This document shows, piece by piece, positions 1-64,000 of a DNA stretch of 64,000 nucleotides. The translations under genes were made by a program, and so were the position numbers. How positions within the stretch are numbered: the stretch's first letter is position 1; each line of letters opens with the position of its first letter. Under the pieces are notes generated by a model, which worked only from the letters and a program-made list of their open reading frames with translations, did not search any database and had not been told where the DNA came from. This DNA is from Candidatus Eremiobacterota bacterium (GTDB lineage Bacteria; Vulcanimicrobiota; Vulcanimicrobiia; Vulcanimicrobiales; Vulcanimicrobiaceae): positions 903,300-967,299 of the forward strand of contig JAFAYE010000001.1 in assembly GCA_019240525.1 (NCBI GenBank), written 5' to 3'.

Positions 1-2
1 TT

Positions 3-794
3 CGCGACGTCAATCCTTCGCAAGTACGACTCTCCGTCAAGCAGAGCCGCCTTGCGCGCCTTCATCCTTCGGAACTCGCCGAAATCATCGGCGATCTTTC
101 ATCGCGCGAAGCACTTGCCGTTGTCGGCCAGCTCGACGACGAGACGGCCGCCGACGCGTTCGAGCATCTCGACGCGGAAACGCGCAAGAATCTCATCGAC
201 GATATCGGCACCGAGCGCGCCGCCGACATCATCGAAGAGATGGACGCCGACGACGCTGCCGACCTATTAGCCGAGCTTCCGGAGGAGCAGCAAACGCAGC
301 TTCTGGCCGAAATGAGCTCCTACACCGCGGGCGGCCTGCGCGAACTCGTCAAGTACCCCGAGGATACAGCGGGCGGAATGATGACGACTGACTACGTTTG
401 GATCTACCCGCATCGCACGACCGAGGCGACGATTCGAAAGATTCGCGAGATCGCACCCGCCTCGGAGTTCATCTATTATCTCTACGTCGTCGACAAGGAA
501 GATCGTCTTCTCGGCGCACTCTCGCTGCGAAGTCTCTTGCTCGCGCTACCAACGGCCTTTATCGATCGAATCATGGAAACCGATTTGGTGACCGTGGCAC
601 TCGACACACCCGCCGTCGACGTAGCCTCGACGATCGCCAAATACGATCTGCTCGCGGTGCCGGTCGTCAACGATGCAGGTATACTGCTCGGGATCGTCAC
701 GGTCGACGACGCCATCGACGCGATCATGCCCGACGACATTGCAAAAAAGCTCCCGCGCGTCCGGCGTCACCATTCGCGCCGCGCGGCGTCGTGA
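3..794 (+). CDS. MgtE N-domain plus CBS-pair protein without a transport domain (5' end cut by window)
   Basis: The frame is open from the window edge, so the true start lies upstream; 263 residues are visible. They form an MgtE-type N-terminal superhelical domain (about residues 20-120, with repeated acidic segments such as EEMDADDAADLLAELP) followed by two CBS motifs (about 121-245, including MMTTDYVWIYP and VPVVNDAGILLGIVTVDD). The chain then ends in a basic tail. In true MgtE Mg2+ channels five membrane helices follow the CBS pair; here the stop comes directly after CBS2, so this is a soluble regulator-like protein. Such proteins often carry an upstream PRC-barrel domain and sit beside metal transporters, but what lies upstream is outside the window. 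The stop overlaps the GTG start of the next gene by 4 bp. Confidence 0.85.
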   Translation, partial: RDVNPSQVRLSVKQSRLARLHPSELAEIIGDLSSREALAVVGQLDDETAADAFEHLDAETRKNLIDDIGTERAADIIEEMDADDAADLLAELPEEQQTQLLAEMSSYTAGGLRELVKYPEDTAGGMMTTDYVWIYPHRTTEATIRKIREIAPASEFIYYLYVVDKEDRLLGALSLRSLLLALPTAFIDRIMETDLVTVALDTPAVDVASTIAKYDLLAVPVVNDAGILLGIVTVDDAIDAIMPDDIAKKLPRVRRHHSRRAAS

Positions 795-1927
795 AGCCGG
801 AGGAGATTGTCGAATTCAGCGAGGGTCTTGCGCGGGTCGCGGCCGCGGGAGGCGGCCCCAAAGCCCTGGCATCGTTTCTGGCCCAGGCGACCAACGGCGC
901 CGTGTTGCTCGAGGACGCGCAATGGCGGCAACTCGCCTCGGCCGGGACCGGTGCGATTCCATCGAGCGGTCGCGCCGTCGTCGAATCCGGCGCGCCCGGG
1001 CGAGCTCGGAGGGTGACGGTTGGGGATGTCGATCTTGGCTGCCTCTCACTCTTTGGCGACGTCGCGCCGGACGCGGAGCTGCTCTTACGGCTGACCGCCG
1101 CGACGATCGGCATCGAACTCGCGCGCGACGAAGGCGCGCTGCGCAAGCGGAACGGCGACTTCTGGAATGCGCTCTTCGCGCACGACTTTCACGATGCGAG
1201 CGCCGCCCGCGACGAGGCTGCAGCGCGCGGGATCGTGCTCGCACCGCACTACATCGCGGTTGCGCTCGAAGTCGACGGCGGTGAGACCGCAAGCTCCAAC
1301 GGCTTGCGAGAGCTGCGCGCGTTGGCGACCGATGTCTTTCGCTCGAACGACGCCCACGTCGGCGTGCTCGAGCGGGGTGGAACGCTCTTCATCTTCGCTC
1401 CCGCGGCGCGGACGATCGACGCGAGCAATGCGAAGACCGCTGCCGCGCTCTTGCCCAAGAGTGCGGCGCGCCGCAAGGCCCAACTGCGGTTTTCCGGCGG
1501 CGTGGGGACGGTTGAGCCATTCTCCCGATTCGAGGCGAGCGCCACGGCGGCGCAGGCGGCGCTCGCCATTGGGCGGCGCATTCACGGCGACGGTCGCGTG
1601 ATCGCGTACGACGACCTTGGCGCGTATCGCTTGCTGTACGAAGGGGCCGACGCGTCGCGTTTGCAGGTGTTTGCATCGGAAACCTTGGCGCCGCTTCGCA
1701 ACTACGACGAAAACCATCAAACGGAGCTCGAGCGCACACTCAAGCTCTATTTCAAAACCGGACAGAACGTAAAGACGGCGGCGGCGCAGTTGAACGTGCA
1801 TCGTCATACGGTTTTTTACCGATTGCGCCAAATCGGGGAAATCTGCGCACGCTCGCTCGATAGCCCGCACGACCAGCTCACTCTTCGCTTGGCGGTGGCC
1901 ATTGATGAACTCAACGACACGAACTGA
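791..1927 (+). CDS. PucR/CdaR-family transcriptional regulator
   Basis: 378-residue protein. The GTG start was chosen because it overlaps the preceding stop as GTGA and everything upstream in the frame is non-homologous shadow sequence. The N-terminal half resembles a GAF-like sensing region, the middle a degenerate GGDEF-like domain, and the C-terminus (about 315-370) a PucR-type helix-turn-helix with TAAAQLNVHRHTVFYRL. Family members control purine, sugar-acid, amino-acid or nitrogen use genes. The gene overlaps the following glutamine synthetase by 23 bp, so the two are almost certainly translated from one message and the regulator probably controls nitrogen assimilation or glnA itself. 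The effector is unknown. Confidence 0.85.
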   Translation: MKPEEIVEFSEGLARVAAAGGGPKALASFLAQATNGAVLLEDAQWRQLASAGTGAIPSSGRAVVESGAPGRARRVTVGDVDLGCLSLFGDVAPDAELLLRLTAATIGIELARDEGALRKRNGDFWNALFAHDFHDASAARDEAAARGIVLAPHYIAVALEVDGGETASSNGLRELRALATDVFRSNDAHVGVLERGGTLFIFAPAARTIDASNAKTAAALLPKSAARRKAQLRFSGGVGTVEPFSRFEASATAAQAALAIGRRIHGDGRVIAYDDLGAYRLLYEGADASRLQVFASETLAPLRNYDENHQTELERTLKLYFKTGQNVKTAAAQLNVHRHTVFYRLRQIGEICARSLDSPHDQLTLRLAVAIDELNDTN

Positions 1928-3224
1928 GTGGCGGCGCCCAGCCTCAAAGCGCGACGTCGTTCGACTGGCGCGCGAGGAGAACGTACGCTTCGTGCGACTG
2001 GTCTTCGCCGACATCTTGGGCGTGAGCAAGAACGTTTCCATCCCGATCGACGAGCTCGAGGCGGCTCTCGATGGTCGGGTCACCTTCGATGGCGGATCTA
2101 TCGACGGTTTCGTGCGCGGCGAAGAGCTCGACATGCTGCTGCGGCCGGATCCGTCGACCTTTGCCGTCCACCCGTGGCGCGCCGCCGGCGACGCCCGCGA
2201 AGCGCGTCTGATTTGCGACATCGCCATGCCCGACGGCTCGCCGTTCGAAGGGTGTCCGCGTACGACGCTTCGCCGCGCGATCGAGAGCGCAAACGCACTC
2301 GTCGCCCAGCGCGTCGGCTTCGAAGTGGAGTTTTATTTGTTCGAACGGCGACACGATGCCGTGGCGTCGACCGCTACTTCGGACGTCGGCTCGTATTTTG
2401 ATTTCTCCGCCAACGATCGCGGCGAAGAAGCGCGCAATGCGATCGTAGCGGCATTGCGCGCGATGGGCGTGCCAATTTCATCGGCGCATCACGAGCACGG
2501 CGCGGGGCAGCACGAGATCGACGTCGCGCACGACGACCCGCTGGCGGCCGCCGACCACGTTTTGACCTTGCGCACCATCGCCAAACACGTCGCTGCCGAT
2601 TTCGATTTAGAAGCGACGTTCATGCCCAAGCCCCTGGCCGACCGCGCGGGCAGCGGATTGCACGCCGATTTTCGTTTGCCGGAGTCCAGCGACGACGAAA
2701 CGGCCCTTTACGTGGTCGGGGGATTACTCGAGCACGCTGCTGCCACGACGGCGATCTGCAATCCAACGGTCAACTCCTATAAGCGGTTGGTCGCCGCCTG
2801 GGACGCGCCGATCTACGCGGTGTGGTCGGAGCGCAGCGCAAACGCGCTGGTGCGCGTTCCTCCGGGTCAGACGCCGCCGCGCATCGAGATGCGAAGTCCC
2901 GATCCTGCGTGCAATCCGTACCTCGCCCTGGCCGTGTTGATCGGCGCAGCGGCCGACGGCGTCGCGCGCAGCACGCTACCCGGGCCACCGCTCATCGGAT
3001 CGACCTACGATTTAACCGAGAAGGAACGACGCGAGCGCGGCATCGGCACCTTGCCAAAGTCGTTGCGCCAGGCCATTGCCGAACTCGACGGCGATGCAGT
3101 CGTCCGCGCCTCGCTCGGCGATCATCTCTATCATGCGTTCCGCGACGCAAAACTGGAGGAGTACGAGCGGTACCGCCGCGCGGTTCATCCGTGGGAACGG
3201 GACCAATACTTGCGTTTGTATTAA
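1905..3224 (+). CDS. glnA: Glutamine synthetase, type I
   Basis: 439 residues from the ATG; a TTG one codon upstream is also possible. It joins ammonia to glutamate using ATP in the cytoplasm. The N-terminal beta-grasp carries FADILGVSKNVSIP and FDGGSIDGFVR, close to the GS-I alpha pattern of Gram-positive-type enzymes. The catalytic domain has the metal-binding GFEVEFYLF segment, the ATP-site MPKPLADRAGSGLHADF and the NPTVNSYKRL/ALVRVPP glutamate-site block. The usual NLYELP adenylylation loop of GS-I beta is absent (STYDLTEKE instead), so adenylylation control is unlikely. The gene overlaps the PucR-type regulator upstream by 23 bp, and its stop overlaps the stop of the convergent decarboxylase in a TTAA tetranucleotide. 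Confidence 0.93.
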   Translation: MNSTTRTEWRRPASKRDVVRLAREENVRFVRLVFADILGVSKNVSIPIDELEAALDGRVTFDGGSIDGFVRGEELDMLLRPDPSTFAVHPWRAAGDAREARLICDIAMPDGSPFEGCPRTTLRRAIESANALVAQRVGFEVEFYLFERRHDAVASTATSDVGSYFDFSANDRGEEARNAIVAALRAMGVPISSAHHEHGAGQHEIDVAHDDPLAAADHVLTLRTIAKHVAADFDLEATFMPKPLADRAGSGLHADFRLPESSDDETALYVVGGLLEHAAATTAICNPTVNSYKRLVAAWDAPIYAVWSERSANALVRVPPGQTPPRIEMRSPDPACNPYLALAVLIGAAADGVARSTLPGPPLIGSTYDLTEKERRERGIGTLPKSLRQAIAELDGDAVVRASLGDHLYHAFRDAKLEEYERYRRAVHPWERDQYLRLY

Positions 3225-4657
3225 CCATGCTCGCGCAGCAGTTCGCGCGAGGCCTCCTGCCGCAAGATCCGCCACGCGTGTTCGACATCCTCACGCTTCG
3301 TGCGAAGATTACCGATCGCCAGGCGCATTGCATAGGCACCGTCGATCTTGGTGTGCGAGAGAAAGACTTCGCCGGTGGCGTTGACCGCGTGCATGATCGC
3401 GGCGTTGAGCGCGTCGAGGGCTGCCGCATCGAGGCCGGCGGGCGCGTAATGGAAGCAGACGACGGAGAGCGGATGGGGCGCCAGGATCTCCCAGTTTGGT
3501 TCCGCGCGCAGCCAGGCCGCGAACTGTTGGGCCAGCGCGATGTGGCCGCGCAGCCGTTCCCGAACTCCCTCGGCGCCGAAATGCCGCAGCACGAACCACA
3601 GCTTGAGTGCGCGAAAGCGGCGCCCGAGCTGCAAGCCGTAATCCATATAGTTCACGACCCCCGCTTCGGGACCGGTGAGATACTCCGGCACCAAGCTGAA
3701 GGCACGGCGGACGATTGATTCGTCCTTGACGAAGAGCGCCGACAAGTCCATCGGCACGAACATCCACTTGTGCGGATTGACGACGAGCGAATCGGCGTGT
3801 TCCGCACCGTCGAGTAGCCCGCGAAACTCCGGGACGATCGCGGCGATGCCGGCATAGGCGGCATCGACGTGCAGCCAAACGCCGCATTCGCGCGCTACCG
3901 CGGCGATCTTTGCCACCGGATCGATCGACGTCGTTGAGGTTGTCCCGACCGTTGCGACGATCGCCAACGGCCGCATCCCGGCGGCGCGATCGGTTTCAAT
4001 TGCTTGACGTAAGGCCTCGGGACGCATCCGCGATTCGAGGTCGCAGGGAATGCGCACGACATTGCGCTGTCCGATTCCAAGCGCAATCGCGGCCTTTTCA
4101 ACGTGGGAATGCGTTTCATTGGTAATATAAACTCGCAATGGCGGCAGGCTTCGACCGGCCATGCCGCGCTCGCGTATGTCGAGATCGAGCGCTTCGCGGG
4201 CAGCGGCAAGCGCGGTGAAACCAGCGATCGACGCCGTGTCGTAGATGATGCCGGTCCACTTCGGCGGCAGGCCGAGCAACTGCCCGAGCCAGCGCATCGT
4301 CACTTCTTCCAGCTCCGTCGCCGCGGGTGACGTCCGCCAGAGCATCGCCTTGACGTCCAGCGTTGCCGCCAACGCTTCGGCGGCAATCGCGATTGGTGCA
4401 GCGCTCGTCGCGAAATAGGCAAAAAAGCGTGGGTGGTTCCAGTGCGTCGTCGCGGGCACGATGATCCGCTCGAAATCCGCGAAGATGGAATCGAATGGTT
4501 CGCCGCGCTCCGGAGCTTGGGAAGGGAGCGCCGCGACGACGTCTCCCGGACACACGGGAGGCATGACCGCATACCGTTCGGGATGCGAAAAGTAGCGCTC
4601 GATCCACTCGCCCACGCGCTCGAGCGCCACCCCAAGCTCGGCCGTTTCGTCGATCAT
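3221..4657 (-). CDS. PLP-dependent group II (aromatic-type) amino acid decarboxylase
   Basis: 478 residues from the ATG at 4657; the longer open frame upstream runs through the divergent gene and is not homologous. The fold is that of aromatic-L-amino-acid/tyrosine/glutamate decarboxylases: the His pair of THSHVEKAA (residues 182-190) that stacks on PLP, the PLP-pyridine aspartate in HVDAAYAG (D265), and the Schiff-base lysine in NPHKW (K297). The early block THWNHPRFFAYFATSAAP (71-88) is typical of aromatic decarboxylases acting on Tyr, Trp, Phe or Dopa. Substrate cannot be read from sequence. It is divergent from an aldo/keto reductase with 39 bp between start codons. Confidence 0.9.
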   Translation of the reverse strand: MIDETAELGVALERVGEWIERYFSHPERYAVMPPVCPGDVVAALPSQAPERGEPFDSIFADFERIIVPATTHWNHPRFFAYFATSAAPIAIAAEALAATLDVKAMLWRTSPAATELEEVTMRWLGQLLGLPPKWTGIIYDTASIAGFTALAAAREALDLDIRERGMAGRSLPPLRVYITNETHSHVEKAAIALGIGQRNVVRIPCDLESRMRPEALRQAIETDRAAGMRPLAIVATVGTTSTTSIDPVAKIAAVARECGVWLHVDAAYAGIAAIVPEFRGLLDGAEHADSLVVNPHKWMFVPMDLSALFVKDESIVRRAFSLVPEYLTGPEAGVVNYMDYGLQLGRRFRALKLWFVLRHFGAEGVRERLRGHIALAQQFAAWLRAEPNWEILAPHPLSVVCFHYAPAGLDAAALDALNAAIMHAVNATGEVFLSHTKIDGAYAMRLAIGNLRTKREDVEHAWRILRQEASRELLREHG

Positions 4658-4696
4658 GGCGGGAGTTTTGGCGAGGGAGACGGAGAAGGCCCGCGT

Positions 4697-5737
4697 ATGA
4701 AGTACCGCACCTACCCCAAGAGTACGGTCACGGTCAGCGAAGTCGGTTTCGGCCTCTGGACCACCGCGACCGGCTGGTGGGGCGAAAAGAGCGACGACGA
4801 CGCCGTCGCACTGCTGCACGCGGCGTACGATCTCGGGATCACCCTCTACGATGCCGCAGACACGTATGGCAATGGCCGCAGCGAAGAGCAGCTGGCCAAG
4901 GCCTTCGCCGGACGTCGCGACCGCATCGTGTACGCGACAAAATTCGGTTACGATTTTTCCAACGTGCCGCAGGATCGACCCGGTCAATCGGAGCTGGCTC
5001 AGGATTTTTCACCGCGTTTCGTGCGCGCAGCGCTTGAGGCGTCGCTCCGACGCTTGCAAACGGACTACGTGGATATATATCAGATGCACAATGCGCGAAT
5101 GGCGCAAGTCGACGACGACAGACTCTGGGAACTGCTAGAATCGTTGAAGCGCGAAGGAAAGATCCGAATGTACGGCGTCGCTCTCGGACCGGCGATCGGA
5201 TGGCTTTACGAAGGGATCGAAGCGGTCCGCCGGCGCAACGTTCCAAGTCTGCAAATTATTTGGAATATGCTCGAACAGTACCCCGGCAACGAGCAGATCG
5301 GCGCCGCTCACGCCGGCGCTCACGACACCGGATACATGATCAGAGTCCCACACTCGAGCGGCATGCTCGAAGGACGCTACACCGCCGAAACGACGTTTCC
5401 AAAAAACGATCATCGCCGGCACCGGCCGCGGGAGTGGCTCATCAACGGCGTTCGCAAAGTGGAACAGCTTCGCTTTCTCGAGCGGCCCGGGCGCACGCTC
5501 GGCCAAGCCGCAATTTCCTGGCTGCTTGCCGAGCCGCGCGTCATGACCGTTCTACCGAACATCTACGATCGCGATCAGCTCGCGGAGTTCGCGGCCGCTC
5601 CCGACACGCCGGCGCTCGAGCACGACGAACTGGAGAAAATCAGCGCGCTCTACGCAGCGAACTTCGGCATCGAAGAGTCGCCGGCAACGTTCAAGGGTAC
5701 GATGGAGGCGGTACCGGCGGGTACGGCTGCCGGATGA
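4697..5737 (+). CDS. Aldo/keto reductase family oxidoreductase
   Basis: 346 residues from an ATG preceded by a purine-rich GGAGACGGAGAAGG. A TIM-barrel NAD(P)H-dependent carbonyl reductase with the full catalytic tetrad visible: D52 and Y57 in YDAADTYGNG, K82 in VYATKFGYD, and H131 in YQMHNARM. The subgroup resembles YajO/IolS-like AKRs. The natural substrate is unknown. Its stop overlaps the ATG of ridA (ATGA), so the two are a transcription-translation unit. Confidence 0.9.
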   Translation: MKYRTYPKSTVTVSEVGFGLWTTATGWWGEKSDDDAVALLHAAYDLGITLYDAADTYGNGRSEEQLAKAFAGRRDRIVYATKFGYDFSNVPQDRPGQSELAQDFSPRFVRAALEASLRRLQTDYVDIYQMHNARMAQVDDDRLWELLESLKREGKIRMYGVALGPAIGWLYEGIEAVRRRNVPSLQIIWNMLEQYPGNEQIGAAHAGAHDTGYMIRVPHSSGMLEGRYTAETTFPKNDHRRHRPREWLINGVRKVEQLRFLERPGRTLGQAAISWLLAEPRVMTVLPNIYDRDQLAEFAAAPDTPALEHDELEKISALYAANFGIEESPATFKGTMEAVPAGTAAG

Positions 5738-6114
5738 AACCCGAACAAATCCTCACTTCGCATGCACCGCAGCCGATCGGAGCGTACAGCCAAGCAATAC
5801 AATGCGGCAACGAGCTCTATTGCAGCGGGCAGATCGCGCTCGACCCGCAAACGGGTAGACTCATCGAGGGCAACGCGGCAATGCAGGCCGAACGCGCGAT
5901 TGCAAATCTCGGCGCCGTCCTTTGCGCCGCCGGATATGAATATCACAACGTCGTCAAGACGACCATTTTCTTGGTAAACATGGACGATTTCGTTCCGGTC
6001 AACGACGTCTACGAGCGCTATTTCGGACTCGCCAAACCCGCGCGCTCGACGGTGGCGGTCGCCGCGCTGCCGCGCGGCGCGCTCGTCGAAATCGATTGTA
6101 TCGCGCGAACCTGA
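5734..6114 (+). CDS. ridA: RidA family enamine/imine deaminase
   Basis: 126 residues, the standard length. RidA hydrolyses reactive 2-aminoacrylate-type enamines released by PLP enzymes. Family hallmarks are HAPQPIGAYSQA (10-21), YCSGQIALDP, and the catalytic arginine R104 in KPARSTVAV with E119 in ALVEIDCIA. Two divergent genes away is a PLP decarboxylase and further along the window PLP-dependent CysK, which are plausible sources of substrate, but direct linkage is only to the aldo/keto reductase. It ends 1 bp from the convergent TPR gene. Confidence 0.93.
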   Translation: MKPEQILTSHAPQPIGAYSQAIQCGNELYCSGQIALDPQTGRLIEGNAAMQAERAIANLGAVLCAAGYEYHNVVKTTIFLVNMDDFVPVNDVYERYFGLAKPARSTVAVAALPRGALVEIDCIART

Positions 6115-6115
6115 T

Positions 6116-7312
6116 CTACTGAGGCGCTTCCGACGATTCCATCAGACGCGCCGACTCTTCTTTGGCGATCTGCGCCACGTCGGGATCCAGGGAGTTTTGC
6201 GCGGCCTTGAGCTGAGCCAGGGCGAGCGCCTTTTGCCCTTGCGCGGCGTACGCCCGCGCCAGCAAATAGCGGATGCGACCGTCGTACGGCGCGGCGGCGA
6301 CACCTTTGAGCAACGCCGACTGAGCGAGCGAATAGAGCGCGTTGTGCTCGTAGTCGATACCGAGATTGACGTACGACTCGGGCACGTAAGGATCCACGGC
6401 AATCGCCTGGACGTAGTAGGTAACGGCGCGCTTCCAGTCCCCGGCTTGATCCTCGAGATAACCGAAGTTCACTAACGCCTCGGGACGCTCGGGTTCGAGC
6501 TGGTGAGCCCGTTTGAACCTGGCGAGTGCCGCGCCATAATTGCCGCTTTGAATTCGTGCAACGCCGAGATTATCAAGGCAGGCGTAGTTGAGCGCATCGA
6601 TCGCGAGGCAATCGCTGAGGTATTCCGTTGCCGTCGCCCAATCGTGAAGGTCCAGATACGCCATGCCCACGCCGTTCAGTGCCGCGATCGAGCGCGCGTC
6701 GCTGTCGAGCGCGCGGCGAAAGTACAGAATTGCTTCGTTCGGACGGTGCAGCGTTTCAAAGATTTCGCCCAACTCCTCCTGGATGTCGGCATCGTTGGGA
6801 TCCTGCGTTCCCGCGCGCACCATCTCCGTTTCGTACTGCTGGAGATCGCCCTTGCGCAGATGCAGAAAGACGAGATCGCGGATCGAGTCAGTCCCCGGCA
6901 ACGCGTCTTCGAATTGGACGATTGCATCGTCAATGCGATCCTCGGTCGCGTAAACGACGCCAAGACGGTTATGCGTTTGTTTATCGTGCGGATTTCGAGC
7001 GATCAATTGCTTGTAGACCGTTTCGGCGCGGTCGAAATGCCCTTGCCTGTAATAAAGGTCGCCCAAAAATCGCGCCGCCTCGGTTGCCTCGGGGTGAGTG
7101 GCAACGAAGTCGGCCAATCCCGCGACCGCACGATCCATGTCGCCTGCAGCGATGAGCTCGCGTGCATACGTAACTGCCGCCTGCTGGTCGGCCATGGTGC
7201 GGGACTCGGCGGGTAAGATGAGCGTCACGGCTCCCGCTTGCGAGGGCAGCGCGAACACGACTCCCAGCGGGAGAGCCAATAAGATCAGGGCGGGAAGTGC
7301 GCGTCGGATCAT
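6116..7312 (-). CDS. Exported TPR-repeat protein
   Basis: 398 residues. An N-terminal signal peptide (about 1-28, RR followed by LPALILLALPLGVVFALPSQA) is followed by roughly nine tetratricopeptide repeats, for example FLGDLYYRQGHFDRAETVY and LNGVGMAYLDLHDWATATEY. TPR arrays mediate protein-protein contacts, here probably in the periplasm or outer-membrane assembly space. No catalytic domain is visible. It lies 62 bp downstream of nuoN on the same strand and may receive read-through, but a candidate -10 element (TATAGT) and a GTGAGG ribosome-binding site 8 bp from the ATG suggest its own promoter. Confidence 0.85.
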   Translation of the reverse strand: MIRRALPALILLALPLGVVFALPSQAGAVTLILPAESRTMADQQAAVTYARELIAAGDMDRAVAGLADFVATHPEATEAARFLGDLYYRQGHFDRAETVYKQLIARNPHDKQTHNRLGVVYATEDRIDDAIVQFEDALPGTDSIRDLVFLHLRKGDLQQYETEMVRAGTQDPNDADIQEELGEIFETLHRPNEAILYFRRALDSDARSIAALNGVGMAYLDLHDWATATEYLSDCLAIDALNYACLDNLGVARIQSGNYGAALARFKRAHQLEPERPEALVNFGYLEDQAGDWKRAVTYYVQAIAVDPYVPESYVNLGIDYEHNALYSLAQSALLKGVAAAPYDGRIRYLLARAYAAQGQKALALAQLKAAQNSLDPDVAQIAKEESARLMESSEAPQ

Positions 7313-7332
7313 AGCAGATACCTCACTCTGGT

Positions 7333-7338
7333 ACTATA
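7333..7338 (-). promoter_or_regulatory. Candidate -10 box for the TPR gene
   Basis: Reads TATAGT on the minus strand, 21 bp before the ATG, with GTGAGG between it and the start. No good -35 is seen 17 bp upstream, so this is tentative. Confidence 0.3.
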
Positions 7339-7374
7339 GCGCACCATTCAAGCGGCCCGTGACCGGGCGCGCCG

Positions 7375-8802
7375 CTAACGCACGAGCGGCAAAACGTTGC
7401 TGGGCGTCAGTGGATAGAACGTCATCACGATTACCGCGACGGCGCAAATGGCCGCGCTCGCCCACGCGAGCGGTACGAACGGGCGTGCCGCGTGCGCTTC
7501 GCCTGGCGAAACGGCGTACATCATGCGAATCACTTTCGCGTAAGCATACAGCGAAATCGCGGTTCCGATGATCAGGAGGACGCCCAGCCAGAGAGAGCCG
7601 CCGGAAACCGCGCTCGAAAGAATGAGAATTTTTCCGAGAAAGCCGGCGGTGGGCGGCAGACCGGCCAGCGCGAGTAAAAAGATCGTCATCGCAGCGGCGA
7701 GCCATGGCCGGCGGCGTCCAAGGCCGCGATAATTCGCAAGGGTCGCACCCTCCTCGTCCTCGCCCGAAATGGCCGCGGCAACGGCAAACGCTCCGAGGTT
7801 CATGAACGCGTATGCCGTTAAATAATAAATGGCGTATCGTAGCCCCAGCGACGTCCCGCCGGCGAGCGCAACGAGGATGTAACCGATCTGCGCTACGCCC
7901 GAATATCCGAGCAGTCGTTTCAGATCGCGTTGCGCGAGCATCCCCACGTTTCCCGCGATCATTGAAATCCCGGCGACGATCCAGACCGGCAGCAACATCT
8001 GGTGCGCCGTGCCCAAGGGCAATGCGGCATAGGTGAAACGCGCGAAAACGGCGAGCGTTCCGGCTTTGGTGACAACGCTCATAAAGGCCGTCACCGGCAA
8101 CGGCGCCCCTTCGAAAACGTCGGGCGTCCAGGTATGAAACGGCACGAGGCTCAACTTGAAGACCAAACCGATCAAAAACATTCCCGAGCCGACCCAAAAG
8201 AGCGGATTGCTTGCAAGCGCCGGATTTGCAATGTCGGAGAGTCGAATGCTGCCGGTCGCACCGAAGAGCAATGCGAATCCGAAGATCAAGAAACCCGTCG
8301 CCGTGGAGCTCAGAATGAGGTACTTCAGCGCCGATTCGCGCGCCGTCTTCCGGTCGACCGCCGCGCAGAGCGCGTACAGTCCGAGCGATAAGAGTTCCAA
8401 ACCCAAAAAGATCATCATGAGATTTGCCGCGCCCGCCATGAGCATCGCCCCGCACGCGCTCCAGAGCATGATCGCGCTCATTCCGGCGACGCGCTGCGCG
8501 GGTCCGATAACGCCGTAGAGCGCGAGCGAGCCGGCCGTAGCAATCAAAATAATCTCTTGAAAAACGGTCGCGAATCCCCCCACCATGAAGCCGCCGAAGA
8601 AGGCATCGTAGTTGTGGCCGAACTGCCGAGCCGCAAGCACGCCGGCGACGATCGTCCCAAGAAGCGAGATCCCGATGGAGAGATAGCGCTCCGTCGTCCG
8701 ACGCGAGAAGAGATCGGCAACGAGCACGGCGAGGGCCGTCACCGCAACGACGCCGACCGGAACGATCGCCGACCAATCGAGGTGCGTAAACGGAAGCTTC
8801 AT
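7375..8802 (-). CDS. nuoN: NADH-quinone oxidoreductase subunit N
   Basis: 475 residues, about 14 membrane helices; one of the three antiporter-like proton-pumping subunits of complex I. The Mrp-antiporter core is visible (KAPARESALKYLIL-type region, here FLIFGFALLFGATGSIRLS, and the functional lysine segments around LVPFHTWTPDVFEGAP). It is the last gene of the nuoA-N operon and its ATG overlaps the nuoM stop by 4 bp (ATGA). Confidence 0.95.
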   Translation of the reverse strand: MKLPFTHLDWSAIVPVGVVAVTALAVLVADLFSRRTTERYLSIGISLLGTIVAGVLAARQFGHNYDAFFGGFMVGGFATVFQEIILIATAGSLALYGVIGPAQRVAGMSAIMLWSACGAMLMAGAANLMMIFLGLELLSLGLYALCAAVDRKTARESALKYLILSSTATGFLIFGFALLFGATGSIRLSDIANPALASNPLFWVGSGMFLIGLVFKLSLVPFHTWTPDVFEGAPLPVTAFMSVVTKAGTLAVFARFTYAALPLGTAHQMLLPVWIVAGISMIAGNVGMLAQRDLKRLLGYSGVAQIGYILVALAGGTSLGLRYAIYYLTAYAFMNLGAFAVAAAISGEDEEGATLANYRGLGRRRPWLAAAMTIFLLALAGLPPTAGFLGKILILSSAVSGGSLWLGVLLIIGTAISLYAYAKVIRMMYAVSPGEAHAARPFVPLAWASAAICAVAVIVMTFYPLTPSNVLPLVR

Positions 8803-10172
8803 GGCCGCAACAAGGGCGCCGGGTAAACGCCCAGCAGAACGAGCGCCGCAAGCAACGGGGAAAGGGCAAGCCCTTCAAGCCACGTGAGGTCGCTGCGGTG
8901 GGGAACGTCCTCAACCTGCGGTCCGTTCATGAGATCTTGGTAGAGACGAATCATATACGCGGCTGCGATGATGATGGCGATGAGCGCGACGACGACCGGC
9001 CAGGTAAATCCGGCTTGATAGACCCCGATGAGAATGACGAGCTCGCCGACGAATCCCGCTAGTCCAGGCAATCCGAGCGCTGCAAGCGCCGCGATGCAGA
9101 GCGCTCCCGCTAGACGCGGGTTGTTCGCTCCCAAACCGCCTAAACGCAGCAGCGAGCGCGTCTCTTCGCGCTCCTCGAGATAGCCCAGCGTCAAGAACAG
9201 CGCCGCCGAGAAGAGTCCATGCGCGATGACGTAGACCAGCGCGCCTTTGAGCGCCAGGGCATTTCCGGAGGCAATCGCGATCACGATCAGCCCCAAGTGC
9301 GACAGCGACGAGTATGCCACGATTCGCTTCGCGTCGCTTTGGACGAGCGCGACCACGGCACCGTAAATAAGCGAAATCGCGCCGAGCACCATGAGCGGCA
9401 GCGAGTATTCGCGCACGTATTCGGGCAAGACGATCAGTGCGATCGCCAAGAACCCATAGAGTCCCGCTTTCGACTGCACCGCCGCAACGACCGCAACCAT
9501 CGGCGCGGGCAGTCCGCTATACGTCGGCGGCATCCATGTGTGGAGCGGCCAGACCGGCGTCTTCACGAGGAACGCAAAGGCGAAACCGGCGTAGATCCAT
9601 GGCGCCCATGTTCCGATCAGTTGGACGCCGCTACGACCGATCACGTCGGTCGACCCATCGATCACGCCAAACGCCGCCGTGGCCAGTAAGAGCGTCAGTC
9701 CACCGGCGAAGTTATAGATGAAGTATCGCCACGCGGTCGCGGGGTGCTCGCCCCAACCGAGCAATCCGAAAAAGACCGGAACGAGCATCAGATCCCAAAA
9801 CAGCGCGAAGACGAGCAGGTCCTTTGCCAGAAAAAGGCCGAGCATCGTTCCTTCGAGCATCAGCATCAGGGCGACGAAGTCGCGCGTCCGCTCGACGCGC
9901 GCCGTTGCCACGGCCGAAGCCGTGCAGAGCGCAAGCATCAGCGCGATCCAAAACGAAACGGACGTCGCCCCGAAATGGAAGGCGGCAACGAACGGACGCG
10001 AGAGCCAGCGAACGCTCCACTCGGAGTGACCGCCAACGATCAACAGCGCGAAGGTTACCAGTGCGACTGCCGTGCCGATCGCGCGCGCCGGGCGTTCGGA
10101 GCCGCGCGGAAGCACGAACATCGCGCCGCCGGCGGCGATCGGGAGCAGGATCGTTAGAAGAACGGGCGCCAT
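8799..10172 (-). CDS. nuoM: NADH-quinone oxidoreductase subunit M
   Basis: 457 residues from the ATG that overlaps the nuoL TGA by one base; the longer open frame upstream lies inside nuoL. Antiporter-like membrane subunit with the characteristic EGTMLGLFLAKDLLVFALFW region, WPLHTWMPPTYSGLPAP and SHLGLIVIAIASGNALALKG. It pumps protons in the distal membrane arm of complex I. Confidence 0.95.
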   Translation of the reverse strand: MAPVLLTILLPIAAGGAMFVLPRGSERPARAIGTAVALVTFALLIVGGHSEWSVRWLSRPFVAAFHFGATSVSFWIALMLALCTASAVATARVERTRDFVALMLMLEGTMLGLFLAKDLLVFALFWDLMLVPVFFGLLGWGEHPATAWRYFIYNFAGGLTLLLATAAFGVIDGSTDVIGRSGVQLIGTWAPWIYAGFAFAFLVKTPVWPLHTWMPPTYSGLPAPMVAVVAAVQSKAGLYGFLAIALIVLPEYVREYSLPLMVLGAISLIYGAVVALVQSDAKRIVAYSSLSHLGLIVIAIASGNALALKGALVYVIAHGLFSAALFLTLGYLEEREETRSLLRLGGLGANNPRLAGALCIAALAALGLPGLAGFVGELVILIGVYQAGFTWPVVVALIAIIIAAAYMIRLYQDLMNGPQVEDVPHRSDLTWLEGLALSPLLAALVLLGVYPAPLLRP

Positions 10173-12103
10173 CAGTGCACCCCTCCGGCCGTGAAGGCAT
10201 AGTAGACGATGAAGCACGCCGCACCGAAGACGAGAATGAGCGCGTAGGCGCGGACGAAACCGGTTTGAAACGAACGGACGGCGTCGCCCAGCCACCGTGC
10301 CCAAAAAACGAGATCGCGCACGGCGCCGTCGAGCACGTGCGGGTCGAGCACCCGTCCGAAGAACATTCCCAACCGCTGCGCGGTTCGTACGAAGACGACG
10401 TCGATGAGCTCGTCGATATAGAAGCGATTGGTCAATATCGCGGGCGTGCGGGCTGCCTCATTCTCGAGTCGCGCCGCCGCGTACTGCAAGGCGTTCGCGC
10501 TCGCGTACCGCCACCATGCCACTGCGAAGCCCACGATGACCAGGGCGAAGACGATCGCGGAAGTCATGCCTTCGGAGATTGCCGGCGGAGCTAGGCTCGA
10601 AACAGGCGTCGGTTGCGCACCGAATTGCGTTGCAAAAAATCGCTCCCAGGGAGAATTCGAGCCGAACATCAGCGCGCCGCCGACGGCGACGGTCGGCACG
10701 ACCAAGACCGCAACGGGCACGTTCATGATCCAGCTCGGTGAATGCAAATGCGAGGTGTCGAGCTCGCCGCGATACTCGCCCAAAAACGCGAGAAAGAGCA
10801 ACCGGAACATATAATAGGCCGTGATTGCCGCGGTGAGGATGCCGGCGCCATACAGCCAGGGATGCCCGTGCACAAGGGCGCCGTAAATGACTTGATCCTT
10901 CGAAAAGAATCCACTGAAGCCCGGGACGCCGCAGATGGAGAGCACCGCGGTCAGCATTGCCCAGAACGCAAACGGCATCTTCTTCCACAAGCCGCCCATT
11001 TTGCGCACGTCCTGTTCGTTGGCAAGAGCGTGGATCACGAGACCCGCAGTGAGGAAAAGCTGCGCCTTGAAAAATGCATGCGTAAAGAAATGCGCGATTC
11101 CACCTTCGTACGCGCCGACGCCGACGCCCATGATCATATAACCGATCTGCGACATCGTCGAATAGGCCAGGATGCGCTTAATATCCCACTGCGCCATGCC
11201 CAAAACTGCGCCGGTGACCGCCGTTACACCGCCGACCGTCCCAACCAGCATCTGCGCTTGCGCGCTGTGATTCCAGAGCGGTGCGCAGCGCGCGACCAGA
11301 TAGACACCTGCGGTCACCATCGTTGCGGCGTGGATCAGAGCGGAGACCGGCGTGGGGCCCTCCATCGCATCGGGCAACCATGTATGCAGCGGCACTTGCG
11401 CCGATTTCGCCGCGGCGCCGATGAAGAGCGTCGCGCAGATCCAAAAAAGCAGCGTGGTTCCGAGGGTCGCGCCGGCAGCGAATGTATCGCCGAAACCTAT
11501 CGAATGGACGTTGGCGAAGATCAGAAAAATCGCAAACATCATGCTGGCGTCGCCGACGACGTTGATGACGAACGCTTTTCGCGCGGCAGCGACGGCCGAC
11601 GGCCGCTCGAACCAAAATCCAATCAGAAAATACGAGGCGACGCCGACCAGGCCCCACCCAACCAGCAGCCCGACAAAGTTATCGGAGAGCACCAACGTCA
11701 GCATTGCGAATACGAAAAAGCTCATGTAGGCGAAGAATCGCGCGTACGCGCGATCGCCGTCCATGTAACCGATCGAGTAAAAGACGATCAAGAAGCCAAC
11801 GCCGGTGATGACGAATGTCCACAGCACCGAGAGCGGATCGAGCAACAGGCCGAACTCAAACCCCGGCATCCATGCCATCAGCGATTGGCTCGCGCCCAGT
11901 GCCGAGCCGGCGTTCTGCGTCGCATCGTGCCACGAGAGCGCCGCTAAAACGAACGACGCACCAACCAGCCCGGAGGCGAGCCAGCCCGCAACCGCTTTTA
12001 GCTGGGGTCCGAACGCCCAACATATGACCGCTCCCGCCAACGGCAGCAGCCACAAGGCCACGAGCATCGGATAGGATCCGCTCACCCCAAGGACGTGGTG
12101 CAT
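10172..12103 (-). CDS. nuoL: NADH-quinone oxidoreductase subunit L
   Basis: 643 residues, about 16 membrane helices with the long C-terminal lateral helix extension that clamps NuoM and NuoN. Recognisable blocks are the Proton_antipo_N motif DPLSVLWTFVITGVGFLI, VPLHTWLPDAMEGPTPVSAL and YSTMSQIGYMIMGVG. Most distal proton-pumping subunit. It lies 12 bp after nuoK. Confidence 0.96.
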   Translation of the reverse strand: MHHVLGVSGSYPMLVALWLLPLAGAVICWAFGPQLKAVAGWLASGLVGASFVLAALSWHDATQNAGSALGASQSLMAWMPGFEFGLLLDPLSVLWTFVITGVGFLIVFYSIGYMDGDRAYARFFAYMSFFVFAMLTLVLSDNFVGLLVGWGLVGVASYFLIGFWFERPSAVAAARKAFVINVVGDASMMFAIFLIFANVHSIGFGDTFAAGATLGTTLLFWICATLFIGAAAKSAQVPLHTWLPDAMEGPTPVSALIHAATMVTAGVYLVARCAPLWNHSAQAQMLVGTVGGVTAVTGAVLGMAQWDIKRILAYSTMSQIGYMIMGVGVGAYEGGIAHFFTHAFFKAQLFLTAGLVIHALANEQDVRKMGGLWKKMPFAFWAMLTAVLSICGVPGFSGFFSKDQVIYGALVHGHPWLYGAGILTAAITAYYMFRLLFLAFLGEYRGELDTSHLHSPSWIMNVPVAVLVVPTVAVGGALMFGSNSPWERFFATQFGAQPTPVSSLAPPAISEGMTSAIVFALVIVGFAVAWWRYASANALQYAAARLENEAARTPAILTNRFYIDELIDVVFVRTAQRLGMFFGRVLDPHVLDGAVRDLVFWARWLGDAVRSFQTGFVRAYALILVFGAACFIVYYAFTAGGVH

Positions 12104-12115
12104 CAGGCCGCCCGG

Positions 12116-12421
12116 TTAACCATGCAGCACGTTTATCTCGTCGACATCCACGTATCTCTCGGGGCGGAACGTCGTCACGACGATCGCCAAACCAATCGCC
12201 GCCTCGGCGGCCGCCACGGTAATTACGAGAAAGGCAAAGATGTGACCGGAGTTCTGCAGCCAAACGCGCGCAAATGCAATGAAGAGCAGGTTGGCCGCAT
12301 TGAACATAAGCTCGATACTCATCAACATGACCAGCGGATTGCGGCGAACGATGACGCCGACGACACCGATGAAGAAAAGCACGCCCGCGAGCGTGATATA
12401 GTTCACGATCGGCACGGGCAT
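12116..12421 (-). CDS. nuoK: NADH-quinone oxidoreductase subunit K
   Basis: 101 residues with three membrane helices, the normal length. The conserved helix-2 and helix-3 acidic residues are present in LMSIELMFNAANLLF and ITVAAAEAAIGLAIVV. The ATG at 12421 shares one base with the nuoJ stop; a TTG one codon earlier is less likely. Confidence 0.95.
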   Translation of the reverse strand: MPVPIVNYITLAGVLFFIGVVGVIVRRNPLVMLMSIELMFNAANLLFIAFARVWLQNSGHIFAFLVITVAAAEAAIGLAIVVTTFRPERYVDVDEINVLHG

Positions 12422-13008
12422 CAATCGCTGCCCTCGCGCAGAATCGCCTCACGCATCGCTCGATCGGCGCGGCGTTCGGACCGGCGCTCCGATTCGTGCA
12501 TCTCTTCACCGCCCAAGGTGATGACGCCGATAACCGCGACCATGAGAATCAGGGCTGTAACCTCAAAGGGAAGCAGTTGCACCGTGAAGAGCGCGGCGCC
12601 GAAGTCACCGACGCTGCCAAAGACGTTCGGCGCGCCCACGGGACCGCTGGGTACGTGCTGCGTTACCGGTATCGCGTTCGAAACGGCGTAGATGAGGAAG
12701 CCGAGCGCAACGAAAACGAAGGCGCCACCGGGAAGCCAAACCTTCGGCAAGCGATTGGGTCCCACCGCGAACGGCGCGACTCCGCTGCTCAGCAGCGCGA
12801 TGACAAAGACAAAGAGCACCAAGATCGCGCCGGAGTAGACGATAATTTGGATAACCGCTAAGAACTCCGCCGAGAGCGTCACGTAGGTGACGGCAAGCGC
12901 GGCGAAGTTCAGCAACAGCGCGACGACGCTGTACACCGGCTTACTCGCCGAAATCGTCCAAACGGCGCTCGCGACGAGAATCACCGCGAGCAACCAAAAC
13001 TCAATCAC
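12421..13008 (-). CDS. nuoJ: NADH-quinone oxidoreductase subunit J
   Basis: 195 residues, five membrane helices with the conserved SAEFLAVIQIIVYSGAILVL segment, whose pi-bulge helix couples quinone chemistry to pumping. A charged C-terminal tail rich in Arg and Glu follows the last helix. Overlaps nuoI by 8 bp. Confidence 0.95.
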   Translation of the reverse strand: MIEFWLLAVILVASAVWTISASKPVYSVVALLLNFAALAVTYVTLSAEFLAVIQIIVYSGAILVLFVFVIALLSSGVAPFAVGPNRLPKVWLPGGAFVFVALGFLIYAVSNAIPVTQHVPSGPVGAPNVFGSVGDFGAALFTVQLLPFEVTALILMVAVIGVITLGGEEMHESERRSERRADRAMREAILREGSD

Positions 13009-13636
13009 GCAAGGCGTCCTGGGCGGACGGCTTGAGCAGCGCTAAGCCTTTGCGCTGTTTGAGGAGAACCTCGCCGCGAAAAGTTGCCGAGTAGCCGGGA
13101 TCGATCTGCGTCGTCGACTTGATCGCTGCAACCCGGCCAAGGTCCCCGGGAATGCCGCCGGGACGGTCGTCGGGCGGCGCTCCAACCCCGGCCTCGGGTG
13201 GAACGATCAAGCGATCCTTGTCATAAATAAACGAGCCGCGCCGATAGTCCGCCATCTCGAAGCGTGGCGTCAGCACGATCGCGTCGGTTGGGCACGCCTC
13301 TTCGCACATCCCGCAGAATATGCAGCGCAATTCGTCGATTTCGTACCGCGCCGCGTAGCGCTCTCCCGGCGAGTGCCGGTCTTCGGGAGAATTCTCCGCA
13401 CCGATGACGGTAATAGCGTTAGCCGGGCAGACGCTCGAGCAAAGCTCGCAGCCGATGCAACGCTCCTTGCCGTCATCATAGCGCCGCAGCTCGTGAAGCC
13501 CGTGGAAACGCGGCGCGTGCTGTTTCTTGACCGAGGGATACTGAATCGTCGGCCGCCGGCGAAACATGAAGCCGAATGTAATCGAAAGGCCTCGCAGCAC
13601 CGCCGAGACGTTCAAAAGATGTTTGCGTTGCGCCAT
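13001..13636 (-). CDS. nuoI: NADH-quinone oxidoreductase subunit I (2x[4Fe-4S])
   Basis: 211 residues. Two ferredoxin motifs, CIGCELCSSVCP and CIFCGMCEEACP, bind clusters N6a and N6b that pass electrons toward NuoB. The N-terminal amphipathic segment (RGLSITFGFMFRRRPTIQYP) anchors it at the membrane. The C-terminal tail of about 60 residues beyond the ferredoxin core is somewhat longer than in E. coli. It sits 6 bp after nuoH. Confidence 0.96.
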   Translation of the reverse strand: MAQRKHLLNVSAVLRGLSITFGFMFRRRPTIQYPSVKKQHAPRFHGLHELRRYDDGKERCIGCELCSSVCPANAITVIGAENSPEDRHSPGERYAARYEIDELRCIFCGMCEEACPTDAIVLTPRFEMADYRRGSFIYDKDRLIVPPEAGVGAPPDDRPGGIPGDLGRVAAIKSTTQIDPGYSATFRGEVLLKQRKGLALLKPSAQDALRD

Positions 13637-13642
13637 ACCCTG

Positions 13643-14623
13643 CTATCCTCGATATGCCACGACGATGGCGGTGACAATCAGATTGAGCATCGCCACCGGC
13701 AAGAGCACCTTCCAGCCAAAGGCCATCAGCCGATCGTAGCGTAGCCGCGGCAGCGTCGCCCGCAGCCACATGTAAAAGAACATGAAGCACGCTACCTTGA
13801 TGACGAACCAGCCGACGCTAGGAATCGCCGTGATGCCGAAAGGCGCGTTCCAGCCGCCGAAAAAGAGCAACGTCGCGATGCACGATATGGTGAGCATGTT
13901 GACGTATTCGGCGATGAAGAATAATCCAAAGCGCAGACCCGAATACTCGGTGTGGAATCCGGCAACGAGCTCCGTTTCGGCTTCGACGAGATCGAACGGT
14001 GCGCGGTTCGTCTCGGCCACCGCGGTGATGACGTAGATGATGCAGCCGACGAACTGCGGGATGAAAAACCACCAGCGGGCCTGCGCGCCCACGATACCGT
14101 CGAGCGACGTCGTGCCGGCGAGGATCAGCACCCCGATCAGCGAGAGCGACATCGCGAGCTCGTAGCTGATCATCTGGGCGGTCGAACGAACGCTGCCCAA
14201 GAGCGGATATTTCGAGCCCGACGCCCAGCCGCCGAGGCAAATGCCGTACACGCCGAGCGACGTAATCGCCAGAATGAATAGAATACCGGCATTGACGTTG
14301 CCGATCGCCCAGGTCGCCCCCGAACTCGAGGCACCGAACGGAATCACGGCATACACGGAAAACGCGGTGACGAGCGAGATGAACGGCGCGAGTTTGTACA
14401 GCAGCGGGTCGGCAGTCTCCGGCGTAAGATCTTCCTTGAGAATCAGTTTCGCGGCGTCGGCCGCGGGCTGAAGCAGCCCCCAAGGGCCGACGCGATTGGG
14501 ACCCGGCCGCAACTGCATCCAACCTAAAATCTTGCGCTCGGCGAGCATCGCGTAGGCAAAAGCTGTAACGACGACGAGCAGCAGGATTGCGGATTTGACG
14601 AGCACGACGACCCATACGAGCAT
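13643..14623 (-). CDS. nuoH: NADH-quinone oxidoreductase subunit H
   Basis: 326 residues, eight membrane helices; forms the quinone-entry chamber with NuoB and NuoD. Conserved features are AERKILGWMQLRPGPNRVGP (30-49 region) and the acidic quinone-site loop TNRAPFDLVEAETELVAGFH, followed by EYSGLRFGLFFIAEY. Four bp separate it from nuoG. Confidence 0.96.
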   Translation of the reverse strand: MLVWVVVLVKSAILLLVVVTAFAYAMLAERKILGWMQLRPGPNRVGPWGLLQPAADAAKLILKEDLTPETADPLLYKLAPFISLVTAFSVYAVIPFGASSSGATWAIGNVNAGILFILAITSLGVYGICLGGWASGSKYPLLGSVRSTAQMISYELAMSLSLIGVLILAGTTSLDGIVGAQARWWFFIPQFVGCIIYVITAVAETNRAPFDLVEAETELVAGFHTEYSGLRFGLFFIAEYVNMLTISCIATLLFFGGWNAPFGITAIPSVGWFVIKVACFMFFYMWLRATLPRLRYDRLMAFGWKVLLPVAMLNLIVTAIVVAYRG

Positions 14624-14627
14624 GGCG

Positions 14628-16598
14628 CTACGCTCGCATTCCGGCGAGCCACGGGTCGTGCAGCCACGTTCCCCCGCCCGAGAGAAGCGTTACTTCGCGC
14701 GGCCCGACCGAGTCCGGGCCGAATCGCGCCTCGCCAAGGTCAAAGTCCGGCGCACCGGCTGCCGCCAGCGAAACGATCGCCCGATGAACCTCCTCCGGCG
14801 CTGGAACCTCAACCTCCAGCTGTCGTGCGAGTCCTGCGATCATCTCGAGATCGGAGTACGCAAACTCCGGGGCTGCCAGCGATGCATTGACCGGCAACAG
14901 ATCGCCGCCGATGTTGAGGGTCGTGCCCTTCTTCTCGAATGCGCCGAGTGCCGGCAATACGAGCGTTGCGCGGCGTGCGGTTTCCGTCATGAAGAGCTCG
15001 CTTACCACGAGGAAGGGAACGCTCTCGAGCGCCTTTTGCGCGTTCGCCGGATCGTTGGCGTTGCGCGCCGGATTGAGGGCGAAAATTGAAAGCACGGTCA
15101 GATCGCCCGAGCGCGCCGCATCGAGCATCCCGTAACCGTCGAGTCCGGGCCGCGCCGCCGCATAGCCGGGCGCGCTAAACGGCAGCATGCCCATCAGTTC
15201 GGCACCGCGCGCGTTCGCTTGTTCCCCGGCGATATACGCCGACAGTTCCGTAACGTCCGCGAACGCCGCGGCGTAACGGCGCCCCAACTCCAGATCGAGA
15301 CCATCCCAAACGATTGCAATGCGCGATGCCTCGCCCACCGCATGGCGCGCATCCGCGGGGCCGGCGGCCTGCACGATCGTCGTTCCGCGTCGCGCGGCTT
15401 TTCGAATCCGTAACCACAGGACGGGCGCGCGTTCGGCCAGCGATTCTCCGGCAATGACCACTGCCTGCGCGTCGTCGATGCGATCGAGCGGCGCAGCGTG
15501 CCGTCCGGGTGTCGCCTGGCGTTGGCTCCCGGCGCGCCAATCGAGATTGCTCACGCCGATCGAGCGAAAGACGTGCTGCAAAGCATACGCTTCTTCGTTG
15601 GTCAAACGGCCGCCGCCGATCGCGCCGACGGCGCCCGGACCACGCGATGCGATCGCCTCTCGAATCGCCGTCGCCCAGAGGGTGAACGCGTCGTCCCATC
15701 CGACCTGCACCAGGCGGCCGTTGTGGCGATAGAGCGGCTGCGCCAGCCGATCGGGCGATCCGTAAAAGCCGACGTTGTAACGGCCGCGATCGCAAAGCCA
15801 GCCGTCGGAGATGAGATCGTCTTCAACGGACATCGTCCGCAGCAACGTGCCGTGCCGGACGTCGGCGAACTGTTGGCACCCGACCGCACATTGCGTGCAG
15901 CTCGTCTGCGTACGCGTCAGGTCCCAGGGCCGCGACTTGAACCGATAGGTCTTCGAAGTCAGGGCTCCGACCGGGCAGAGTTCGGTGACGTTCCCCGTGA
16001 AATTGTGACGATACGGATGACCGGTGGCCGTTGCGATAATGTCGCGCGCGCCGCGATCTTTCACGACGAGCTGACGTTCTTCGGCGATAATGTCATCAAA
16101 ACGCACGCAGCGCTGGCAGACGATGCAGCGCTCTTCATCGAGCACGATGGTCGGGCCCAAATCGACGGCCTTGGGCTTTGCCAGCTTAGGATCGGCCACG
16201 TCCGATGTCGCTCGCGCGTATGCCATCGAATAATCTTGCAAATCGCATTCGCCGCCTTTGTCGCAAATCGGACAATCCAGCGGATGATTGACGAGAAAAA
16301 GCTCGAGCACGAGGGCGCGCGCCGCCTCGACACGTGCGCCTCCGGTCCGCACCACCATACCGTCGGTCGCCGCAGTATTGCAGGCGATTTGGAGCTTGGG
16401 CATGCCTTCGATCTCGACCATGCAGATACGGCAGAGGCCCGCCGGGCCCAATTTGGTGTGATAGCAATAGATCGGAATCTGCTGCTTGACCGTCTTGGCC
16501 GCTTCGACGAGCAAGGTGCCCTTTGGAACGGTGACCGGCACTCCGTCGATCGAAATGTTCACCATCTCCGCGCCGGTCGCAAGTAATGGCGCGCTCAT
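14628..16598 (-). CDS. nuoG: NADH-quinone oxidoreductase subunit G
   Basis: 656 residues from the ATG that overlaps the nuoF stop as ATGA. The N-terminal part binds iron-sulfur clusters: the [2Fe-2S] ligands around YCYHTKLGPAGLCRIC, the His/Cys cluster HPLDCPICDKGGEC, the CIVCQRC block, and a further CTQCAVGCQ group. The remainder is a molybdopterin-oxidoreductase-like domain that has no cofactor in complex I. At 656 residues it is shorter than E. coli NuoG (about 900), as in many other phyla. Confidence 0.95.
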   Translation of the reverse strand: MSAPLLATGAEMVNISIDGVPVTVPKGTLLVEAAKTVKQQIPIYCYHTKLGPAGLCRICMVEIEGMPKLQIACNTAATDGMVVRTGGARVEAARALVLELFLVNHPLDCPICDKGGECDLQDYSMAYARATSDVADPKLAKPKAVDLGPTIVLDEERCIVCQRCVRFDDIIAEERQLVVKDRGARDIIATATGHPYRHNFTGNVTELCPVGALTSKTYRFKSRPWDLTRTQTSCTQCAVGCQQFADVRHGTLLRTMSVEDDLISDGWLCDRGRYNVGFYGSPDRLAQPLYRHNGRLVQVGWDDAFTLWATAIREAIASRGPGAVGAIGGGRLTNEEAYALQHVFRSIGVSNLDWRAGSQRQATPGRHAAPLDRIDDAQAVVIAGESLAERAPVLWLRIRKAARRGTTIVQAAGPADARHAVGEASRIAIVWDGLDLELGRRYAAAFADVTELSAYIAGEQANARGAELMGMLPFSAPGYAAARPGLDGYGMLDAARSGDLTVLSIFALNPARNANDPANAQKALESVPFLVVSELFMTETARRATLVLPALGAFEKKGTTLNIGGDLLPVNASLAAPEFAYSDLEMIAGLARQLEVEVPAPEEVHRAIVSLAAAGAPDFDLGEARFGPDSVGPREVTLLSGGGTWLHDPWLAGMRA

Positions 16599-17860
16599 AC
16601 CGCGCGAACCTCCGGCGCCGCGACGACGCGGGATTCGAACTGCTCGGGGAAGCGTTGCATCACCGACTTGAGAAACGGCTCGATGGAGTCGCCGAGCGCA
16701 CAAAGATTCAAGCCGGTAATCGAGCCCGCCACTCGGCGCAGCATTTCGTAATCGCCGGGAACGCCGCGATGATGCACGAGGCGCTCGAGCACGCGCTCCA
16801 TCCAACTCCCGCCCTCACGGCAGGGCGTGCACTGGCCGCACGATTCGTGCGAGAAAAAGCGAACCAAATTGTACGCAGCTTTCACGAAATCGGTGGTGTC
16901 GTCGAAGACGACAAAGGCACCGGAGCCAAGCATCGATCCCGCCTTGGCCATGCTCTCGTAATCATATGGCCAATCGAGATGCTCCTCGAAAATGCAGGCC
17001 GACGAACCTCCGCCGGGCTGAACCGCCATCAAGGTGCGTCCCGGACGCAAGCCGCCGGCGAGATCGATCAGCTCGCGCACCGTCGTTCCAAGCGCAACTT
17101 CGTAGTTGCCGGGATTACGCACGTGCCCCGAAACCGAAACGATCTTATAACCTTTGCTGCGCTCGGTACCGGCCGCTGCGAACCACTCCGCGCCTCGCTC
17201 CAAGATCGGCACGAGATATGCAAGCGTCTCGACGTTGTTAACGACCGTCGGCATGCGATACAGGCCTTCGACGGCCGGAAACGGCGGCTTGAGTCGCGGC
17301 TCGCCGCGTTTGCCTTCCAGCGAGTTGAGCAACCCGGTCTCCTCGCCGCAAATATAAGCGCCGGCGCCGCGGTGAACCGTCACCTCGAGATCGTAACCGG
17401 TGCCGAAGAGATTGGCTCCGACGTAACCCGCCGCACGCGCCTGCGCGAGGGCCGCCGAGAAAATCTCGTACCCGCGCTTGAATTCACCGCGAATATAAAT
17501 AAAGGCGTGATGCGAGGCGATTCCATAGGCGCCGATCAGCATTCCCTCGAGAATCAGATGCGGCGTCTGCTCCAGGAGCATGTGGTCCTTGAACGTGCCG
17601 GGCTCGGCTTCGTCGGCGTTGCAGACAAGGTAGCGCGGCTTCTGGTCCTTCGGGAGAAAAGACCATTTTCGGCCCGTTGGAAAGCCGGCGCCTCCGCGAC
17701 CACGCAGCCCCGATTTCTCGGCGATGTCGAGCACCTCGGCGGGTTGCATCGTTCGCACGACGCGTTCCCATTGTTGGTAACCGCCGCGCTGCCGATAAGC
17801 GTCGATGCCGAGCATATCGACTTCGCCGATTCCAACGGTCAAAACCTTAGTGACCGGCAT
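16595..17860 (-). CDS. nuoF: NADH-quinone oxidoreductase subunit F (NADH/FMN site)
   Basis: 421 residues. The NADH/FMN-binding glycine loop GLRGRGGAGFPTGRKW, the flavin region CNADEAEPGTFKD, and the N3 [4Fe-4S] motif CGQCTPCREG are all present. This is the electron entry point of complex I. Its start overlaps nuoE by 14 bp and its stop overlaps nuoG by 4 bp. Confidence 0.97.
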   Translation of the reverse strand: MPVTKVLTVGIGEVDMLGIDAYRQRGGYQQWERVVRTMQPAEVLDIAEKSGLRGRGGAGFPTGRKWSFLPKDQKPRYLVCNADEAEPGTFKDHMLLEQTPHLILEGMLIGAYGIASHHAFIYIRGEFKRGYEIFSAALAQARAAGYVGANLFGTGYDLEVTVHRGAGAYICGEETGLLNSLEGKRGEPRLKPPFPAVEGLYRMPTVVNNVETLAYLVPILERGAEWFAAAGTERSKGYKIVSVSGHVRNPGNYEVALGTTVRELIDLAGGLRPGRTLMAVQPGGGSSACIFEEHLDWPYDYESMAKAGSMLGSGAFVVFDDTTDFVKAAYNLVRFFSHESCGQCTPCREGGSWMERVLERLVHHRGVPGDYEMLRRVAGSITGLNLCALGDSIEPFLKSVMQRFPEQFESRVVAAPEVRAV

Positions 17861-18617
17861 GGGTGCCCTGTTCGTCGATCGTTTCGACGACGGAACGCGA
17901 ATCGACCACGGCTCGCTCGCTCGTCGCGGTGAAGCGATAGACGCTGCGATTGATGATGTTGTCGAGCATGATGACGCCGCTGCGGTCGCCGACCCCGCCT
18001 GCGTTGTTTGGGTTCGGAACGCCCTCGGCGCCGCGCGACTTCCTTCCCGACGCTATCTGCGCGTCGTGCGGTATCGCCCACGTCGGTCCGGGCGCTTGCG
18101 TTTGCGCCATCGGCGCGACGGAGTACTCGCCGGAGGCCATCGCGGCGATTAGCTCGTCGATTTTCTGCGGTGTCAGATCGTAGACAAATTCCAGATTCAC
18201 CTGCATGCACGTCGCGCGGTCGCACGCCGCCAAACATTCGACTTCCTCGTACGAGAAGAGCCCATCGGCGGTCGTCTGCAAATGGCCGACTCCAAGCTTC
18301 TCGCGAAAGTACGCCATAAGGTCGTCGGCGCCGTTAATCATGCAGGCCAATCCTCGACAAACCTGCAGCATATACTTCCCGACCGGTCGGCGGTACAGCA
18401 GTGTATAGAACGAAACGGCGCCCTCGACTTCCGCCGGCGTGATTTCGAGAATCTCCGCGGCCGCGTGGACCGCTTGCGAGCTAACGAAACCTTCGTGCGC
18501 TTGGAATAGATGCATGAGCGGAAGCAGCGCCGACCGCTTCTGCTCGTACTGCGCTACGATTCGGTCGCATTCGGGCCGAAGTCGTTCGACCAATGCCGGA
18601 AAGTTATTGTCCGTCAT
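17847..18617 (-). CDS. nuoE: NADH-quinone oxidoreductase subunit E with C-terminal extension
   Basis: 256 residues. The first about 165 are a normal thioredoxin-like NuoE: VCRGLACM and ECLAACDRATC supply the [2Fe-2S] N1a cluster cysteines (C-x4-C and C-x3-C). The remaining roughly 90 residues are extra, of low complexity at first (Gln/Pro/Ala/Gly-rich) and then a segment with DNIINRSVYRFTATSERAVV. Family members usually stop near 160-180 residues, so this tail is unusual. The nuoD-nuoE junction is a 4-bp ATGA overlap. Confidence 0.94.
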   Translation of the reverse strand: MTDNNFPALVERLRPECDRIVAQYEQKRSALLPLMHLFQAHEGFVSSQAVHAAAEILEITPAEVEGAVSFYTLLYRRPVGKYMLQVCRGLACMINGADDLMAYFREKLGVGHLQTTADGLFSYEEVECLAACDRATCMQVNLEFVYDLTPQKIDELIAAMASGEYSVAPMAQTQAPGPTWAIPHDAQIASGRKSRGAEGVPNPNNAGGVGDRSGVIMLDNIINRSVYRFTATSERAVVDSRSVVETIDEQGTHAGH

Positions 18618-19834
18618 CGGTCCACCTCGCCGAAGACCGGGTCGAGCGAGCCGATCATGACAACGAGGTCGGCGATCAGGTTTCCCGGCGCGATTCCTTT
18701 GAGAGCCTGCAGATTGTACATGCTCGGCGGACGCGTACGAATGCGGTACGGACGATTTTCGCCGTTGCTGACGATGTAGTAGCCGAGCTCGCCGCGCGGC
18801 GATTCAATCGCCTGATAGACGTCTCCCGGCGGAACGCGGAAGCCTTCGCTGATCAACTTGAAGTGATGGATCAGCGCTTCCATCGAGAGGGCAATGGTCT
18901 CCTTCGGCGGCAGTGCGACCTTCGGATCGTCGATCATCACCGGTCCCGGCGTGTCGAGCCGGCGGCGCGCCTGCTCGACGATTCGCATCGATTCCTCCAT
19001 CTCATCGAGACGGACTAAAAAGCGCGCGTAGGCGTCCCCTTCGGCGCGCGTCGGTACGTCGAAGGCGTACGTTTCGTATCCGCTATACGGAAAAGCTTTG
19101 CGCACGTCGTAGGCGACGCCGCTTCCGCGAAGGCTCGGTCCGGTGACGCCCCACTCGAGAGCATCCTCCGGCTTGAGAACGCCGATATCGATCGTCCGGT
19201 CCTGAAAGATGGGATTCGCCTGCAGCAGACCGCGCAATTCGCGGATGCGGCCGGGGAATTTTTCGATCAACGCATCGAGCCGCGTCACGTAGCCGTCCGG
19301 AAGATCGCCGTTGAGACCGCCAACGCGAAGGTAATTAGGATGCATCCGGGCGCCGCCGGAGGACTCTTGCAGATCGAGAATATTTTCGCGCAGATCGAAG
19401 CAGTAAAAGAAGACCGAAATTGCCCCGAGATCGATACCGTGCGTACCGAGCCAGACGCAATGCGACGCGAGCCGCGTAAGTTCCATCGAGAGCACGCGGA
19501 TTGCTTGCGCGCGCGGCGGGATGCCCTCGCTGATCCCGAGCAGACGTTCGACAGCCAGCGCGTAACAGAGCGCATTGGATGACGGTGCAAGGTAATCCAT
19601 GCGCTCGATCACGGTCTGCGCTTGAGTCCAAAAGAGGCTTTCCGCCGTTTTCTCGATCCCGGTGTGGAGGTATCCGATTTCGGGATCGGCTTTGACGACG
19701 CTCTCGCCATTGATCTCCAAGACGATTTGAAGAACGCCGTGTGTCGAGGGATGCTGCGGCCCCATCGACAGCACCATGCTATTGCCGCTCTGGCTCACGA
19801 CCTCGGAGCCGAGCGGCGTCGCGTCGACGGTCAT
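18614..19834 (-). CDS. nuoD: NADH-quinone oxidoreductase subunit D
   Basis: 406 residues from the ATG overlapping the nuoC stop; upstream in-frame sequence belongs to nuoC. The 49-kDa/hydrogenase-large-like subunit that lines the quinone site: GPQHPSTHGVLQIVLEINGE near the N-terminus, EIGYLHTGIEKTAE, and the C-terminal ESPRGELGYYIVSNG plus PVFGEVDR ending. NuoC and NuoD are separate genes here, unlike the fused nuoCD of E. coli. Confidence 0.97.
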   Translation of the reverse strand: MTVDATPLGSEVVSQSGNSMVLSMGPQHPSTHGVLQIVLEINGESVVKADPEIGYLHTGIEKTAESLFWTQAQTVIERMDYLAPSSNALCYALAVERLLGISEGIPPRAQAIRVLSMELTRLASHCVWLGTHGIDLGAISVFFYCFDLRENILDLQESSGGARMHPNYLRVGGLNGDLPDGYVTRLDALIEKFPGRIRELRGLLQANPIFQDRTIDIGVLKPEDALEWGVTGPSLRGSGVAYDVRKAFPYSGYETYAFDVPTRAEGDAYARFLVRLDEMEESMRIVEQARRRLDTPGPVMIDDPKVALPPKETIALSMEALIHHFKLISEGFRVPPGDVYQAIESPRGELGYYIVSNGENRPYRIRTRPPSMYNLQALKGIAPGNLIADLVVMIGSLDPVFGEVDR

Positions 19835-20421
19835 TGCTGCCGCGCTCGCTTCACTTCTTCTTGCAATGCTTCGAGCGTACGCCCCGACGGCGGCGTACCG
19901 GCAACGACGTTGCTTTTGTTGGCAAAGCTGGGCCGCGGTGCGCGCTCGCGCGCCGGCCCGCGCAACGGATAGTCCTTGCGCAGCGGATGTCCTTCCCAAT
20001 CGCGCGGCATCTGGATGCGACGCAGATCCGCGTGCCCATCGAAGGCGATGCCGAAGAGATCGTAGACCTCACGCTCGGCCCAATCCGCCGATCTCCACAG
20101 ATCCATGACGCTGGGCACGTGCTCGTCGGCTTCGATGCCGCACAGAAGACGCAAGCGCACCGGAGTTCCGATCTCGGCCACCGAGGCGCGCGCGGAAGGC
20201 AGCTTGAGCAGATGGTAGACCACGTCGAACCGCGGCCGGCGCTCCAAGTAGTCGACCGCGCCGAGATCGAGCAAAGTCGAACCCTCTGCTTTGAGCGATT
20301 GCAGGCGTGCGCGCAGCTCTACGAGCGGAATGCGTTCAATCGCGGCGTCGTCGATCGGCGGGCGCAGGCTCGGCGGGTCGATCGCAGCGCCGGAAAGAGG
20401 CGGAGTCTGCGAGCTAGGCAC
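19831..20421 (-). CDS. nuoC: NADH-quinone oxidoreductase subunit C
   Basis: 196 residues. The 30-kDa subunit signature AEREVYDLFGIAFDGHADLRR is present, followed by the basic DWEGHPLRKDYPL. The C-terminal 30 residues (Arg/Gln-rich) go beyond the core. It is 23 bp downstream of nuoB and 4-bp coupled to nuoD. Confidence 0.95.
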   Translation of the reverse strand: MPSSQTPPLSGAAIDPPSLRPPIDDAAIERIPLVELRARLQSLKAEGSTLLDLGAVDYLERRPRFDVVYHLLKLPSARASVAEIGTPVRLRLLCGIEADEHVPSVMDLWRSADWAEREVYDLFGIAFDGHADLRRIQMPRDWEGHPLRKDYPLRGPARERAPRPSFANKSNVVAGTPPSGRTLEALQEEVKRARQQ

Positions 20422-20444
20422 GATGCACGATGAAAAGAAGCAGC

Positions 20445-20924
20445 TTAGGCTCGCGCAAGAATCCCACCGCGACCACCTTCACGAATCTGCTGTTGGATGA
20501 GATTGACGGCATACAGCAGACCGTCGGGCGTCGGCGGACAGCCCGGAACGTAGACGTCGACCGGAATGATCGTATCGACGCCTTGAATGATCGCATAGTT
20601 GTCGAAAATGCCGCCTGAACTGGCGCAGGCTCCCATGGAGATTACCCATTTCGGATCGGCCATTTGATCGTACAGCCGCTTCACGACCGGGCCCATCTTT
20701 TGCGCCACGCGTCCCGAAACGATCATCAGATCGGCTTGACGCGGCGAGCTGCGAAAGACTTCAGAACCAAGCCGCGCGATATCGTATTCCGGCGCGGTAA
20801 CGCTCATCATCTCGATCGCGCAGCAGGCTAACCCCATGGTCAGCGGCCATACCGAGGAGCTCTGCGCCCAGCGGGCAACGTCGTCGAGGCGCGCCAGCAT
20901 GAAGTGCCCGGGCTCTACCGCCAT
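20445..20924 (-). CDS. nuoB: NADH-quinone oxidoreductase subunit B (cluster N2)
   Basis: 159 residues. The four N2 [4Fe-4S] ligands are visible: tandem C34-C35 in [11 protein letters not shown]100 in [10 protein letters not shown] and C129 in [11 protein letters not shown]2 donates electrons to quinone. The start overlaps nuoA by 10 bp. Confidence 0.97.
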
Positions 20925-21268
20925 ACGAAGCCGCCCTTCTTCCAGACGTACGCGTAGCCGATCGCAAGAACAACGATGAAAATTACCATTTCAAGCAAAC
21001 CAAATGTGCGCAGCGCGTGCATTTTGACCGCCCAGGGATAGAACGACGCCGCTTCGACGTCAAAGACGACGAAGAGCATCGCAATCAAGTAAAAGCGCAC
21101 GGGAAAGCGGCCGGCCACCGGCGAGGTGGGTTCGACGCCGCATTCGTAGGCTTCGCGCTTATGCGCGTTAGGCTTGGCGCGCGCCAAAAGGCCGGGCAAG
21201 ACGCTAAAGAGCAACGCCGCTAGAAAGGCGACGCACAGGTAGATTGCGACCGGACCGTAGGGATTCAT
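20915..21268 (-). CDS. nuoA: NADH-quinone oxidoreductase subunit A
   Basis: 117 residues with three membrane helices and the conserved loop [11 protein letters not shown] that contacts the quinone channel, followed by [18 protein letters not shown]. First gene of the operon. No Shine-Dalgarno-like sequence is seen before the ATG; the space is taken by a perfect palindrome (Rex-type operator), so the transcript may be leaderless or start inside the operator. Confidence 0.95.
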
Positions 21269-21271
21269 GGC

Positions 21272-21289
21272 TTGTGAAAGTTTTCACAA
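21272..21289. promoter_or_regulatory. Rex (redox-sensing repressor) operator upstream of nuoA
   Basis: TTGTGAA-AGTT-TTCACAA, an exact match to the known Rex consensus TTGTGAA-n4-TTCACAA; the full palindrome with flanking C/G spans 21271-21290 with perfect 9-bp arms. It ends 3 bp from the nuoA ATG. Rex releases DNA when NADH is high, which would derepress complex I. A Rex gene is not in the window. Inference from motif only. Confidence 0.75.
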
Positions 21290-21376
21290 GCGGTTGGGTA
21301 AACCTGGCGAACGCGAAAGCGAGCAAGGATGTGCCCGTAAGCGCCCGCCGGGAACTTCATCATACGAGCGCGTAGA

Positions 21377-21883
21377 ATGCCCACGATGCGCCAGGCCGTT
21401 CTGGGACTTTTGTTGCTCTTCGCTCTCGGCGACGGATGCTCGGCGCCCCCCAACGTCGTCGGCGTCCAAGACTTCGGTCGCGTTGCCGGCCGAGTGCTCG
21501 ACGCTATGACCAATCGTCCGATTCCAAACGCGCTGGTATCGATCGGTTCGCTCTACACCACGCGGGCCGACGTCAACGGGGGCTTCCGGCTGCGGGCAGT
21601 TGCCGGCGACCAAACCGTCACCGCGCGTGCGGCGGGCTATTCGACCGCGACGGCCGACACCACGATCCCTAAAGACGACACCGTCTCCATCGGCTACATT
21701 CGGCTCGTTCCGCTGACCTATCCGGCCGGCCAGCCGACGCTCGCTCCACCGCCGACGCCGACGCCCCGCCCGACGGCGCCGTCGTCGGCCACGATGAGCG
21801 CGCCGAGCCCAACACCCTCGAGTCCATTGGCGCCGCCCTCCGTCTCACCCGCATTCGCCACGCCGAACGCGCTGCCGAGCTAA
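21377..21883 (+). CDS. Small lipoprotein with carboxypeptidase-regulatory-like domain
   Basis: 168 residues from the ATG at 21377 (a second ATG three codons later is possible). A lipoprotein signal peptide ends in the lipobox LGDGC (C21). Residues about 34-112 look like a carboxypeptidase-D regulatory-like beta-sandwich: GRVAGRVLDAMTNRPIPNALV, then NGGFRLRAVAGDQTVTARAAGY. The last 50 residues are Pro/Thr/Ser-rich linker. Probably an envelope-anchored binding or structural protein. It is divergent from nuoA, 108 bp apart, and ends 7 bp before the convergent antiporter gene. Confidence 0.7.
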   Translation: MPTMRQAVLGLLLLFALGDGCSAPPNVVGVQDFGRVAGRVLDAMTNRPIPNALVSIGSLYTTRADVNGGFRLRAVAGDQTVTARAAGYSTATADTTIPKDDTVSIGYIRLVPLTYPAGQPTLAPPPTPTPRPTAPSSATMSAPSPTPSSPLAPPSVSPAFATPNALPS

Positions 21884-21890
21884 GCAAACC

Positions 21891-23480
21891 TCAGCTCAAA
21901 CGCAACATCGCGAGATCGAGATCGTACTCGATCGAGCGATAGACGTCGTCGGGAATCTCGCCGGCGCCACGCATCGCGAGAATCGCGCGGCGTTCCGCGG
22001 CAAGCGCTTCTTTTTGTAGAGTCCGATCGATGCGGCTCTCTTTGACGTCGCCCCCGCCATCTTGTGAAGTCTTCCCCCGCAGAACGTTGATCCGTTGCTC
22101 GTACTCGTCAAGAATCCGATCGGCGATCTCGCGTTCCAATGGTGTGGTTCGCCGCGCTTCCTCTTCTCGAAGCCGCGCGATGCCGGCTTCCAGGGCGCGA
22201 ATACGCAGGCGCGCTTCGCGCTTACCGCCGCGGCTCGTCTCGGTCACACCGAGCCACTCGATCAATGGCCCCAAGGTCAGCCCTTGCAGCACCAGCGTTA
22301 CAAAGATGACGCATAGCGTAAAAAAAATTGTTACGTCGCGAGCGGGAAACGGCGCGTCTCCCAGAGTGTAGGGCAATGCCAGCGCGATCGCGAGCGAAAC
22401 TATTCCACGCATGCCCGACCATCCGAGGACGAAGATCTGCTGCCACGACGGACTAGGATCGCGCTCGCGGAGCCGGCGGCTTAGCATACGTGGAAGGTAG
22501 GTCGCTGGGAAAATCCATGCCAGCCGCACGACGATAACGGTGAAACTCAGAATCACTCCATAAAGGATGTAATCGCGAACGTGCGGTTGCAGCGCGGCGA
22601 GGATTGACGGCAGCTCCACGCCGATGAGAAGAAACGCGTAGGCGTTGAGCACGAAGATGAGCAGGCGCCAGACCGAGGCGCCGAGCACGCGAGCCTCCGA
22701 ATCGATGAAACTCGCCGAGCGACGGCTCAAGAGAATTCCCGCTGTCACGGCGGCGAGTACGCCCGATACTCCAAGCTCTTCGGCCGGAAGATAAGCGGCG
22801 AAGGGCGCCAGTAAGAAGACGACGCTAACGATCATCGCATCGGAGAATCCGTGCCGAGCAATGTAGCGGAGGATCCCTTCGAGTAGGAATGCCGTCGCGA
22901 GCCCGACGACGATGCCGCCTGCCGCGACCACCACGAAGGCCGCGCTCGCGCGAGCGAGTGAGAACGCCCCCGAGATGGCGGCGGCGAGCGCAAAGCGGTA
23001 GAGTACGAGCGCGGTTGCGTCGTTCACCAAGCATTCGCCGGTCACGATCGCCGCGATGCGGTGCGGAATCGCAATCCGTTCGAAGATCGCCTCCGCTGCG
23101 ACCGCGTCCGGCGGCGAGACGATCGCACCGAGCAAGAACGCCAACGGCCACGTGAACGCGGGTACGGTGTAATGAACGACGATCCCGACGATTGCCATGG
23201 TAAAAATTACCAAACCCACAGCGTGAAGCGTGATCGGCCGCGCGTTGCGCTTGAGATCGAACCAATCGGTCGACCACGCGGCGCCGTAGAGCAGCGGCGG
23301 GATGACGATGAGCATGATCAACTCGGGATCGACGTGCGGACGGGGAATGCGGCGCGTAAACGCAAGCGCGATACCGCCGATGACGAAAGCGATCGGGTAG
23401 GGGACGCGCAGCCGCTTCGCGCCGACCGCGAGCAACACGACGACGGTGAGGAAGGTGACGAGTACGAGCGCTTCGGTCAT
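21891..23480 (-). CDS. CPA1-family Na+/H+ antiporter
   Basis: 529 residues: about 12 membrane helices (1-400) and a cytoplasmic C-terminal region of about 130 residues rich in Arg and Glu with coiled-coil character. Family motifs include SPPDAVAAEAIFERIAIPHR and ECLVNDATALVLYRFA with the exchange-site Asp residues, and GWSGMRGIVSLAIALALP. Exchanges Na+ (or K+) for protons across the inner membrane. The ATG overlaps the stop of cobU (ATGA), an odd functional pairing. Confidence 0.9.
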   Translation of the reverse strand: MTEALVLVTFLTVVVLLAVGAKRLRVPYPIAFVIGGIALAFTRRIPRPHVDPELIMLIVIPPLLYGAAWSTDWFDLKRNARPITLHAVGLVIFTMAIVGIVVHYTVPAFTWPLAFLLGAIVSPPDAVAAEAIFERIAIPHRIAAIVTGECLVNDATALVLYRFALAAAISGAFSLARASAAFVVVAAGGIVVGLATAFLLEGILRYIARHGFSDAMIVSVVFLLAPFAAYLPAEELGVSGVLAAVTAGILLSRRSASFIDSEARVLGASVWRLLIFVLNAYAFLLIGVELPSILAALQPHVRDYILYGVILSFTVIVVRLAWIFPATYLPRMLSRRLRERDPSPSWQQIFVLGWSGMRGIVSLAIALALPYTLGDAPFPARDVTIFFTLCVIFVTLVLQGLTLGPLIEWLGVTETSRGGKREARLRIRALEAGIARLREEEARRTTPLEREIADRILDEYEQRINVLRGKTSQDGGGDVKESRIDRTLQKEALAAERRAILAMRGAGEIPDDVYRSIEYDLDLAMLRLS

Positions 23481-24067
23481 TGGCCATCAAGGTCAATGGG
23501 TTCGCCTACTTCCCGAAGATCGAGCGCATAACCGGCGACGACGAGATAGACGCGTTTTGCGTGCTTGGCGAGCCGCTGTATCATGCGACCCATCGTGTCG
23601 CGAAAGAGGCGGGCCGATGCGGCAACGGGCACGACATCCCAGCCGATTTGTTCGCTCACTGCGATCACCTCGGCCGGAGAGGCAAGCATGGCATCAACGA
23701 ACTGCGTTGCCTCAACTTCGAGCTGCGACTCCACGACCGTATAGTCGATCTCGAGGAGGTCGATGTACGTTGCGATCCGCGCTGCAAGCCACGTGCCCAG
23801 AGCGTCGACGAGCAAACACGTTTCCGGCGCAGCGCCTCGAAAAAGCGCCAGTTGCGCGTCATGCGCCATCGCAGCGGTCTCGACGGTGCGCCATTCGGAG
23901 GGCCGATCCCGCACGTGGCGCAGGAGCCGCGCGCGCCACTCGACGTCTTCGGGAGCCCCGGCCGCCGTCGCAACGTACGTCACGGCGCAATTGCACTCGC
24001 GCGCCAACCGTACGGCAAATGCGCTCTTGCCCGAACTCACCGGTCCGGTAACGAAGACGACGCCCAT
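23477..24067 (-). CDS. cobU: Adenosylcobinamide kinase / adenosylcobinamide-phosphate guanylyltransferase
   Basis: 196 residues. P-loop GPVSSGKS (8-15) near the N-terminus, then VTYVATA and the LLVDALGTWLA strand typical of CobU/CobP; the C-terminal half has EVIAVSEQIGWDVVP and RLFRDTMGRMIQRLA, both strongly conserved. It phosphorylates and guanylylates cobinamide during nucleotide-loop assembly of B12. It is the only B12 biosynthesis gene in the window, which together with the btu uptake genes fits cobinamide salvage rather than proof of de novo synthesis. Confidence 0.93.
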   Translation of the reverse strand: MGVVFVTGPVSSGKSAFAVRLARECNCAVTYVATAAGAPEDVEWRARLLRHVRDRPSEWRTVETAAMAHDAQLALFRGAAPETCLLVDALGTWLAARIATYIDLLEIDYTVVESQLEVEATQFVDAMLASPAEVIAVSEQIGWDVVPVAASARLFRDTMGRMIQRLAKHAKRVYLVVAGYALDLREVGEPIDLDGQ

Positions 24068-24123
24068 CGCAGCGCCATTCGACCCGAAGCGGCTTGCCGC
24101 CCCGTTGCGCCGAAGTGCGGCGC

Positions 24124-25242
24124 GTGAACGGCTTGAGCATTGCGTTCGGCATCGTCATCATCGCGCTAGCCCTCAACGACGTCTTTCAATCGGTGGTCAT
24201 GCCGCGCGCGACTGGGAGGCGCTTCCGACTCAGTTTTTACGTCTGGCGCACCATGTGGAAACTCTGGCCGATCGCCGCGTGGAAACTGCACTCCGGCGAC
24301 GACGACGCTCGCGAAGATTTCTTGGCGGTCTTCGCGCCTTTTATGTTGGTTCTACTCATCGGAGTGTGGGTGGGACTGTTGATATTCGGTTTTGCATTCG
24401 TGCTCTGGGGTATGCGGGGCGGGATCGTTCCTGTGCACGCTTCCTTCGCAACGATGCTGTACTTCGCGGGAACGTCGCTGCTCACGATTGGATTCGGCGA
24501 CGTCGTCGGACGCGAGGTTCTGCCGCGATTCGTTTCCGTTTTGGCGGCGCTGGCGGGCTTATCGTTCCTGGCAATCACAACGGCATATCTCTTCGCCGTA
24601 TTCGGCTCGTTCCAACAGCGCGAGACGTTCGTCGTGATGACCGCCGCGCACGCGGGAACGCCTCCCAGCGGCGTCAATCTGCTCGCGATTGCCGGCTATG
24701 CGGGCATCGCCGACGATCTGGGATCGTTGATGATCGACGCCCAACGCTGGACGGCAACCGTAATGGAGAGCCACCTGGCATATCCGGTCCTCGCGTTTTT
24801 TCGTTCCAGTCACGACGAGCAATCGTGGGTGGGGACGCTCGGCACGTTGCTCGACGCGGCGACCCTCATGATGACCACAATCGACGGAGCCCGCGATGGG
24901 CAGGCTCGAATCCTCTACAACGTCGGCCGCCACGCGACGCACGATCTCGCGCGATATTTCCAAGTGGAAAGCAGTCACGAAGGCGTGGGCGTCGAGCGAT
25001 TGGAGTTCGATCATGCCTGCGATCGCCTCAGTGCCGCCGGTTATCGATTGCGCGATCGCGATGGCGCATGGCGCCGCTTTTCCGAACTTCGGGCCAACTA
25101 TGCGCCACACCTCAACGTGCTCGCGCGCTTCTTCCAGATTCCGCCATTGCAATGGATCGGCGATCGATCGACGATCACCGTCTCGGCGCACGGCGAGTTC
25201 AAAATCCGTGTGTCGGGTCCGTCCGATGAAGGAAGCTCTTGA
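24124..25242 (+). CDS. Two-TM potassium-channel-like protein
   Basis: 372 residues from the GTG; a TTG 10 codons upstream is possible. Membrane helices at about 1-25, 68-97 and 135-160 flank a pore loop with the selectivity-filter motif TIGFGD (121-126). The rest (about 165-372) is a soluble cytoplasmic domain with no recognised RCK/TrkA-N fold. Expected role is K+ conductance; gating is unknown. Divergent from cobU with 56 bp between starts, and its 3' end overlaps the convergent protease gene by 44 bp. Confidence 0.8.
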   Translation: MNGLSIAFGIVIIALALNDVFQSVVMPRATGRRFRLSFYVWRTMWKLWPIAAWKLHSGDDDAREDFLAVFAPFMLVLLIGVWVGLLIFGFAFVLWGMRGGIVPVHASFATMLYFAGTSLLTIGFGDVVGREVLPRFVSVLAALAGLSFLAITTAYLFAVFGSFQQRETFVVMTAAHAGTPPSGVNLLAIAGYAGIADDLGSLMIDAQRWTATVMESHLAYPVLAFFRSSHDEQSWVGTLGTLLDAATLMMTTIDGARDGQARILYNVGRHATHDLARYFQVESSHEGVGVERLEFDHACDRLSAAGYRLRDRDGAWRRFSELRANYAPHLNVLARFFQIPPLQWIGDRSTITVSAHGEFKIRVSGPSDEGSS

Positions 25243-25900
25243 CATCGTCAACGGGCAAAGCGAAGCCGATGCTGCGTTCGTCGTCGAACCGCGATTCGGC
25301 GACGCCAACGACTTCGCCGGTCGTCGCGATGAAGACCGGCGCGCCGCTCTCGCCGGGTACGATTGAAAGCGTCACTTCGAGCGCGTCTTTGCGAACCGAC
25401 GAGAGCCGTCCGGTTCCAAGCGACGTCGCTAATCCCAGCCCCTCGTCATCGAACTCGTCGGGAATTGGGTAACCGAGCAAGCCGACTTCGCGGCCGATTT
25501 CGCTCTGCAAGTGGGACGAAGACCCTAGCGAGATAACCGGCAGATTTCCGCGCGAGGTTCGCACCAGCGCGACATCGAGGTTTTCGTTCGCGGCCACGAC
25601 CCGTGCGGGCGCTTTCCAGCGGTTGGACACGGTGACGTGGACGTTCCATGCGCCGTCAATCGCATGCTGAACCGTCAGGACGTCGCTTCCCCAGGCGCCC
25701 GATGCCACGACGAAGCCGGTCGCATAGGCATCGTCGTAGCGATCTTTCTTGTTCTCAGGAGGGACGCGCATCGTGAGCAGCACGACGGCCGGACGAAGCC
25801 GTTTCACCGCCGCCACTACATCGTCATCGGCGGTGCGCATACAACCCGATGCGCTCGCGAGCGCGAGCGCCGAAATGCAAATAGTTACGCGAAATCTCAC
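25199..25900 (-). CDS. Lipoprotein trypsin-like serine protease
   Basis: 233 residues from a GTG that overlaps the hflX stop as GTGA. A signal peptide ends in the lipobox ASASGC (C20). The protease domain has a complete catalytic triad: H79 in LTVQHAID, D109 in NENLDVALVRT, S186 in PGESGAPVF. It lacks a PDZ domain, so it is shorter than DegP/HtrA. Likely an envelope-anchored, periplasm-facing trypsin-like enzyme or enzyme-like sensor. Co-transcribed with btuF and hflX. Confidence 0.8.
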   Translation of the reverse strand: MRFRVTICISALALASASGCMRTADDDVVAAVKRLRPAVVLLTMRVPPENKKDRYDDAYATGFVVASGAWGSDVLTVQHAIDGAWNVHVTVSNRWKAPARVVAANENLDVALVRTSRGNLPVISLGSSSHLQSEIGREVGLLGYPIPDEFDDEGLGLATSLGTGRLSSVRKDALEVTLSIVPGESGAPVFIATTGEVVGVAESRFDDERSIGFALPVDDVKSFLHRTDPTHGF

Positions 25901-26946
25901 GCCAGGGAGGTCATCAGCGCCGCTCGCAGCGCGACCAGGCCTTCTCCGGTCCTCGCGCTCACACAGAGCGCCGTCGGTTCTTGGGTTGCTTGCGTATGCG
26001 GCAGATCGCATTTATTGAAAACCAGCAAGCGAGGCGCGCCATCGAGCTCGAGCTCGTGCAGAATCGTTTCGACGGCGCTTCGTTGCCGAGGCCAGCGCGG
26101 ATTGGCGGCATCGAGCACGTGCAGCAGCAGATCGGCTTCGCGCAGCTCTTCGAGCGTCGCGCGAAAGGCATTGACGAGGTCCTTGGGCAGATCGGTAATG
26201 AAACCGACCGTATCGGCGATGCGGGCGTAAGCGCCCGGCCCGAGATACGCTCGTCGAACCGTCGGATCGAGCGTTGCGAACGGACGATCGGCCACATAGG
26301 CATCGCTGCGAGCGATCGCATTAAGCAGCGACGACTTTCCGACGTTCGTGTAACCGACGAGCGCAACGAGCTTTTCGCGATGCTGCGCCGATCGCCGCAA
26401 CGATCGCTGGCGGCGAACCTCGGCGAGAATGCGGTTGAGCGTGGAGATGCGTTCGCCGATGCGCCGCCGGTCGACCTCGAGCTTCGTTTCACCCGGACCG
26501 CGCGTGCCAATCCCGCCGCCCAATCGGGAGAGATCGGCGCCCCCGCCGATGAGATTGGATTGACGATAGCGCAGTTGCGCCAGCTCAACCTGAAGTTTTC
26601 CCTCGCGGCTGCGCGCTTGGCGAGCAAAGACGTCGAGAATCAACATCGTGCGATCGACGATCGGGAGCGGGACGATCTTTTCCAAATTCTTGCGCTGGCG
26701 CGGCCGCAAGTCGTTCAATACTAAGAGCAATCGGGCACCCAACTCCTCGGCCCGCTCTGCGATCTCGTGGGCTTTTCCGCTGCCCACGAGCGTGGCGGGA
26801 TCGACCGTATCGCGACGTTGCACGATGCGATCGAGCACGGTCGCCCCGGCCGCTTGCGCGAGCGCCTCGAACTCGTCGATCTCCGCATCAAAATCGCGCG
26901 CATTCTCACGCGTCTCCACCGCAATGACGAGCGCGGCATCGTTCAC
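25897..26946 (-). CDS. hflX: GTPase HflX
   Basis: 349 residues. The N-terminal HflX domain carries the glycine-rich linker GGGIGTRGPGETKLE (143-157); the G domain has Walker A GYTNVGKSS (198-206), the switch region PFATLDPTVRR, DTVGFITDLP and the NKCD specificity motif near residue 308. HflX splits stalled 70S ribosomes after stress. Its start overlaps the btuF stop (ATGA) and its stop overlaps the protease start (GTGA). Confidence 0.95.
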   Translation of the reverse strand: MNDAALVIAVETRENARDFDAEIDEFEALAQAAGATVLDRIVQRRDTVDPATLVGSGKAHEIAERAEELGARLLLVLNDLRPRQRKNLEKIVPLPIVDRTMLILDVFARQARSREGKLQVELAQLRYRQSNLIGGGADLSRLGGGIGTRGPGETKLEVDRRRIGERISTLNRILAEVRRQRSLRRSAQHREKLVALVGYTNVGKSSLLNAIARSDAYVADRPFATLDPTVRRAYLGPGAYARIADTVGFITDLPKDLVNAFRATLEELREADLLLHVLDAANPRWPRQRSAVETILHELELDGAPRLLVFNKCDLPHTQATQEPTALCVSARTGEGLVALRAALMTSLA

Positions 26947-27800
26947 GGAGTGGATCCCGCGAGCGGCCGGACGCGATCGGCGAGCCAGCGCAAACCCGCG
27001 TTATACGAGGGGCCGGGACGTTCGATCAGCGCCGGGTCCACGTCGTAGACGCGATGGAGTCGTACGGCACGAAGGCTGCGCCAGGGTTCGCCGCCGATGG
27101 CTCGGTCAAGACCGATCGCGGCGTCGGCGACGAGCATATCAGGCTGACGGCGCAGGAGCGCTTCGGCGCTATATTCCGAGTATGCGGCGTGCACGTCGCC
27201 GGCGGCGTTGGCGCCTCCCGCGAGCGCAATGAGGGTCGAAATGTACGACTCGCGCCCGGCGGTCCAAATCGGAGCGACACCGAGCACCACGAAGACGCTC
27301 GGCCGGCGCGCGTATCGGCTCGTTCGAGCCGCGATTGCATGCGTCTCGCGCCGGAGGCGAACGATGATTGCGTCCGCGCCGCGCACGTGACCGGTCATCG
27401 AGCCGAGCGCGCGCAAATTCGCAAAGATTGACGCGTACGAATCGTCAGGCAACAGAACAACTCGAACGCCGGCTCGACGCACCGGCTCGATGAGGCGGGA
27501 TTGCGCCGGAATCCCGACGACCAGGCTCGGGCGTAACGCGATGATTGCCTCCGCATCGATGCTGCTCGCATCGGCAACCCGCGGTAGCGCCTTGGCCTGC
27601 GGCGCATCCGTGAACGCCGAGACGCCGACCAGTTGCGCACCGGCACCGATTGCGTACGCATCGTCGGCGAAGGAGGGGACCAACGTCACCAGCCTCGGCA
27701 TCGAGTAGAGACTCGCCGGCCCCGCATGCGAAGCGGAGTGCGCAGCGCACGCAGCGAGCGCCGCGGAGCACGCAAACCTCAACGTGAGGAGGAAACGCAT
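26943..27800 (-). CDS. btuF: Cobalamin ABC transporter substrate-binding protein (BtuF-like)
   Basis: 285 residues from the ATG at 27800, chosen because it begins a good signal peptide (MRFLLTLRFACSAALAAC). A cysteine at the signal-peptide end may be a lipobox. The body is a helical-backbone class III binding protein: LVTLVPSFADDAYAIGAGAQ, VGVSAFTDAP, IIALRPSLVVG and IALAGGANAAGD. Assignment to B12 rests on family resemblance and on the divergent cobalamin-riboswitch-controlled btuBCD arm 234 bp away. It is in a different transcription unit from btuCD. Confidence 0.85.
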   Translation of the reverse strand: MRFLLTLRFACSAALAACAAHSASHAGPASLYSMPRLVTLVPSFADDAYAIGAGAQLVGVSAFTDAPQAKALPRVADASSIDAEAIIALRPSLVVGIPAQSRLIEPVRRAGVRVVLLPDDSYASIFANLRALGSMTGHVRGADAIIVRLRRETHAIAARTSRYARRPSVFVVLGVAPIWTAGRESYISTLIALAGGANAAGDVHAAYSEYSAEALLRRQPDMLVADAAIGLDRAIGGEPWRSLRAVRLHRVYDVDPALIERPGPSYNAGLRWLADRVRPLAGSTP

Positions 27801-27850
27801 GGGCTTCGAGTACGCAAGAAGGACCGCGCCGACCTTTGCGCAATTGCGCT

Positions 27851-27990
27851 CGTACGTTTGCGCGGGAAGCCGGTGTAACGCCGGCACGGTCGCGCCACTG
27901 TATGCGGGGAGCCGCTCGAACCACTGTCCGTTCAACGGATGGGAAGGCTCGTGCAAAAGGCGACAATCCGCGAGTCAGGATACCGTCGCA
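27851..27990 (+). promoter_or_regulatory. Cobalamin (AdoCbl) riboswitch
   Basis: Hallmark conserved elements occur in the right order and spacing: GGGAAGCCGGTG (27864-27875), CCGGCACGG, the GCCACTG core (27894-27900), a second CCACTG, GGGAAGG (27941-27947), and the 3' B12-box core AGTCAGGATACC (27973-27984). It precedes btuB by about 45 nt. The gene's purine-rich Shine-Dalgarno (AAAGGAAAGGA, 28018-28028) lies downstream and could be sequestered, suggesting translational control; no T-run terminator is seen. Boundaries are approximate. Confidence 0.94.
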
Positions 27991-28033
27991 AGCGTTATTA
28001 CTCGATCCGCCTCGCGCAAAGGAAAGGATTGTC

Positions 28034-29926
28034 ATGCTTGCTACGATGCTTGCGGCGGCCGTCGCCGCCTCTCCCTCGCCGTCTCCCAGCGCCGTCCCGC
28101 AAATCGCCCATGTCGTCACCAGCGATCGGGGTCTCGAATCCGCGGCGCGCACCGCTCGCACGACGTACGTCGTCACTGCCGCGCAGATCGCTCGTGACGG
28201 CGATCGTACGGTCGCCGACGCAATCGAAACGTTACCTGGTGTCAACGTGACACGCTACGGCGCCTTCGGCGCCGCCGCGACGGTCGGCGTGCGCGGCAGC
28301 TCCTCCCAACAAGTCTTGGTTCTTCTCGATGGGTTGCCGGTCGCAGGCGGTCAAATCGACGACATCAATTTGGCGCAGCTTTCGGTTGCCGGCATCGATC
28401 GGATCGAGGTCGTCGAGGGAGGCGGTTCCACGCTCTATGGTTCGGGTGCGATCGGCGGCGTGATCAACATTATCACCGCGCCTTCACCCGCTCGCAGCCA
28501 AGGCACCCTCTCCGCAGGATCGTTCGACGAACAAAGTTACCAGTTTCAAACGCCCTTCCTGTCGTTCCAGCGAACCTATGCGACGAACGACTACTCGGTG
28601 GTCAACGCGCCGAATCGTCAAAATGCGCAAGCCGGGCTCACCGATGTGATGGCGAGATACTCGCATTCACTCGGTGCCTTCGATCTCACGTTGAGCGGCA
28701 ATCTCGGCAGCGCAATTGTCGGAGCGCCGAACGGGCTTGGATCGTTTTCGCCGACGAGCGAACAGTCGAACGTCAATCGCGACTTGCGCTTGAGCGCCGA
28801 GCACCGCAGCGCACGAGCCGTCACCACCGTGCAGCTGGGGGATTCGTCGCAGAGTCTTGCGTTTTCGTGCGACACCCCGGTGGATTTGAACTGTCCCAAC
28901 TCGTTTCCGACGCCATCGCCGCCGATGAAGTCAAATCCACCGTACGCGCAACTGCTCGACGATCAGCACTGGATGGCGAGCCTTCGCAATGTCGTCGGCG
29001 ACGACCATACGCGTTTGGTCTACGGCGTAGATCTGATGCGCGGCGTGGCTCGCGTCGATCCGGGCACCGGCGCCGGCACGCCGTTGGCGGCCGACAATTT
29101 ACCGATCTTCGACGCATATGCGCAAACCGCCGCATACGTGCAATCGCAATGGTTCGGCGCGCGAGGCCAACAACTCTATGCCGGAGTGCGCGGCGAACGC
29201 GACGGCGGCATCGGCGGCGCGTACTCCCCCTCGCTCGGGGGGATCGTGCCGCTTTCGACGGCACTGCAACTCAAGCTCAACGCCGCGACCGCATTCCGAG
29301 CACCGATCGCCGAGGAACTTTATTATCCGGGATTTTCGAACCCAAATCTTCAGCCCGAGCGCACCCGAGTCGCCGACGCGACCTTGGTCGCGCCGACGCT
29401 CTGGGGCGGCGTCAGCTTTGGCTGGTTTGCCACGAGCGGCTCGAATTTGATCGTTTCCCCGCCTCCGAACTACATTCCCGAGAACGTCCAGCGTGCATCG
29501 ATTGCCGGTCTTACGCTCGGCATTGCTACGCCGCCGTTTCATGGATACACCGCCAATCTCAACGTCACGAACTTGTATCGTGCGCAAGATCTCGGTTCCG
29601 ATTCCCGCTTGCCGGGACGGGGGCCGGTCTTTGCGGTCGATCTGGGATTGCGCTACGTCGCCCCGCCGTCAAGCCGCTTCGACGGATTCAACATCAGCGC
29701 CGTGACCCAAGGGCCGCAAGAGGGCACCGACCCCTATCTCTCGCCGCTCTACGCCGTCTATCAGCCGGCAACGTTCACGTTGGTCAACGGGTATCTCGCG
29801 TATCGTTTGAACCCGCGCGTCGTGCTCGCGTTGCGCGGTTACAATCTCGGTAACGATCGGTACGCGATCTACGCCGGCTATCCCATGCCGGGCCGTGCCT
29901 TCGCACTCGAATTGCGCAGCCGGTGA
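28034..29926 (+). CDS. btuB: TonB-dependent outer-membrane cobalamin receptor (BtuB-like)
   Basis: 630 residues from the ATG 6 bp after the Shine-Dalgarno. A signal peptide is followed by a Pro/Ser segment and a TonB-box-like stretch (IAHVVTS). The plug domain (about 45-160) has VADAIETLPGVNVTRYG, LVLLDGLPVAGG and IEVVEGGGSTLYGSGAIGGV; a 22-strand-type barrel runs to the C-terminus and ends in FALELRSR. It imports B12 across the outer membrane with TonB energy, so the cell must have an outer membrane. Expression is repressed by cobalamin through the riboswitch directly upstream. Stop overlaps the btuC GTG start. Confidence 0.93.
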   Translation: MLATMLAAAVAASPSPSPSAVPQIAHVVTSDRGLESAARTARTTYVVTAAQIARDGDRTVADAIETLPGVNVTRYGAFGAAATVGVRGSSSQQVLVLLDGLPVAGGQIDDINLAQLSVAGIDRIEVVEGGGSTLYGSGAIGGVINIITAPSPARSQGTLSAGSFDEQSYQFQTPFLSFQRTYATNDYSVVNAPNRQNAQAGLTDVMARYSHSLGAFDLTLSGNLGSAIVGAPNGLGSFSPTSEQSNVNRDLRLSAEHRSARAVTTVQLGDSSQSLAFSCDTPVDLNCPNSFPTPSPPMKSNPPYAQLLDDQHWMASLRNVVGDDHTRLVYGVDLMRGVARVDPGTGAGTPLAADNLPIFDAYAQTAAYVQSQWFGARGQQLYAGVRGERDGGIGGAYSPSLGGIVPLSTALQLKLNAATAFRAPIAEELYYPGFSNPNLQPERTRVADATLVAPTLWGGVSFGWFATSGSNLIVSPPPNYIPENVQRASIAGLTLGIATPPFHGYTANLNVTNLYRAQDLGSDSRLPGRGPVFAVDLGLRYVAPPSSRFDGFNISAVTQGPQEGTDPYLSPLYAVYQPATFTLVNGYLAYRLNPRVVLALRGYNLGNDRYAIYAGYPMPGRAFALELRSR

Positions 29927-30915
29927 AAGGAAGGGCGGGCGGGCTTGGCCTGCTCGTGTTGGCGGCGGCCGCGGCGAGCCTACTCGTTGGCGGGACGCCG
30001 CTATCGCTCGCGCAGATCGCCAACGCGCTCGCGCATCCGCACGAATCCGACGTTGTCGGCACGATCGTTTGGCAGATCCGCTTGCCGCGCATCTGCATTG
30101 CTGCGACGGTCGGTGCGTCGCTGGCGCTTTGCGGAGCGATGCTGCAAGGGATGCTTCGCAACCCGCTCGCGGATCCGTATCTTACGGGTGTCAGCGCGGC
30201 GGCGGCGGCGGCCATTGCGATTGCCGTGCTCGCCGGAGCGGCGGCCGGCGCGACGCCGGCAATCGGATTCGTCGCAGGGATTGGTGCCGCGCTGCTTGTC
30301 GCGGCGCTCTCTCGTCGCGGCGGCGGCATCGACGCAAACCGCTTGATTCTCGCCGGCGTTTCGCTCTCGACCTTTTTCGCGGCGATCGTAACCCTGGCCG
30401 TGGTACGCGCGCAATCGAGTAACTATGCCGCAACGATCATCGCGTGGCTTGCGGGCTCGATGGCCGGGCGCGGCTGGCACGATCTGGTCATGGTGGCACC
30501 GTACGTCGCGCTCGGCGCGCTGCTTGCCGGCATCGCGGCCGCACCGCTCAACGCCCTTCGCATCGGCGAGCTGCGAGCGCGCGCCGCCGGCCTGGATGTG
30601 GAGCGCGCACAATGGGTCATCCTCGCCGCGTCATCGCTGCTCGCGGCGAGCAGTGTCGTGCTTGCAGGACTGGTCGGCTTCATCGGACTCATCGTTCCGC
30701 ACGTTGCCCGGCGTATCGTTGGTTCGGACGCGCGCCCGCTCTTGCCGGCATGCGTCGCCATCGGCGCTGCCCTCTGCATGCTCGCGGACGCGATCTGCCG
30801 CGTCGTCGTCGCGCCGGCCGAGCTCCCGATAGGAGTTTTGCTCGCATTCATCGGCGTGCCCGCATTTCTCTATCTGTATCTTCACCCCGCCCGGGGCCGG
30901 CGCGACGCGGCGTGA
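29923..30915 (+). CDS. btuC: FecCD/BtuC-family ABC permease
   Basis: 330 residues from a GTG in a GTGA overlap with btuB. About ten membrane helices. Family blocks IRLPRICIAATVGASLALCG, MLRNPLADPYLTGVSAAAAA, LAGLVGFIGLIVPHVARRIVG and the C-terminal AELPIGVLLAFIGVPAFLYL match BtuC/FecCD permeases of B12 or siderophore importers; the context makes B12 the likely substrate. Confidence 0.93.
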   Translation: MKGRAGGLGLLVLAAAAASLLVGGTPLSLAQIANALAHPHESDVVGTIVWQIRLPRICIAATVGASLALCGAMLQGMLRNPLADPYLTGVSAAAAAAIAIAVLAGAAAGATPAIGFVAGIGAALLVAALSRRGGGIDANRLILAGVSLSTFFAAIVTLAVVRAQSSNYAATIIAWLAGSMAGRGWHDLVMVAPYVALGALLAGIAAAPLNALRIGELRARAAGLDVERAQWVILAASSLLAASSVVLAGLVGFIGLIVPHVARRIVGSDARPLLPACVAIGAALCMLADAICRVVVAPAELPIGVLLAFIGVPAFLYLYLHPARGRRDAA

Positions 30916-31727
30916 CGATCGAGTTGCGAGATGCCCGGCTAACAATCGGCCGGCGGCCATTGTTGAGCGGCCTTGACGCGCGGATCGAGCGCGGCGAGTT
31001 TCTTGCGCTCATTGGGCCGAACGGCGTCGGTAAGACGACGTTGCTACGCGCCCTTGCGGGATTGCATCCGCTCGAAAGCGGCACGATTTTGCTGAACGGA
31101 ATGACGCTTGACAGGATGAAACCCTCCGCGCGTGCGCGGCAGGTTGCATTAGTGACCGGCGACGAGGTCTTCCTCGACTCGCTCCTCGTTTCAGACGTCG
31201 TTTCGATCGGTCGATTCGCGTACCACCGGTGGTGGGAGTGGCAGTCTCGGCAAAGCGATGCTGCGGCGGTTGCGCGAGGGTTGCAAGAAGTGCAGATGAC
31301 CGGCCTCTCCGACCGCCTCTTCTCGACCTTGAGTTCGGGGGAACGACAGCGGGTTTGGATCGCCCTTGGACTTGCGCAAGAGACGCCGCTTTTGCTGCTC
31401 GACGAACCAACAAGTCACCTCGACGTGCATGTCGCGCACACCATCCTGGCCTTACTGCGACGCCTTTCGCGCGCGGGAACGACGATCGTCTGCGCGTTGC
31501 ACGACTTCAACGAAGCGGCCATCTACGCCGATCGCGTCGGATTGCTCGGCAATGGCCGGCTTGTGATGCTTGCGCCGCCGGACGAGGTTCTCGCGAACCT
31601 AGTCCTCGATGACATCTACGGCATCGCGATGGAGCGCGTTCGCCTTTGCGGCGGTGGAATGCGCGTATTCGTTAAGGACGTGGAGCCTGCACCAGTCGAA
31701 CGTCCGAGCCGAGAACCCAACGCGTGA
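30912..31727 (+). CDS. btuD: Cobalamin-type ABC importer ATPase (BtuD-like)
   Basis: 271 residues from a GTG coupled to btuC (GTGA). Walker A GPNGVGKT (35-42), signature LSSGE (140-144), Walker B LLLLDEP (160-166) and an H-loop in ALHDF. Powers import with btuC and, in trans, btuF. The 3' 56 bp overlap the convergent small secreted protein gene. Confidence 0.93.
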   Translation: MTIELRDARLTIGRRPLLSGLDARIERGEFLALIGPNGVGKTTLLRALAGLHPLESGTILLNGMTLDRMKPSARARQVALVTGDEVFLDSLLVSDVVSIGRFAYHRWWEWQSRQSDAAAVARGLQEVQMTGLSDRLFSTLSSGERQRVWIALGLAQETPLLLLDEPTSHLDVHVAHTILALLRRLSRAGTTIVCALHDFNEAAIYADRVGLLGNGRLVMLAPPDEVLANLVLDDIYGIAMERVRLCGGGMRVFVKDVEPAPVERPSREPNA

Positions 31728-32076
31728 GACCGCGCTGCGGACCGGCGAGAAGAAGCACCCCAACGGCATCGTCGGGATGGTGGAAGACCGGCGATTCGAC
31801 GTAGTTCGAGACGCAGGTGACGACCGTCGCGTGAGTCCCGGGGCCCACTAAGATCGCGTGCGGGAGCATCGCTTGCGCCGCATCGAACGTGGCGGCGTGG
31901 TATTCGCGAAGCCGCGCTCGCGAATCCCACACGAGCACGGCCGGATCGTCGGTCGTACTGTAGAGAACGACCCGGTCACCCCGATGGCCGCGGCAATCGG
32001 CTGACGCCACTTGCGCGCAAGCCGCAAAGGCCACAGCGAGCGCGAGCCCGAGCTTATACATCGACGCGCTGCGCAT
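31672..32076 (-). CDS. Small secreted protein of unknown function
   Basis: 134 residues; an ATG five codons downstream (32061) is an equally good start. An N-terminal signal peptide (through about AQVASA) is followed by an about 110-residue domain with VVLYSTTDDPAVLVWDS and two cysteines that could pair (ADCRG and VVTCVSN). No family recognised. It overlaps the 3' end of the PP2C phosphatase gene upstream by 23 bp, suggesting co-expression, and overlaps convergent btuD by 56 bp at its own 3' end. Confidence 0.6.
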   Translation of the reverse strand: MRSASMYKLGLALAVAFAACAQVASADCRGHRGDRVVLYSTTDDPAVLVWDSRARLREYHAATFDAAQAMLPHAILVGPGTHATVVTCVSNYVESPVFHHPDDAVGVLLLAGPQRGLTRWVLGSDVRLVQAPRP

Positions 32077-33424
32077 CCATCAGCCGAATCGTCAGTACCG
32101 CGAGATCGTCGCGCAAACGAGTGCCGCCGCGCGAGCGCGCTGCGGCCACCAGGTCATCTGCGAGCGGCTGCGCGTGCACTGGGCCGCGCTCGATCAATTC
32201 CATCGCGCCCGTACCGGAGAGCGGTTTGCCTTCCCGATTGCGCACTTCGGTCAAACCATCGGTCGTAAGCACCAAGGTGTCGCCGGGATCGAGATCGATC
32301 GTCTCGGAGTAGAATGGCTCCTCCATCACGCCGAGGACCGGACCGGTCACCGCCAACTGCTCGACGCCATTGCGACGTCGCAGGAAGACCGCGTCGTGGC
32401 CGGCGCTCCCGAACTCCAAGCGAAAGCTCGCGGTATCGAGCACGCCCACGAACATCGAAACGAAAAGATAGGGATTTCCGACCGCCTTTGAAAAAGCGGT
32501 GTTGAACTCGGCGAGAATGGCCGCCGGATCGCTCTCCCGCAAAGCGATCGAACGGATCATGAACTTGATGAATGCCGTCAAAACCGCGGCATCGACGCCT
32601 TTTCCGCTGATATCCGCGATGAGAATGAGCGCGTGGGTGCCGGAGAGGCGGTACACGTCGAAAACGTCGCCGCCCACTGCCACATGATTGGTCGCCGAAC
32701 GATAGGCACTTCCGACCTCGCAATGCGGCAGCGGAATCGATTCGCTGCGAAACGCTCGTTGCAAAATTTCGGTGATCGTTCGTTCTTCTTCGAGCTCGCG
32801 ATTGAGCCGAGAGCGATAGACGTTGAATAATACGGCCAGTAGGCCGAAGACCAAAACCCAGAAGGCGCGAACGTAGGCGGCCCGATTGACTTGCGATTGC
32901 GTACTGCGCACGAAGGCAGCGTCTGTGCCGGCGAGGGTTTCTCGTATCGCGGCAACCGCGCGCGTTTCGTAATCGGCGAAGAGCTTGTTACGCTTATCGA
33001 GCTCGACGAGACGTCGCCGAGGATGCCGAAGCAACGGCCCGGCGACCTCGGTTCGCCATTTTGATTGAAGCAAGCCGTATTGATGGAGCTGATCCCTAGC
33101 AGCGAGCAACTGTTCGTCACGCAAAACGCGTTTGATCGCGCGTTGGGTATTGTCGTAGCCGGCGACAGCTTGGCGGTATTGAGCGACGTAAAACGGATCG
33201 CGAGTCAACAGGTAGCCGCGCAACGAATTCTCTTCGTCGATCTGCAGACGGAGCAGTTCCTCTAGCTGCATTTGCGCTTGCTGGATCTGTGCTTCGCGCG
33301 CAAACGTATTGGCCAGCTGCGTTCGAGTCTCGAAGGTTCCTTCTACCGCGAAAGCGAGCGTGACGATGAGGAACGCCGTCATGAGCAGCGTCCCGGTGAT
33401 ATTTGCGAACGGCTCGTTCTTCAC
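32054..33424 (-). CDS. CHASE3-type membrane sensor with SpoIIE/PP2C phosphatase domain
   Basis: 456 residues. TM helix about 12-30, an extracytoplasmic four-helix CHASE3-like domain (about 35-190, with LQIDEENSLRGYLLTRD), a second TM helix (about 185-205), then a PP2C/SpoIIE serine phosphatase (about 225-450). Metal-site motifs of the phosphatase are VGGDVFDVYRL, LIADISGKGVDAAV, TDGLTEVRN and the C-terminal DDLAVLTIRL. Proteins of this plan usually dephosphorylate an anti-sigma-factor antagonist in response to an envelope signal; no partner-switch genes are in the window. Divergent from the phosphomannomutase gene with 38 bp between starts. Confidence 0.87.
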   Translation of the reverse strand: MKNEPFANITGTLLMTAFLIVTLAFAVEGTFETRTQLANTFAREAQIQQAQMQLEELLRLQIDEENSLRGYLLTRDPFYVAQYRQAVAGYDNTQRAIKRVLRDEQLLAARDQLHQYGLLQSKWRTEVAGPLLRHPRRRLVELDKRNKLFADYETRAVAAIRETLAGTDAAFVRSTQSQVNRAAYVRAFWVLVFGLLAVLFNVYRSRLNRELEEERTITEILQRAFRSESIPLPHCEVGSAYRSATNHVAVGGDVFDVYRLSGTHALILIADISGKGVDAAVLTAFIKFMIRSIALRESDPAAILAEFNTAFSKAVGNPYLFVSMFVGVLDTASFRLEFGSAGHDAVFLRRRNGVEQLAVTGPVLGVMEEPFYSETIDLDPGDTLVLTTDGLTEVRNREGKPLSGTGAMELIERGPVHAQPLADDLVAAARSRGGTRLRDDLAVLTIRLMDAQRVDV

Positions 33425-33462
33425 GAAGGCGTCACGCTAGCGCGGTCGAAGAATCGCAAGCT

Positions 33463-34833
33463 GTGGACGGTCGCGTCGATCCCACGATTTTTAAATCCTA
33501 CGACGTCCGAGGCGTTTATCCGTCCGAACTGAGCGACGAGATCGCTTACGCTATCGGACGCTGCTTCGTTTCCTTGCTCGATAGCGCTCGAGGGCGAGAT
33601 ACCCCGATGACGATTGCCCTCGGACGAGATATGCGCCCTTCCGGCCAACAGCTGGGCGACGCATTCGCCCGCGGCGTTTCGGAATCGGGTGGGAACGTCG
33701 TCGACATCGGAATGGTTTCGACGGACGCGCTCTATTTCGCCGTCGGAAAATTCCAACTCGACGGCGGCGTCATGATTACGGCTTCGCATAATCCGGCACA
33801 ATATAACGGTCTCAAATTTACCCGCTCGCAGGCCCAGGCCATCTCGCTCGAAAGCGGCTTAGCGACGATACGCGACCAGCTGCTTTCGGGAGAGCTGCCT
33901 CCCAAGAGCGCTACGGCGGGAACTATTTCTCATCGTAACGTGCTCGACGATTTTGCGCAACACTGCCTATCCTTTGTCGAGCGTTCCAAGATCAAGCCCT
34001 TGCGAATCGCGGTCGATGCTGGCAACGGAATGGCGGGCAAAACGGTGCCTTACGTCTTTGCGAGCCTGCCCTGCGAGGTGCTGCCGATCTACTTCGAACT
34101 CGACGGCAGCTTCCCAAACCACCCAGCCAGCCCCATCGAGCCCGCAAACATGATTGACTTGCAGGCCGAAGTGCGCAAACAAAGCTGCGATTTGGGCGTT
34201 GCGTTTGACGGGGATGCGGACCGCATGTTCATCGTCGACGAAAAAGGCGGCCTGGTCGACGGCAGCACGGTCACGGCGCTCGTCGCGCTCAACACGCTGA
34301 AGAAACATCCGGGCGCGAAGATCCTTTACAACCTCATTTGCAGCCGCAGCGTTCCCGAGCTCATCGTCAAAGCCGGCGGTATCCCGGTACGTTCGCAAGT
34401 GGGCCATTCAATCATCAAAGCCGAGATGCGCCAGCACGACGTCGTATTCGGCGGCGAGCACAGTGGGCATTTTTACTTCCGTGACAACTGGTATGCCGAC
34501 TCCGGAATGATAGCACTGCTGCAGTGCCTCGAGCTTTTCAGCGAGGCCGGCAAACCAGTCAGCGAGGTGATCGCACCGATCGATACTCGCTTCCGATCCG
34601 GCGAGATCAACAGTCCGGTCAACGATATTGCCGCGAAGCTTCGCGAGATGGAAGCGCGTTATGCCGACGCACCGATCGACCACCTCGACGGCGTAACGAT
34701 CTCGTATCCCACGTGGTGGATGAACGTCCGCCCCTCCAATACCGAGCCGCTGCTGCGCCTCAACGTCGAGGGCGATACCGAGGCGCTGATGCGGCAGCAT
34801 CGCAACGAAGCGCTGGCGATGATACGGAGCTAA
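33463..34833 (+). CDS. manB: Phosphomannomutase/phosphoglucomutase
   Basis: 456 residues from the GTG; further upstream the frame runs into the divergent gene's promoter. Alpha-D-phosphohexomutase with the phosphoserine loop TASHNP (106-111, S108), the Mg2+ loop DGDADR (about 243-248), the sugar-binding GGEHSGHFYF and the phosphate-binding RPSNTEPLLR near the C-terminus. Interconverts hexose-6-phosphate and hexose-1-phosphate for surface polysaccharide precursors. The GEHSGH motif is typical of PMM/PGM. It is followed after 2 bp by nagA. Confidence 0.93.
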   Translation: MDGRVDPTIFKSYDVRGVYPSELSDEIAYAIGRCFVSLLDSARGRDTPMTIALGRDMRPSGQQLGDAFARGVSESGGNVVDIGMVSTDALYFAVGKFQLDGGVMITASHNPAQYNGLKFTRSQAQAISLESGLATIRDQLLSGELPPKSATAGTISHRNVLDDFAQHCLSFVERSKIKPLRIAVDAGNGMAGKTVPYVFASLPCEVLPIYFELDGSFPNHPASPIEPANMIDLQAEVRKQSCDLGVAFDGDADRMFIVDEKGGLVDGSTVTALVALNTLKKHPGAKILYNLICSRSVPELIVKAGGIPVRSQVGHSIIKAEMRQHDVVFGGEHSGHFYFRDNWYADSGMIALLQCLELFSEAGKPVSEVIAPIDTRFRSGEINSPVNDIAAKLREMEARYADAPIDHLDGVTISYPTWWMNVRPSNTEPLLRLNVEGDTEALMRQHRNEALAMIRS

Positions 34834-34835
34834 AC

Positions 34836-35978
34836 ATGCCGGCGACGCTATTGGGACCTGCCTTTATTGCCGTCGGAGACGGAACGTCGACCTTCGGTCG
34901 GCTCGCGGTGGAGAACGGACGAATCGCGGGCGTGCTCGCCGCCGACGGTCCATCGGAGTATACGCTGCCGCCCGGCAGCAGCATCGCGCCCGGACTCATC
35001 GACGTCCATACCAATGGCGCCGCGGAGTGTCTCTTCAATCGCGATCAAGGCAACGCCGTCGCCGCCGCGGTCGCGAGTTACGCGGCCGATGGCGCAACCG
35101 GCTTTGTCGCCAGCGTCATGACGGCTCCCTGGGAATCGATGCTGCATGCGGCCTCGGAGGTCGTCGAGGCGGCGAATCAGCTCGAAGAGGACGCGCCGGC
35201 CGGTGCCCGCTGTCTGGGCGTCCATTTCGAAGGGCCTTTTCTCAATCCCAAATTCCGCCGCATCCATCGTCACGAATGGCTGCTCCCCGCGACCGCGGCG
35301 CGCGCCCAAGAGATGGTCGATTCATGTAAGGGCGCGTGTCTGTTGGTGACCATGGCGCCCGAGATCGAAGGCGCCGCCGACGCGCTGCGCGTTTTCTCAC
35401 AGAACGGCGTGGTCTGCTCGGCCGGCCATACGGGCGCGCGATACCGCGAAGGTATGCTTGCAATCGGGCTGGGCTTCCGTTCGCTCACCCATGCCTTTAA
35501 TGGCATGCCGCCGCTCGACCATCGCGATCCCTCGATCTTAGCTTCCTTCATTCAGGATCGTCGCACGCTCGTTCAAGTCATTTGCGACGGCATTCACGTG
35601 TCGCCGGTCATGGTCGACATTCTGCATCGCACGCTGGGCGATCGCGTCGTCCTCGCGACCGATAACATGCCCGCCGCCGACCCCGGTTACCACATCGAAG
35701 GCGGAGTCATGCGCGCGGCCGACGGAACGATCGCCGGGAGCGCGCTGCACATCGACGAAGGCTTGCGCAACTACATGTCGTACGCGCAAATTCCGTTCGC
35801 CCAAGCAATCGTTGCGGCAACGCACGCGCCGGCTCGGCTCATTCGCCACGACGGCGAGATGGGCCGCATCGCCCCAGGAATGCGAGCCGACCTTTCGTTC
35901 TGGGATTCCGATTACCGCGTCATCGCTACGATGGTCGGCGGCAACTTCGTCTACAATCGCGTCGAGGTCGCAGTCTAA
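34836..35978 (+). CDS. nagA: N-acetylglucosamine-6-phosphate deacetylase
   Basis: 380 residues. Amidohydrolase-fold enzyme removing acetate from GlcNAc-6-P in amino-sugar recycling. Visible motifs are the metal-site DVHTNGA (D56, H58), HFEGPFLNP with the bridging Glu, CSAGHTGA, LTHAFNGMPPL and the catalytic Asp in LATDNMPAADP. The first metal site in NagA enzymes varies; here DxH is kept. Adjacent manB suggests an amino-sugar or hexose-phosphate operon. The stop overlaps the convergent TSUP gene by 4 bp (CTAA). Confidence 0.92.
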   Translation: MPATLLGPAFIAVGDGTSTFGRLAVENGRIAGVLAADGPSEYTLPPGSSIAPGLIDVHTNGAAECLFNRDQGNAVAAAVASYAADGATGFVASVMTAPWESMLHAASEVVEAANQLEEDAPAGARCLGVHFEGPFLNPKFRRIHRHEWLLPATAARAQEMVDSCKGACLLVTMAPEIEGAADALRVFSQNGVVCSAGHTGARYREGMLAIGLGFRSLTHAFNGMPPLDHRDPSILASFIQDRRTLVQVICDGIHVSPVMVDILHRTLGDRVVLATDNMPAADPGYHIEGGVMRAADGTIAGSALHIDEGLRNYMSYAQIPFAQAIVAATHAPARLIRHDGEMGRIAPGMRADLSFWDSDYRVIATMVGGNFVYNRVEVAV

Positions 35979-36874
35979 GGAACCGGCGCCAACTCCTCGC
36001 CGGGCGTTTCGAGCGCGGCGGGCCGCGTCGCCGAACGGAGCATCGCGATCGAAGTGTAGAGCACCACAACGACGACCAGCCAGCGCACCGCACCTAAGGG
36101 CAGCGCTTTCACAATATAGGCGGCGATCAGGACACCGGGAATACCGCCGAGCGCCAACCCAAGAGCCGCGCGCATGGAGAACGCACCGTAGCGAATGAAG
36201 CGCGTGCTCGCAATCGGCATCAGAAACGCGCACGCGCCCATCATGATTGGAAATGCGGCTTTTGGGTCCATCCCCAGCAAACTGACCAGAATCATGCACG
36301 GCGCGTAAAAACCGATCCCGATCGTCATCAGGGCGCCCAAACCGAAGCTGACCACGACTCCGACGATCAATTGTACACCGGTCAGGCCGAGCGCGTCGCC
36401 GGTCAATCCAAAATAGCTTCCGCGCAGGTTACTCAGCACGAAGAGCGCAGCGGCGGCAAGCAACGCGACACCCATCCCGATCTGAACCGAACGACGCGGT
36501 AATCTGGAGACCACCCCAGCACCCAGCCAAGCGCCGGCAACGGCGGCAAAGATGAGCGAGACCAAGGTCAATGGAGCGACGCTGATGATCGTGATATAGA
36601 TCGCTGCTTCGACGATCGTCGGCAGCGTGTGCCCGACGTTGAGCGTGCCGGGAATGCGCTCGTCGGGCACCAGCCGCCAGAGCTTGAACATGGAGGTCGT
36701 CGTCGCGAACGAGCCTATGCCTAGCGTGTCGAAAAAATTCGCTACGAAACCAATCGCGGTCTCGACCGGCCTCGGCCATCCGGGACGATGCCGCGGCATG
36801 GCCCGGACGAGTCCGTTGACGATAACACCCGTTACGACGGCGAGGCCAATGCGCAGAATATCCGGGACGATCAT
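35975..36874 (-). CDS. TSUP (TauE/SafE) family membrane permease
   Basis: 299 residues, about eight hydrophobic helices in two homologous halves: GFVANFFDTLGIGSFATTT in the first and GFYAPCMILVSLLGMDPKAAFP in the second. Family members export sulfite, sulfoacetate or related organosulfur anions, but substrates vary. It follows metH on the same strand by 40 bp and may belong to that sulfur-related transcript. The substrate is not determinable. Confidence 0.82.
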   Translation of the reverse strand: MIVPDILRIGLAVVTGVIVNGLVRAMPRHRPGWPRPVETAIGFVANFFDTLGIGSFATTTSMFKLWRLVPDERIPGTLNVGHTLPTIVEAAIYITIISVAPLTLVSLIFAAVAGAWLGAGVVSRLPRRSVQIGMGVALLAAAALFVLSNLRGSYFGLTGDALGLTGVQLIVGVVVSFGLGALMTIGIGFYAPCMILVSLLGMDPKAAFPIMMGACAFLMPIASTRFIRYGAFSMRAALGLALGGIPGVLIAAYIVKALPLGAVRWLVVVVVLYTSIAMLRSATRPAALETPGEELAPVP

Positions 36875-36914
36875 TGGCTTACATCCTACGCCTATAAGTC
36901 ACGGCAGCCTGCCT

Positions 36915-39900
36915 CTAGGACGCGGCGAGCTCTCTGGTCGCCGCAGCGTTGAAGTACGCGGCGCGAGGGTGGTGCATCACAATCGCCGCTGTCGATTGCT
37001 CGGGAGTTATTTGAAATCCCTGGGTCAAACTGACGCCGATCGCCGCCGTCGCGTCGAGCAAACGGAAGACCGTGGCATGCTGTTCGAGGTCGGGACAGGC
37101 GCCGTAGCCCCATGAATAGCGCTTGCCGCACTCGCCTATGCCTAGCTCGTTGCGGATGCGACGGTGCGTGTACTCCGCTAGTGCTTCGGCGGCTTGTACG
37201 GAAAAACCGTGCAAAAAGTACGCTTCGCTATATTCGTTCGACGCTTGCAAAGCCTCGATTCGCCGCGTTGCATTTGCGCCGATGGTGACGATTTGCAGGG
37301 CGACGAGGTCGCTGGCTGAGCCTTCATTGGGTTCGCGAAGATAGTCGGGGAGACTCAAGTGTTCGCCACCAGGCTGGCGCGGGAACGACATACGCGCGAT
37401 TTCGGTTCGGCGATCCCCCGGGTCGTAGAGAATCAAATCGTTCCCCAGCCCTGCAGCCGGAAAGTAACCATAGACCGCACGCGGCCGTAAGAAGTCGCCG
37501 CGAACGGATTCCTCTTGATAGCGCCGCAGCCGCGGCGCGAACTCTTCGGCTACCAGACGTTCGAAAGCCGCGCCTTTGGTATTCGACCCACCCCACGACA
37601 ACCGATAAAGGCTGCGCAAATCGAAGCACGCCCAGAGCTGGTTCAGGTCGTCGATTTCCAGGTTCTTCGAGCCCCAAAATGGCGGACTCGGTACTTCGGC
37701 GCGCGTCGACTTTACGGATGAATGCGCTACCGGCGCGGCGCGCGGCGGCGCGCTCGCGCGATCGCGCTGCTCGAGTGCCTCCTGTTTGATCTGCTCGACA
37801 AGCTGCCGGCGACGCTGCGGATCGGCCGTGAGCGCGTCGACCAAGTCAAGGCCTTCGAAGGCGTCACGCGCGTAGAAGCAGCCCGGTTCAAAGAAACGCG
37901 TGCCGCCGTCGATCAACGAGATGCGCCGGCCAAAATCGCGGTTGATCGCAGCGCCGCCGATGATGACCGGGAAGTGCAGCCCCCGGGAATCTTGTTCCTC
38001 GAGACAGATCGGCATTTGTTTGCTCGTGGAAACGAGCAGCGCCGAGAGCCCGATGGCGTCGGCGTTCACTTCAACGGCTTTTTCTAAGATCGTGTTGATC
38101 GGAACTTGCTTCCCCAAATCGTGGACGGTATATCCATTATTGGCAAGGATCGTGTGCACGAGATTCTTGCCGATGTCGTGGACGTCGCCGAATACGGTCG
38201 CCAGCACAACGATGCCCTTGGCGCCGGATTCTCGCCGCTCGAGAAACTGCTCGAGATGTGCGACGGCCTTCTTCATAACCTCGGCAGACTGCAAAACGAA
38301 GGGCAGAATCAGCTCGCCTCGTCCGAAGCGATCGCCGACATCCTTCATTGCCGGCAGAAGTATCTCATTGAGGACGTTCACGGGCGTTCGGCAGGTCAAT
38401 GCCTCGTCGATTTTGTCTTCTATGCCGTCTTTGCGCCGATGCAGAATCGCATGGTGAATGCGTTCGGCGATGGGAAGCTCCTGCGCTAGTCCGTCTTTGC
38501 GCCCGTCTGCGCCGGAGCCGTCGCGAGGCCCTCGGCTTTCTGTGGAATGCACTTCATCGATCGCTTCGAAGCGTTCGATCATGCGCGCGAGCGCGTCCGG
38601 GCGGCGGTTGAACACGAGATCGTCGCATAATTCGCGGACCGCGGCATCGACCTCGAAGTACGGCACGATCTCTTTGGGATGAACGAGCGCGGAGTCGAGG
38701 CCGGCCTCCACGCAATGATGCAGAAAGACGGAATTCAGTGCGGCGCGCGCCGCAGGCCGCAGTCCGAACGAGACGTTGGAGACTCCCAATGACGTCAGGA
38801 CGCCGGGCAGACCGAGTTTGATAGCGCGAATCCCTTCGATAGTTTCGACGGCGGAGGAGGCGAACTCGTGTTCACCGGTCGCAAGCGTGAAGGTTAACGC
38901 GTCGAAGATGAGCGCGCCTGGTGGTATTCCGTACTCGCCCACGACGATGTCGTAAATGCGCCGAGCGACCTCGAGCTTGCGCGCACCCGTTTTCGCCATT
39001 CCGTTTTCGTCAATGGTGAGCGCGACCACCGCAGCGCCGTGTTCGCGGGCGAGCGGCAGTACGAGGTCGATCTTCGCGCGTCCGGCCTCGAGGTGCACGG
39101 AGTTCAGAATCGCTCGCCCCGGATAGTTCTGCAGCGCCGACTCGAGGACGCTCGGTTCGGTGGAATCGATAACGAGCGGCGCTTCGATCGATTGCGCTAG
39201 GCGCCGCGCCAGCTCTCGCATCTGTTCGCTTTCGTCCGAACGTTCCGTCAGCGCACAGCAGATGTCGAGCAGGTGCGCGCCGCCTTCCACCTGGTCGCGC
39301 GCGATCAGGACGATGTCATCGTATCGGTCCTCCAAAAGAAGCCGCTTGATTTTGCGCGACCCTTGCGAGTTGATGCGTTCGCCGACGATCAGCGGGCGGG
39401 GCTCCTGCTCCAGCGCCACAGCGGTAATTGCCGAAGCCGCCTCTTGCGGCCCGGCTAGCGCCGTGCGACGCTTTCGTTGCACCGATTCGACGGCCACGCG
39501 CAATGCGGCAACGTGCGCGGGCGTCGTACCGCAGCATCCCCCGACGGCATCAACGCCGAAATCGCGAACGAAACCGGCTAGCTCGCCCGCGAGCTCTTCG
39601 GGCCCCTCTGGATAAATCGTCTCACCCTGCGGTCCCATCAAGGGAAGTCCCGCGTTCGGCACCACGCTGACGAAACAGCGCGCGTGCTCGCATAGATACC
39701 GAATCGAATCGCGCATCTGCGCGGGGCCCGTCGAACAGTTGAGCCCGACGACGTCGACGTCGAGCGCGCCGAGCACGGCCGCGACCGCGCGAATGTCGGT
39801 GCCCAACAGCATTCGCCCTTCGGTGATCAAGGTCGGCTGCGCCTGAATGGGGACGCGGCGCATTCCTCGCGCAAACTCGCGACGGATGCCCGCGATCGCG

Positions 39901-40487
39901 GCCTTGAGCTCGAGCATATCCTGCATCGTCTCGAGTAGGAGCAGGTCGGCGCCGCCTTCTACGAGCGCGCGCGCCTGTTCTGCATACGATTCACGCAATT
40001 GCTCGTACGTAATCTTTGAGAGCACCGGATCCGAAGACGAGACGAGCATTCCGGTCGGTCCCATCGACCCCGCGACGAAACGCGGATGCTGCGTCGTTGA
40101 AAACGCATCGCACGCTTCGCGAGCGATCGCCGCCGCGCGGAAATTGATCTCGCGGGTTTGTTCGCCCAGACCATACTCGTCGAGCTTGAGTCGAGTTCCG
40201 GTGAAGCTATCGGTCTCGACGACGTCGGCGCCCGCCTCGAGATAGGATTCGTGAATGGTGCGAACGACGTCGGGACGCGTGAGCGCGAGCACCTCGTTGC
40301 AGCCTCGATAGGCGGCACCACCGAAATCCTCGGCGCAAAGATCCAGCGCCATCAGCTGCGTGCCCATGGCGCCGTCGAAGATCGCGACGCGCCGCTCGAG
40401 CAGGCGCAAAAACTCAGATGACAGCGCGAATCTCCCCGGCGGGACGTCCGGCCCGATTATACACGGAAGGGGTCGCGAAACGAGCAA
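36915..40487 (-). CDS. metH: Cobalamin-dependent methionine synthase
   Basis: Up to 1190 residues from an in-frame TTG at 40487. Homology begins only near residue 24, and no ATG or GTG is present there; a CTG at 40424 has a well-spaced GGGGAGA and a TTG at 40409 follows the upstream gene's stop, so the true start is uncertain. Domains: homocysteine-binding barrel with zinc ligands C251, C318, C319; pterin (methyl-THF) barrel about 365-635; B12 cap about 670-755; B12-binding domain with DVHDIGK (768-774, His770 is the cobalt ligand); C-terminal reactivation domain with KRYSWGYGACPDLEQH. It makes methionine from homocysteine and requires B12, matching the btu/cob genes in the window. Confidence 0.95.
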   Translation of the reverse strand: MLVSRPLPCIIGPDVPPGRFALSSEFLRLLERRVAIFDGAMGTQLMALDLCAEDFGGAAYRGCNEVLALTRPDVVRTIHESYLEAGADVVETDSFTGTRLKLDEYGLGEQTREINFRAAAIAREACDAFSTTQHPRFVAGSMGPTGMLVSSSDPVLSKITYEQLRESYAEQARALVEGGADLLLLETMQDMLELKAAIAGIRREFARGMRRVPIQAQPTLITEGRMLLGTDIRAVAAVLGALDVDVVGLNCSTGPAQMRDSIRYLCEHARCFVSVVPNAGLPLMGPQGETIYPEGPEELAGELAGFVRDFGVDAVGGCCGTTPAHVAALRVAVESVQRKRRTALAGPQEAASAITAVALEQEPRPLIVGERINSQGSRKIKRLLLEDRYDDIVLIARDQVEGGAHLLDICCALTERSDESEQMRELARRLAQSIEAPLVIDSTEPSVLESALQNYPGRAILNSVHLEAGRAKIDLVLPLAREHGAAVVALTIDENGMAKTGARKLEVARRIYDIVVGEYGIPPGALIFDALTFTLATGEHEFASSAVETIEGIRAIKLGLPGVLTSLGVSNVSFGLRPAARAALNSVFLHHCVEAGLDSALVHPKEIVPYFEVDAAVRELCDDLVFNRRPDALARMIERFEAIDEVHSTESRGPRDGSGADGRKDGLAQELPIAERIHHAILHRRKDGIEDKIDEALTCRTPVNVLNEILLPAMKDVGDRFGRGELILPFVLQSAEVMKKAVAHLEQFLERRESGAKGIVVLATVFGDVHDIGKNLVHTILANNGYTVHDLGKQVPINTILEKAVEVNADAIGLSALLVSTSKQMPICLEEQDSRGLHFPVIIGGAAINRDFGRRISLIDGGTRFFEPGCFYARDAFEGLDLVDALTADPQRRRQLVEQIKQEALEQRDRASAPPRAAPVAHSSVKSTRAEVPSPPFWGSKNLEIDDLNQLWACFDLRSLYRLSWGGSNTKGAAFERLVAEEFAPRLRRYQEESVRGDFLRPRAVYGYFPAAGLGNDLILYDPGDRRTEIARMSFPRQPGGEHLSLPDYLREPNEGSASDLVALQIVTIGANATRRIEALQASNEYSEAYFLHGFSVQAAEALAEYTHRRIRNELGIGECGKRYSWGYGACPDLEQHATVFRLLDATAAIGVSLTQGFQITPEQSTAAIVMHHPRAAYFNAAATRELAAS

Positions 40488-41415
40488 GTTGGGTCACTTT
40501 CTCCTCGTCCAGTACGCCGAGATGCTGGAGGACCCCAATGGTCGACGGGCCGCGCGCTCGCGACGCGCCGTCGAGGACCTTCGAGACGTAACCGTAGCCT
40601 TGCGTGATCGCGGCGACGCCGTGCACGCCCTCTGCCCCGGCTTTCGAGGCGATCGTACCGTCGCCGGCAATCATCAGTTCCGTATCGATCTGTGCGCTGC
40701 CCGCGACGTACTGCGGATTGGTGACCATTGCATCGCGAACGACGCGCAGCGCCGCCGCATCCTCCGGAGCGATACCGATGAGGGTAGCGAACCGCGCGAA
40801 CGAAAGCGCGGCGCGATGCAAACTCGTCGCATAGGCGGGAATTCCGCAACCGTCGACGGCGACGGGCCAGCTGCCGGCATCGTCGTCGGAGAGCCGTGCG
40901 CAAAAATCGAGAATCCGTCGTTGCGCCGGATTCTCCGCGCTCAAGTAGGTAGCGGGATCCGCGCCGATCACCCGGCACAGGGCGAGAATTCCGGCATGCT
41001 TCCCCGAACAGTTGTTGTGCAGCGGGGTGGGCTCTTCGCCGTTCCGGAGCAGTGTTTTCGCGGCCGCATCGTCGTAGGGAAGATGAGCCCCGCATTGCAG
41101 CGCCTCGGGCTCCATGCCAATCTTGCGAAGAATCGAGCGCACTGCCTGGAGGTGAATAGGCTGACCCGAATGCGATGCGGCCATCACGGCAATTTCTCGC
41201 GAATCAAAATCGAAGGCGCGATCCACGCCGGCTTCCACCGCGGCCGCAGCGATGAACGGTTTTGCGGTAGATCGCAGGTAGACGGGCGAGTGCACGTCGC
41301 CGGCGCGAAGGAGAAAGTTCCCGTCGCCGTCGACCGCGCACGCAGCAACGCGATGAATCGACTCGACGAGATCGCCGCGCGTTACTTCGACCAGTATTTC
41401 CGGGCGCTCGATCAA
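40414..41415 (-). CDS. L-asparaginase II (Rhizobium-type, PF06089)
   Basis: 333 residues from a TTG that overlaps the cysK TGA (TTGA); sequence upstream of it in frame is cysK shadow. Conserved blocks are the early [18 protein letters not shown] (49-54) with the probable nucleophile region, [20 protein letters not shown] and DGCGIPAY. Unlike classic E. coli asparaginases this family is metal-binding and thermolabile in characterised rhizobial examples (family knowledge). It sits between cysK and metH in one operon; its stop overlaps the possible metH N-terminus. Confidence 0.88.
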
Positions 41416-42374
41416 ACGAGCGCTGGTTCGACGATAGTCGCTTCCTGCTCGGCGAAGACGGGATTGCTGAGATATCGTTCGCCGGTATCGCACGCAATCG
41501 TCACGATGGTCTTTCCTCTCGATTCTGGGCGCGCCGCGATCTGCAGCCCCGTCCAGACGTTCGCCCCGGTTGAGATTCCTACAAGCATGCCTTCTTCGCG
41601 CGCGAGGCGCCGCGCCGTTGCGATGGCGTCGGCATCCGTCACCCGAACGACCTCATCATAAATCGCTGTGTTGAGGACTTTGGGAACGAAGCCGGCGCCG
41701 GTGCCCTGAATCTTATGCGGCCCCGGCTTTCCGCCGGAGAGAACCGGCGAGCCTTCGGGTTCGACCGCGATCATCTTCACATCCGATTTGCGGCCTTTAA
41801 GCACCTCGCCGACGCCGGTGATCGTCCCGCCCGTTCCGATCGCGGAAATAACGATGTCGACGGCGCCGTCGGTATCGCGCCAAATCTCTTCGGCGGTCGT
41901 GCGGCGATGAATCTCGGGATTCGCCGGATTCTCGAACTGCTGCGGCATGAAATATTTTCCAGCCGCCGATGCCAAGATGTCGCCGGCGCGCCGGACCGCC
42001 CCGGGCATCCCCTCCGCCCCGGGCGTGAGGACCACTTGCGCCCCGTACGCCTTGAGTAAATTGCGCCGTTCGACGGTCATCGTGTCCGGCATGACCAAAA
42101 TCAGGGGATAGCCCTTTGCCGCGGCCACAAAGGCGAGCGCGATTCCGGTATTCCCGCTCGTCGGTTCGAGAATGGTCATCCCTGGAAGCAAGCGCCCGTC
42201 GCGCTCAGCGGCTTCGATCATCGCAATGCCGATGCGATCTTTCACCGAACCGGCCGGATTGAACGACTCCATCTTCACCAAGAGCGTCGCCGGAAGATTT
42301 CCGGCGAGCCGCGGAAGCTTCACCAGCGGCGTGTTGCCGAACGTATCGGCTAAGTTTTCGTAAATGCGTGCCAT
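41412..42374 (-). CDS. cysK: Cysteine synthase A (O-acetylserine sulfhydrylase)
   Basis: 320 residues from the ATG at 42374; a TTG three codons upstream is less likely. PLP enzyme that makes cysteine from O-acetylserine and sulfide. GNTPLVKL, the Schiff-base lysine K45 in NPAGSVKDR, the substrate loop [11 protein letters not shown] and the PLP phosphate loop [10 protein letters not shown] are present. First gene of a cysK-asparaginase-metH unit, supplying sulfur amino acids. Confidence 0.95.
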
Positions 42375-42450
42375 AGCTACCAACTTAACCCCCGTGAGGA
42401 AACGAGCGTTGCGCCTGGGATTCTGAGCAAGGTTCCTAGTATCAGCGGCA

Positions 42451-44187
42451 ATGCGCCGATGCTCCTCCGTGGTGACCGCGACGTGCCTGCTGTTGGCATT
42501 CGCTTTGACCGCACCAGCAGACCCGGCAAGCCCGGCCGTGCCGACGATGGACGCGGCGCTCGACGCGATCGCGGCCTACGCGCCGCAAGCAATGCGCGAA
42601 CAAGGTACGCCCGGAATATCGATCGCGATCACCTACCGAACCCACACGCTTCGCGTCATCACGCTCGGCGTGGCCAACGTCGAAACGCAATCCCCCGTCA
42701 CGCCGGCCACGCGCTTTGCCATCGGTTCGATTACGAAGTCAATGACGGCGCTGGCGCTGTTGCAGCTTCGGGATGCTGGGCGCCTCGATCTCGATGCTCC
42801 CGTACGCCGCTATTTGCCATGGTTTTCCATTGAGAGCGGCAAGAACCCGATTCTCGTTCATCAACTTCTCTCACACACTGCGGGAATTCCCGATGATTAC
42901 TCTGCCGAACCGGCATATGGATACGACATCGTCGCCCTGCGCGGCGCCCACGTTCTTTTTCCACCGGGCACGGCCTGGTCGTACTCCAACGACGGCTATG
43001 CGACCGCCGGCGCGCTTCTCGCCCAGCTCGATCGGCGATGGTGGCCCGATTCGTTACAGCAGCGCGTTTTGAATCCCATTGGTATGAGCGCGAGCTCGCC
43101 GGTCTTTACGCCTGAGGCGCTAACGAGCACCGCAACCGGCTATCAATTCCGCGACAACGATCGGCCGCCGCCGCTGCGCCCGGCACTCGTCGCAGCGCCG
43201 CCGATGGATTTCGTCGATCCGGCGGGGTCGGTGCTATCGACGCCGGAGGACATGGCGCGCTACATGCGGTTTTACCTCGACGGTGGGGTCACCGCGACCG
43301 GCTCCCGCTTGATAACGCCCGCTACTTTCGATGCGATGACGCGAGCCGATACGCTGAGGGATGGCAAGCCCGCGGGTTCGGCGGGTGCGGTCCTCCAAGA
43401 ATGGCCGGCCTTCTATCGCACGTATGGGTATGGGCTCTCGATTTTTGACGACGACGGCGACCATTTGGTCGGCCACACCGGCGGGATCTCCGGCTACACC
43501 GCGTGCATGCAGATGAACCTCACACGAGGCTTCGGCGTGATCGCATTCGCGAATCTCGTCGAAGCGCCGCTCCATCCTTGCGCCGTCGTTCGCTATGCAA
43601 TGCAGGCACTGCGGGCGCAAAGTCTCGGCCAGGCCCTTCCCGCAATCCCTGCGCCTCCCGACGTGCAACGCACCTCGCGTGCCGCCGATTACGTCGGTAC
43701 ATATGCTGGAAACGGCGCTCGGCTGCGTGTCGAAGCGAACGGCGATTATTTGCGGCTCGTTGACGGCCCAAAAACGATTGCGCTCTACCCCCGGGGCGCA
43801 GATCTTTTCTGGGCCGACGACCCGGCGTACGCCATGTTCTTGCTGCAGTTCGGCCGCGACCGTAGCGGGCGAGTCGTCGAAATGACCTATGGCTCGCAAT
43901 GGTATCCCAACCAACGCTATGGCGGAGCGCGGAACTTTGCCTATCCCGCTTCTTGGAATGCCCTCGTCGGACGCTACGAAAACGTATACTACGGTCAACC
44001 GGCGATTACGCGTGTCGTCATCGTCAAGAATCGCCTCACTTTTGACGGAACGGACACGCTAACGCCGCTTCGCGACGGCGACTTCGCACTAGGGGACTCA
44101 ATCGTCCGCTTTGCAGCGTTTGCGGGAAACCGACCGCAACGCTTGAGCATCGACGGGGTCAATCTCTACCGCGTCGAGCTACCTTAG
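42451..44187 (+). CDS. Secreted serine hydrolase of the beta-lactamase/PBP-like (class C) family
   Basis: 578 residues. A signal peptide (1-23) precedes a penicillin-binding-protein-like domain (about 30-390) with the nucleophile motif SITK (93-96), YSN (178-180) and HTGG in place of KTG (about 345). The C-terminal about 180 residues form a beta-rich domain with a [12 protein letters not shown] start, as in esterase/peptidase members with DUF3471-like tails. Likely a D-aminopeptidase, esterase or cell-wall peptidase in the periplasm. Not necessarily an antibiotic-resistance enzyme. Confidence 0.85.
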
Positions 44188-44190
44188 GAT

Positions 44191-44466
44191 CTAGCTGCCG
44201 ATATCCCAGAGCAAGCCGAGGTCTTTCTTGGAGAGCGAGCGGAAGGCAATGAGCGTTTCGGTATTGAGAATGCCTTCGAGCGCCGCGACGCGCTCCGTCA
44301 CCAGATCGTTGAGGTCGTCGTGCCGCTTCATTCGAGCGATTGCTACCAGATCGAACGGACCGGCGACCGAATAGACCTCGGCGATCCCATCGACCGCTAG
44401 AAGATCGTCGGCAATGGTGCGCAATCGGGGACGCTCGACGTTCATAAGGATGAAAGCCGTGACCAT
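44191..44466 (-). CDS. Stand-alone Lrp/AsnC-type ligand-binding (RAM) domain protein
   Basis: 91 residues, a single dimeric alpha/beta-barrel domain with no DNA-binding helix-turn-helix. FILMNVERPRLRTIADDLL, VYSVAGPFDLVAIARM and NTETLIAFRSLSKKD match the AsnC C-terminal domain. Stand-alone versions bind amino acids or act as helpers to full Lrp proteins. Last gene of the BoxB-like/enoyl-CoA hydratase operon, 2 bp after the DUF1272 gene. Confidence 0.82.
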   Translation of the reverse strand: MVTAFILMNVERPRLRTIADDLLAVDGIAEVYSVAGPFDLVAIARMKRHDDLNDLVTERVAALEGILNTETLIAFRSLSKKDLGLLWDIGS

Positions 44467-44468
44467 GG

Positions 44469-44627
44469 CTAAGCGGCGCCCTGGGGAGACGCGAGCGTTC
44501 CGCCGCAGTTGGGGCATTGCCGATTCATAGCTTGCGCACAGGCAACGCAAAAGGTGCACTCGTACGAGCAAACGCGAATATCGCCCTCACGCAATGGGGC
44601 GCCACACCGTTCGCACGCCTCTTTCAT
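44469..44627 (-). CDS. DUF1272 small zinc-ribbon protein
   Basis: 52 residues. Eight cysteines in CERCGAPL, C20, YECTFCVAC and CPNCGG form a likely two-zinc (or treble-clef) module; the layout matches DUF1272. The ATG at 44627 shares one base with the TAA of the enoyl-CoA hydratase gene (TAATG). Function unknown; context ties it to aromatic acyl-CoA breakdown. Confidence 0.85.
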   Translation of the reverse strand: MKEACERCGAPLREGDIRVCSYECTFCVACAQAMNRQCPNCGGTLASPQGAA

Positions 44628-45484
44628 TACTTGTTTTTGAAGCGGGCGACGCGCTTTTCGTTGTAGGCTGCTAAGCCTTCTTTTGCGTCTTCGCTCTTGA
44701 AGAGGAGCGATTGCAACTCGCGTTCGAGGGCAAGCGCGTCTTGGAGCGGCAGCTCGGCGCCGGTTTGAACGCTGCGCTTGATGTGCCCGACGGCCATCGG
44801 AGCCTTGTTCGGCGAGCAGAATTGTCTCGCGTAGTTGGTGATCTGCTCGCGGAACTCTTCTGCGTTCCCTTCGAAGAGATCGTTGATCATTCCCCATTCA
44901 AACGCTTGCTCGTAGCTCACGGTCTTACCGCTCGTCATCATCTCGATCGCCCGGGATTTGCCGACCAGGCGCGCGAGTCGCTGCGTTCCGCCGGTGCCGG
45001 GCAGTACGCCGAGCGCGACTTCGGGAAGGCCAATTTTGCCGGCGTCTTTGCGCGCGATGCGCAAGTCGGCCGCCATCGCGATCTCCAGTCCGCCGCCGAC
45101 ACAGTGGCCGTTGAGCGCAGCGATCACGAGCTTCGGCGTCTGCTCCAAACGCGAGAGCGTTTCGTTTGCGTGCAGGCAGAACATATATTTGAACTCAGGC
45201 GTCACGGCGTTGAGCATTCCGATGTTCGCGCCGGCCGAGAAAAACTTCTCGCCCTTTCCGGCAAGCACGATAACTTCTACTTCGTGATCGAAACGTGCGT
45301 CTAAAATTGCTTCGTCGAGCTGGCGCATCATTTCGTGCGTGTACGTATTCGCCGGAGGGTCGTCCATCTCGATGAAGCCGATGTGACCGTCCTTCCAATA
45401 GTTGATCACGCGCTTACCGTCGAGCGGGCGCGCTTCGCGTCCGAACGGCGTCTGTTGGATAGCCCCGTTGACCGTCGTGCTCAT
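44627..45484 (-). CDS. Enoyl-CoA hydratase/isomerase family protein
   Basis: 285 residues from the ATG that overlaps the upstream epoxidase gene as ATGA. Crotonase fold with both catalytic glutamates: E134 in GHCVGGGLEIAMAADLR and E155 in IGLPEVALGVLPGTGGTQR; oxyanion-hole region FFSAGANIGML. It is about half the length of BoxC (benzoyl-CoA-dihydrodiol lyase) and looks like a single-domain PaaF/PaaG/EchA-type hydratase. Expected role is hydration or isomerisation of a ring-derived enoyl-CoA. Its immediate upstream partner is a BoxB-like epoxidase. Confidence 0.88.
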   Translation of the reverse strand: MSTTVNGAIQQTPFGREARPLDGKRVINYWKDGHIGFIEMDDPPANTYTHEMMRQLDEAILDARFDHEVEVIVLAGKGEKFFSAGANIGMLNAVTPEFKYMFCLHANETLSRLEQTPKLVIAALNGHCVGGGLEIAMAADLRIARKDAGKIGLPEVALGVLPGTGGTQRLARLVGKSRAIEMMTSGKTVSYEQAFEWGMINDLFEGNAEEFREQITNYARQFCSPNKAPMAVGHIKRSVQTGAELPLQDALALERELQSLLFKSEDAKEGLAAYNEKRVARFKNK

Positions 45485-46602
45485 GCTAGTTTTCCTTTTG
45501 GTGCGATCCAGTTGGGATCTTTGAAGTACTCTTTGAGTTCGATCTCGTCGGCTTGGGTCGGAAGAACGGTGGGTGCGTACGCTTCCCATTCGCCTTGAGT
45601 CAGCTTTCGCCCGTCGACGCTATACCGCTGACCCGAGTAATCTCCGATTTTTCGATTGAAACGCATATCCGGAAGATAAAACTTCGTCTCGCTGGAGTTG
45701 ACCTCGTTCACGCGTGCAACGGTCGCCAACGCTTCTTCGTAAAATTGCCGGCGGGCGCGCTCGTTGAGATGCTCCTTGTCGAGCTCGCCGGCGGCTTTAT
45801 CTTCATCGACTCGTCCTTTGATACCCCAGGCATACGCCCATTGTGCCGAGCCTGAATGATCGGTACCAAAGAGATCGAGCGACCCGGAGAACCACTTGTT
45901 GTAGTACTTCTGCTGGATCTCCACCGGAATGACTCCGGCCTTGGCGATGCGGCGCAGACCCGTGATGCCGGTCCCCATGTGAAACGATTCTTCGCGAAGC
46001 ATCGGCCCCATGGACGCGGCGAGAGGCGCGAAGCTTGAATGCGAGAGCATCGTGAGCTGAAACTTCCCATCACGATCCATAAAGTTTGTGTAGGCGAAGA
46101 AATCCAGCCAGTGCGTGACGTCGTCGTTGAAAGCATTGAGCAGACGGTTCTTCTTTCCGAAGGCGCGGCGCTCCAGCATCTTCTGTGCTTCGATCTTCCC
46201 CTCGCTGCCGAAGTGATCGACCATCAAGTGGCACATTTGATACCCGTGGCGCGTCTCTTCGACCATGATGCGCACCAGTGAGGCCAGATCGTATTCGGTG
46301 GGCGCGTTATTGACGAGAAATCGCTGTTGCTCGTTTGAAGCAAACTCGGTGTCGCCCTGGTAGACGACCATGTTCAGCACGGCGTCGCGCATGCGCTGAT
46401 CGGGAATTTCGCGCACCCGCTCCCATCGCCGATCCCCTTTGAAGTCGCCGAAGTAAATCTCGGGGGTGGGCAACTCTCCGTACTTAGCCTCGAAGCGATA
46501 GCCGGGCATAAATCGATCCATCAGCTCACGGTCGAGACCGATGTCCCGCCGCCAGTCGTCAAGCATCGAAACCCAGTCGTCAAAAGTCGAAATTCGGTTC
46601 AT
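45481..46602 (-). CDS. BoxB-like aryl-CoA epoxidase (diiron, PaaA/PaaC family)
   Basis: 373 residues. All six diiron ligands expected for BoxB/PaaA-type epoxidases are in place: E86 in QGDTEFAS, E116 and H119 in VEETRHGYQ, an Asp in MDRDGKF (D176), E205 and H208 in EESFHMGTG. Segments QGDTE, MDRDGKFQL, IKGRVDEDK and DMRFNRKIG closely resemble benzoyl-CoA 2,3-epoxidase BoxB as I recall it, but the protein is about 100 residues shorter. Such enzymes use O2 to epoxidise aromatic CoA thioesters. No reductase (BoxA/PaaE), CoA ligase or PaaBCD subunit gene is in the window. First gene of its operon, divergent from a PaaX regulator. Confidence 0.85.
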   Translation of the reverse strand: MNRISTFDDWVSMLDDWRRDIGLDRELMDRFMPGYRFEAKYGELPTPEIYFGDFKGDRRWERVREIPDQRMRDAVLNMVVYQGDTEFASNEQQRFLVNNAPTEYDLASLVRIMVEETRHGYQMCHLMVDHFGSEGKIEAQKMLERRAFGKKNRLLNAFNDDVTHWLDFFAYTNFMDRDGKFQLTMLSHSSFAPLAASMGPMLREESFHMGTGITGLRRIAKAGVIPVEIQQKYYNKWFSGSLDLFGTDHSGSAQWAYAWGIKGRVDEDKAAGELDKEHLNERARRQFYEEALATVARVNEVNSSETKFYLPDMRFNRKIGDYSGQRYSVDGRKLTQGEWEAYAPTVLPTQADEIELKEYFKDPNWIAPKGKLA

Positions 46603-46616
46603 ATCCTGCCTTATGT

Positions 46617-46654
46617 AACGGATTTTTGTCGAACGGATGGAATACCGTCATACT
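46617..46654 (+). promoter_or_regulatory. paaX promoter with candidate operator direct repeats
   Basis: A -35-like TTGTCG (46626-46631) and -10-like CATACT (46649-46654) are 17 bp apart and read toward paaX. Two AACGGAT direct repeats (46617-46623 and 46632-46638, 15-bp period) bracket the -35 and fit an operator, perhaps for PaaX itself. Transcription from here would begin near 46661, favouring the second ATG (46672) for paaX. Confidence 0.4.
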
Positions 46655-46656
46655 AG

Positions 46657-47505
46657 ATGGCAGCGGAGCGGATGTCAACCCTCGCTGGGCGCCCGGTTGC
46701 GCGTCCAAATTCCTTTATATTTACCCTCTACGGAGACATGGTCGCCCGCCTCTCGAGCGACGGGTCATTGCGGATCAGCGCCTTGATCCGCCTGATGGCG
46801 ACGTTCGGCGTTTCGGCCGCCGCGGTAAGGCAGGCCGTTTCCCGCATGACGCGGCAGGGATGGCTCGTCGCCCGGCGCGAGGGCAACCGGGCAGCGTACG
46901 GGGTGACCGACCGCGGATCCCAGCGAATCGTCGAGCTGAGCCCGCGGATTTATGGGCCGGTCATCGGGTGGGATGGTCGCTGGCGCCTGCTCTCCTACGC
47001 GATCGGGGAGGCCCATCGAAAGCGTCGCGAACGGCTTCGCAAAGAGCTGAGCGCTCTGGGTTGGGCCCCGCTCTCACCGTCGACGTGGATCTCACCGTCC
47101 GACACCTTGGGCGCGGCGCGCGATGCGGCGCGCGCCACCGGCACTCTCGACGCGGTGAATCTTTTCACGAGCGAGTATCGCGGACCGTTGAGCGACCGCC
47201 AACTGCTTGAACGCTGCTGGGACGTGGATGCAATTGCCGCGGCCTACCGCGAGTTCGTCGCCCGCTACGCCCCCTTGCTCGCGCAAGAACGCGCACGTCC
47301 CGGCTTTAGCGACGAGGAGGCGTTCGTTCAGCGCCTTTGGCTCGTGCACGACTATCGCCGATTCGTCTACCTCGATCCCGGACTACCCAGCGAGCTGCTG
47401 CCCGCACAGTGGCCGGGCACCGCCGCGGCAGCACTCTTTCGCGAACTCTACGCGGCGCTCGAGGTGCAATCACAACGCTACTTTCATCTTTGCGCGCAGC
47501 AATGA
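46657..47505 (+). CDS. paaX: PaaX-family phenylacetyl-CoA-type transcriptional repressor
   Basis: 282 residues from the ATG at 46657; an ATG five codons later (46672) is also plausible. Winged HTH at about 14-90 (FIFTLYGDMVAR, LIRLMATFGVSAAAVRQAVSR, MTRQGWLVARREGN), a central PaaX domain (WDGRWRLLSYAI) and a C-terminal region (LWLVHDYRRFVYLDPGLPSELLP) typical of the PaaX family. PaaX proteins repress aromatic-acid genes and release DNA on binding an aryl-CoA such as phenylacetyl-CoA. Divergent from the BoxB-like operon with 54 bp between starts. Confidence 0.9.
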   Translation: MAAERMSTLAGRPVARPNSFIFTLYGDMVARLSSDGSLRISALIRLMATFGVSAAAVRQAVSRMTRQGWLVARREGNRAAYGVTDRGSQRIVELSPRIYGPVIGWDGRWRLLSYAIGEAHRKRRERLRKELSALGWAPLSPSTWISPSDTLGAARDAARATGTLDAVNLFTSEYRGPLSDRQLLERCWDVDAIAAAYREFVARYAPLLAQERARPGFSDEEAFVQRLWLVHDYRRFVYLDPGLPSELLPAQWPGTAAAALFRELYAALEVQSQRYFHLCAQQ

Positions 47506-47543
47506 AACGGGTGCGACCGGCGCTGCGTCGAATCGAGACGGCC

Positions 47544-47942
47544 ATGCCCAAACGCCTGCTCTTTGCACTGGCCGTCGGCGCTCTTGCCGTCGCGGCGTGC
47601 CACAACGGAACGCCCAGCACAACACCAACGGTTCCCGCCACGTCACCGACGCCGAATCCTAAAATTACTATGGCGGCCGTTCAGGTGACGATCAACGGCA
47701 CCCCGGCCCCGCGGATTCCCGTCGAGATCTCGACGCCGAGGTCGACCGCGAGCCCTCGCCCCGGCACACCGTTCTTTACCAAGAACTCAGGCAAGAAAGG
47801 CTTCGCGCGGTTCAATCATCTCAAACCGAGCCAGACCTACTGCTGGGTTGCAATCTTTTCGCAAAGCTTTCGCTCGTCGTTTTGCGCCGACTGGCAGGAG
47901 TGGCAGAGCGGCACCATTCCGCTCGGCAGCCCCGGAAGCTAG
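47544..47942 (+). CDS. Small lipoprotein with an Ig-like/prealbumin-like domain
   Basis: 132 residues from the ATG at 47544, chosen because it gives a compact lipoprotein signal peptide (MPKRLLFALAVGALAVAAC, C19). An earlier ATG at 47502 overlaps the paaX stop as ATGA and would add 14 basic residues. The mature protein has a Thr/Pro linker and a beta-rich domain (VQVTINGTPAPRIPVEIS, then FARFNHLKPSQTYCWVAIF) with two cysteines. Function unknown. Its stop overlaps the next convergent gene's stop in the palindrome CTAG. Confidence 0.65.
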   Translation: MPKRLLFALAVGALAVAACHNGTPSTTPTVPATSPTPNPKITMAAVQVTINGTPAPRIPVEISTPRSTASPRPGTPFFTKNSGKKGFARFNHLKPSQTYCWVAIFSQSFRSSFCADWQEWQSGTIPLGSPGS

Positions 47943-48268
47943 ACTTCGTCGTCGTGCAGATGCAGATGACAGCCGTCTTCAGCTTCCAAGAGCACGTCGC
48001 GCGCTTCGGCGAGCACGGCGGTCGATAGCGGAGCGCTCGGCGGCTCGATCGTCCCTTCGGCCGCGAGAAAGTTTACTTCGCTCCAGTCTTCCCAGGTTTC
48101 GAGGGGTTCGTCGCTGGGTTCGGTGGGGAAGCGCACGCAGAAGCCTTGATCGATGTGCAGCCCGACAACCGTCACTTGAGTGCCGCGCGGAAGATAGGTT
48201 CCGTCTTTCCACAGCGTCCCATACGTGGTGCTGTAGACCGCGCCGATTTTGAGCGGTTCGTCCATCAT
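47939..48268 (-). CDS. Small acidic protein of unknown function
   Basis: 109 residues, strongly acidic. The N-terminal half (KIGAVYSTTYGTLWKDGTY, then RGTQVTVVGLHIDQGFCVRF) looks like a small SH3-like beta-barrel; the C-terminal half is Glu/Asp-rich and ends with HLHLHDDEV. No family recognised. It lies 5 bp after the aldehyde dehydrogenase gene on the same strand, so it is probably the last gene of that operon. Confidence 0.6.
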   Translation of the reverse strand: MMDEPLKIGAVYSTTYGTLWKDGTYLPRGTQVTVVGLHIDQGFCVRFPTEPSDEPLETWEDWSEVNFLAAEGTIEPPSAPLSTAVLAEARDVLLEAEDGCHLHLHDDEV

Positions 48269-48273
48269 CGTGC

Positions 48274-49767
48274 CTATACCCCGAACGGGTCCATCGGTTT
48301 CTCACCGATGTACGTAAGAACGCTCTTGGTTTCGGTATAGAGGCGCATCGTTTCCATCCCCAGTTCGCGGCCATACCCCGACTGTTTGTAGCCCCCGAAC
48401 GGAACGCCCGGGAAAACTGCATACGGCGTATTGATCGCGACCGATCCGCTCCGAATCGCGCGCGCAACCCGATTGGCCCGACCGATGCTCGTTGACCAGA
48501 CGCTTGCGGCAAGGCCGTACTCGCTCGCATTGGCCAGTGCGATCGCTTCCGCTTCGTCCTTGAATCGCACCAGGGTCGCGACCGGTCCGAAGATCTCCTC
48601 GCGCGCAATGCGATGCGAATTCTGCGCCTCGAACGCCGTCGGACTCCAGAAGGTGCCGCCCGCAAATGCTCCGCCGATATCGGCCGGCTTTCCGCCTAAG
48701 AGCGGCGTCGCACCCTCGGCAACACCGATCGCGCAGTACTCCCGAATTTTTTCGTACTGGTCGTGCAGCGTAATCGCGCCGATCTGCGACGAGGTATCTT
48801 CGGGATCGCCGACCCGCAGGCGCTTCGCCTTCTCGGCAAATGCGCTCGCGAAGCGATCGTAGATCCCCGCTTGCACCAAAATGCGTGACCGCGCTTCACA
48901 ACACTGGCCTGCATTATAGTAGACGCCGTAAAGCGCGCCGGCTACCGCCGCATCGAGATCGGCGTCATCGAAGACGACCGCCGGGGACTTGCCGCCGAGT
49001 TCGAGGGTTACTCGCTTGAGCGTTTGGGCCGCGGCTGCGGCAACCGTCTTTCCGGTGGTCGTCGAGCCGGTAAACGCGATCTTGTCGATGCCGGGATGTT
49101 CCACCATCCAGGCGCCGATCGGCCGCGTGGAACCCGTCAAGACGTTGAGCACGCCTTCGGGAACGCCGGCTTCGAGTGCAAGCTTTCCGAGTTCGATCGC
49201 GGTCAACGGTGTCACCGATGAGGGCTTGAGTACGATCGTGCAACCCGTGGCGAGCGCGGGCGCGACCTTCCACGTTGCAAGCAACAGCGGAAAATTCCAC
49301 GGCACGATGGCGCCAACCACACCGACCGGCTCGCGAACGGTATTGGCCAGATAGGTTGGAATCGGCGGCGGAAGCGTCTCGCCGTAATTTTTTGTCGCGG
49401 CGCCGGCGTAGAATTCGAACGTGTCGACGATTGCGCTCAGCTCGCCCTTCGCCGTCGAGATCGTCTTGCCGTTGTCGCGCACTTCGATCAATGCGAGATC
49501 CGCTGCGCGTTCTGCGATCAGTTGGGCGAGCTTGTACATGATTTTCGCGCGCCGCGACGCGGCCATTGTCGGCCAGCGGCCGGTATCGAAGGCGTGTCGT
49601 GCGGCGGCAACCGCTGCGTCGACGTCGTCGCGGGTCGCGTCGGCGACGTCGGCGATCTTCGCCCCGGTGGCTGGATTGCGGTCCTCGTAAACGCCGCCGT
49701 CGGACGCGTCGCGGTTGTGCGCTCCGATACAGAGTTGCGTCATCGCCGGCGTTGAGGTCGTGTTCAT
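48274..49767 (-). CDS. NAD(P)-dependent aldehyde dehydrogenase
   Basis: 497 residues from the ATG overlapping the thiolase stop (ATGA). Catalytic C290 in NAGQCCEARSR, general base E256 in TLELGGKSP, Asn157 in PWNFPLLLA and cofactor loop FTGSTTTGK are all present, with NTPYAVFPGVPFGGYKQSG near the end. Most like betaine/phenylacetaldehyde-type dehydrogenases. In this cluster it may oxidise the ring-opened semialdehyde (role of BoxD or the ALDH half of PaaZ), or an aldehyde precursor such as phenylacetaldehyde. Confidence 0.92.
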   Translation of the reverse strand: MNTTSTPAMTQLCIGAHNRDASDGGVYEDRNPATGAKIADVADATRDDVDAAVAAARHAFDTGRWPTMAASRRAKIMYKLAQLIAERAADLALIEVRDNGKTISTAKGELSAIVDTFEFYAGAATKNYGETLPPPIPTYLANTVREPVGVVGAIVPWNFPLLLATWKVAPALATGCTIVLKPSSVTPLTAIELGKLALEAGVPEGVLNVLTGSTRPIGAWMVEHPGIDKIAFTGSTTTGKTVAAAAAQTLKRVTLELGGKSPAVVFDDADLDAAVAGALYGVYYNAGQCCEARSRILVQAGIYDRFASAFAEKAKRLRVGDPEDTSSQIGAITLHDQYEKIREYCAIGVAEGATPLLGGKPADIGGAFAGGTFWSPTAFEAQNSHRIAREEIFGPVATLVRFKDEAEAIALANASEYGLAASVWSTSIGRANRVARAIRSGSVAINTPYAVFPGVPFGGYKQSGYGRELGMETMRLYTETKSVLTYIGEKPMDPFGV

Positions 49768-50978
49768 TGCGATGCCTTCAACTCCACTCGCTCGAATACC
49801 GTTGCGATCCCTTGCCCGACGCCGACGCACATCGTCGCGAGCCCGTACCGAGCGCTGCGTCGCCGCAGCTCGTGCAGTAAAGTGGTCGCGATCCGCGCGC
49901 CGCTCGCGCCGAGCGGATGACCGAGCGCTATCGCGCCGCCGTTGACGTTGGTGATCGCCGCGTCGAACTCCAGGTCTCGCATGCAGGCAATGGCTTGCGC
50001 GGCGAAAGCCTCGTTGATTTCAATGAGGTCGAGCTGCCCGATCTCCAGACCCAGACGACGCAACACTTTGCGGGTTGCCGGAATCGGCCCCAAGCCCATG
50101 ACGTCGGGCGCCACGCCGGCCGACGCGCTGCCGACGTAACGGGCCATGGGCGTCAGCCGCAGCGCGCGCGCGCGTTGCGCTTCGCACAAGAGCAATGCCG
50201 ATGCGCCGTCGTTGATCCCCGATGAGTTTCCCGCCGTCACGGTTCCCCCGCGCGCGAACGCCGGCTCGAGCGCCGCCAGCGCTTCGATTGACGACTGCGG
50301 GCGCGGGTGTTCGTCACGCGAAACGCGCGCGATCGCACCGCGGCCGTCGCGCACCGGAACGGCAACGATCTCGTCATCGAAGGCGCCGCGTTCCATCGCC
50401 GTCTTCCATTTTACTTGCGATTCGAGCGCAAAGCGGTCTTGCTCGAGGCGCGTGATGCCATACTGCTGAGCAACTCTCTCCGCCGTCTCGCCAAGCGAAA
50501 TCGTCCATTCCGCCGGCATCGCCGCGTTGACCATCCGCCAACCGAGCACGGTGTCGAAAAGCTGCTGTTTGCGACCGAATGCGAGATCACTCTTCGGAAG
50601 AACGTAGGGCGCGCGCGTCATCGATTCGACGCCGCCGGCGATCATTACGTCGCCCTCACCGAAGGCGATCGCTTGCGCCGCCGAGTTGATTGCCTGCAGG
50701 CTCGAGCCGCAGAGCCGGTTGATCGTCGTGCCCGCAACCGAAAGCGGCAGATTCGCGAGCAGGACGGCCATGCGCGCGACATTCCGATTGTCTTCGCCGC
50801 TCTGATTCGCCGCTCCGAAATAAACGTCGTCCACGACCTCGGCGGGCACGCCGGTGCGCTCGACGATCGCGCTAAGGACGAGCGCTGCGAGATCGTCGGG
50901 ACGGACGCCCGCGAACGCACCGCCGAACCGCCCGATTGGAGTGCGTAGTGCGTCGATGACCCAAACCTCGCGACTCAT
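49764..50978 (-). CDS. Acetyl-CoA acyltransferase (PaaJ/PcaF-like thiolase)
   Basis: 404 residues. Nucleophile C90 in NRLCGSSLQA, EDNRNVARMAVLLANLP (62-78), NEAFAAQA, the GHPLGASGAR histidine and the final cysteine in MCVGVGQG. The EDNRNVARMA segment is typical of beta-ketoadipyl-CoA thiolases (PcaF/PaaJ). Expected to cleave the 3-oxoacyl-CoA left after ring opening, giving acetyl-CoA plus a shorter acyl-CoA. Coupled by 4-bp overlaps to both neighbours. Confidence 0.93.
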   Translation of the reverse strand: MSREVWVIDALRTPIGRFGGAFAGVRPDDLAALVLSAIVERTGVPAEVVDDVYFGAANQSGEDNRNVARMAVLLANLPLSVAGTTINRLCGSSLQAINSAAQAIAFGEGDVMIAGGVESMTRAPYVLPKSDLAFGRKQQLFDTVLGWRMVNAAMPAEWTISLGETAERVAQQYGITRLEQDRFALESQVKWKTAMERGAFDDEIVAVPVRDGRGAIARVSRDEHPRPQSSIEALAALEPAFARGGTVTAGNSSGINDGASALLLCEAQRARALRLTPMARYVGSASAGVAPDVMGLGPIPATRKVLRRLGLEIGQLDLIEINEAFAAQAIACMRDLEFDAAITNVNGGAIALGHPLGASGARIATTLLHELRRRSARYGLATMCVGVGQGIATVFERVELKASQ

Positions 50979-52564
50979 TCCAATGCTTCCTCTGGCGCAG
51001 CCTCAACGACATCGAGCATCCACAGCGCCCGGTGCGGCGCAAATGCTTCGCCCTCCGACTCTGCGAGCCGCTTCAAGATTCGAGCGATGCGCGCGCCTCC
51101 GACTTCCCTTCCCAACGCAATCGGCCCCGTAGGATAGTTCGCGCCAAGCTGCATTGCCGTATCGACATCGTCGGGAACGGCGACGTCCTCAGCAACCGCG
51201 ACGATCGCTTCGTTGACAACGCTGCCAATGGTTCGGCCGAGAAAGAGTCCCGGCACATCATCGAGGAGGACCACGCCCTTGCCAAGCTCGCCGAAGAGCT
51301 CTTGCGCGAGTTCCAACGCATCGTCGGAAACAGACTCAGAATCGACGATCTCAACGATCTGCTGCATCGCGAGCGAGCCGAGCACTCCATAGCCGACGAG
51401 CCGCTGCGGATGGCGCGCGCGCCGCGCGCTCGCCTCCACATCGGTGGAATACGCATCGACGAAAACCACGCATTCTGGGCCGAGACGCGCCTCGAGCTCG
51501 GTAATAAACTCGCCGCGATCGCGAGCGCCATCGCCACCGCCCGCGTCGACGGCGATCGTTGCATCGGGCGAAAGACCGTCGAGGAAGTCATCGTTAACGA
51601 CCCGCTGTACGACCGCATACCGCTGCTCGAGTAGCTCCGCCAGCTCGTCGGCTCGCACTCCGAAGCCGACGACCGCCACGATCTCATCATCATTCCGATC
51701 GCTAGCCGTGGGGTGCACCGCGGGTTCGAACCGCTCGAGCTTTGCGTCTCCATACGAATAAAAACCAGCGCCGCTCTTTCGCCCGAGCAAGCCTTGTGCT
51801 ACCATTTGGCGCTGCAGCTCGACCGGAGCAAATCGCTCCGCGCCGGTGCGGGCATAGAGCGACTCGGTCGTCGCGAGATTGACGTCGAGACCGATCAGAT
51901 CCATCAGCTCGAATGGCCCCATGCGAAAGCCAATACCGCGCGCTAACGCGTCGAGCTCCGCTGCCGATGCGACGCCGTCCTCGAGGGCGCGCAATGCCTG
52001 CAAGTAGTACGGACGCGCGATACGATTGACAATAAAGCCGGGCGTGTCCGCGGCCAGGACTGCCGTCTTGCCCATCTTCGCGACTGCTTCGTATGCCCGC
52101 TCGAGTGTCTCGTCGCTGGTCTGCGGCCCAGCGACGACCTCGATCAGTTGCATTCGCGTCGGCGGATTGAAAAAGTGGAGGCCCACGACCCGCGCCGGAT
52201 TCGTCACCACGTCGGCGAGATCGGCCACCGCGAGCGACGACGTGTTGGTGGCAATCAATGCATCGGGCGAGAGCTCCGCATCGAGCTCCGTGAAGACGTT
52301 GCGCTTGAGCTCGAAGCGTTCCGGAACCGCCTCGATGGCCAAGTCCACATCGCCGCTCGGGCCAATCGCGTCGCGCCAACGGATGCGGTCGAGTGCCGAC
52401 CCATCGCCGCTGCGCGCAGCTTCGCGCTGCAACGAAGCAATGGCCCGCTCTCGCGCCCCAGCATCGGGCTCGACGATCTCGACGTCGTAAGCAGCGCGAG
52501 CAGCCACGAATCCAATGCCCGCGCCCATGGTTCCGCCGCCCACGACTAAGAGCCGTTCGCTCAT
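50975..52564 (-). CDS. 3-hydroxyacyl-CoA dehydrogenase (PaaH-like, two-module)
   Basis: 529 residues. N-terminal Rossmann fold with VVGGGTMGAGIGF (7-19), AIEAVPERFELK, NTSSLAVADLA and HFFNPPTRMQLIEVV; then a first C-terminal 3HCDH domain (TPGFIVNRIARPYYLQALR). After about residue 300 comes a second Rossmann-like region and another 3HCDH C-terminal helix bundle (ending about 515), as in PaaH/FadB2-type fused dehydrogenases. Oxidises 3-hydroxyacyl-CoA with NAD+. First gene of the operon with thiolase, ALDH and the small acidic protein. Confidence 0.92.
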   Translation of the reverse strand: MSERLLVVGGGTMGAGIGFVAARAAYDVEIVEPDAGARERAIASLQREAARSGDGSALDRIRWRDAIGPSGDVDLAIEAVPERFELKRNVFTELDAELSPDALIATNTSSLAVADLADVVTNPARVVGLHFFNPPTRMQLIEVVAGPQTSDETLERAYEAVAKMGKTAVLAADTPGFIVNRIARPYYLQALRALEDGVASAAELDALARGIGFRMGPFELMDLIGLDVNLATTESLYARTGAERFAPVELQRQMVAQGLLGRKSGAGFYSYGDAKLERFEPAVHPTASDRNDDEIVAVVGFGVRADELAELLEQRYAVVQRVVNDDFLDGLSPDATIAVDAGGGDGARDRGEFITELEARLGPECVVFVDAYSTDVEASARRARHPQRLVGYGVLGSLAMQQIVEIVDSESVSDDALELAQELFGELGKGVVLLDDVPGLFLGRTIGSVVNEAIVAVAEDVAVPDDVDTAMQLGANYPTGPIALGREVGGARIARILKRLAESEGEAFAPHRALWMLDVVEAAPEEALE

Positions 52565-52617
52565 CGGCGGGCTCTTCGCGAGAGGAGCTGCAAACGCTTC
52601 GCCATAGTGGTGGCGAC

Positions 52618-53166
52618 ATGGAAAAACCCCACTGGCAGCGGCGTGCGTCGCATTATATTGTGGATTCCCCCTACATGCGGCTGCGCGCCGACGAGGTCGA
52701 ACTTCCCGGCGGAGCGATCGTCTCGAATTATTACGTGCGCGAGTCACGCGGCTTCGTCGTCATCGTCGCGCTCACACCGAGTGACGACGTCGTGCTCGTG
52801 CGTCAATACCGGTACGGCGCCGATTCGATTCATCTCGAGCTTCCCGCGGGCATGTTGCTCGACGAGGAGGAGCCGCGTGACTGCGCGCTCCGCGAGCTCG
52901 CCGAAGAGACCGGGTACGCGGTGGAGACCTGCGATTTTGCGGCGCAATACTTTCCGGAACCCGTACGTTCGACCGCCCGCGCCTACATTTTCGTCGCCAC
53001 CGGCGCGCGAAAGGTTCGCGAGCCCGCGCCCGATCCGACCGAGCATCTCGAGGTCGAGCTCGTCCCGGTCGGAAGACTTCGCGCGATGCTCGCCGACGGG
53101 CGCGTCGATACGGGCGCATCCATCGCCGCAGGTTACCTCGTACTCGACCGCCTGGCACGGCTATGA
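52618..53166 (+). CDS. NUDIX hydrolase, ADP-ribose pyrophosphatase-like
   Basis: 182 residues. Complete Nudix box from G78 to Y100 (G-x5-E-x7-RE-L-x-EE-x-G), preceded by VRQYRYGADSIHLELPAG, which is typical of ADP-ribose/ADP-sugar pyrophosphatases. Hydrolyses a nucleoside diphosphate linked to another group. Start ATG directly follows the divergent operon's promoter region; 53 bp separate it from the 3-hydroxyacyl-CoA dehydrogenase start. Confidence 0.9.
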   Translation: MEKPHWQRRASHYIVDSPYMRLRADEVELPGGAIVSNYYVRESRGFVVIVALTPSDDVVLVRQYRYGADSIHLELPAGMLLDEEEPRDCALRELAEETGYAVETCDFAAQYFPEPVRSTARAYIFVATGARKVREPAPDPTEHLEVELVPVGRLRAMLADGRVDTGASIAAGYLVLDRLARL

Positions 53167-53203
53167 AACTCTCCGCTCGCCGCCCCGGTAGCTGGTAACG
53201 ACA

Positions 53204-53413
53204 ATGAAAAATGTGACTCCGGCCAAGAACCCGACGATCGCGCTCTTCTTGAAGCTCACCGCGGTCGTCGCCGTAGCGCTCGTCGTACTCCTGATTGCCG
53301 GCTTTCTTTTGAAGATCGTTTTGATCGCCGCGGTGGTAGCGGCGATAGCGGTCGGCGTGTTCTTCCTTTATAACCTCTTTCGGCGCCGCTCGAAACTTCC
53401 GGTCATTCGCTAA
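53204..53413 (+). CDS. Small membrane protein
   Basis: 69 residues. Two hydrophobic stretches (about 13-34 and 36-57) with Arg/Lys-rich C-terminus (LFRRRSKLPVIR). No family recognised. It is 37 bp after the NUDIX gene and overlaps the convergent hydrolase by 11 bp. Confidence 0.6.
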   Translation: MKNVTPAKNPTIALFLKLTAVVAVALVVLLIAGFLLKIVLIAAVVAAIAVGVFFLYNLFRRRSKLPVIR

Positions 53414-54200
53414 GCCACGCGCGCAGGGCGTCGCTCACCCGCTCCGGCTCTTCGAGCATCGGAAGGTGACCGCTTTGCTCGCAAACGACGAGCCGGCCGC
53501 GCGGAAACCGCCGAGCGATGTCGCGAGCTTCGTCCATCTGCACGACGCGGTCGCTCGCACCGGCGATCGTCAGCATTGGAATATCTAAATCCGAGACGAT
53601 GTCTTCGGACGAGGCACGCAACGCCATTCCACGCAACGTCGCGGCGACGCCGGCCGCAGAGTTCGCACGTGCGATTTCATGGGCACGCTCCACGACGTGG
53701 GGCCGGGCGGTCGCGCTTTGTGACCCGAATAACCGCGGCAAATACGCCGCAATCGCCGGCTCCGGAGTTCCGGCGCGCTCGACGCGATCGGCAAGTTCGC
53801 GCCGAGCTGCCGCCTCGCCGGGCGTGTCGGCGCGAAGACGGCCTGCGACCAACGCGAGCCTCGTGATGCGTTCGGTGAACATGCGCGCAAACGCAAGCGC
53901 GACGTATCCTCCCATCGAGTGACCGATCATCGCCGCGCGCTCGATGTTCAGCGCATCGAGCGCCGCGGCAACGTCGGCTGCAAGCCGCTCCATGAGGTAC
54001 GGGCCTTCCGGAACACTCGACGATCCTGCGCCGCGCAAGTCGATGCGAAGGACGCGATACGTTTGCGCGAGTTCGTCGCCGTGCACTTGCCACACCGCAC
54101 GCGTCAACGGAAATCCGTGAATCATCACGACGACCGGTGCGCGTTGCACGCCGTCGACGCTGACATCGATGCACGCGCCGTCATCGGCAAAAACTTGCAT
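53403..54200 (-). CDS. Alpha/beta-hydrolase fold protein
   Basis: 265 residues. Nucleophile elbow GHSMGG (S95), oxyanion HGFPLTR (28-35), acid in GASDRVVQM and His in EQSGHLPMLEEP give a complete Ser-Asp-His triad. Resembles small esterases, haloperoxidase-like or 3-oxoadipate enol-lactonase-like enzymes; PcaD-like activity would suit the neighbouring aromatic genes but is not demonstrated. The start codon lies inside the -35 element of the H1-like gene. Confidence 0.88.
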   Translation of the reverse strand: MQVFADDGACIDVSVDGVQRAPVVVMIHGFPLTRAVWQVHGDELAQTYRVLRIDLRGAGSSSVPEGPYLMERLAADVAAALDALNIERAAMIGHSMGGYVALAFARMFTERITRLALVAGRLRADTPGEAAARRELADRVERAGTPEPAIAAYLPRLFGSQSATARPHVVERAHEIARANSAAGVAATLRGMALRASSEDIVSDLDIPMLTIAGASDRVVQMDEARDIARRFPRGRLVVCEQSGHLPMLEEPERVSDALRAWLSE

Positions 54201-54223
54201 TGAAGCGCGTAATACTGTATAAG
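54195..54223 (+). promoter_or_regulatory. Strong sigma-70-type promoter for the H1-like gene
   Basis: TTGCAT (54195-54200), a 17-bp spacer and TATAAG (54218-54223). Start of transcription is expected near 54230, giving a leader of about 47 nt with GAGAAAGGA. The best promoter-like match I noticed in the window. Confidence 0.7.
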
Positions 54224-54276
54224 GTAGGCAACACCCCTGGTCGCTTGTCGATCAGAGAAAGGATACTCGACAGCCA

Positions 54277-54564
54277 ATGGCAGTCAAACGTAGAAAGAAG
54301 GCTGCGTCGGCCTCAGCGGCACCGCGGAAACGCAAAGCTCGCAAAGTTGCGCGCAAAGCGGCGCCTCGCAAGAAGGCTACGCGCAAGAAAGCGACGCGTA
54401 AAAAAGCAACGCGTAAAAAAGCAACCCGAAAGAAAGCGACGCGCAAGAAAGCCACGCGACGCAAAGCGCGCAAAGGCGGCGCTCGCAAAACCACCCGCAA
54501 AGCCGCGAGCCGTAAACGTAAGGGAGGCCGCAAGGCCACGCGACGTAAGAAGGCAGCAGCCTAA
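54277..54564 (+). CDS. Histone H1-like, Lys/Arg/Ala-rich basic protein
   Basis: 95 residues, about half Lys or Arg, with no acidic residue at all. Composition and ATRKK/KKATR repeats resemble histone H1 C-terminal tails and bacterial AlgP/HctB/Hc1-type proteins, so it probably binds DNA or RNA by charge. Residues 32-61 are six exact KKATR pentapeptides. It has its own strong promoter and two hairpins downstream, which suggests high expression. Nucleoid packing is an inference from composition. Confidence 0.85.
   Translation: MAVKRRKKAASASAAPRKRKARKVARKAAPRKKATRKKATRKKATRKKATRKKATRKKATRRKARKGGARKTTRKAASRKRKGGRKATRRKKAAA
54370..54459 (+). repeat. Six tandem 15-bp repeats encoding KKATR
   Basis: Six 15-nt units in frame, each Lys-Lys-Ala-Thr-Arg, differing mostly at third positions (for example AAGAAAGCGACGCGT and AAAAAAGCAACGCGT). 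The varied codons show the repeat is old and kept at protein level. Copy number could change by slippage. Confidence 0.92.
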
Positions 54565-54577
54565 CCTCGAGCACCCG

Positions 54578-54602
54578 AATTCCGCCATTGATTGGCGGAA
54601 TT
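54578..54602. terminator. Hairpin with perfect 10-bp stem
   Basis: AATTCCGCCA, 5-nt loop TTGAT, TGGCGGAATT, then TT. It lies 13 bp after the H1-like stop. Being nearly symmetric it could stop transcription from either side. Confidence 0.65.
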
Positions 54603-54605
54603 TTA

Positions 54606-54639
54606 GCGAGTCGCGATCCTTCGCGACTCGCTGCTTTTT
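54606..54639 (+). terminator. Rho-independent terminator, second hairpin
   Basis: GCGAGTCGCG, 6-nt loop ATCCTT, CGCGACTCGC, then TGCTTTTT. Perfect 10-bp GC-rich stem followed by five T's on the plus strand. In tandem with the preceding hairpin it insulates the H1-like gene from the convergent MFS gene. The only clear intrinsic terminator seen in the window. Confidence 0.8.
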
Positions 54640-54646
54640 GCGAACC

Positions 54647-55870
54647 TTATACGGTTCGTACGGCCGGCCGTAATATCCAAATAGCCAGGAAGAGCGCCGT
54701 GCAGACCGTGCCCGCGAGCGCGAACATTGCGCGCAAGCCGATTGCGCTGGCAATCGCACCGTCGAGAAATGCGCCAAGCGGAACGACGCCAAGCGCGATC
54801 ATCGTGTAAATCGAAAGTGCGCGGCCACGCACGTCCTCGGGCGAAAGCACTTGAATTAAGGTGTTCGTCGCCCCAAGCGATGCGAGCGTTCCCACGCCGA
54901 CGGCAAAAAGGACCGGTAGCGTCAAGGCAAGGGTCGGCACGATGGCCAGCCCGATAACTCCGACCGACATCAGCAGTCCGGATTGCAGCCACAGCATCGC
55001 TCGACGTTCTCGCTGGGCGAAATAGGCGGTAAGAAGCGCTCCGCCAAAGCCGCCGATTCCAACGGCGCAGACGGCCCAACCTAAACCGCGCGCACCGCCG
55101 TGCAGCACGTTCACCGTCAGCGCCGGGATCAGCTGGCTGTACGGGCGCGTGAGCAGTGCGGTTGCAAGCTGCGAAAAGACGATCCAACGGAGCGCCGGAT
55201 GCGCCACGATGAACGCGACGCCGTGACGAATTGCGATGAACGTCGATTCTTGCCTGGGCGCCGCTGGTGGCGCCGGGCGCATCAACGTCACGGCGGCAAC
55301 GACGGCGAGCGTCGCTCCGGCGTTGAAATAGAACGCCCCGGCGACGCCGATCCAAACGATAAGCACGCCCGCAAGCGCCGGCCCAATGACCGCGGGCGCG
55401 TTGAACGCAACGGAGTTCAATCCGACCGCGTTGCCGACGTATTCACGATCGACGAGCAGCGGAACCCAGCTTTGCCGCGTCGGCGAATCGAAGGCCATTG
55501 CCGCCGAGCTGAGCGCCGAAAGAAGGGCGAGACCGATCATTCCCAGACGATGATGGCTTGCCAGCAGCGCCAAGAGCAGGGCGGCCAACGCCATCGTCGT
55601 GTTCGTTACGAAGAGGACGCGCCGGCGTGGGAGCCGATCGGCGACGACGCCCGCCAGCGGCGAGAGCAACAATACGGGAAACGCGCGCGACGCGCCGACG
55701 ATGCCGAGGTCGAAGGCGGCTCGATGCGGCGTTCCGGCCGCGTGCGCGATGAAGAATCCCATTGCGGTGAACTGCATCCAGGTGCCGAGATTGGAGACGA
55801 GCAGACCGAACCAGAGCAGCCGAAAATCACGGTAGCGCAGCGCCGTCAAGATCGAGGCGTGCCGCGTCAC
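54647..55870 (-). CDS. MFS transporter (enterobactin-exporter-like, EntS/MFS_3 type)
   Basis: 407 residues from a GTG that overlaps the upstream gene's stop (GTGA). Twelve hydrophobic helices; N-terminal LTALRYRDFRLLWFGLLVSN and SPLAGVVADRLPRRRVLF, plus FDSPTRQSWVPLLVDREYVGN are typical of the MFS_3 group. Likely exports a small molecule; the substrate is unknown. Confidence 0.88.
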   Translation of the reverse strand: MTRHASILTALRYRDFRLLWFGLLVSNLGTWMQFTAMGFFIAHAAGTPHRAAFDLGIVGASRAFPVLLLSPLAGVVADRLPRRRVLFVTNTTMALAALLLALLASHHRLGMIGLALLSALSSAAMAFDSPTRQSWVPLLVDREYVGNAVGLNSVAFNAPAVIGPALAGVLIVWIGVAGAFYFNAGATLAVVAAVTLMRPAPPAAPRQESTFIAIRHGVAFIVAHPALRWIVFSQLATALLTRPYSQLIPALTVNVLHGGARGLGWAVCAVGIGGFGGALLTAYFAQRERRAMLWLQSGLLMSVGVIGLAIVPTLALTLPVLFAVGVGTLASLGATNTLIQVLSPEDVRGRALSIYTMIALGVVPLGAFLDGAIASAIGLRAMFALAGTVCTALFLAIWILRPAVRTV

Positions 55871-56478
55871 CCCTCTCGCGCTCTCACGGCGGCAACGATC
55901 ACGGCGACAGCTTCTGCCGGGTCGAGTCGGGATGCGTCGATACAAAGATCGTAGTTGCGGGGATCGCCGAAGGTGAGCGCATAGCGATCTCGCAGATGAG
56001 CGGTGCGCGCGCGATCGACGCGGTCGAGTTCGGCTTCGGCAAACTCCCGTTTGACGCCGGTGGTTGTGGCAACGTGACGAATTCGCCATTCACGCGGGGC
56101 CTGCAAAAAAACTCGCAACACGTCGGGACGCGTACCCAAAATGGCCGAAGCACCGCGTCCGACGATGACGGCATTGCCGCGAGATGCGTATTCGCGTACC
56201 GCCTCTTGCACGGCGCGCAGCAACTCCTCAGGAAGCGGCTGAGAGGCGGAGGCGGCGGCAAGCTCGGGTGTCGCGCGCTCGAGACCGCTGAGAAAGCGCT
56301 CGCCGAGGGTGCGCTGCGCATCTTCATTGGCTTCGACCGTCTCGGGCGTGACCTTCAATCGCTTTGCAACGACCACGGGAAGTTGCTGATCCACGTACTC
56401 GTAGCCAAGGGCCGACGCGACTCGAGCGGCAACGTCGAGGGCGCCGGCGCCGTATTGGTTGGAGATCGTCACAATCAC
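55867..56478 (-). CDS. Cytidylate-kinase-like protein
   Basis: 203 residues from the GTG (a GTG two codons later is possible). Starts VTISNQYGAGALDVAARVASALGYEYVDQQL, which parallels the P-loop region of cytidylate-kinase-like family PF13189, although the loop GAGALDVA lacks the usual GKS. NAVIVGRGASAIL and LRVFLQAPREWRIRHV are conserved family blocks. Probably a nucleotide-binding protein; kinase activity is doubtful given the weak P-loop. Divergent from the ABC ATPase with 17 bp between starts. Confidence 0.82.
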   Translation of the reverse strand: MIVTISNQYGAGALDVAARVASALGYEYVDQQLPVVVAKRLKVTPETVEANEDAQRTLGERFLSGLERATPELAAASASQPLPEELLRAVQEAVREYASRGNAVIVGRGASAILGTRPDVLRVFLQAPREWRIRHVATTTGVKREFAEAELDRVDRARTAHLRDRYALTFGDPRNYDLCIDASRLDPAEAVAVIVAAVRAREG

Positions 56479-56495
56479 CGGAAAAAGAGTACGGA

Positions 56496-57521
56496 GTGCC
56501 GAACGCTCGACTCCTGCCAATCGTAGCCACGCGCGACTTGCGCAAAGTATTTCGCACCCGAAAGCGCATGCCCGGAACGCTCGGCGCACTGCGCTCGTTC
56601 TTCTCACGCGAATATGAGGACCGCGTCGCCGTCGACGACGTAACGTTCGCGCTGGAGCCGGGAGAGCTGGTCGGCTACATCGGGCCCAACGGAGCGGGCA
56701 AGTCGACCACCATCAAGATGCTCACGGGAATCCTCGTTCCCACCTCGGGCGAGGTGCGCGTCGCCGGCCTGGTGCCGTGGAAGCAACGAAAGGAGAACGC
56801 GCGCAATATCGGCGTTATGTTCGGACAGCGCAGCCAGCTCTACTGGGATCTGCCGCTGGAGGAATCCTTCGAACTACTGCGCGCGATCTATGGAGTGCCC
56901 CTCGAGCAATACCGACGGAATCGTAATGAATTCGTCGAGATCCTCGAGATGGGAAGCTTCTTGCGGACGCCGGTGCGTCAGCTCTCGCTGGGTCAGCGCA
57001 TGCGCGGAGACTTCGCGGCAGCGCTGCTTCACAGCCCCAAAATCGTCTATCTCGACGAGCCGACCATCGGTCTCGACGTCGTGGCCAAAGAAGCGATTCG
57101 AGAGTTCATCGCGCGTATCAACGCGGAGCGCGGGGCAACGATCGTTTTGACGACGCACGACCTCGCCGACGTGGAGCGTCTCTGCCGCCGAATCGTGCTG
57201 ATTGACAATGGCACGCTGATTTACGACGGCGACATCGAGCGGATCAAAAGCGAGTACGGGCGGTTCCGGACGCTTGTCGTCCGCTTCAGCGAGCCCATCG
57301 AGCATCCGAAACTCGACGGTGCGCAACTCGCCGGCGTGGATAATTCAAGCGCGCGATTCCGGTTCGATCGCAACCTCCAACGGGCCGACCTGCTCGTGCG
57401 CCAAGCGAGTGAGCGATACCGCGTCGAAGACGTCAGCTTGGAGGAACCGGATCTCGAGGCGATCATCCGGCGAATCTATGTCGAAGGCTACGGCCGTCGA
57501 GCGGAGGAGGACGCGTCTTGA
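56496..57521 (+). CDS. ABC-2 exporter ATPase
   Basis: 341 residues from the GTG that follows GAAAAAGAGTACGGA. Walker A GPNGAGKS, Q-loop FGQRSQLYWDLP, signature LSLGQ, Walker B IVYLDEP and H-loop TTHDL. The insert LRSFFSREYEDRVAVDDV before Walker A and the C-terminal domain (about 245-341) are characteristic of ATPases paired with ABC2_membrane_6 permeases (viologen-exporter/NatA-like group). Drives export with the two permeases downstream. Confidence 0.92.
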   Translation: MPNARLLPIVATRDLRKVFRTRKRMPGTLGALRSFFSREYEDRVAVDDVTFALEPGELVGYIGPNGAGKSTTIKMLTGILVPTSGEVRVAGLVPWKQRKENARNIGVMFGQRSQLYWDLPLEESFELLRAIYGVPLEQYRRNRNEFVEILEMGSFLRTPVRQLSLGQRMRGDFAAALLHSPKIVYLDEPTIGLDVVAKEAIREFIARINAERGATIVLTTHDLADVERLCRRIVLIDNGTLIYDGDIERIKSEYGRFRTLVVRFSEPIEHPKLDGAQLAGVDNSSARFRFDRNLQRADLLVRQASERYRVEDVSLEEPDLEAIIRRIYVEGYGRRAEEDAS

Positions 57522-58297
57522 TTCTTTCAAGCGGCACGAAGCGACCAAGAATCCATTCGAGCTCGTACGTCGCCCCCACCGCGACCATCAGCGGCGACGT
57601 TACCATTGGAGCCGATTGCGCCGTGCTCCACGGCGCCGTGATTGCCGCCGAAGGTGCACCGCTGAGGATTGGAACGTCGACGGTGGTCATGGAGAACGCC
57701 GTGCTCAAGGCAAGCGGCGGAAGCGCGCTGCAGCATCCGCTCTCAGTTGGAGACCGCTGCATCGTGGGGGCGCAGGCATACGTCGTTGGTGCGACTATTG
57801 GAAACGGCTGCTTCGTCGCGAGTGGCGCGAAGATTTTCAACGGCGCGAAGCTGGATGACGGCAGCGAGGTCGCCTTGCACGGCATCGTCCATGTCAAAGC
57901 GCACCTGAGTGCCGGAGCCCGCGTGCCAATGCTGCATATCGCTTACGGCGATCCGGCCACCATCGTTCCGCCGAACAAAGCGCCGGAAATTGAAACGGTA
58001 CTAGATTTTTTCGCCGACGTTTTCAACCTCGAAGCCGGAGACGACGCGCCGGGCCGCGCGGCGGAAACGTATGCAAAGTTCTTACGCAAGGTACACGCAC
58101 AAGACTCGGCGCTCGAAGAACATCGAAACGTCAAGCCGCCGGCCCTCGCCCCGGGCCGCGGCAGGCTGCGATCCGGCGAAGAGCCTCCACCGACGCAAGC
58201 GACACAGGTCGACAAAGTCGTTGACGTGATGATGCTCGAGCTGGAAGAAATGGAGCAGCGCCGCCAGCAGGCGATCAAACGTCGGAAGGGCGGCTGA
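57518..58297 (+). CDS. Left-handed beta-helix (gamma-carbonic-anhydrase-like) protein
   Basis: 259 residues from a TTG that overlaps the ATPase stop (TTGA). Hexapeptide repeats at about 14-135 (SYVAPTATISGDVTIGADC, LSVGDRCIVGAQAYVVGATIG) form the fold of gamma-class carbonic anhydrases. By eye, the three zinc histidines of true enzymes appear replaced (VLK where VIH is expected, VGDRCIVG where IGH-VVH is expected), so catalysis is doubtful. The C-terminal 90 residues carry a charged segment and a coiled coil (MMLELEEMEQRRQQAIKRR). It sits between an ABC ATPase and its permease, which suggests a structural or assembly role. Confidence 0.75.
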   Translation: MILSSGTKRPRIHSSSYVAPTATISGDVTIGADCAVLHGAVIAAEGAPLRIGTSTVVMENAVLKASGGSALQHPLSVGDRCIVGAQAYVVGATIGNGCFVASGAKIFNGAKLDDGSEVALHGIVHVKAHLSAGARVPMLHIAYGDPATIVPPNKAPEIETVLDFFADVFNLEAGDDAPGRAAETYAKFLRKVHAQDSALEEHRNVKPPALAPGRGRLRSGEEPPPTQATQVDKVVDVMMLELEEMEQRRQQAIKRRKGG

Positions 58298-58363
58298 CAG
58301 ATCAACCTCGCGCCTTACGTCGAGTTCGCCAAGAAAGCGTTCTCGCGCGAAGCCACCTACCGT

Positions 58364-59092
58364 ATGGAGGTGCTCACCGAAATCGGCTCGCTGGTCTTGC
58401 GCGTCTACATCTTGCGTGCGCTCTGGACCGCGCTCTACGCGCAAAACGCCGCGCCGCTGAATCTTCCGCTGCACAGTATGATCACGTACGCCACGGTCGC
58501 CATGCTTATGTCGCTCATTTTGGAGGTGGATGGGACGCGTCTCATCCGAGAAAGGATCCGCGAAGGGACGATCGCGACCGATCTCATGAAGCCAATTAGC
58601 GTTCCGCTCTACTTTTTCAGCGACGGCGTGGGGCAGACCATGCTTCACGCGGTGCTCGTCATCCCCTCGCTTTGCTGCGCCCTGCTGCTGGTTCACATCG
58701 ACGTTCCCCCCGCAAGCACGTTCGCGGCCTTTCTCGTCGCGTTCGTCGTCGGCTACGGCGTCAATTTCTTCTTGAACTTCCTCATGAACTGCATCGCGTT
58801 TTGGACGCTCGAAACGTTTGCGGCGCAACTCATCGTGCGGTGGGTCTCCGATCTGCTTTCGGGGCAAATCATTCCGCTGACGCTCTTCCCGGGCATTTTC
58901 GGACGAATTGTCTTCGCTCTACCGTTCGCGGCAATCTATTCGACGCCGCTGCTCATCTACGTCGGCGTTATTCCGCAATCGCAGTGGGGCACGAGCATCA
59001 TGATTCAGCTCGTCTGGCTCGCCCTCTTCGCCATGCTGTCGTCGCTCGTGTGGCGCGCCGCATCGAATCGCGTCGTGATCCAAGGAGGTTAA
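58364..59092 (+). CDS. ABC-2 permease, first of two (ABC2_membrane_6 type)
   Basis: 242 residues from the first ATG, with about six membrane helices. However, the reading frame stays open and family-like for 22 codons upstream (ending ...YVEFAKKAFSREATYR just before the ATG), back to the TGA of the preceding gene at 58295-58297, with no ATG, GTG or TTG. The true N-terminus may begin at the ATC at 58301, 11 bp after GGAAGG. Partner of the ATPase at 56496 and of the permease at 60000. Stop overlaps alkA's stop by 4 bp. Confidence 0.85.
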   Translation: MEVLTEIGSLVLRVYILRALWTALYAQNAAPLNLPLHSMITYATVAMLMSLILEVDGTRLIRERIREGTIATDLMKPISVPLYFFSDGVGQTMLHAVLVIPSLCCALLLVHIDVPPASTFAAFLVAFVVGYGVNFFLNFLMNCIAFWTLETFAAQLIVRWVSDLLSGQIIPLTLFPGIFGRIVFALPFAAIYSTPLLIYVGVIPQSQWGTSIMIQLVWLALFAMLSSLVWRAASNRVVIQGG

Positions 59093-59997
59093 GGCTTCGT
59101 CTGCCTTGCGTCGTTGGCGTTGCGCATTCGGCCCAGAAGCAAGTGATAGTAGAGCATCCCGCGCACGTCGCCGAGCCGGTTGAGCAGCGCGTTTTCATCG
59201 ACCGCAACCTCGCCGGCAAGCAGCGAGAGCGACCGCGCGACGCCCGAGTCCCTCAGCGGGAACGTATCCAGCCGTCCCAGTCCACGCAAGAGAACGACCG
59301 AGGCGCTCCACGGTCCGATGCCGCGAATTGAACGCAGCTGCTGCTCCGCCTGCGGGGTACTCAGCCGCTCGAGCGACGCTTCGTCAATCCCGCCGCTGAT
59401 CACGGCGTGGGCCGCAGCTCGAAGGTGTGCAATTTTATTCGCCGAGATTCCGAGGCCGCGCATGCCGGTGTCGGTCGCCTCGAGCCAGCGCTCGGCGGGC
59501 GGAAACGCGATGCATCGAACGCCGCCGGCGACCACGCTCTCTCCCAGCGCCTGAACGGCGCGGCGCATGATCGACGCCGCCGCATGGATCGAAATTTGCT
59601 GGAACAGAGTGGCGTGCGCGATCGCCTCCCACAAGCTTGGGTAGCGCGGCGGTTTGAGTCCGCGCAACGCTTGGCTCCACGACGACAACCATGCGATGCG
59701 ACCGCTGCGCGCATACCATTCCGCCAAGTCGATCTGAGTTCCAAGCATACGCGCAACGATGGGCAGCCAGCGTGCGGGACGCGCGCCCGTCGCGCGCACT
59801 TCGATTGACCTGCCGTCGCGCGGCCGAACCGCAACGATTTCGGTGCTGCCCGCGACGTGCAAGGCGCGATACAACGTGCCATCGTCCGTAACGACGTCTA
59901 CCGCGTTGCTCGCCAGACGGCGGAGGGCGTCGGCGGTCAAATCGAGGCGAAAGGGCGCTCGCACGGGGAGGCTGCACGGCTTGCCGAAACGCTTCAC
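59089..59997 (-). CDS. alkA: DNA-3-methyladenine glycosylase II family (AlkA-like)
   Basis: 302 residues from a GTG. HhH-GPD fold: hairpin and Gly-rich loop LRSIRGIGPWSASVVLL, then the catalytic aspartate region DTFPLRDSG. An N-terminal domain of about 110 residues precedes it, as in AlkA. Removes alkylated bases in base-excision repair. It is inserted on the opposite strand between the two permease genes and its start codon is only 2 bp from the ATG of the second permease. Confidence 0.9.
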   Translation of the reverse strand: MKRFGKPCSLPVRAPFRLDLTADALRRLASNAVDVVTDDGTLYRALHVAGSTEIVAVRPRDGRSIEVRATGARPARWLPIVARMLGTQIDLAEWYARSGRIAWLSSWSQALRGLKPPRYPSLWEAIAHATLFQQISIHAAASIMRRAVQALGESVVAGGVRCIAFPPAERWLEATDTGMRGLGISANKIAHLRAAAHAVISGGIDEASLERLSTPQAEQQLRSIRGIGPWSASVVLLRGLGRLDTFPLRDSGVARSLSLLAGEVAVDENALLNRLGDVRGMLYYHLLLGRMRNANDARQTKP

Positions 59998-59999
59998 CG

Positions 60000-60794
60000 A
60001 TGCTCCGAGCGTACGTGGAATACTGGCGGATCAATCTGCTCACCTTGCTCGAGTACCGCGCGAACTTCGTGATGTGGTTTGTCTTCACGATCGTGTATCA
60101 CGGCGTCGCGCTGGGCGCTCTCTACGTAACGATGCGTCAGTTCCCGTCGATGAACGGCTGGGATTTTCGGGAGATGTTCTTTCTGTACGCCCTGTGGATG
60201 AGCGGCCACGAACTGCATAACACCTTCTTTTTCACGGTCGTCAGCGTTCCGGAGTACGTGCGCGAAGGCCGCTTCGATCGCTTTCTAGTGCGTCCGCTCG
60301 ACACACTCTTTCAGGTACTGACCGTGCCGCAGCAAATCGTGCCTGACGGCTTGGTTCTGGCTCTGGCGACCCTGGCCGCTGCAACGGCCGCGGCCCACGT
60401 TCGCGTCGACTGGGTCTTCCTGTTCTTCGTACCCCTCATCATCTTCGGCGGCGCGCTGATCGATCTGGGTATATCGCTGGTCGTGGCTACGTGTTCGTTC
60501 TGGTTTATTCGCGTCGACACGCTTCGTTGGGTCGTGATGTCGCTGGAACAGGATTTCACCCGCTATCCGATCAGCATCTACACGCGCGGGCTCCGTCTCG
60601 TTCTCACGTTCGTGCTGCCCTTTGCCTTCATGAATTACTTTCCGGCGACGTATTTTCTTCAAAAGGCCGATATTGGAATGCACCTCAATCCGGTCGTCGG
60701 CTTGCTCACACCCGTCATTGGTCTGGCGTGGCTCGGTCTCTCCTATGCTTTTTGGCTGCGGGGGCTCGTGCATTATCAGGGGACCGGCTCGTGA
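60000..60794 (+). CDS. ABC-2 permease, second of two (ABC2_membrane_6 type)
   Basis: 264 residues, six hydrophobic helices; starts MLRAYVEYWRINLLTLLEYR, the expected amphipathic entrance of the family. Middle loop VPEYVREGRFDRFLVRPLDT matches the coupling region in the first permease (IREGTIATDLMKPISV). Forms a heterodimer with it. Its promoter must lie inside alkA because alkA starts 2 bp upstream on the other strand. Stop overlaps the beta-lactamase-like GTG. Confidence 0.88.
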   Translation: MLRAYVEYWRINLLTLLEYRANFVMWFVFTIVYHGVALGALYVTMRQFPSMNGWDFREMFFLYALWMSGHELHNTFFFTVVSVPEYVREGRFDRFLVRPLDTLFQVLTVPQQIVPDGLVLALATLAAATAAAHVRVDWVFLFFVPLIIFGGALIDLGISLVVATCSFWFIRVDTLRWVVMSLEQDFTRYPISIYTRGLRLVLTFVLPFAFMNYFPATYFLQKADIGMHLNPVVGLLTPVIGLAWLGLSYAFWLRGLVHYQGTGS

Positions 60795-61663
60795 AGCGGG
60801 CTCTCTTTCTGAGCTCGACCGCGGCAACGTTGATCGCGGTACCGGCACTCGGAGAGGCATCCGTTCAGTCGCGCATCCGCGAAATCGCGGCGCGACTGCC
60901 AGGACGAATCGGCGTTTACGCGCGCACCATGGCCTCGGGGGCTCCGCTGGCCTCGTACGCGGCTAACGAACGCTTTCCGACGGCGTCGACGATCAAAGTC
61001 TTGATTATGACGACCGCTTACGCCATGGAGGAAGCTTCGCCCGGCGCGCTTTCCGAGTACGTCACTTTTCGCGGCGATCTCATCGGCGGTTCCGACTTCA
61101 TGAGCAACGCCTCCGAGGGCGAGCGTTTCACGGTGCAACAGCTGATCGTTCCGATGATTACGGTGAGCGACAACACCGCGGCGAATCTGCTCATCGCGCA
61201 CCTTGGCATAAGCGCCATCAACGCAGTCGGGCAGCGCGCTGGAATGACGCGAACCCGATTGGCGCGACGGTTCATGGACTTCTCGGCGATCCCGCACCAC
61301 AACGATAACGTTTCCACGCCGGCGGACATGGCACGGTTGCTCTATCTGATCGAGCGCGGCGCGCGCGAAGGCGTTCCCACGATCGTTTCCGCCAAACATT
61401 GCCGCGCAATGATCGCGATCATGCTCGGCCAAACCGATCGCGACGGTATCCCCGCCGCGCTTCCTGCGGGCATTCCGGTCGCAAACAAAACCGGCGAGCT
61501 CGAGGGTACGCGCAACGACGTGGCGATCGTCGAGCCCTACGGCGACTCGCCGTTCGTCCTTACGGTCATGACCGCGCAGGCGTACGATTACGCCGCCGCC
61601 TACGCGGCGATCCACGCAGTGACCCGCGCAACGTACGCCCTCGCCGCGCAGTCGTATCAATAG
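60791..61663 (+). CDS. Class-A beta-lactamase-like secreted serine hydrolase
   Basis: 290 residues from a GTG coupled to the permease (GTGA). Signal peptide to about residue 23. Motifs STIK (66-69), SDN (126-128) and KTG with NKTGELEGTRND (about 227). The omega-loop that carries the deacylating Glu166 of true class A enzymes reads RFMDFSA here, with no Glu at that position, so efficient penicillin hydrolysis is uncertain; PF13354 proteins often lack it. Could be a peptidoglycan-acting or esterase-like enzyme. Confidence 0.85.
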   Translation: MKRALFLSSTAATLIAVPALGEASVQSRIREIAARLPGRIGVYARTMASGAPLASYAANERFPTASTIKVLIMTTAYAMEEASPGALSEYVTFRGDLIGGSDFMSNASEGERFTVQQLIVPMITVSDNTAANLLIAHLGISAINAVGQRAGMTRTRLARRFMDFSAIPHHNDNVSTPADMARLLYLIERGAREGVPTIVSAKHCRAMIAIMLGQTDRDGIPAALPAGIPVANKTGELEGTRNDVAIVEPYGDSPFVLTVMTAQAYDYAAAYAAIHAVTRATYALAAQSYQ

Positions 61664-61944
61664 ACAGCGGCGCGCCCAGAGATCGAGTATCCGTATGCGG
61701 TTCCGCTTCGAAGCGTCGCAAGCTTCGCCGCGCGCGAAAGACGCTTGAATCGCGCTTCGTGCGACTTTGCCTCCGCGAACGTCAGCGGGTGCCACCATGC
61801 AAAGAGCACGACGGGCAGACGCCCGCGCGTATATTTGGCGCCCACCCGCCGGCGATGGGCGGAAAGGCGTCGTCGAAGATCGGTGGTAGCACCCGTATAG
61901 AGCGACCCGTCACGGCATGCGAGGACGTAGACCGCCGGCTTCAT
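61657..61944 (-). CDS. GIY-YIG nuclease-domain protein (YhbQ/UPF0213-like)
   Basis: 95 residues. The GIY-YIG equivalents are VYVLAC and LYTGATTDL, followed by RRRLSAHRRRVGAKYTRG and the family glutamate region EAKSHEARFKRLSR. Small stand-alone version; probable role in DNA repair or structure-specific cutting. Convergent with the previous gene, 7-bp overlap. Confidence 0.88.
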   Translation of the reverse strand: MKPAVYVLACRDGSLYTGATTDLRRRLSAHRRRVGAKYTRGRLPVVLFAWWHPLTFAEAKSHEARFKRLSRAAKLATLRSGTAYGYSISGRAAVY

Positions 61945-62003
61945 TTACCTGTGCTTCGTCGCGGTCGTTAGGAGCTCCGACCGGCTGCGTCCAACATGAG
62001 ATT

Positions 62004-63341
62004 ATGAAAACGATTGCCCTCGCCGCCGCGCTCTTGCTAGTCGCATTCGACGGCGACGCGCCGCTGCCGGAACTGACCCCATACCCGCCAATCGCGGCAA
62101 TGGTCGGCGCGGTGCATGCCGATAGGTTGAAGGCCGACGTCGATCGGCTCGTAGCCTTCGGCACGCGCAACGATTTTTCGGAGCGATCGTCCACCTCCGA
62201 TCGAGGCGTCTTCGGAGCACGGGATTGGATCGCGGGAGAGTTCCGAGAGATTGCCGCAAGGGCGGGCGGCCGCATGAGCGTCACCTTCGATACCTATCTC
62301 CAGCCGATAACCCCGCGAACGCCTCGGGCCGTGCTCGAATCGAGCGTTCTGGCGACCTTGCGCGGCACGCAGCCGGGTCGGATCTACGTACTGTCGAGTC
62401 ACTACGACGATTGCGATGGGCGTTGTACCGACGGAGCCGGTATTGCGCCCGGGGCAGACGACAACGGCTCGAGCGTCGCGGCAGTCCTGGAAGCGGCTCG
62501 CGTGATGGCAGCCACCCGATTTTCCGGCACGATCGTCTTTGCTTGCTTCGACGGTGAAGAGCTCGGATTGTGGGGCTCGAATCATTATGCCCGCGAGATG
62601 GCTGCGCGCCACGCGCCGATCGTCGCCGTGCTCAATAACGACATCATCGGCAACTCGGTCGGCGGCGATGGACGATCGGAGCCCGATGTCATCCGCGTCT
62701 TCAGCGAAGGGCTTCCCGCCGGAGCCGGAATCGCCCAAGTCAACGCCGTCGGATCCGAAAACGACTCGCCGTCGCGCGAACTCTCGCGCTTCATCGCAGA
62801 ACTCGTGCCGATTTACGTTCCGAACTTTACCGTCCGTCAAATCTTTCGGGCCGACCGATTTCTCCGAGGCGGAGATCAAGAATCGTTTCAAGATGCCGGG
62901 TATGCCGCCGCCGTTCGGTTCGTCGAAGCGCATGAGAACTTCACCCATCAGCATCAGGACGTTCGCGTCGCCGGCGGCCAACAGTATGGCGACTTGCCGC
63001 AGTTTATCGACGCGCAGTATCTGCGACGTGCGACGCAGGCGAACGTTGCGGCGCTCGCAATGCTCGCGTTGGGTCCGGCTCCTCCGGGCGATGTTGCGAT
63101 GCCGCTGCGGAGCCTCGGCTACGATACCACGCTGAGCTGGCAGCGTGCCGCCGGCGCCGTCGCGTACGAAATACTCTGGCGGGCGACCGACGCCCCACAA
63201 TGGCAATACGCGCGCAACGTCGGCGACGTCACCCAAGCAACGGTGCCCGTCTCGAAGGACGATTTCATCCTCGGAGTGCGCAGCGTCGATCGGAACGGAC
63301 TTCGCAGCCCGGCCGTCTATCCGGTCGCCCGGCGGCAGTAG
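62004..63341 (+). CDS. Secreted M28-family zinc aminopeptidase
   Basis: 445 residues with a short signal peptide (MKTIALAAALLLVAFDG). Zinc ligands and catalytic Glu of M28 peptidases: HYDD in SSHYDDCDG, GADDNGSS, DGEELGLWGS, NNDIIGN and the His region FVEAHENFTHQHQD. After the peptidase domain (to about 350), a fibronectin-III-like module (TLSWQRAAGAVAYEILWR) ends the chain. Cleaves amino acids from peptides in the periplasm or outside. Confidence 0.9.
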   Translation: MKTIALAAALLLVAFDGDAPLPELTPYPPIAAMVGAVHADRLKADVDRLVAFGTRNDFSERSSTSDRGVFGARDWIAGEFREIAARAGGRMSVTFDTYLQPITPRTPRAVLESSVLATLRGTQPGRIYVLSSHYDDCDGRCTDGAGIAPGADDNGSSVAAVLEAARVMAATRFSGTIVFACFDGEELGLWGSNHYAREMAARHAPIVAVLNNDIIGNSVGGDGRSEPDVIRVFSEGLPAGAGIAQVNAVGSENDSPSRELSRFIAELVPIYVPNFTVRQIFRADRFLRGGDQESFQDAGYAAAVRFVEAHENFTHQHQDVRVAGGQQYGDLPQFIDAQYLRRATQANVAALAMLALGPAPPGDVAMPLRSLGYDTTLSWQRAAGAVAYEILWRATDAPQWQYARNVGDVTQATVPVSKDDFILGVRSVDRNGLRSPAVYPVARRQ

Positions 63342-63384
63342 CGAGAGTCACAGCCGCGGGGCTGGGAGCATTTCGAGAGTACGT

Positions 63385-64000
63385 ATGAAGGTAAAATCCT
63401 GTCGGTCGTTCGTTCTCCTGAGTGCGATTGTCGCTTGCCTCGTGACGGCCGTACACTTCCGGGTCTGCGCGGCGGCCGTCGATCAGCTGCAGGGTTTTGA
63501 AGGCGGCGCCGCCTGGATCAACAGCGCACCGCTGACGCCCCAAGAACTTCGCGGAAAGGTCGTCCTCGTTGATTTTTGGGAATACACGTGTATCAACTGC
63601 CTACGGACGGTGCCGTATTTGCGCGAATGGTATCGGCGCTATCGCGATGACGGTTTTACCATCGTTGGGGTACATACGCCGGAGTTCGGCTTTTCCGGAA
63701 ACCGTACGAACGTTACGGCGGCCGCTCAACGGCTCGGCATTACCTGGCCCATTGTGCTCGACGATCGCGCCGCAATTTGGAAGCGATACGGCAACGACAT
63801 CTGGCCGCACGAGTTCCTTTACGACCAGGACGGGCGACTGATCGAAAGCGTCCTGGGAGAAGGCGCATATCCGCAGACCGAAGCGCGCATTCAAGCGTTG
63901 TTAAAACGAGGCAATCCGCATCTTGCTCTGCCCCCGATCATGGCGCTGCTTCCGCAAGATAGCTACGACAAGCCGGGTGCGATGTGTTATCCGAAAACTC
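63385..64000 (+). CDS. Secreted thioredoxin-fold (TlpA/redoxin-like) protein, 3' end beyond window
   Basis: At least 205 residues; the frame is open at the window end. A signal peptide (about 1-30) precedes a redoxin domain with the active site CINC in FWEYTCINCLRT and cis-Pro-like WPHEFLYDQDG. The pattern resembles DipZ/TlpA-type periplasmic thiol-disulfide proteins, often fused to a C-terminal beta-propeller or jelly-roll domain that would lie outside the window. It follows the M28 peptidase by 43 bp. Confidence 0.8.
   Translation, partial: MKVKSCRSFVLLSAIVACLVTAVHFRVCAAAVDQLQGFEGGAAWINSAPLTPQELRGKVVLVDFWEYTCINCLRTVPYLREWYRRYRDDGFTIVGVHTPEFGFSGNRTNVTAAAQRLGITWPIVLDDRAAIWKRYGNDIWPHEFLYDQDGRLIESVLGEGAYPQTEARIQALLKRGNPHLALPPIMALLPQDSYDKPGAMCYPKT

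Follow-up and report, generated by a model that had tools for sequence, protein, structure and literature searches.

The perfect inverted repeat directly upstream of nuoA in this Candidatus Eremiobacterota genome is, with high probability, a Rex operator, at which the Rex protein encoded in the same genome would block the promoter of the nuo operon at a low NADH/NAD+ ratio and from which it would be released at high NADH. The assignment is based on the site itself, on the rex gene and on the linked conservation and loss of the two.

The repeat, GCTTGTGAAAGTTTTCACAAGC, occupies positions 21270–21291 of the window (the whole stretch of DNA analysed, 64,000 nucleotides) and consists of 10-bp arms, GCTTGTGAAA and TTTCACAAGC, separated by a 2-bp GT centre. 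The original prediction described a palindrome of 20 bp with 9-bp arms; the repeat is indeed perfect, but it extends to 22 bp, of which the 20 bp form the inner part. The core, TTGTGAAAGTTTTCACAA at 21272–21289, reads TTGTGAA-AGTT-TTCACAA and shows, as had been stated, no mismatches to the Rex consensus TTGTGAA-n4-TTCACAA, and the 22-bp site has the form of the inverted repeat characteristic of Rex operators, TTGTGAAnnnnTTCACAA. Three base pairs lie between the core and the nuoA ATG (21268–21266, minus strand). This is the predicted distance, but the core abuts the start codon and is not, as was proposed, on it. The genes downstream of the operator, which serve NADH oxidation and respiration, form a complete nuoA-N operon, and all 14 of the complex I genes expected were found by Pfam and NCBIfam. 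The features concerned are as follows.

21270–21291, no strand assigned: candidate Rex operator, a perfect inverted repeat with its core at 21272–21289, kept before nuoA in the genomes that have rex and nuoA (see below).
20915–21268, minus strand: nuoA, the first gene of the complex I operon (Pfam PF00507, NCBIfam NuoA), with its ATG at 21268–21266.
7375–20924, minus strand: nuoB-nuoN, the remainder of the 14-gene operon, with Pfam matches for all subunits.

A divergent gene at 21377–21883 (plus strand), separated from the operator by about 86 bp, could be served by the same control region. It encodes a small, lipoprotein-like product containing a carboxypeptidase-regulatory-like domain.

The site at nuoA is the only exact consensus match in the whole 2.8-Mb genome, which has one further site with two mismatches. 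From base composition, 3.4e-5 exact matches are expected by chance per 64 kb, or about 0.0015 per genome. The palindrome was also considered as a repeated element, and this was rejected on the evidence of the single exact copy.

The rex homologue implied by the prediction was found as a single gene (G000:C1:1313765-1314424) between hemL and hemA, forming a hemL-rex-hemA cluster. Judged by its sequence, the product is a bona fide Rex. It matches the N-terminal winged-helix domain PF06971 with 38.7 bits (cut-off 27) and the NCBIfam Rex model NF003995 with 195 bits (cut-off 126), and it resembles eight distinct PDB Rex sequences over most of its length, among them 5zz5 (E 3e-38 over residues 13–216), Thermus aquaticus Rex 3ikt and the B. 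subtilis-type 2vt2. The likeness to characterised Rex proteins is full-length and includes the NAD(H)-binding domain, and the recognition-helix region, QIRKDL...RRGxGY, is conserved. When Rex of families f1, f2 and f3 (L078-L107, L391-L394, L341-L350) were compared with those of distant members of the phylum and with solved structures, a two-residue insertion (LLGHTVAS versus LAG--VKAS) was seen in this class, in the turn that leads into the recognition helix. The Rex proteins of the same class have LGPLG where the distant members and solved structures have FGEFG.

The distribution of rex and of the site was compared in 103 genomes of the order (Eremiobacterota), 96 of which supplied 97 nuoA upstream regions. 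Searches for rex with the protein and with a Pfam profile gave the same picture, weak partial matches aside. The operator is present in all 31 genomes that have both rex and nuoA, with 12–14 of the 14 consensus bases and always 2–4 bp before nuoA, and is absent from 57 of the 65 genomes without detected rex (Fisher 4e-18). When only genomes at least 90% complete were counted, the site was present in 22 and absent from none with rex, and present in four and absent from 34 without it (1e-12). The prediction presupposed that close relatives would have the palindrome at nuoA, and it is conserved there wherever rex is present. A NuoABCD tree requires 12 changes for rex and 11 for the site. The independent-pairs test, which is conservative, gave 4–6 concordant pairs and no discordant ones (median p 0.03), and a Pagel test of correlated evolution on the same tree (own implementation) gave a likelihood ratio of 45.7 (p = 3e-9, 4 degrees of freedom). 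From one species to the next, rex and the site are retained or lost as a pair, and control of complex I by the NADH level of the cell is therefore very probable.

The site is short and genomes of one order are related, and it might thus be supposed that the palindrome arose by chance, or that it is conserved by common descent without function. Such an explanation is scarcely credible in view of the chance expectation given above and of the repeated joint changes of site and rex on the tree; moreover, in rex-less genomes the site decays while the flanking nuoA stays. The decayed palindrome is still visible in some rex-less relatives, such as TTGCGAAAAAAATCCCAA in G069, the congeners of which (G068 and G070) possess both rex and an undamaged site. 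In many rex-less genomes, hemL adjoins hemA and rex has been cleanly removed (L226-L253, L267-L273). In G086 and G087 (L135, L139), rex-less members of a mostly rex-containing genus, the operator is replaced at the same place by TGTTATACAAT, a near-consensus -10 element.

In eight genomes the operator is present although no rex was detected (G016, G074, G076, G058, G019, G082, G063 and G062). In G016, G074 and G076, hemA is missing too; hence the hem locus, in which a rex gene may lie, is missing from these assemblies. G058 retains a 41-codon rex remnant between hemL and hemA (L267:2059-2181), and its operator carries one mutation. In G019, G082 and G063, hemA follows hemL with no rex, and the operators have 14, 13 and 12 of the 14 bases, respectively; these three genomes require either a recent loss of rex or another reader of the site. 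The simplest order of loss would be rex first and the operator afterwards.

The inner TGTGA-n6-TCACA of the site is also an exact fit to the consensus of CRP, and its half-sites are like those of CRP/FNR operators in general. With nine CRP-type DNA-binding domain matches in the genome, the site could be assigned to a CRP/FNR-family regulator, in which case it should follow such a regulator from genome to genome. However, all 103 genomes have CRP/FNR-type domains, whereas the site is found in a minority and tracks the presence or absence of rex. The outer TT/AA and the n4 centre are as expected of a Rex site, and close rex-less relatives have a decayed site. Because the CRP/FNR family is in every genome and the site follows rex, this assignment was rejected as very improbable.

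The sequence before nuoA bears on how a Rex operator at this position would act. A Shine-Dalgarno core was found at -20 to -4 in 0 of the 14 genera with the operator; in 384 kb of this genome, by contrast, such sequences are easily seen at -14 to -8 in front of other genes. The original prediction placed the site where a ribosome-binding site would be and held that it either also shapes the leader or precedes a leaderless mRNA. Nothing resembling a ribosome-binding site is present, and the leaderless alternative is favoured. The only conserved element upstream of the operator is AGG, starting at -39 to -37 in all 14 operator genera; among genera without the operator it starts at -39 to -35 in 27 of 28. 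A modest excess of AGG at -37 to -35 is also seen upstream of other first genes in this genome, and the element may belong to a promoter type specific to the lineage. When the central six bases of the operator are taken as a -10 element, AGG falls inside the -35 hexamer with a spacer of about 17 bp, which gives the following putative elements.

21278–21283, minus strand: proposed -10 element AAACTT within the operator, -15 to -10 from the ATG, a weak match to TATAAT.
21301–21306, minus strand: proposed -35 element CAGGTT, which holds the conserved AGG and lies 17 bp upstream of the central hexamer.

The same six central bases are TATAAT or TAAAAT in the distant relatives G134, G135, G139 and G140, and in rex-less genera the likeness to TATAAT is greatest for hexamers starting at -18 to -15 (2.0–2.4 matches; background 1.1, sd 0.2). 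From the AGG spacing, these centres and the -10-like peak, the best model places the operator on the -10 region: the -10 element probably lies under the operator, and the mRNA, starting at the ATG or a few bases from it, would have little or no leader. The hexamers of the window lineage itself match TATAAT poorly, and AGG is not known as a sigma-70 -35 core. A sigma-54-like GG-n10-GC was seen by eye upstream of nuoA in certain rex-less members of the genus, all in one sub-clade.

Alternatively, the Rex operator could lie in a 5' leader, with transcription starting well upstream and an mRNA hairpin by the ATG affecting translation. The RNA of the site folds into a 9-bp hairpin directly before the ATG (MFE -17.5 kcal/mol, z -2.0). 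In the sister family f3, the sites lie 21–63 bp before the predicted nuoA start with SD-like sequences in between, so leaders occur in relatives. However, a palindromic operator folds as RNA regardless, and upstream of nuoA in the operator genera only the AGG near -37 is conserved and the Shine-Dalgarno core is lacking. In addition, changes in the arms between clades are mostly one-sided: GTCACAA in g32/g35, TTGTTCA in f2 and AATCACAA in g2/g24. These changes are not compensatory; thus the DNA sequence and not the stem is conserved, and an RNA hairpin as the conserved feature was rejected. A leader with such a hairpin is therefore unlikely in the window lineage.

With the operator on the -10 region of a leaderless transcript, a Rex dimer would bind when the NADH/NAD+ ratio is low and, since the operator would cover the -10 element, would keep RNA polymerase off the nuo promoter, holding complex I low. 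As NADH accumulates, Rex would release the operator and complex I would be made. By analogy with Streptomyces, Rex would be expected to bind the site, to respond to NADH and to act as a repressor, which sets the direction of control. The exact site, the rex gene and their linked conservation support the predicted control of complex I through a Rex operator.

Further sites had been envisaged at other redox genes (cydA, ndh, adh), but nuoA is the only conserved strong target found in the order. Exact consensus matches across the 103 genomes number 16, all at nuoA. Sites with one mismatch elsewhere than at nuoA number 14, compared with five for a reversed-pattern control. Those inspected comprised three transposon copies in G005, an intergenic site common to the congeners G053 and G054, and a site in G071 at the 5' end of an oxygenase-like ORF; none was conserved across genera and they were rejected as further targets. 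The looser pattern TTGTGA-n6-TCACAA, with up to two mismatches allowed, matched 29 sites in this genome, compared with 23 for the control, and is hence unable to reveal further targets. Of the targets found in the order, nuoA-N therefore appears to be alone in being both strong and conserved; weaker ones may exist. The chances are about even that Rex is here a dedicated one-operon switch, with nuo as the sole strong conserved target, the operator on the -10 element of a leaderless transcript, repeated joint loss of regulator and site (about a dozen changes on the tree) that has left intermediates in the course of decay, and a class of Rex with the two-residue insertion before the recognition helix. 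A one-operon regulon, if true, would be unusual for Rex.

Beyond the order, 11 of 11 rex-containing genomes examined in family f3 have TTGGGA/TTGAGA-n6-TCACAA sites with 12–13 of the 14 bases, and G117, the sole rex-less genome of that family, has no site at nuoA. In G139, which belongs to a distant class of the phylum, TTGTGATAAAATTCACAA precedes a nuoA ATG by 3 bp. In G134, G135 and G140, of the same class, one nuoA copy has TTGTGC-TATAAT/TAAAAT-TCACAA upstream. Three rex-containing genomes outside the class (G114, G132 and G145) showed no site at nuoA, where the nuoA starts are uncertain. The operators are asymmetric in a conserved way, with one half-site canonical and the other changed, being TTGTTCA-n4-TTCACAA in f2 (L170-L173) and TTGGGA-n6-TCACAA in f3 (L351-L362). 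In G134-G140 (families f14/f15, genomes of 7–8 Mb), several TTGTGA-n6-TCACAA sites lie right before other start codons, which suggests that the Rex regulon may be wider in that class.

No report of Rex in Eremiobacterota was found in a literature search that did not reach the main comparative Rex-regulon study, in keeping with the expectation that such control is new in this lineage. The proposed mechanism is that of known Rex biology, here in a new phylum, and would extend NADH-sensing control of complex I to a little-known, mostly uncultured soil phylum. The evolutionary evidence is about as strong as sequence alone allows, and the repeated joint loss of rex and site in close relatives provides a natural deletion set for a respiratory promoter losing its redox switch.

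In Streptomyces avermitilis, Rex represses nuoA1-N1 and NADH weakens its binding to DNA, and in Streptomyces rex is cotranscribed with hem genes (PMC5355995). The system described here shares with it Rex, a TTGTGAAnnnnTTCACAA-type operator in the nuo promoter, rex beside hem genes and complex I as a target. However, the Rex of Streptomyces acts on many targets (atp, cyd, hem, ndh2, wblE), whereas no other strong conserved target was found here. The S. avermitilis nuoA1 operator is the degenerate TTGTGACCTGCTTCACAT with a footprint at -42 to -16 over the -35 region (PMC5355995), whereas the site in the window is exact, 3 bp before the ATG and probably over the -10 region. The operator consensus of Staphylococcus aureus Rex, TTGTGAAW4TTCACAA (PMC2883068), is identical, but that Rex acts on genes induced without oxygen, for fermentation and nitrate respiration, whereas the target here would be the complex I operon.

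Follow-up and report, generated by a model that had tools for sequence, protein, structure and literature searches.

A probable compact ring-opening module of Box type in Candidatus Eremiobacterota

Locus and gene order

We analysed a 64,000 nt stretch of DNA (the window) from Candidatus Eremiobacterota, an uncultured soil bacterium (assembly GCA_019240525.1, contig JAFAYE010000001.1, 903,300–967,299 of the forward strand). The module lies at approximately 44191–52570 of the window and has the following features, with gene identities taken from Pfam and NCBIfam:

44191..44571, minus strand: AsnC ligand-binding domain, stand-alone Lrp/AsnC type (PF01037, 50.9 bits)
44472..44627, minus strand: DUF1272 small zinc-ribbon-like protein (PF06906, 60.5 bits)
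44627..45484, minus strand: single-domain crotonase of the enoyl-CoA hydratase family, 285 aa, with a BoxC N-terminal-domain signature
45481..46602, minus strand: short BoxB-like di-iron protein, 373 aa (PF05138; best NCBIfam match BoxB)
46603..46678, minus strand: epoxidase-operon promoter with a candidate operator (TTGACA at 46673–46678)
46657..47505, plus strand: PaaX-like repressor, reading away from the epoxidase gene (PF07848, PF20803, PF08223)
48274..49770, minus strand: aldehyde dehydrogenase (PF00171)
49764..50978, minus strand: PaaJ/PcaF-like 3-oxoadipyl-CoA thiolase (NF006551, TIGR02430)
50975..52570, minus strand: PaaH-like 3-hydroxyacyl-CoA dehydrogenase (PF02737 and PF00725, two stretches each)

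All named genes are intact frames at these coordinates, in agreement with the original prediction of a PaaX regulator beside a BoxB-like oxygenase, accompanied by a hydratase, PaaJ-like and PaaH-like enzymes and an aldehyde dehydrogenase. The crotonase and epoxidase genes overlap by 4 bases. The DUF1272 gene, between the hydratase and AsnC-domain genes, had been missed and was recovered in few relatives only; the stand-alone AsnC-domain gene is linked in many relatives, with an orthologue cluster in 21 loci. The order PaaH–PaaJ–aldehyde dehydrogenase–(PaaX)–BoxB-like–hydratase recurs in about 50 loci of Eremiobacterota, so the arrangement is not due to chance. The module is a phylum-wide unit and no recent chimera.

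Regulator and lower-pathway enzymes

The PaaX-like protein has the PaaX N, M and C domains, all over cut-off, and scores 227.2 bits against TIGR02277, below the equivalog cut-off of 264.55. In other phyla the same enzyme pair has different regulators or none nearby. Upstream of the epoxidase operon, TTGACA is followed after a 17-base spacer by a −10-like TAGTAT. An inverted repeat, TATGACGG (46645–46652) and CCGTTACA (46614–46621), forms the candidate operator; for this promoter region, position and part of the sequence are kept in relatives (TATAACGG ... CCGTTATA in locus L009), and we infer that PaaX may bind there.

None of the NCBIfam equivalogs shown for the aldehyde dehydrogenase reaches its cut-off, the BADH, HpaE and StyD models being among the closest; we propose that it is a ring-cleavage semialdehyde dehydrogenase. 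The thiolase scores 559 bits against NF006551 (cut-off 605) and 545 bits against TIGR02430 (cut-off 597), but despite these sub-cut-off scores models for 3-oxoadipyl-CoA thiolase rank first among its 46 matches. The PaaH-like protein scores 359 bits against TIGR02279 (cut-off 669). These three are lower-pathway enzymes, common to the Box and Paa routes.

The short BoxB

The di-iron protein, short BoxB below, scores 218.1 bits against the BoxB model TIGR03225 (equivalog cut-off 499.1) and 38.7 bits against the PaaA model TIGR02156 (cut-off 280), falling below both thresholds. Its closest PDB match is BoxB 3PER (E 2.7e-53). As predicted, it is about 100 residues shorter than BoxB, with 373 aa versus 472–490 aa in 12 full-length BoxB rows, and it contains the segments QGDTE, MDRDGKF and RFNRKIG, the first two of which match BoxB bar one residue. 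A phylogeny, which had been suggested as a check, places it on the BoxB side of the tree relative to PaaA, in a position excluded from the BoxB clade (support 100/100). Joining that clade is rejected by the AU test (p 0.022); for a monophyletic short group the test gives p 0.18, which neither establishes nor rejects it. Short BoxB is thus a distinct lineage, outside both BoxB and PaaA.

The roles of the BoxB iron-ligand and substrate-contact residues have been described (PMC5489048). The predicted BoxB ligand set is complete: E120, E150, H153, D211, E240 and H243 are invariant in 42 of 42 short rows. The substrate-contact set (Q116, T119, S123, F193, F203, F206, T210) is incomplete. All 42 rows have Gln116, Thr119, Ser123 and Phe193, and F203 is retained in the window protein; the position of Gln116, which holds the benzoyl carbonyl in BoxB, is His in PaaA. 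Across the short rows Phe206 is replaced by Tyr and Thr210 by Met, Ile or Val, the 31 Eremiobacterota rows all having Tyr and Met. The ring pocket is therefore unlike that of BoxB. Conservation across the class is unusually high, with a mean column identity of 86%. Structure prediction with 36 Eremiobacterota sequences gave a mean pLDDT of 54, and for this reason the predicted structure was left out of fold comparison.

The crotonase partner

The crotonase has the signature FFSAGANIxML...K..FCLHANET..E, for which a BoxC counterpart is FCSGANIFML...K..FCKFTNET..E. The core GANIxML...K..FC..xNET is common to four BoxC sequences and absent in PaaF, PaaG and eleven other crotonases, and both catalytic-type Glu positions are retained. 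Tree support for grouping the crotonase with the BoxC N-terminal domain is moderate (82/91). It consists of one domain of 285 aa rather than the two-domain fusion (~550 residues) of BoxC. Against the alternative oxepin-CoA hydrolase model NF046063 it scores 119 (cut-off 300). The best solved relative is PDB 2PPY (242 bits), which shares the FC..xNET motif and is described in the PDB only as an enoyl-CoA hydratase, presumably from Geobacillus. Other relatives adjoin PaaABC-type genes in Thermus and Haladaptatus.

Short BoxB and the crotonase orthologue form a near-obligate pair. Among 290 genomes, 83 have both, 4 short BoxB only (two of these near contig ends), 1 the crotonase only and 202 neither; outside the phylum the corresponding counts are 8, 1, 0 and 160. 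Full-length BoxB shows no such pairing with the crotonase in the 290 genomes. BoxC co-purifies with BoxB and relieves its inhibition (PMC4498308), which gives a reason for the tight pairing. The pair occurs in most of the class, most examined members of the phylum and eight family-level lineages of other phyla. It is adjacent or close in several other lineages (L086, L090, L091, L092, L096), sometimes co-occurs without linkage outside the phylum, and in L092 is accompanied by aldehyde dehydrogenase, PaaJ-like and PaaH-like genes and a second crotonase 39% identical to PaaG. Some short BoxB copies have unrelated neighbours (e.g. L087, L093–L095), and four genomes (G056, G079, G080, G081) hold full-length BoxB as well as the short pair.

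Standard partners

The original prediction noted that PaaC, PaaE, PaaK and BoxA are missing from the window and suggested searching the genome for CoA ligases and BoxA- or PaaE-like reductases. In family searches of the window genome (G000, 97% complete) the absence largely holds genome-wide. There is no second PF05138 protein, and so no PaaC; no PaaE-type reductase is recognisable, the sole FNR-type reductase being the dihydroorotate dehydrogenase subunit PyrK; and neither PaaK nor a benzoate-CoA ligase over cut-off is found. The BoxA profile has no match over cut-off in any of the 290 genomes, G000 included, its sub-threshold matches being mainly short ferredoxin-like or reductase-domain proteins. 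The full-length BoxB genomes of the set likewise have no BoxA over cut-off.

A strong benzoate-CoA ligase is missing from most short-BoxB genomes; in 24 of the 87, TIGR02262 finds nothing at E<=1e-80. In genus g5 (L049) a benzoate-CoA-ligase-family gene follows the pair (584 bits, cut-off 375). The window genome's own protein of this family was rejected as the entry enzyme: it lies ~6–9 kb from a 2-aminobenzoyl-CoA-type flavin monooxygenase and ~755 kb from the module. PaaK was rejected in the same role, being absent from the window genome and rare in short-BoxB genomes (6 of 87). In L090 the pair adjoins a ferredoxin reductase, which was considered as the redox partner, but its match in the window genome is too weak at 28% (415 aa, L128, between peptidase-like and dehydratase-like genes).

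Comparison and interpretation

Two systems are known to open aromatic rings aerobically as CoA thioesters using di-iron epoxidases, Box and Paa. The module resembles Box in its di-iron ligand set, the benzoyl-carbonyl Gln, a crotonase with the BoxC catalytic-domain signature, a separate aldehyde dehydrogenase and a beta-oxidation exit. It differs in its shorter epoxidase of separate lineage with two ring-contact substitutions, its one-domain crotonase, its PaaX-like regulator, and a host without BoxA or benzoate-CoA ligase over cut-off. With Paa (PaaABCDE, PaaG, PaaZ, PaaF, PaaH, PaaJ, PaaK, PaaX) it shares a PaaX-like regulator, PaaH- and PaaJ-like enzymes and a PF05138 oxygenase; however, its host has a single PF05138 gene instead of a PaaA/PaaC pair, no PaaE-type reductase and no PaaK, the module has no fused PaaZ, and the oxygenase is on the BoxB side of the tree. 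The 2-aminobenzoyl-CoA monooxygenase/reductase route elsewhere in the window genome is also aerobic CoA-thioester aromatic degradation, but its oxygenase is a flavoprotein, not a di-iron protein, and a ligase, an acyl-CoA dehydrogenase and a crotonase of its own lie nearby (L116/L117).

Because the hydratase bears the BoxC catalytic-domain signature, oxygenase and partner are both Box-type, and the Paa/Box hybrid originally proposed is not borne out. PaaX is no sign of a hybrid, as it is a lineage-specific regulator of the module, and the aldehyde dehydrogenase, PaaH and PaaJ belong to both routes. The accompanying idea of a minimal or novel epoxidation route with an unassigned aryl-CoA substrate fares better, with a distinct epoxidase and missing partners in its favour, once the hybrid picture is dropped.

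Judging from sequence, the locus is probably a compact Box-type module in which an epoxidase and a ring-hydrolase feed 3-oxoadipyl-CoA-type beta-oxidation. The substrate of short BoxB would be an aryl-CoA thioester, most probably with its carbonyl directly on the ring that the enzyme epoxidises. The crotonase, as the equivalent of the BoxC catalytic half, would hydrolyse the epoxide/oxepin and open the ring; the aldehyde dehydrogenase would oxidise the semialdehyde so formed; and the PaaH- and PaaJ-like enzymes would complete the pathway by 3-oxoadipyl-CoA-type thiolysis. The PaaX-like repressor may control the operon from the divergent promoter. Counting against a Box-type reading are the want of a recognisable dedicated reductase in the window genome, the few strong benzoate-CoA ligases in short-BoxB genomes (odd for a benzoyl-CoA route), the altered ring pocket and the moderate support for crotonase plus BoxC-N.

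A one-subunit phenylacetyl-CoA route, with short BoxB making 1,2-epoxyphenylacetyl-CoA, the crotonase acting as oxepin-CoA hydrolase and the substrate coming from phenylpyruvate instead of PaaK, would suit the PaaX-like regulator, the PaaH-like and PaaJ-like genes, the PaaABC-type neighbours in Thermus and Haladaptatus and the PaaG-like second crotonase of L092. We consider it unlikely given the retention of Gln116 where PaaA has His, the BoxC-like crotonase signature with its low NF046063 score, the rarity of PaaK and the absence of a PaaG-type isomerase from the window module. Short BoxB could instead be a divergent benzoyl-CoA epoxidase that performs the standard Box reaction with a generic reductase. 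Genomes in which full-length BoxB accompanies the short pair suggest different jobs, and together with the two changed ring contacts and the window genome's lack of a benzoate-CoA ligase over cut-off they make this quite improbable, even though the iron ligands, benzoyl-carbonyl contact and BoxC-like partner are conserved, a ligase-family gene adjoins the pair in genus g5, and full-length BoxB genomes also do without a recognised BoxA. Close homology to an aromatic epoxidase, down to the substrate-contact Gln, neighbours that fit a ring-cleavage lower pathway and the BoxC-like partner all speak against action on some other acyl-CoA (e.g. alicyclic or conjugated) in a housekeeping role. Such a role would explain the high conservation, the many hosts without a dedicated aryl-CoA ligase and the copies among unrelated neighbours, but we regard it as very unlikely.

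Significance

A search of open-licence papers found no account of short BoxB or of Eremiobacterota degrading aromatics through it; one soil study reported benzoyl-CoA oxidation genes generally. We tentatively raise the possibility that the pair is a third, ancient class of aerobic aryl-CoA ring opening spread over several bacterial phyla, with its own substrate, often ligase-free hosts and an electron donor other than BoxA or PaaE. As a possible precursor of BoxB/BoxC, it might have given rise to full-length Box, with BoxB growing larger and BoxC gaining a second crotonase domain by fusion. Consisting of just two proteins, the pair is also a simple system in which to study the transfer of a toxic epoxide from an oxygenase to a hydrolase. 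In a widespread, nearly uncultured soil phylum, a compact pair would widen the aromatic-degradation capacity counted in metagenomes; current models miss short BoxB (218 versus 499 bits) or label its partner a generic enoyl-CoA hydratase.

Gene set and conservation

The window module is a real, conserved and compact relative of the Box (benzoyl-CoA epoxidation) system. The original prediction had named its main frames, and these are present and intact with the expected domains.

Module genes in the window
52570-50975, minus: PaaH-like, intact frame, expected domains
50978-49764, minus: PaaJ-like, intact frame, expected domains
49770-48274, minus: aldehyde dehydrogenase (ALDH), intact frame, expected domains
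46657-47505, plus: PaaX-like, divergent from the BoxB-like gene
46602-45481, minus: BoxB-like (short BoxB), intact frame, expected domains
45484-44627, minus: crotonase, four-base overlap with the BoxB-like gene
44627-44472, minus: DUF1272 gene
44571-44191, minus: stand-alone AsnC ligand-binding domain

The genome (2.8 Mb, 97% complete; window on contig 1, 903300-967299) is closest to Candidatus Eremiobacterota MAGs. The order PaaH-PaaJ-ALDH-PaaX-BoxB-like-crotonase is largely kept in 54 related loci. Conservation is highest for the BoxB-like protein (68-91% identity) and the crotonase (77-94%), and lower for PaaX, PaaH and PaaJ. PaaX lies downstream or outside the fetched stretch in some deep lineages, and among the extra genes of some loci is a TonB-dependent-receptor-like one between ALDH and PaaX, in six loci. 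The AsnC-domain protein (44191-44571) lacks a helix-turn-helix; in about 20 relatives its gene shows linkage either to the module or to cysK.

Upstream of the epoxidase gene lies a promoter (TTGACA, 17-base spacer, TAGTAT) with an imperfect inverted repeat overlapping its -10 region, both at the same position in most relatives compared. The repeat is a candidate PaaX operator. The promoter overlaps the PaaX start as annotated, so the true start may be further inside the frame.

Epoxidase

The epoxidase is neither BoxB (218 bits, cut-off 499) nor PaaA (38.7 bits, cut-off 280). In the maximum-likelihood phylogeny, a check that the original prediction had called for, 12 full-length BoxB proteins form one 100/100 clade and 31 Eremiobacterota short forms a separate one, with short forms of other lineages joining near the base of both. 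The window protein falls outside BoxB, and constraining it to the BoxB clade is disfavoured (AU p 0.022). A single clade of all short forms gives p 0.18, so BoxB could derive from short-form stock. Four genomes (G056, G079-G081) encode both kinds; the short form is thus not merely a BoxB substitute.

Aligned against published BoxB residues (PMC5489048), every short form keeps the six iron ligands, Gln116, Thr119, Ser123 and Phe193. Gln116, which hydrogen-bonds benzoyl-CoA in BoxB (PMC5489048), is His in PaaA. Ring-contact Phe206 is Tyr in 41 of 42 short forms, and Thr210 is Met in Eremiobacterota and Ile/Val (Gln in one) elsewhere. These residues suggest an aroyl-CoA-like substrate in a ring environment differing from BoxB's.

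A third, more distant group (L100:9932-11236, L101:9506-10747, L102:9079-10404; 413-441 aa, ~29% identity) has ASTEFGS for GDTEFAS and keeps all six ligands and Gln116; its host genomes also encode the crotonase.

Crotonase

The best-named models for the crotonase are generic hydratases, every one shown scoring below cut-off. It shares the motif F-S/C-x-GANIxML...K..FC..xNET..E with the BoxC N-terminal domain; PaaF, PaaG and eleven other crotonases compared lack it. According to a review, BoxC has its active centre in that domain only, with two Glu positioned as in PaaF (PMC4498308); both positions are kept here. The protein groups with the BoxC N-terminal domain at moderate support (82/91), and its best solved relative, 2PPY, has the FC..NET motif. 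The closest named plasmid relatives, from Haladaptatus (45%) and Thermus (41%), adjoin PaaABC-type oxygenase genes and lack FC..NET. By its sequence the crotonase is BoxC-like, and a Paa/Box hybrid in the sense originally proposed does not hold, as the partner carries the BoxC motif.

BoxB-family matches and crotonase orthologues (E<=1e-60) were counted in the same 290 genomes: 83 have short BoxB and crotonase, 202 neither, four short BoxB only (G035 and G065, near contig ends; G126, a weak match; G112) and one crotonase only. Fisher values are extreme; because the genomes are related, better evidence comes from outside the phylum (both 8, short BoxB only 1, crotonase only 0, neither 160) and from unlinked pairs, e.g. 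in G106 and G118, ~80 kb apart on a single contig. The crotonase is missing from all 12 genomes with full-length BoxB above cut-off and no short form.

Proposed route, electron donor and ligase

We infer a Box-like mode of working, differing from Box in that the module's proteins belong to neither BoxB nor two-domain BoxC. Short BoxB would use O2 and two electrons to turn aryl-CoA into an epoxide, the crotonase would open the ring by hydrolysis, and ALDH would oxidise the semialdehyde; PaaH-type oxidation and thiolysis by the PaaJ-like enzyme would follow.

In the suggested genome search for BoxA-like or PaaE-like reductases, the sole FNR-type reductase of the window genome was PyrK; no BoxA passed cut-off in any of the 290 genomes, full-length BoxB hosts included. 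CoA ligases, the other suggested search target, occur in the window genome as five AMP-forming frames; the benzoate-type one is below cut-off (332 bits vs 375) and in another cluster; the others are an acetate-CoA ligase, an NRPS-like and two fatty-acid or alicyclic types. Since the benzoate-CoA-ligase-family gene clusters with acyl-CoA dehydrogenase, crotonase and flavin monooxygenase genes, the last of 2-aminobenzoyl/salicylyl-CoA type (1257 bits vs 1078), it probably serves that type of route. Among 87 short-BoxB genomes, six have PaaK and 24 lack any match to the benzoate-CoA-ligase family at E<=1e-80, whereas a strong benzoate-CoA ligase is encoded in 15 of the 16 genomes with full-length BoxB. 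In one genus (g5, locus L049), the pair is followed by genes for a 584-bit ligase and for a protein with a CoA-transferase domain.

The apparent 2-aminobenzoyl-CoA cluster (L116:14854-18407 and L117:1574-4557; contig 1, ~192.9-202.5 kb) comprises the benzoate-CoA-ligase-family, acyl-CoA dehydrogenase, crotonase and SDR genes and a 752-aa flavin monooxygenase/reductase (NF006101), found in 58 of 290 genomes, mostly Eremiobacterota. Near 979.8 kb on contig 1, a 1015-aa frame (L115:91-3135), possibly a gene fusion, has 3-phosphoshikimate 1-carboxyvinyltransferase (AroA) in residues 23-434 and, in residues 465-999, an acyl-CoA ligase nearest cyclohexanecarboxylate-CoA ligase. Full-length BoxB clusters at L103, L104 and L105 carry BoxC and benzoate-CoA ligase, with BoxA not detected alongside. 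PaaA-type/PaaC-type plasmid clusters of haloarchaea and Thermus (L109:6025-8321, L126:2996-5254, L125:9826-12235) contain a crotonase and no PaaE gene nearby; those of Thermus and Haladaptatus include ALDH, and both haloarchaeal ones a small 2Fe-2S protein gene.
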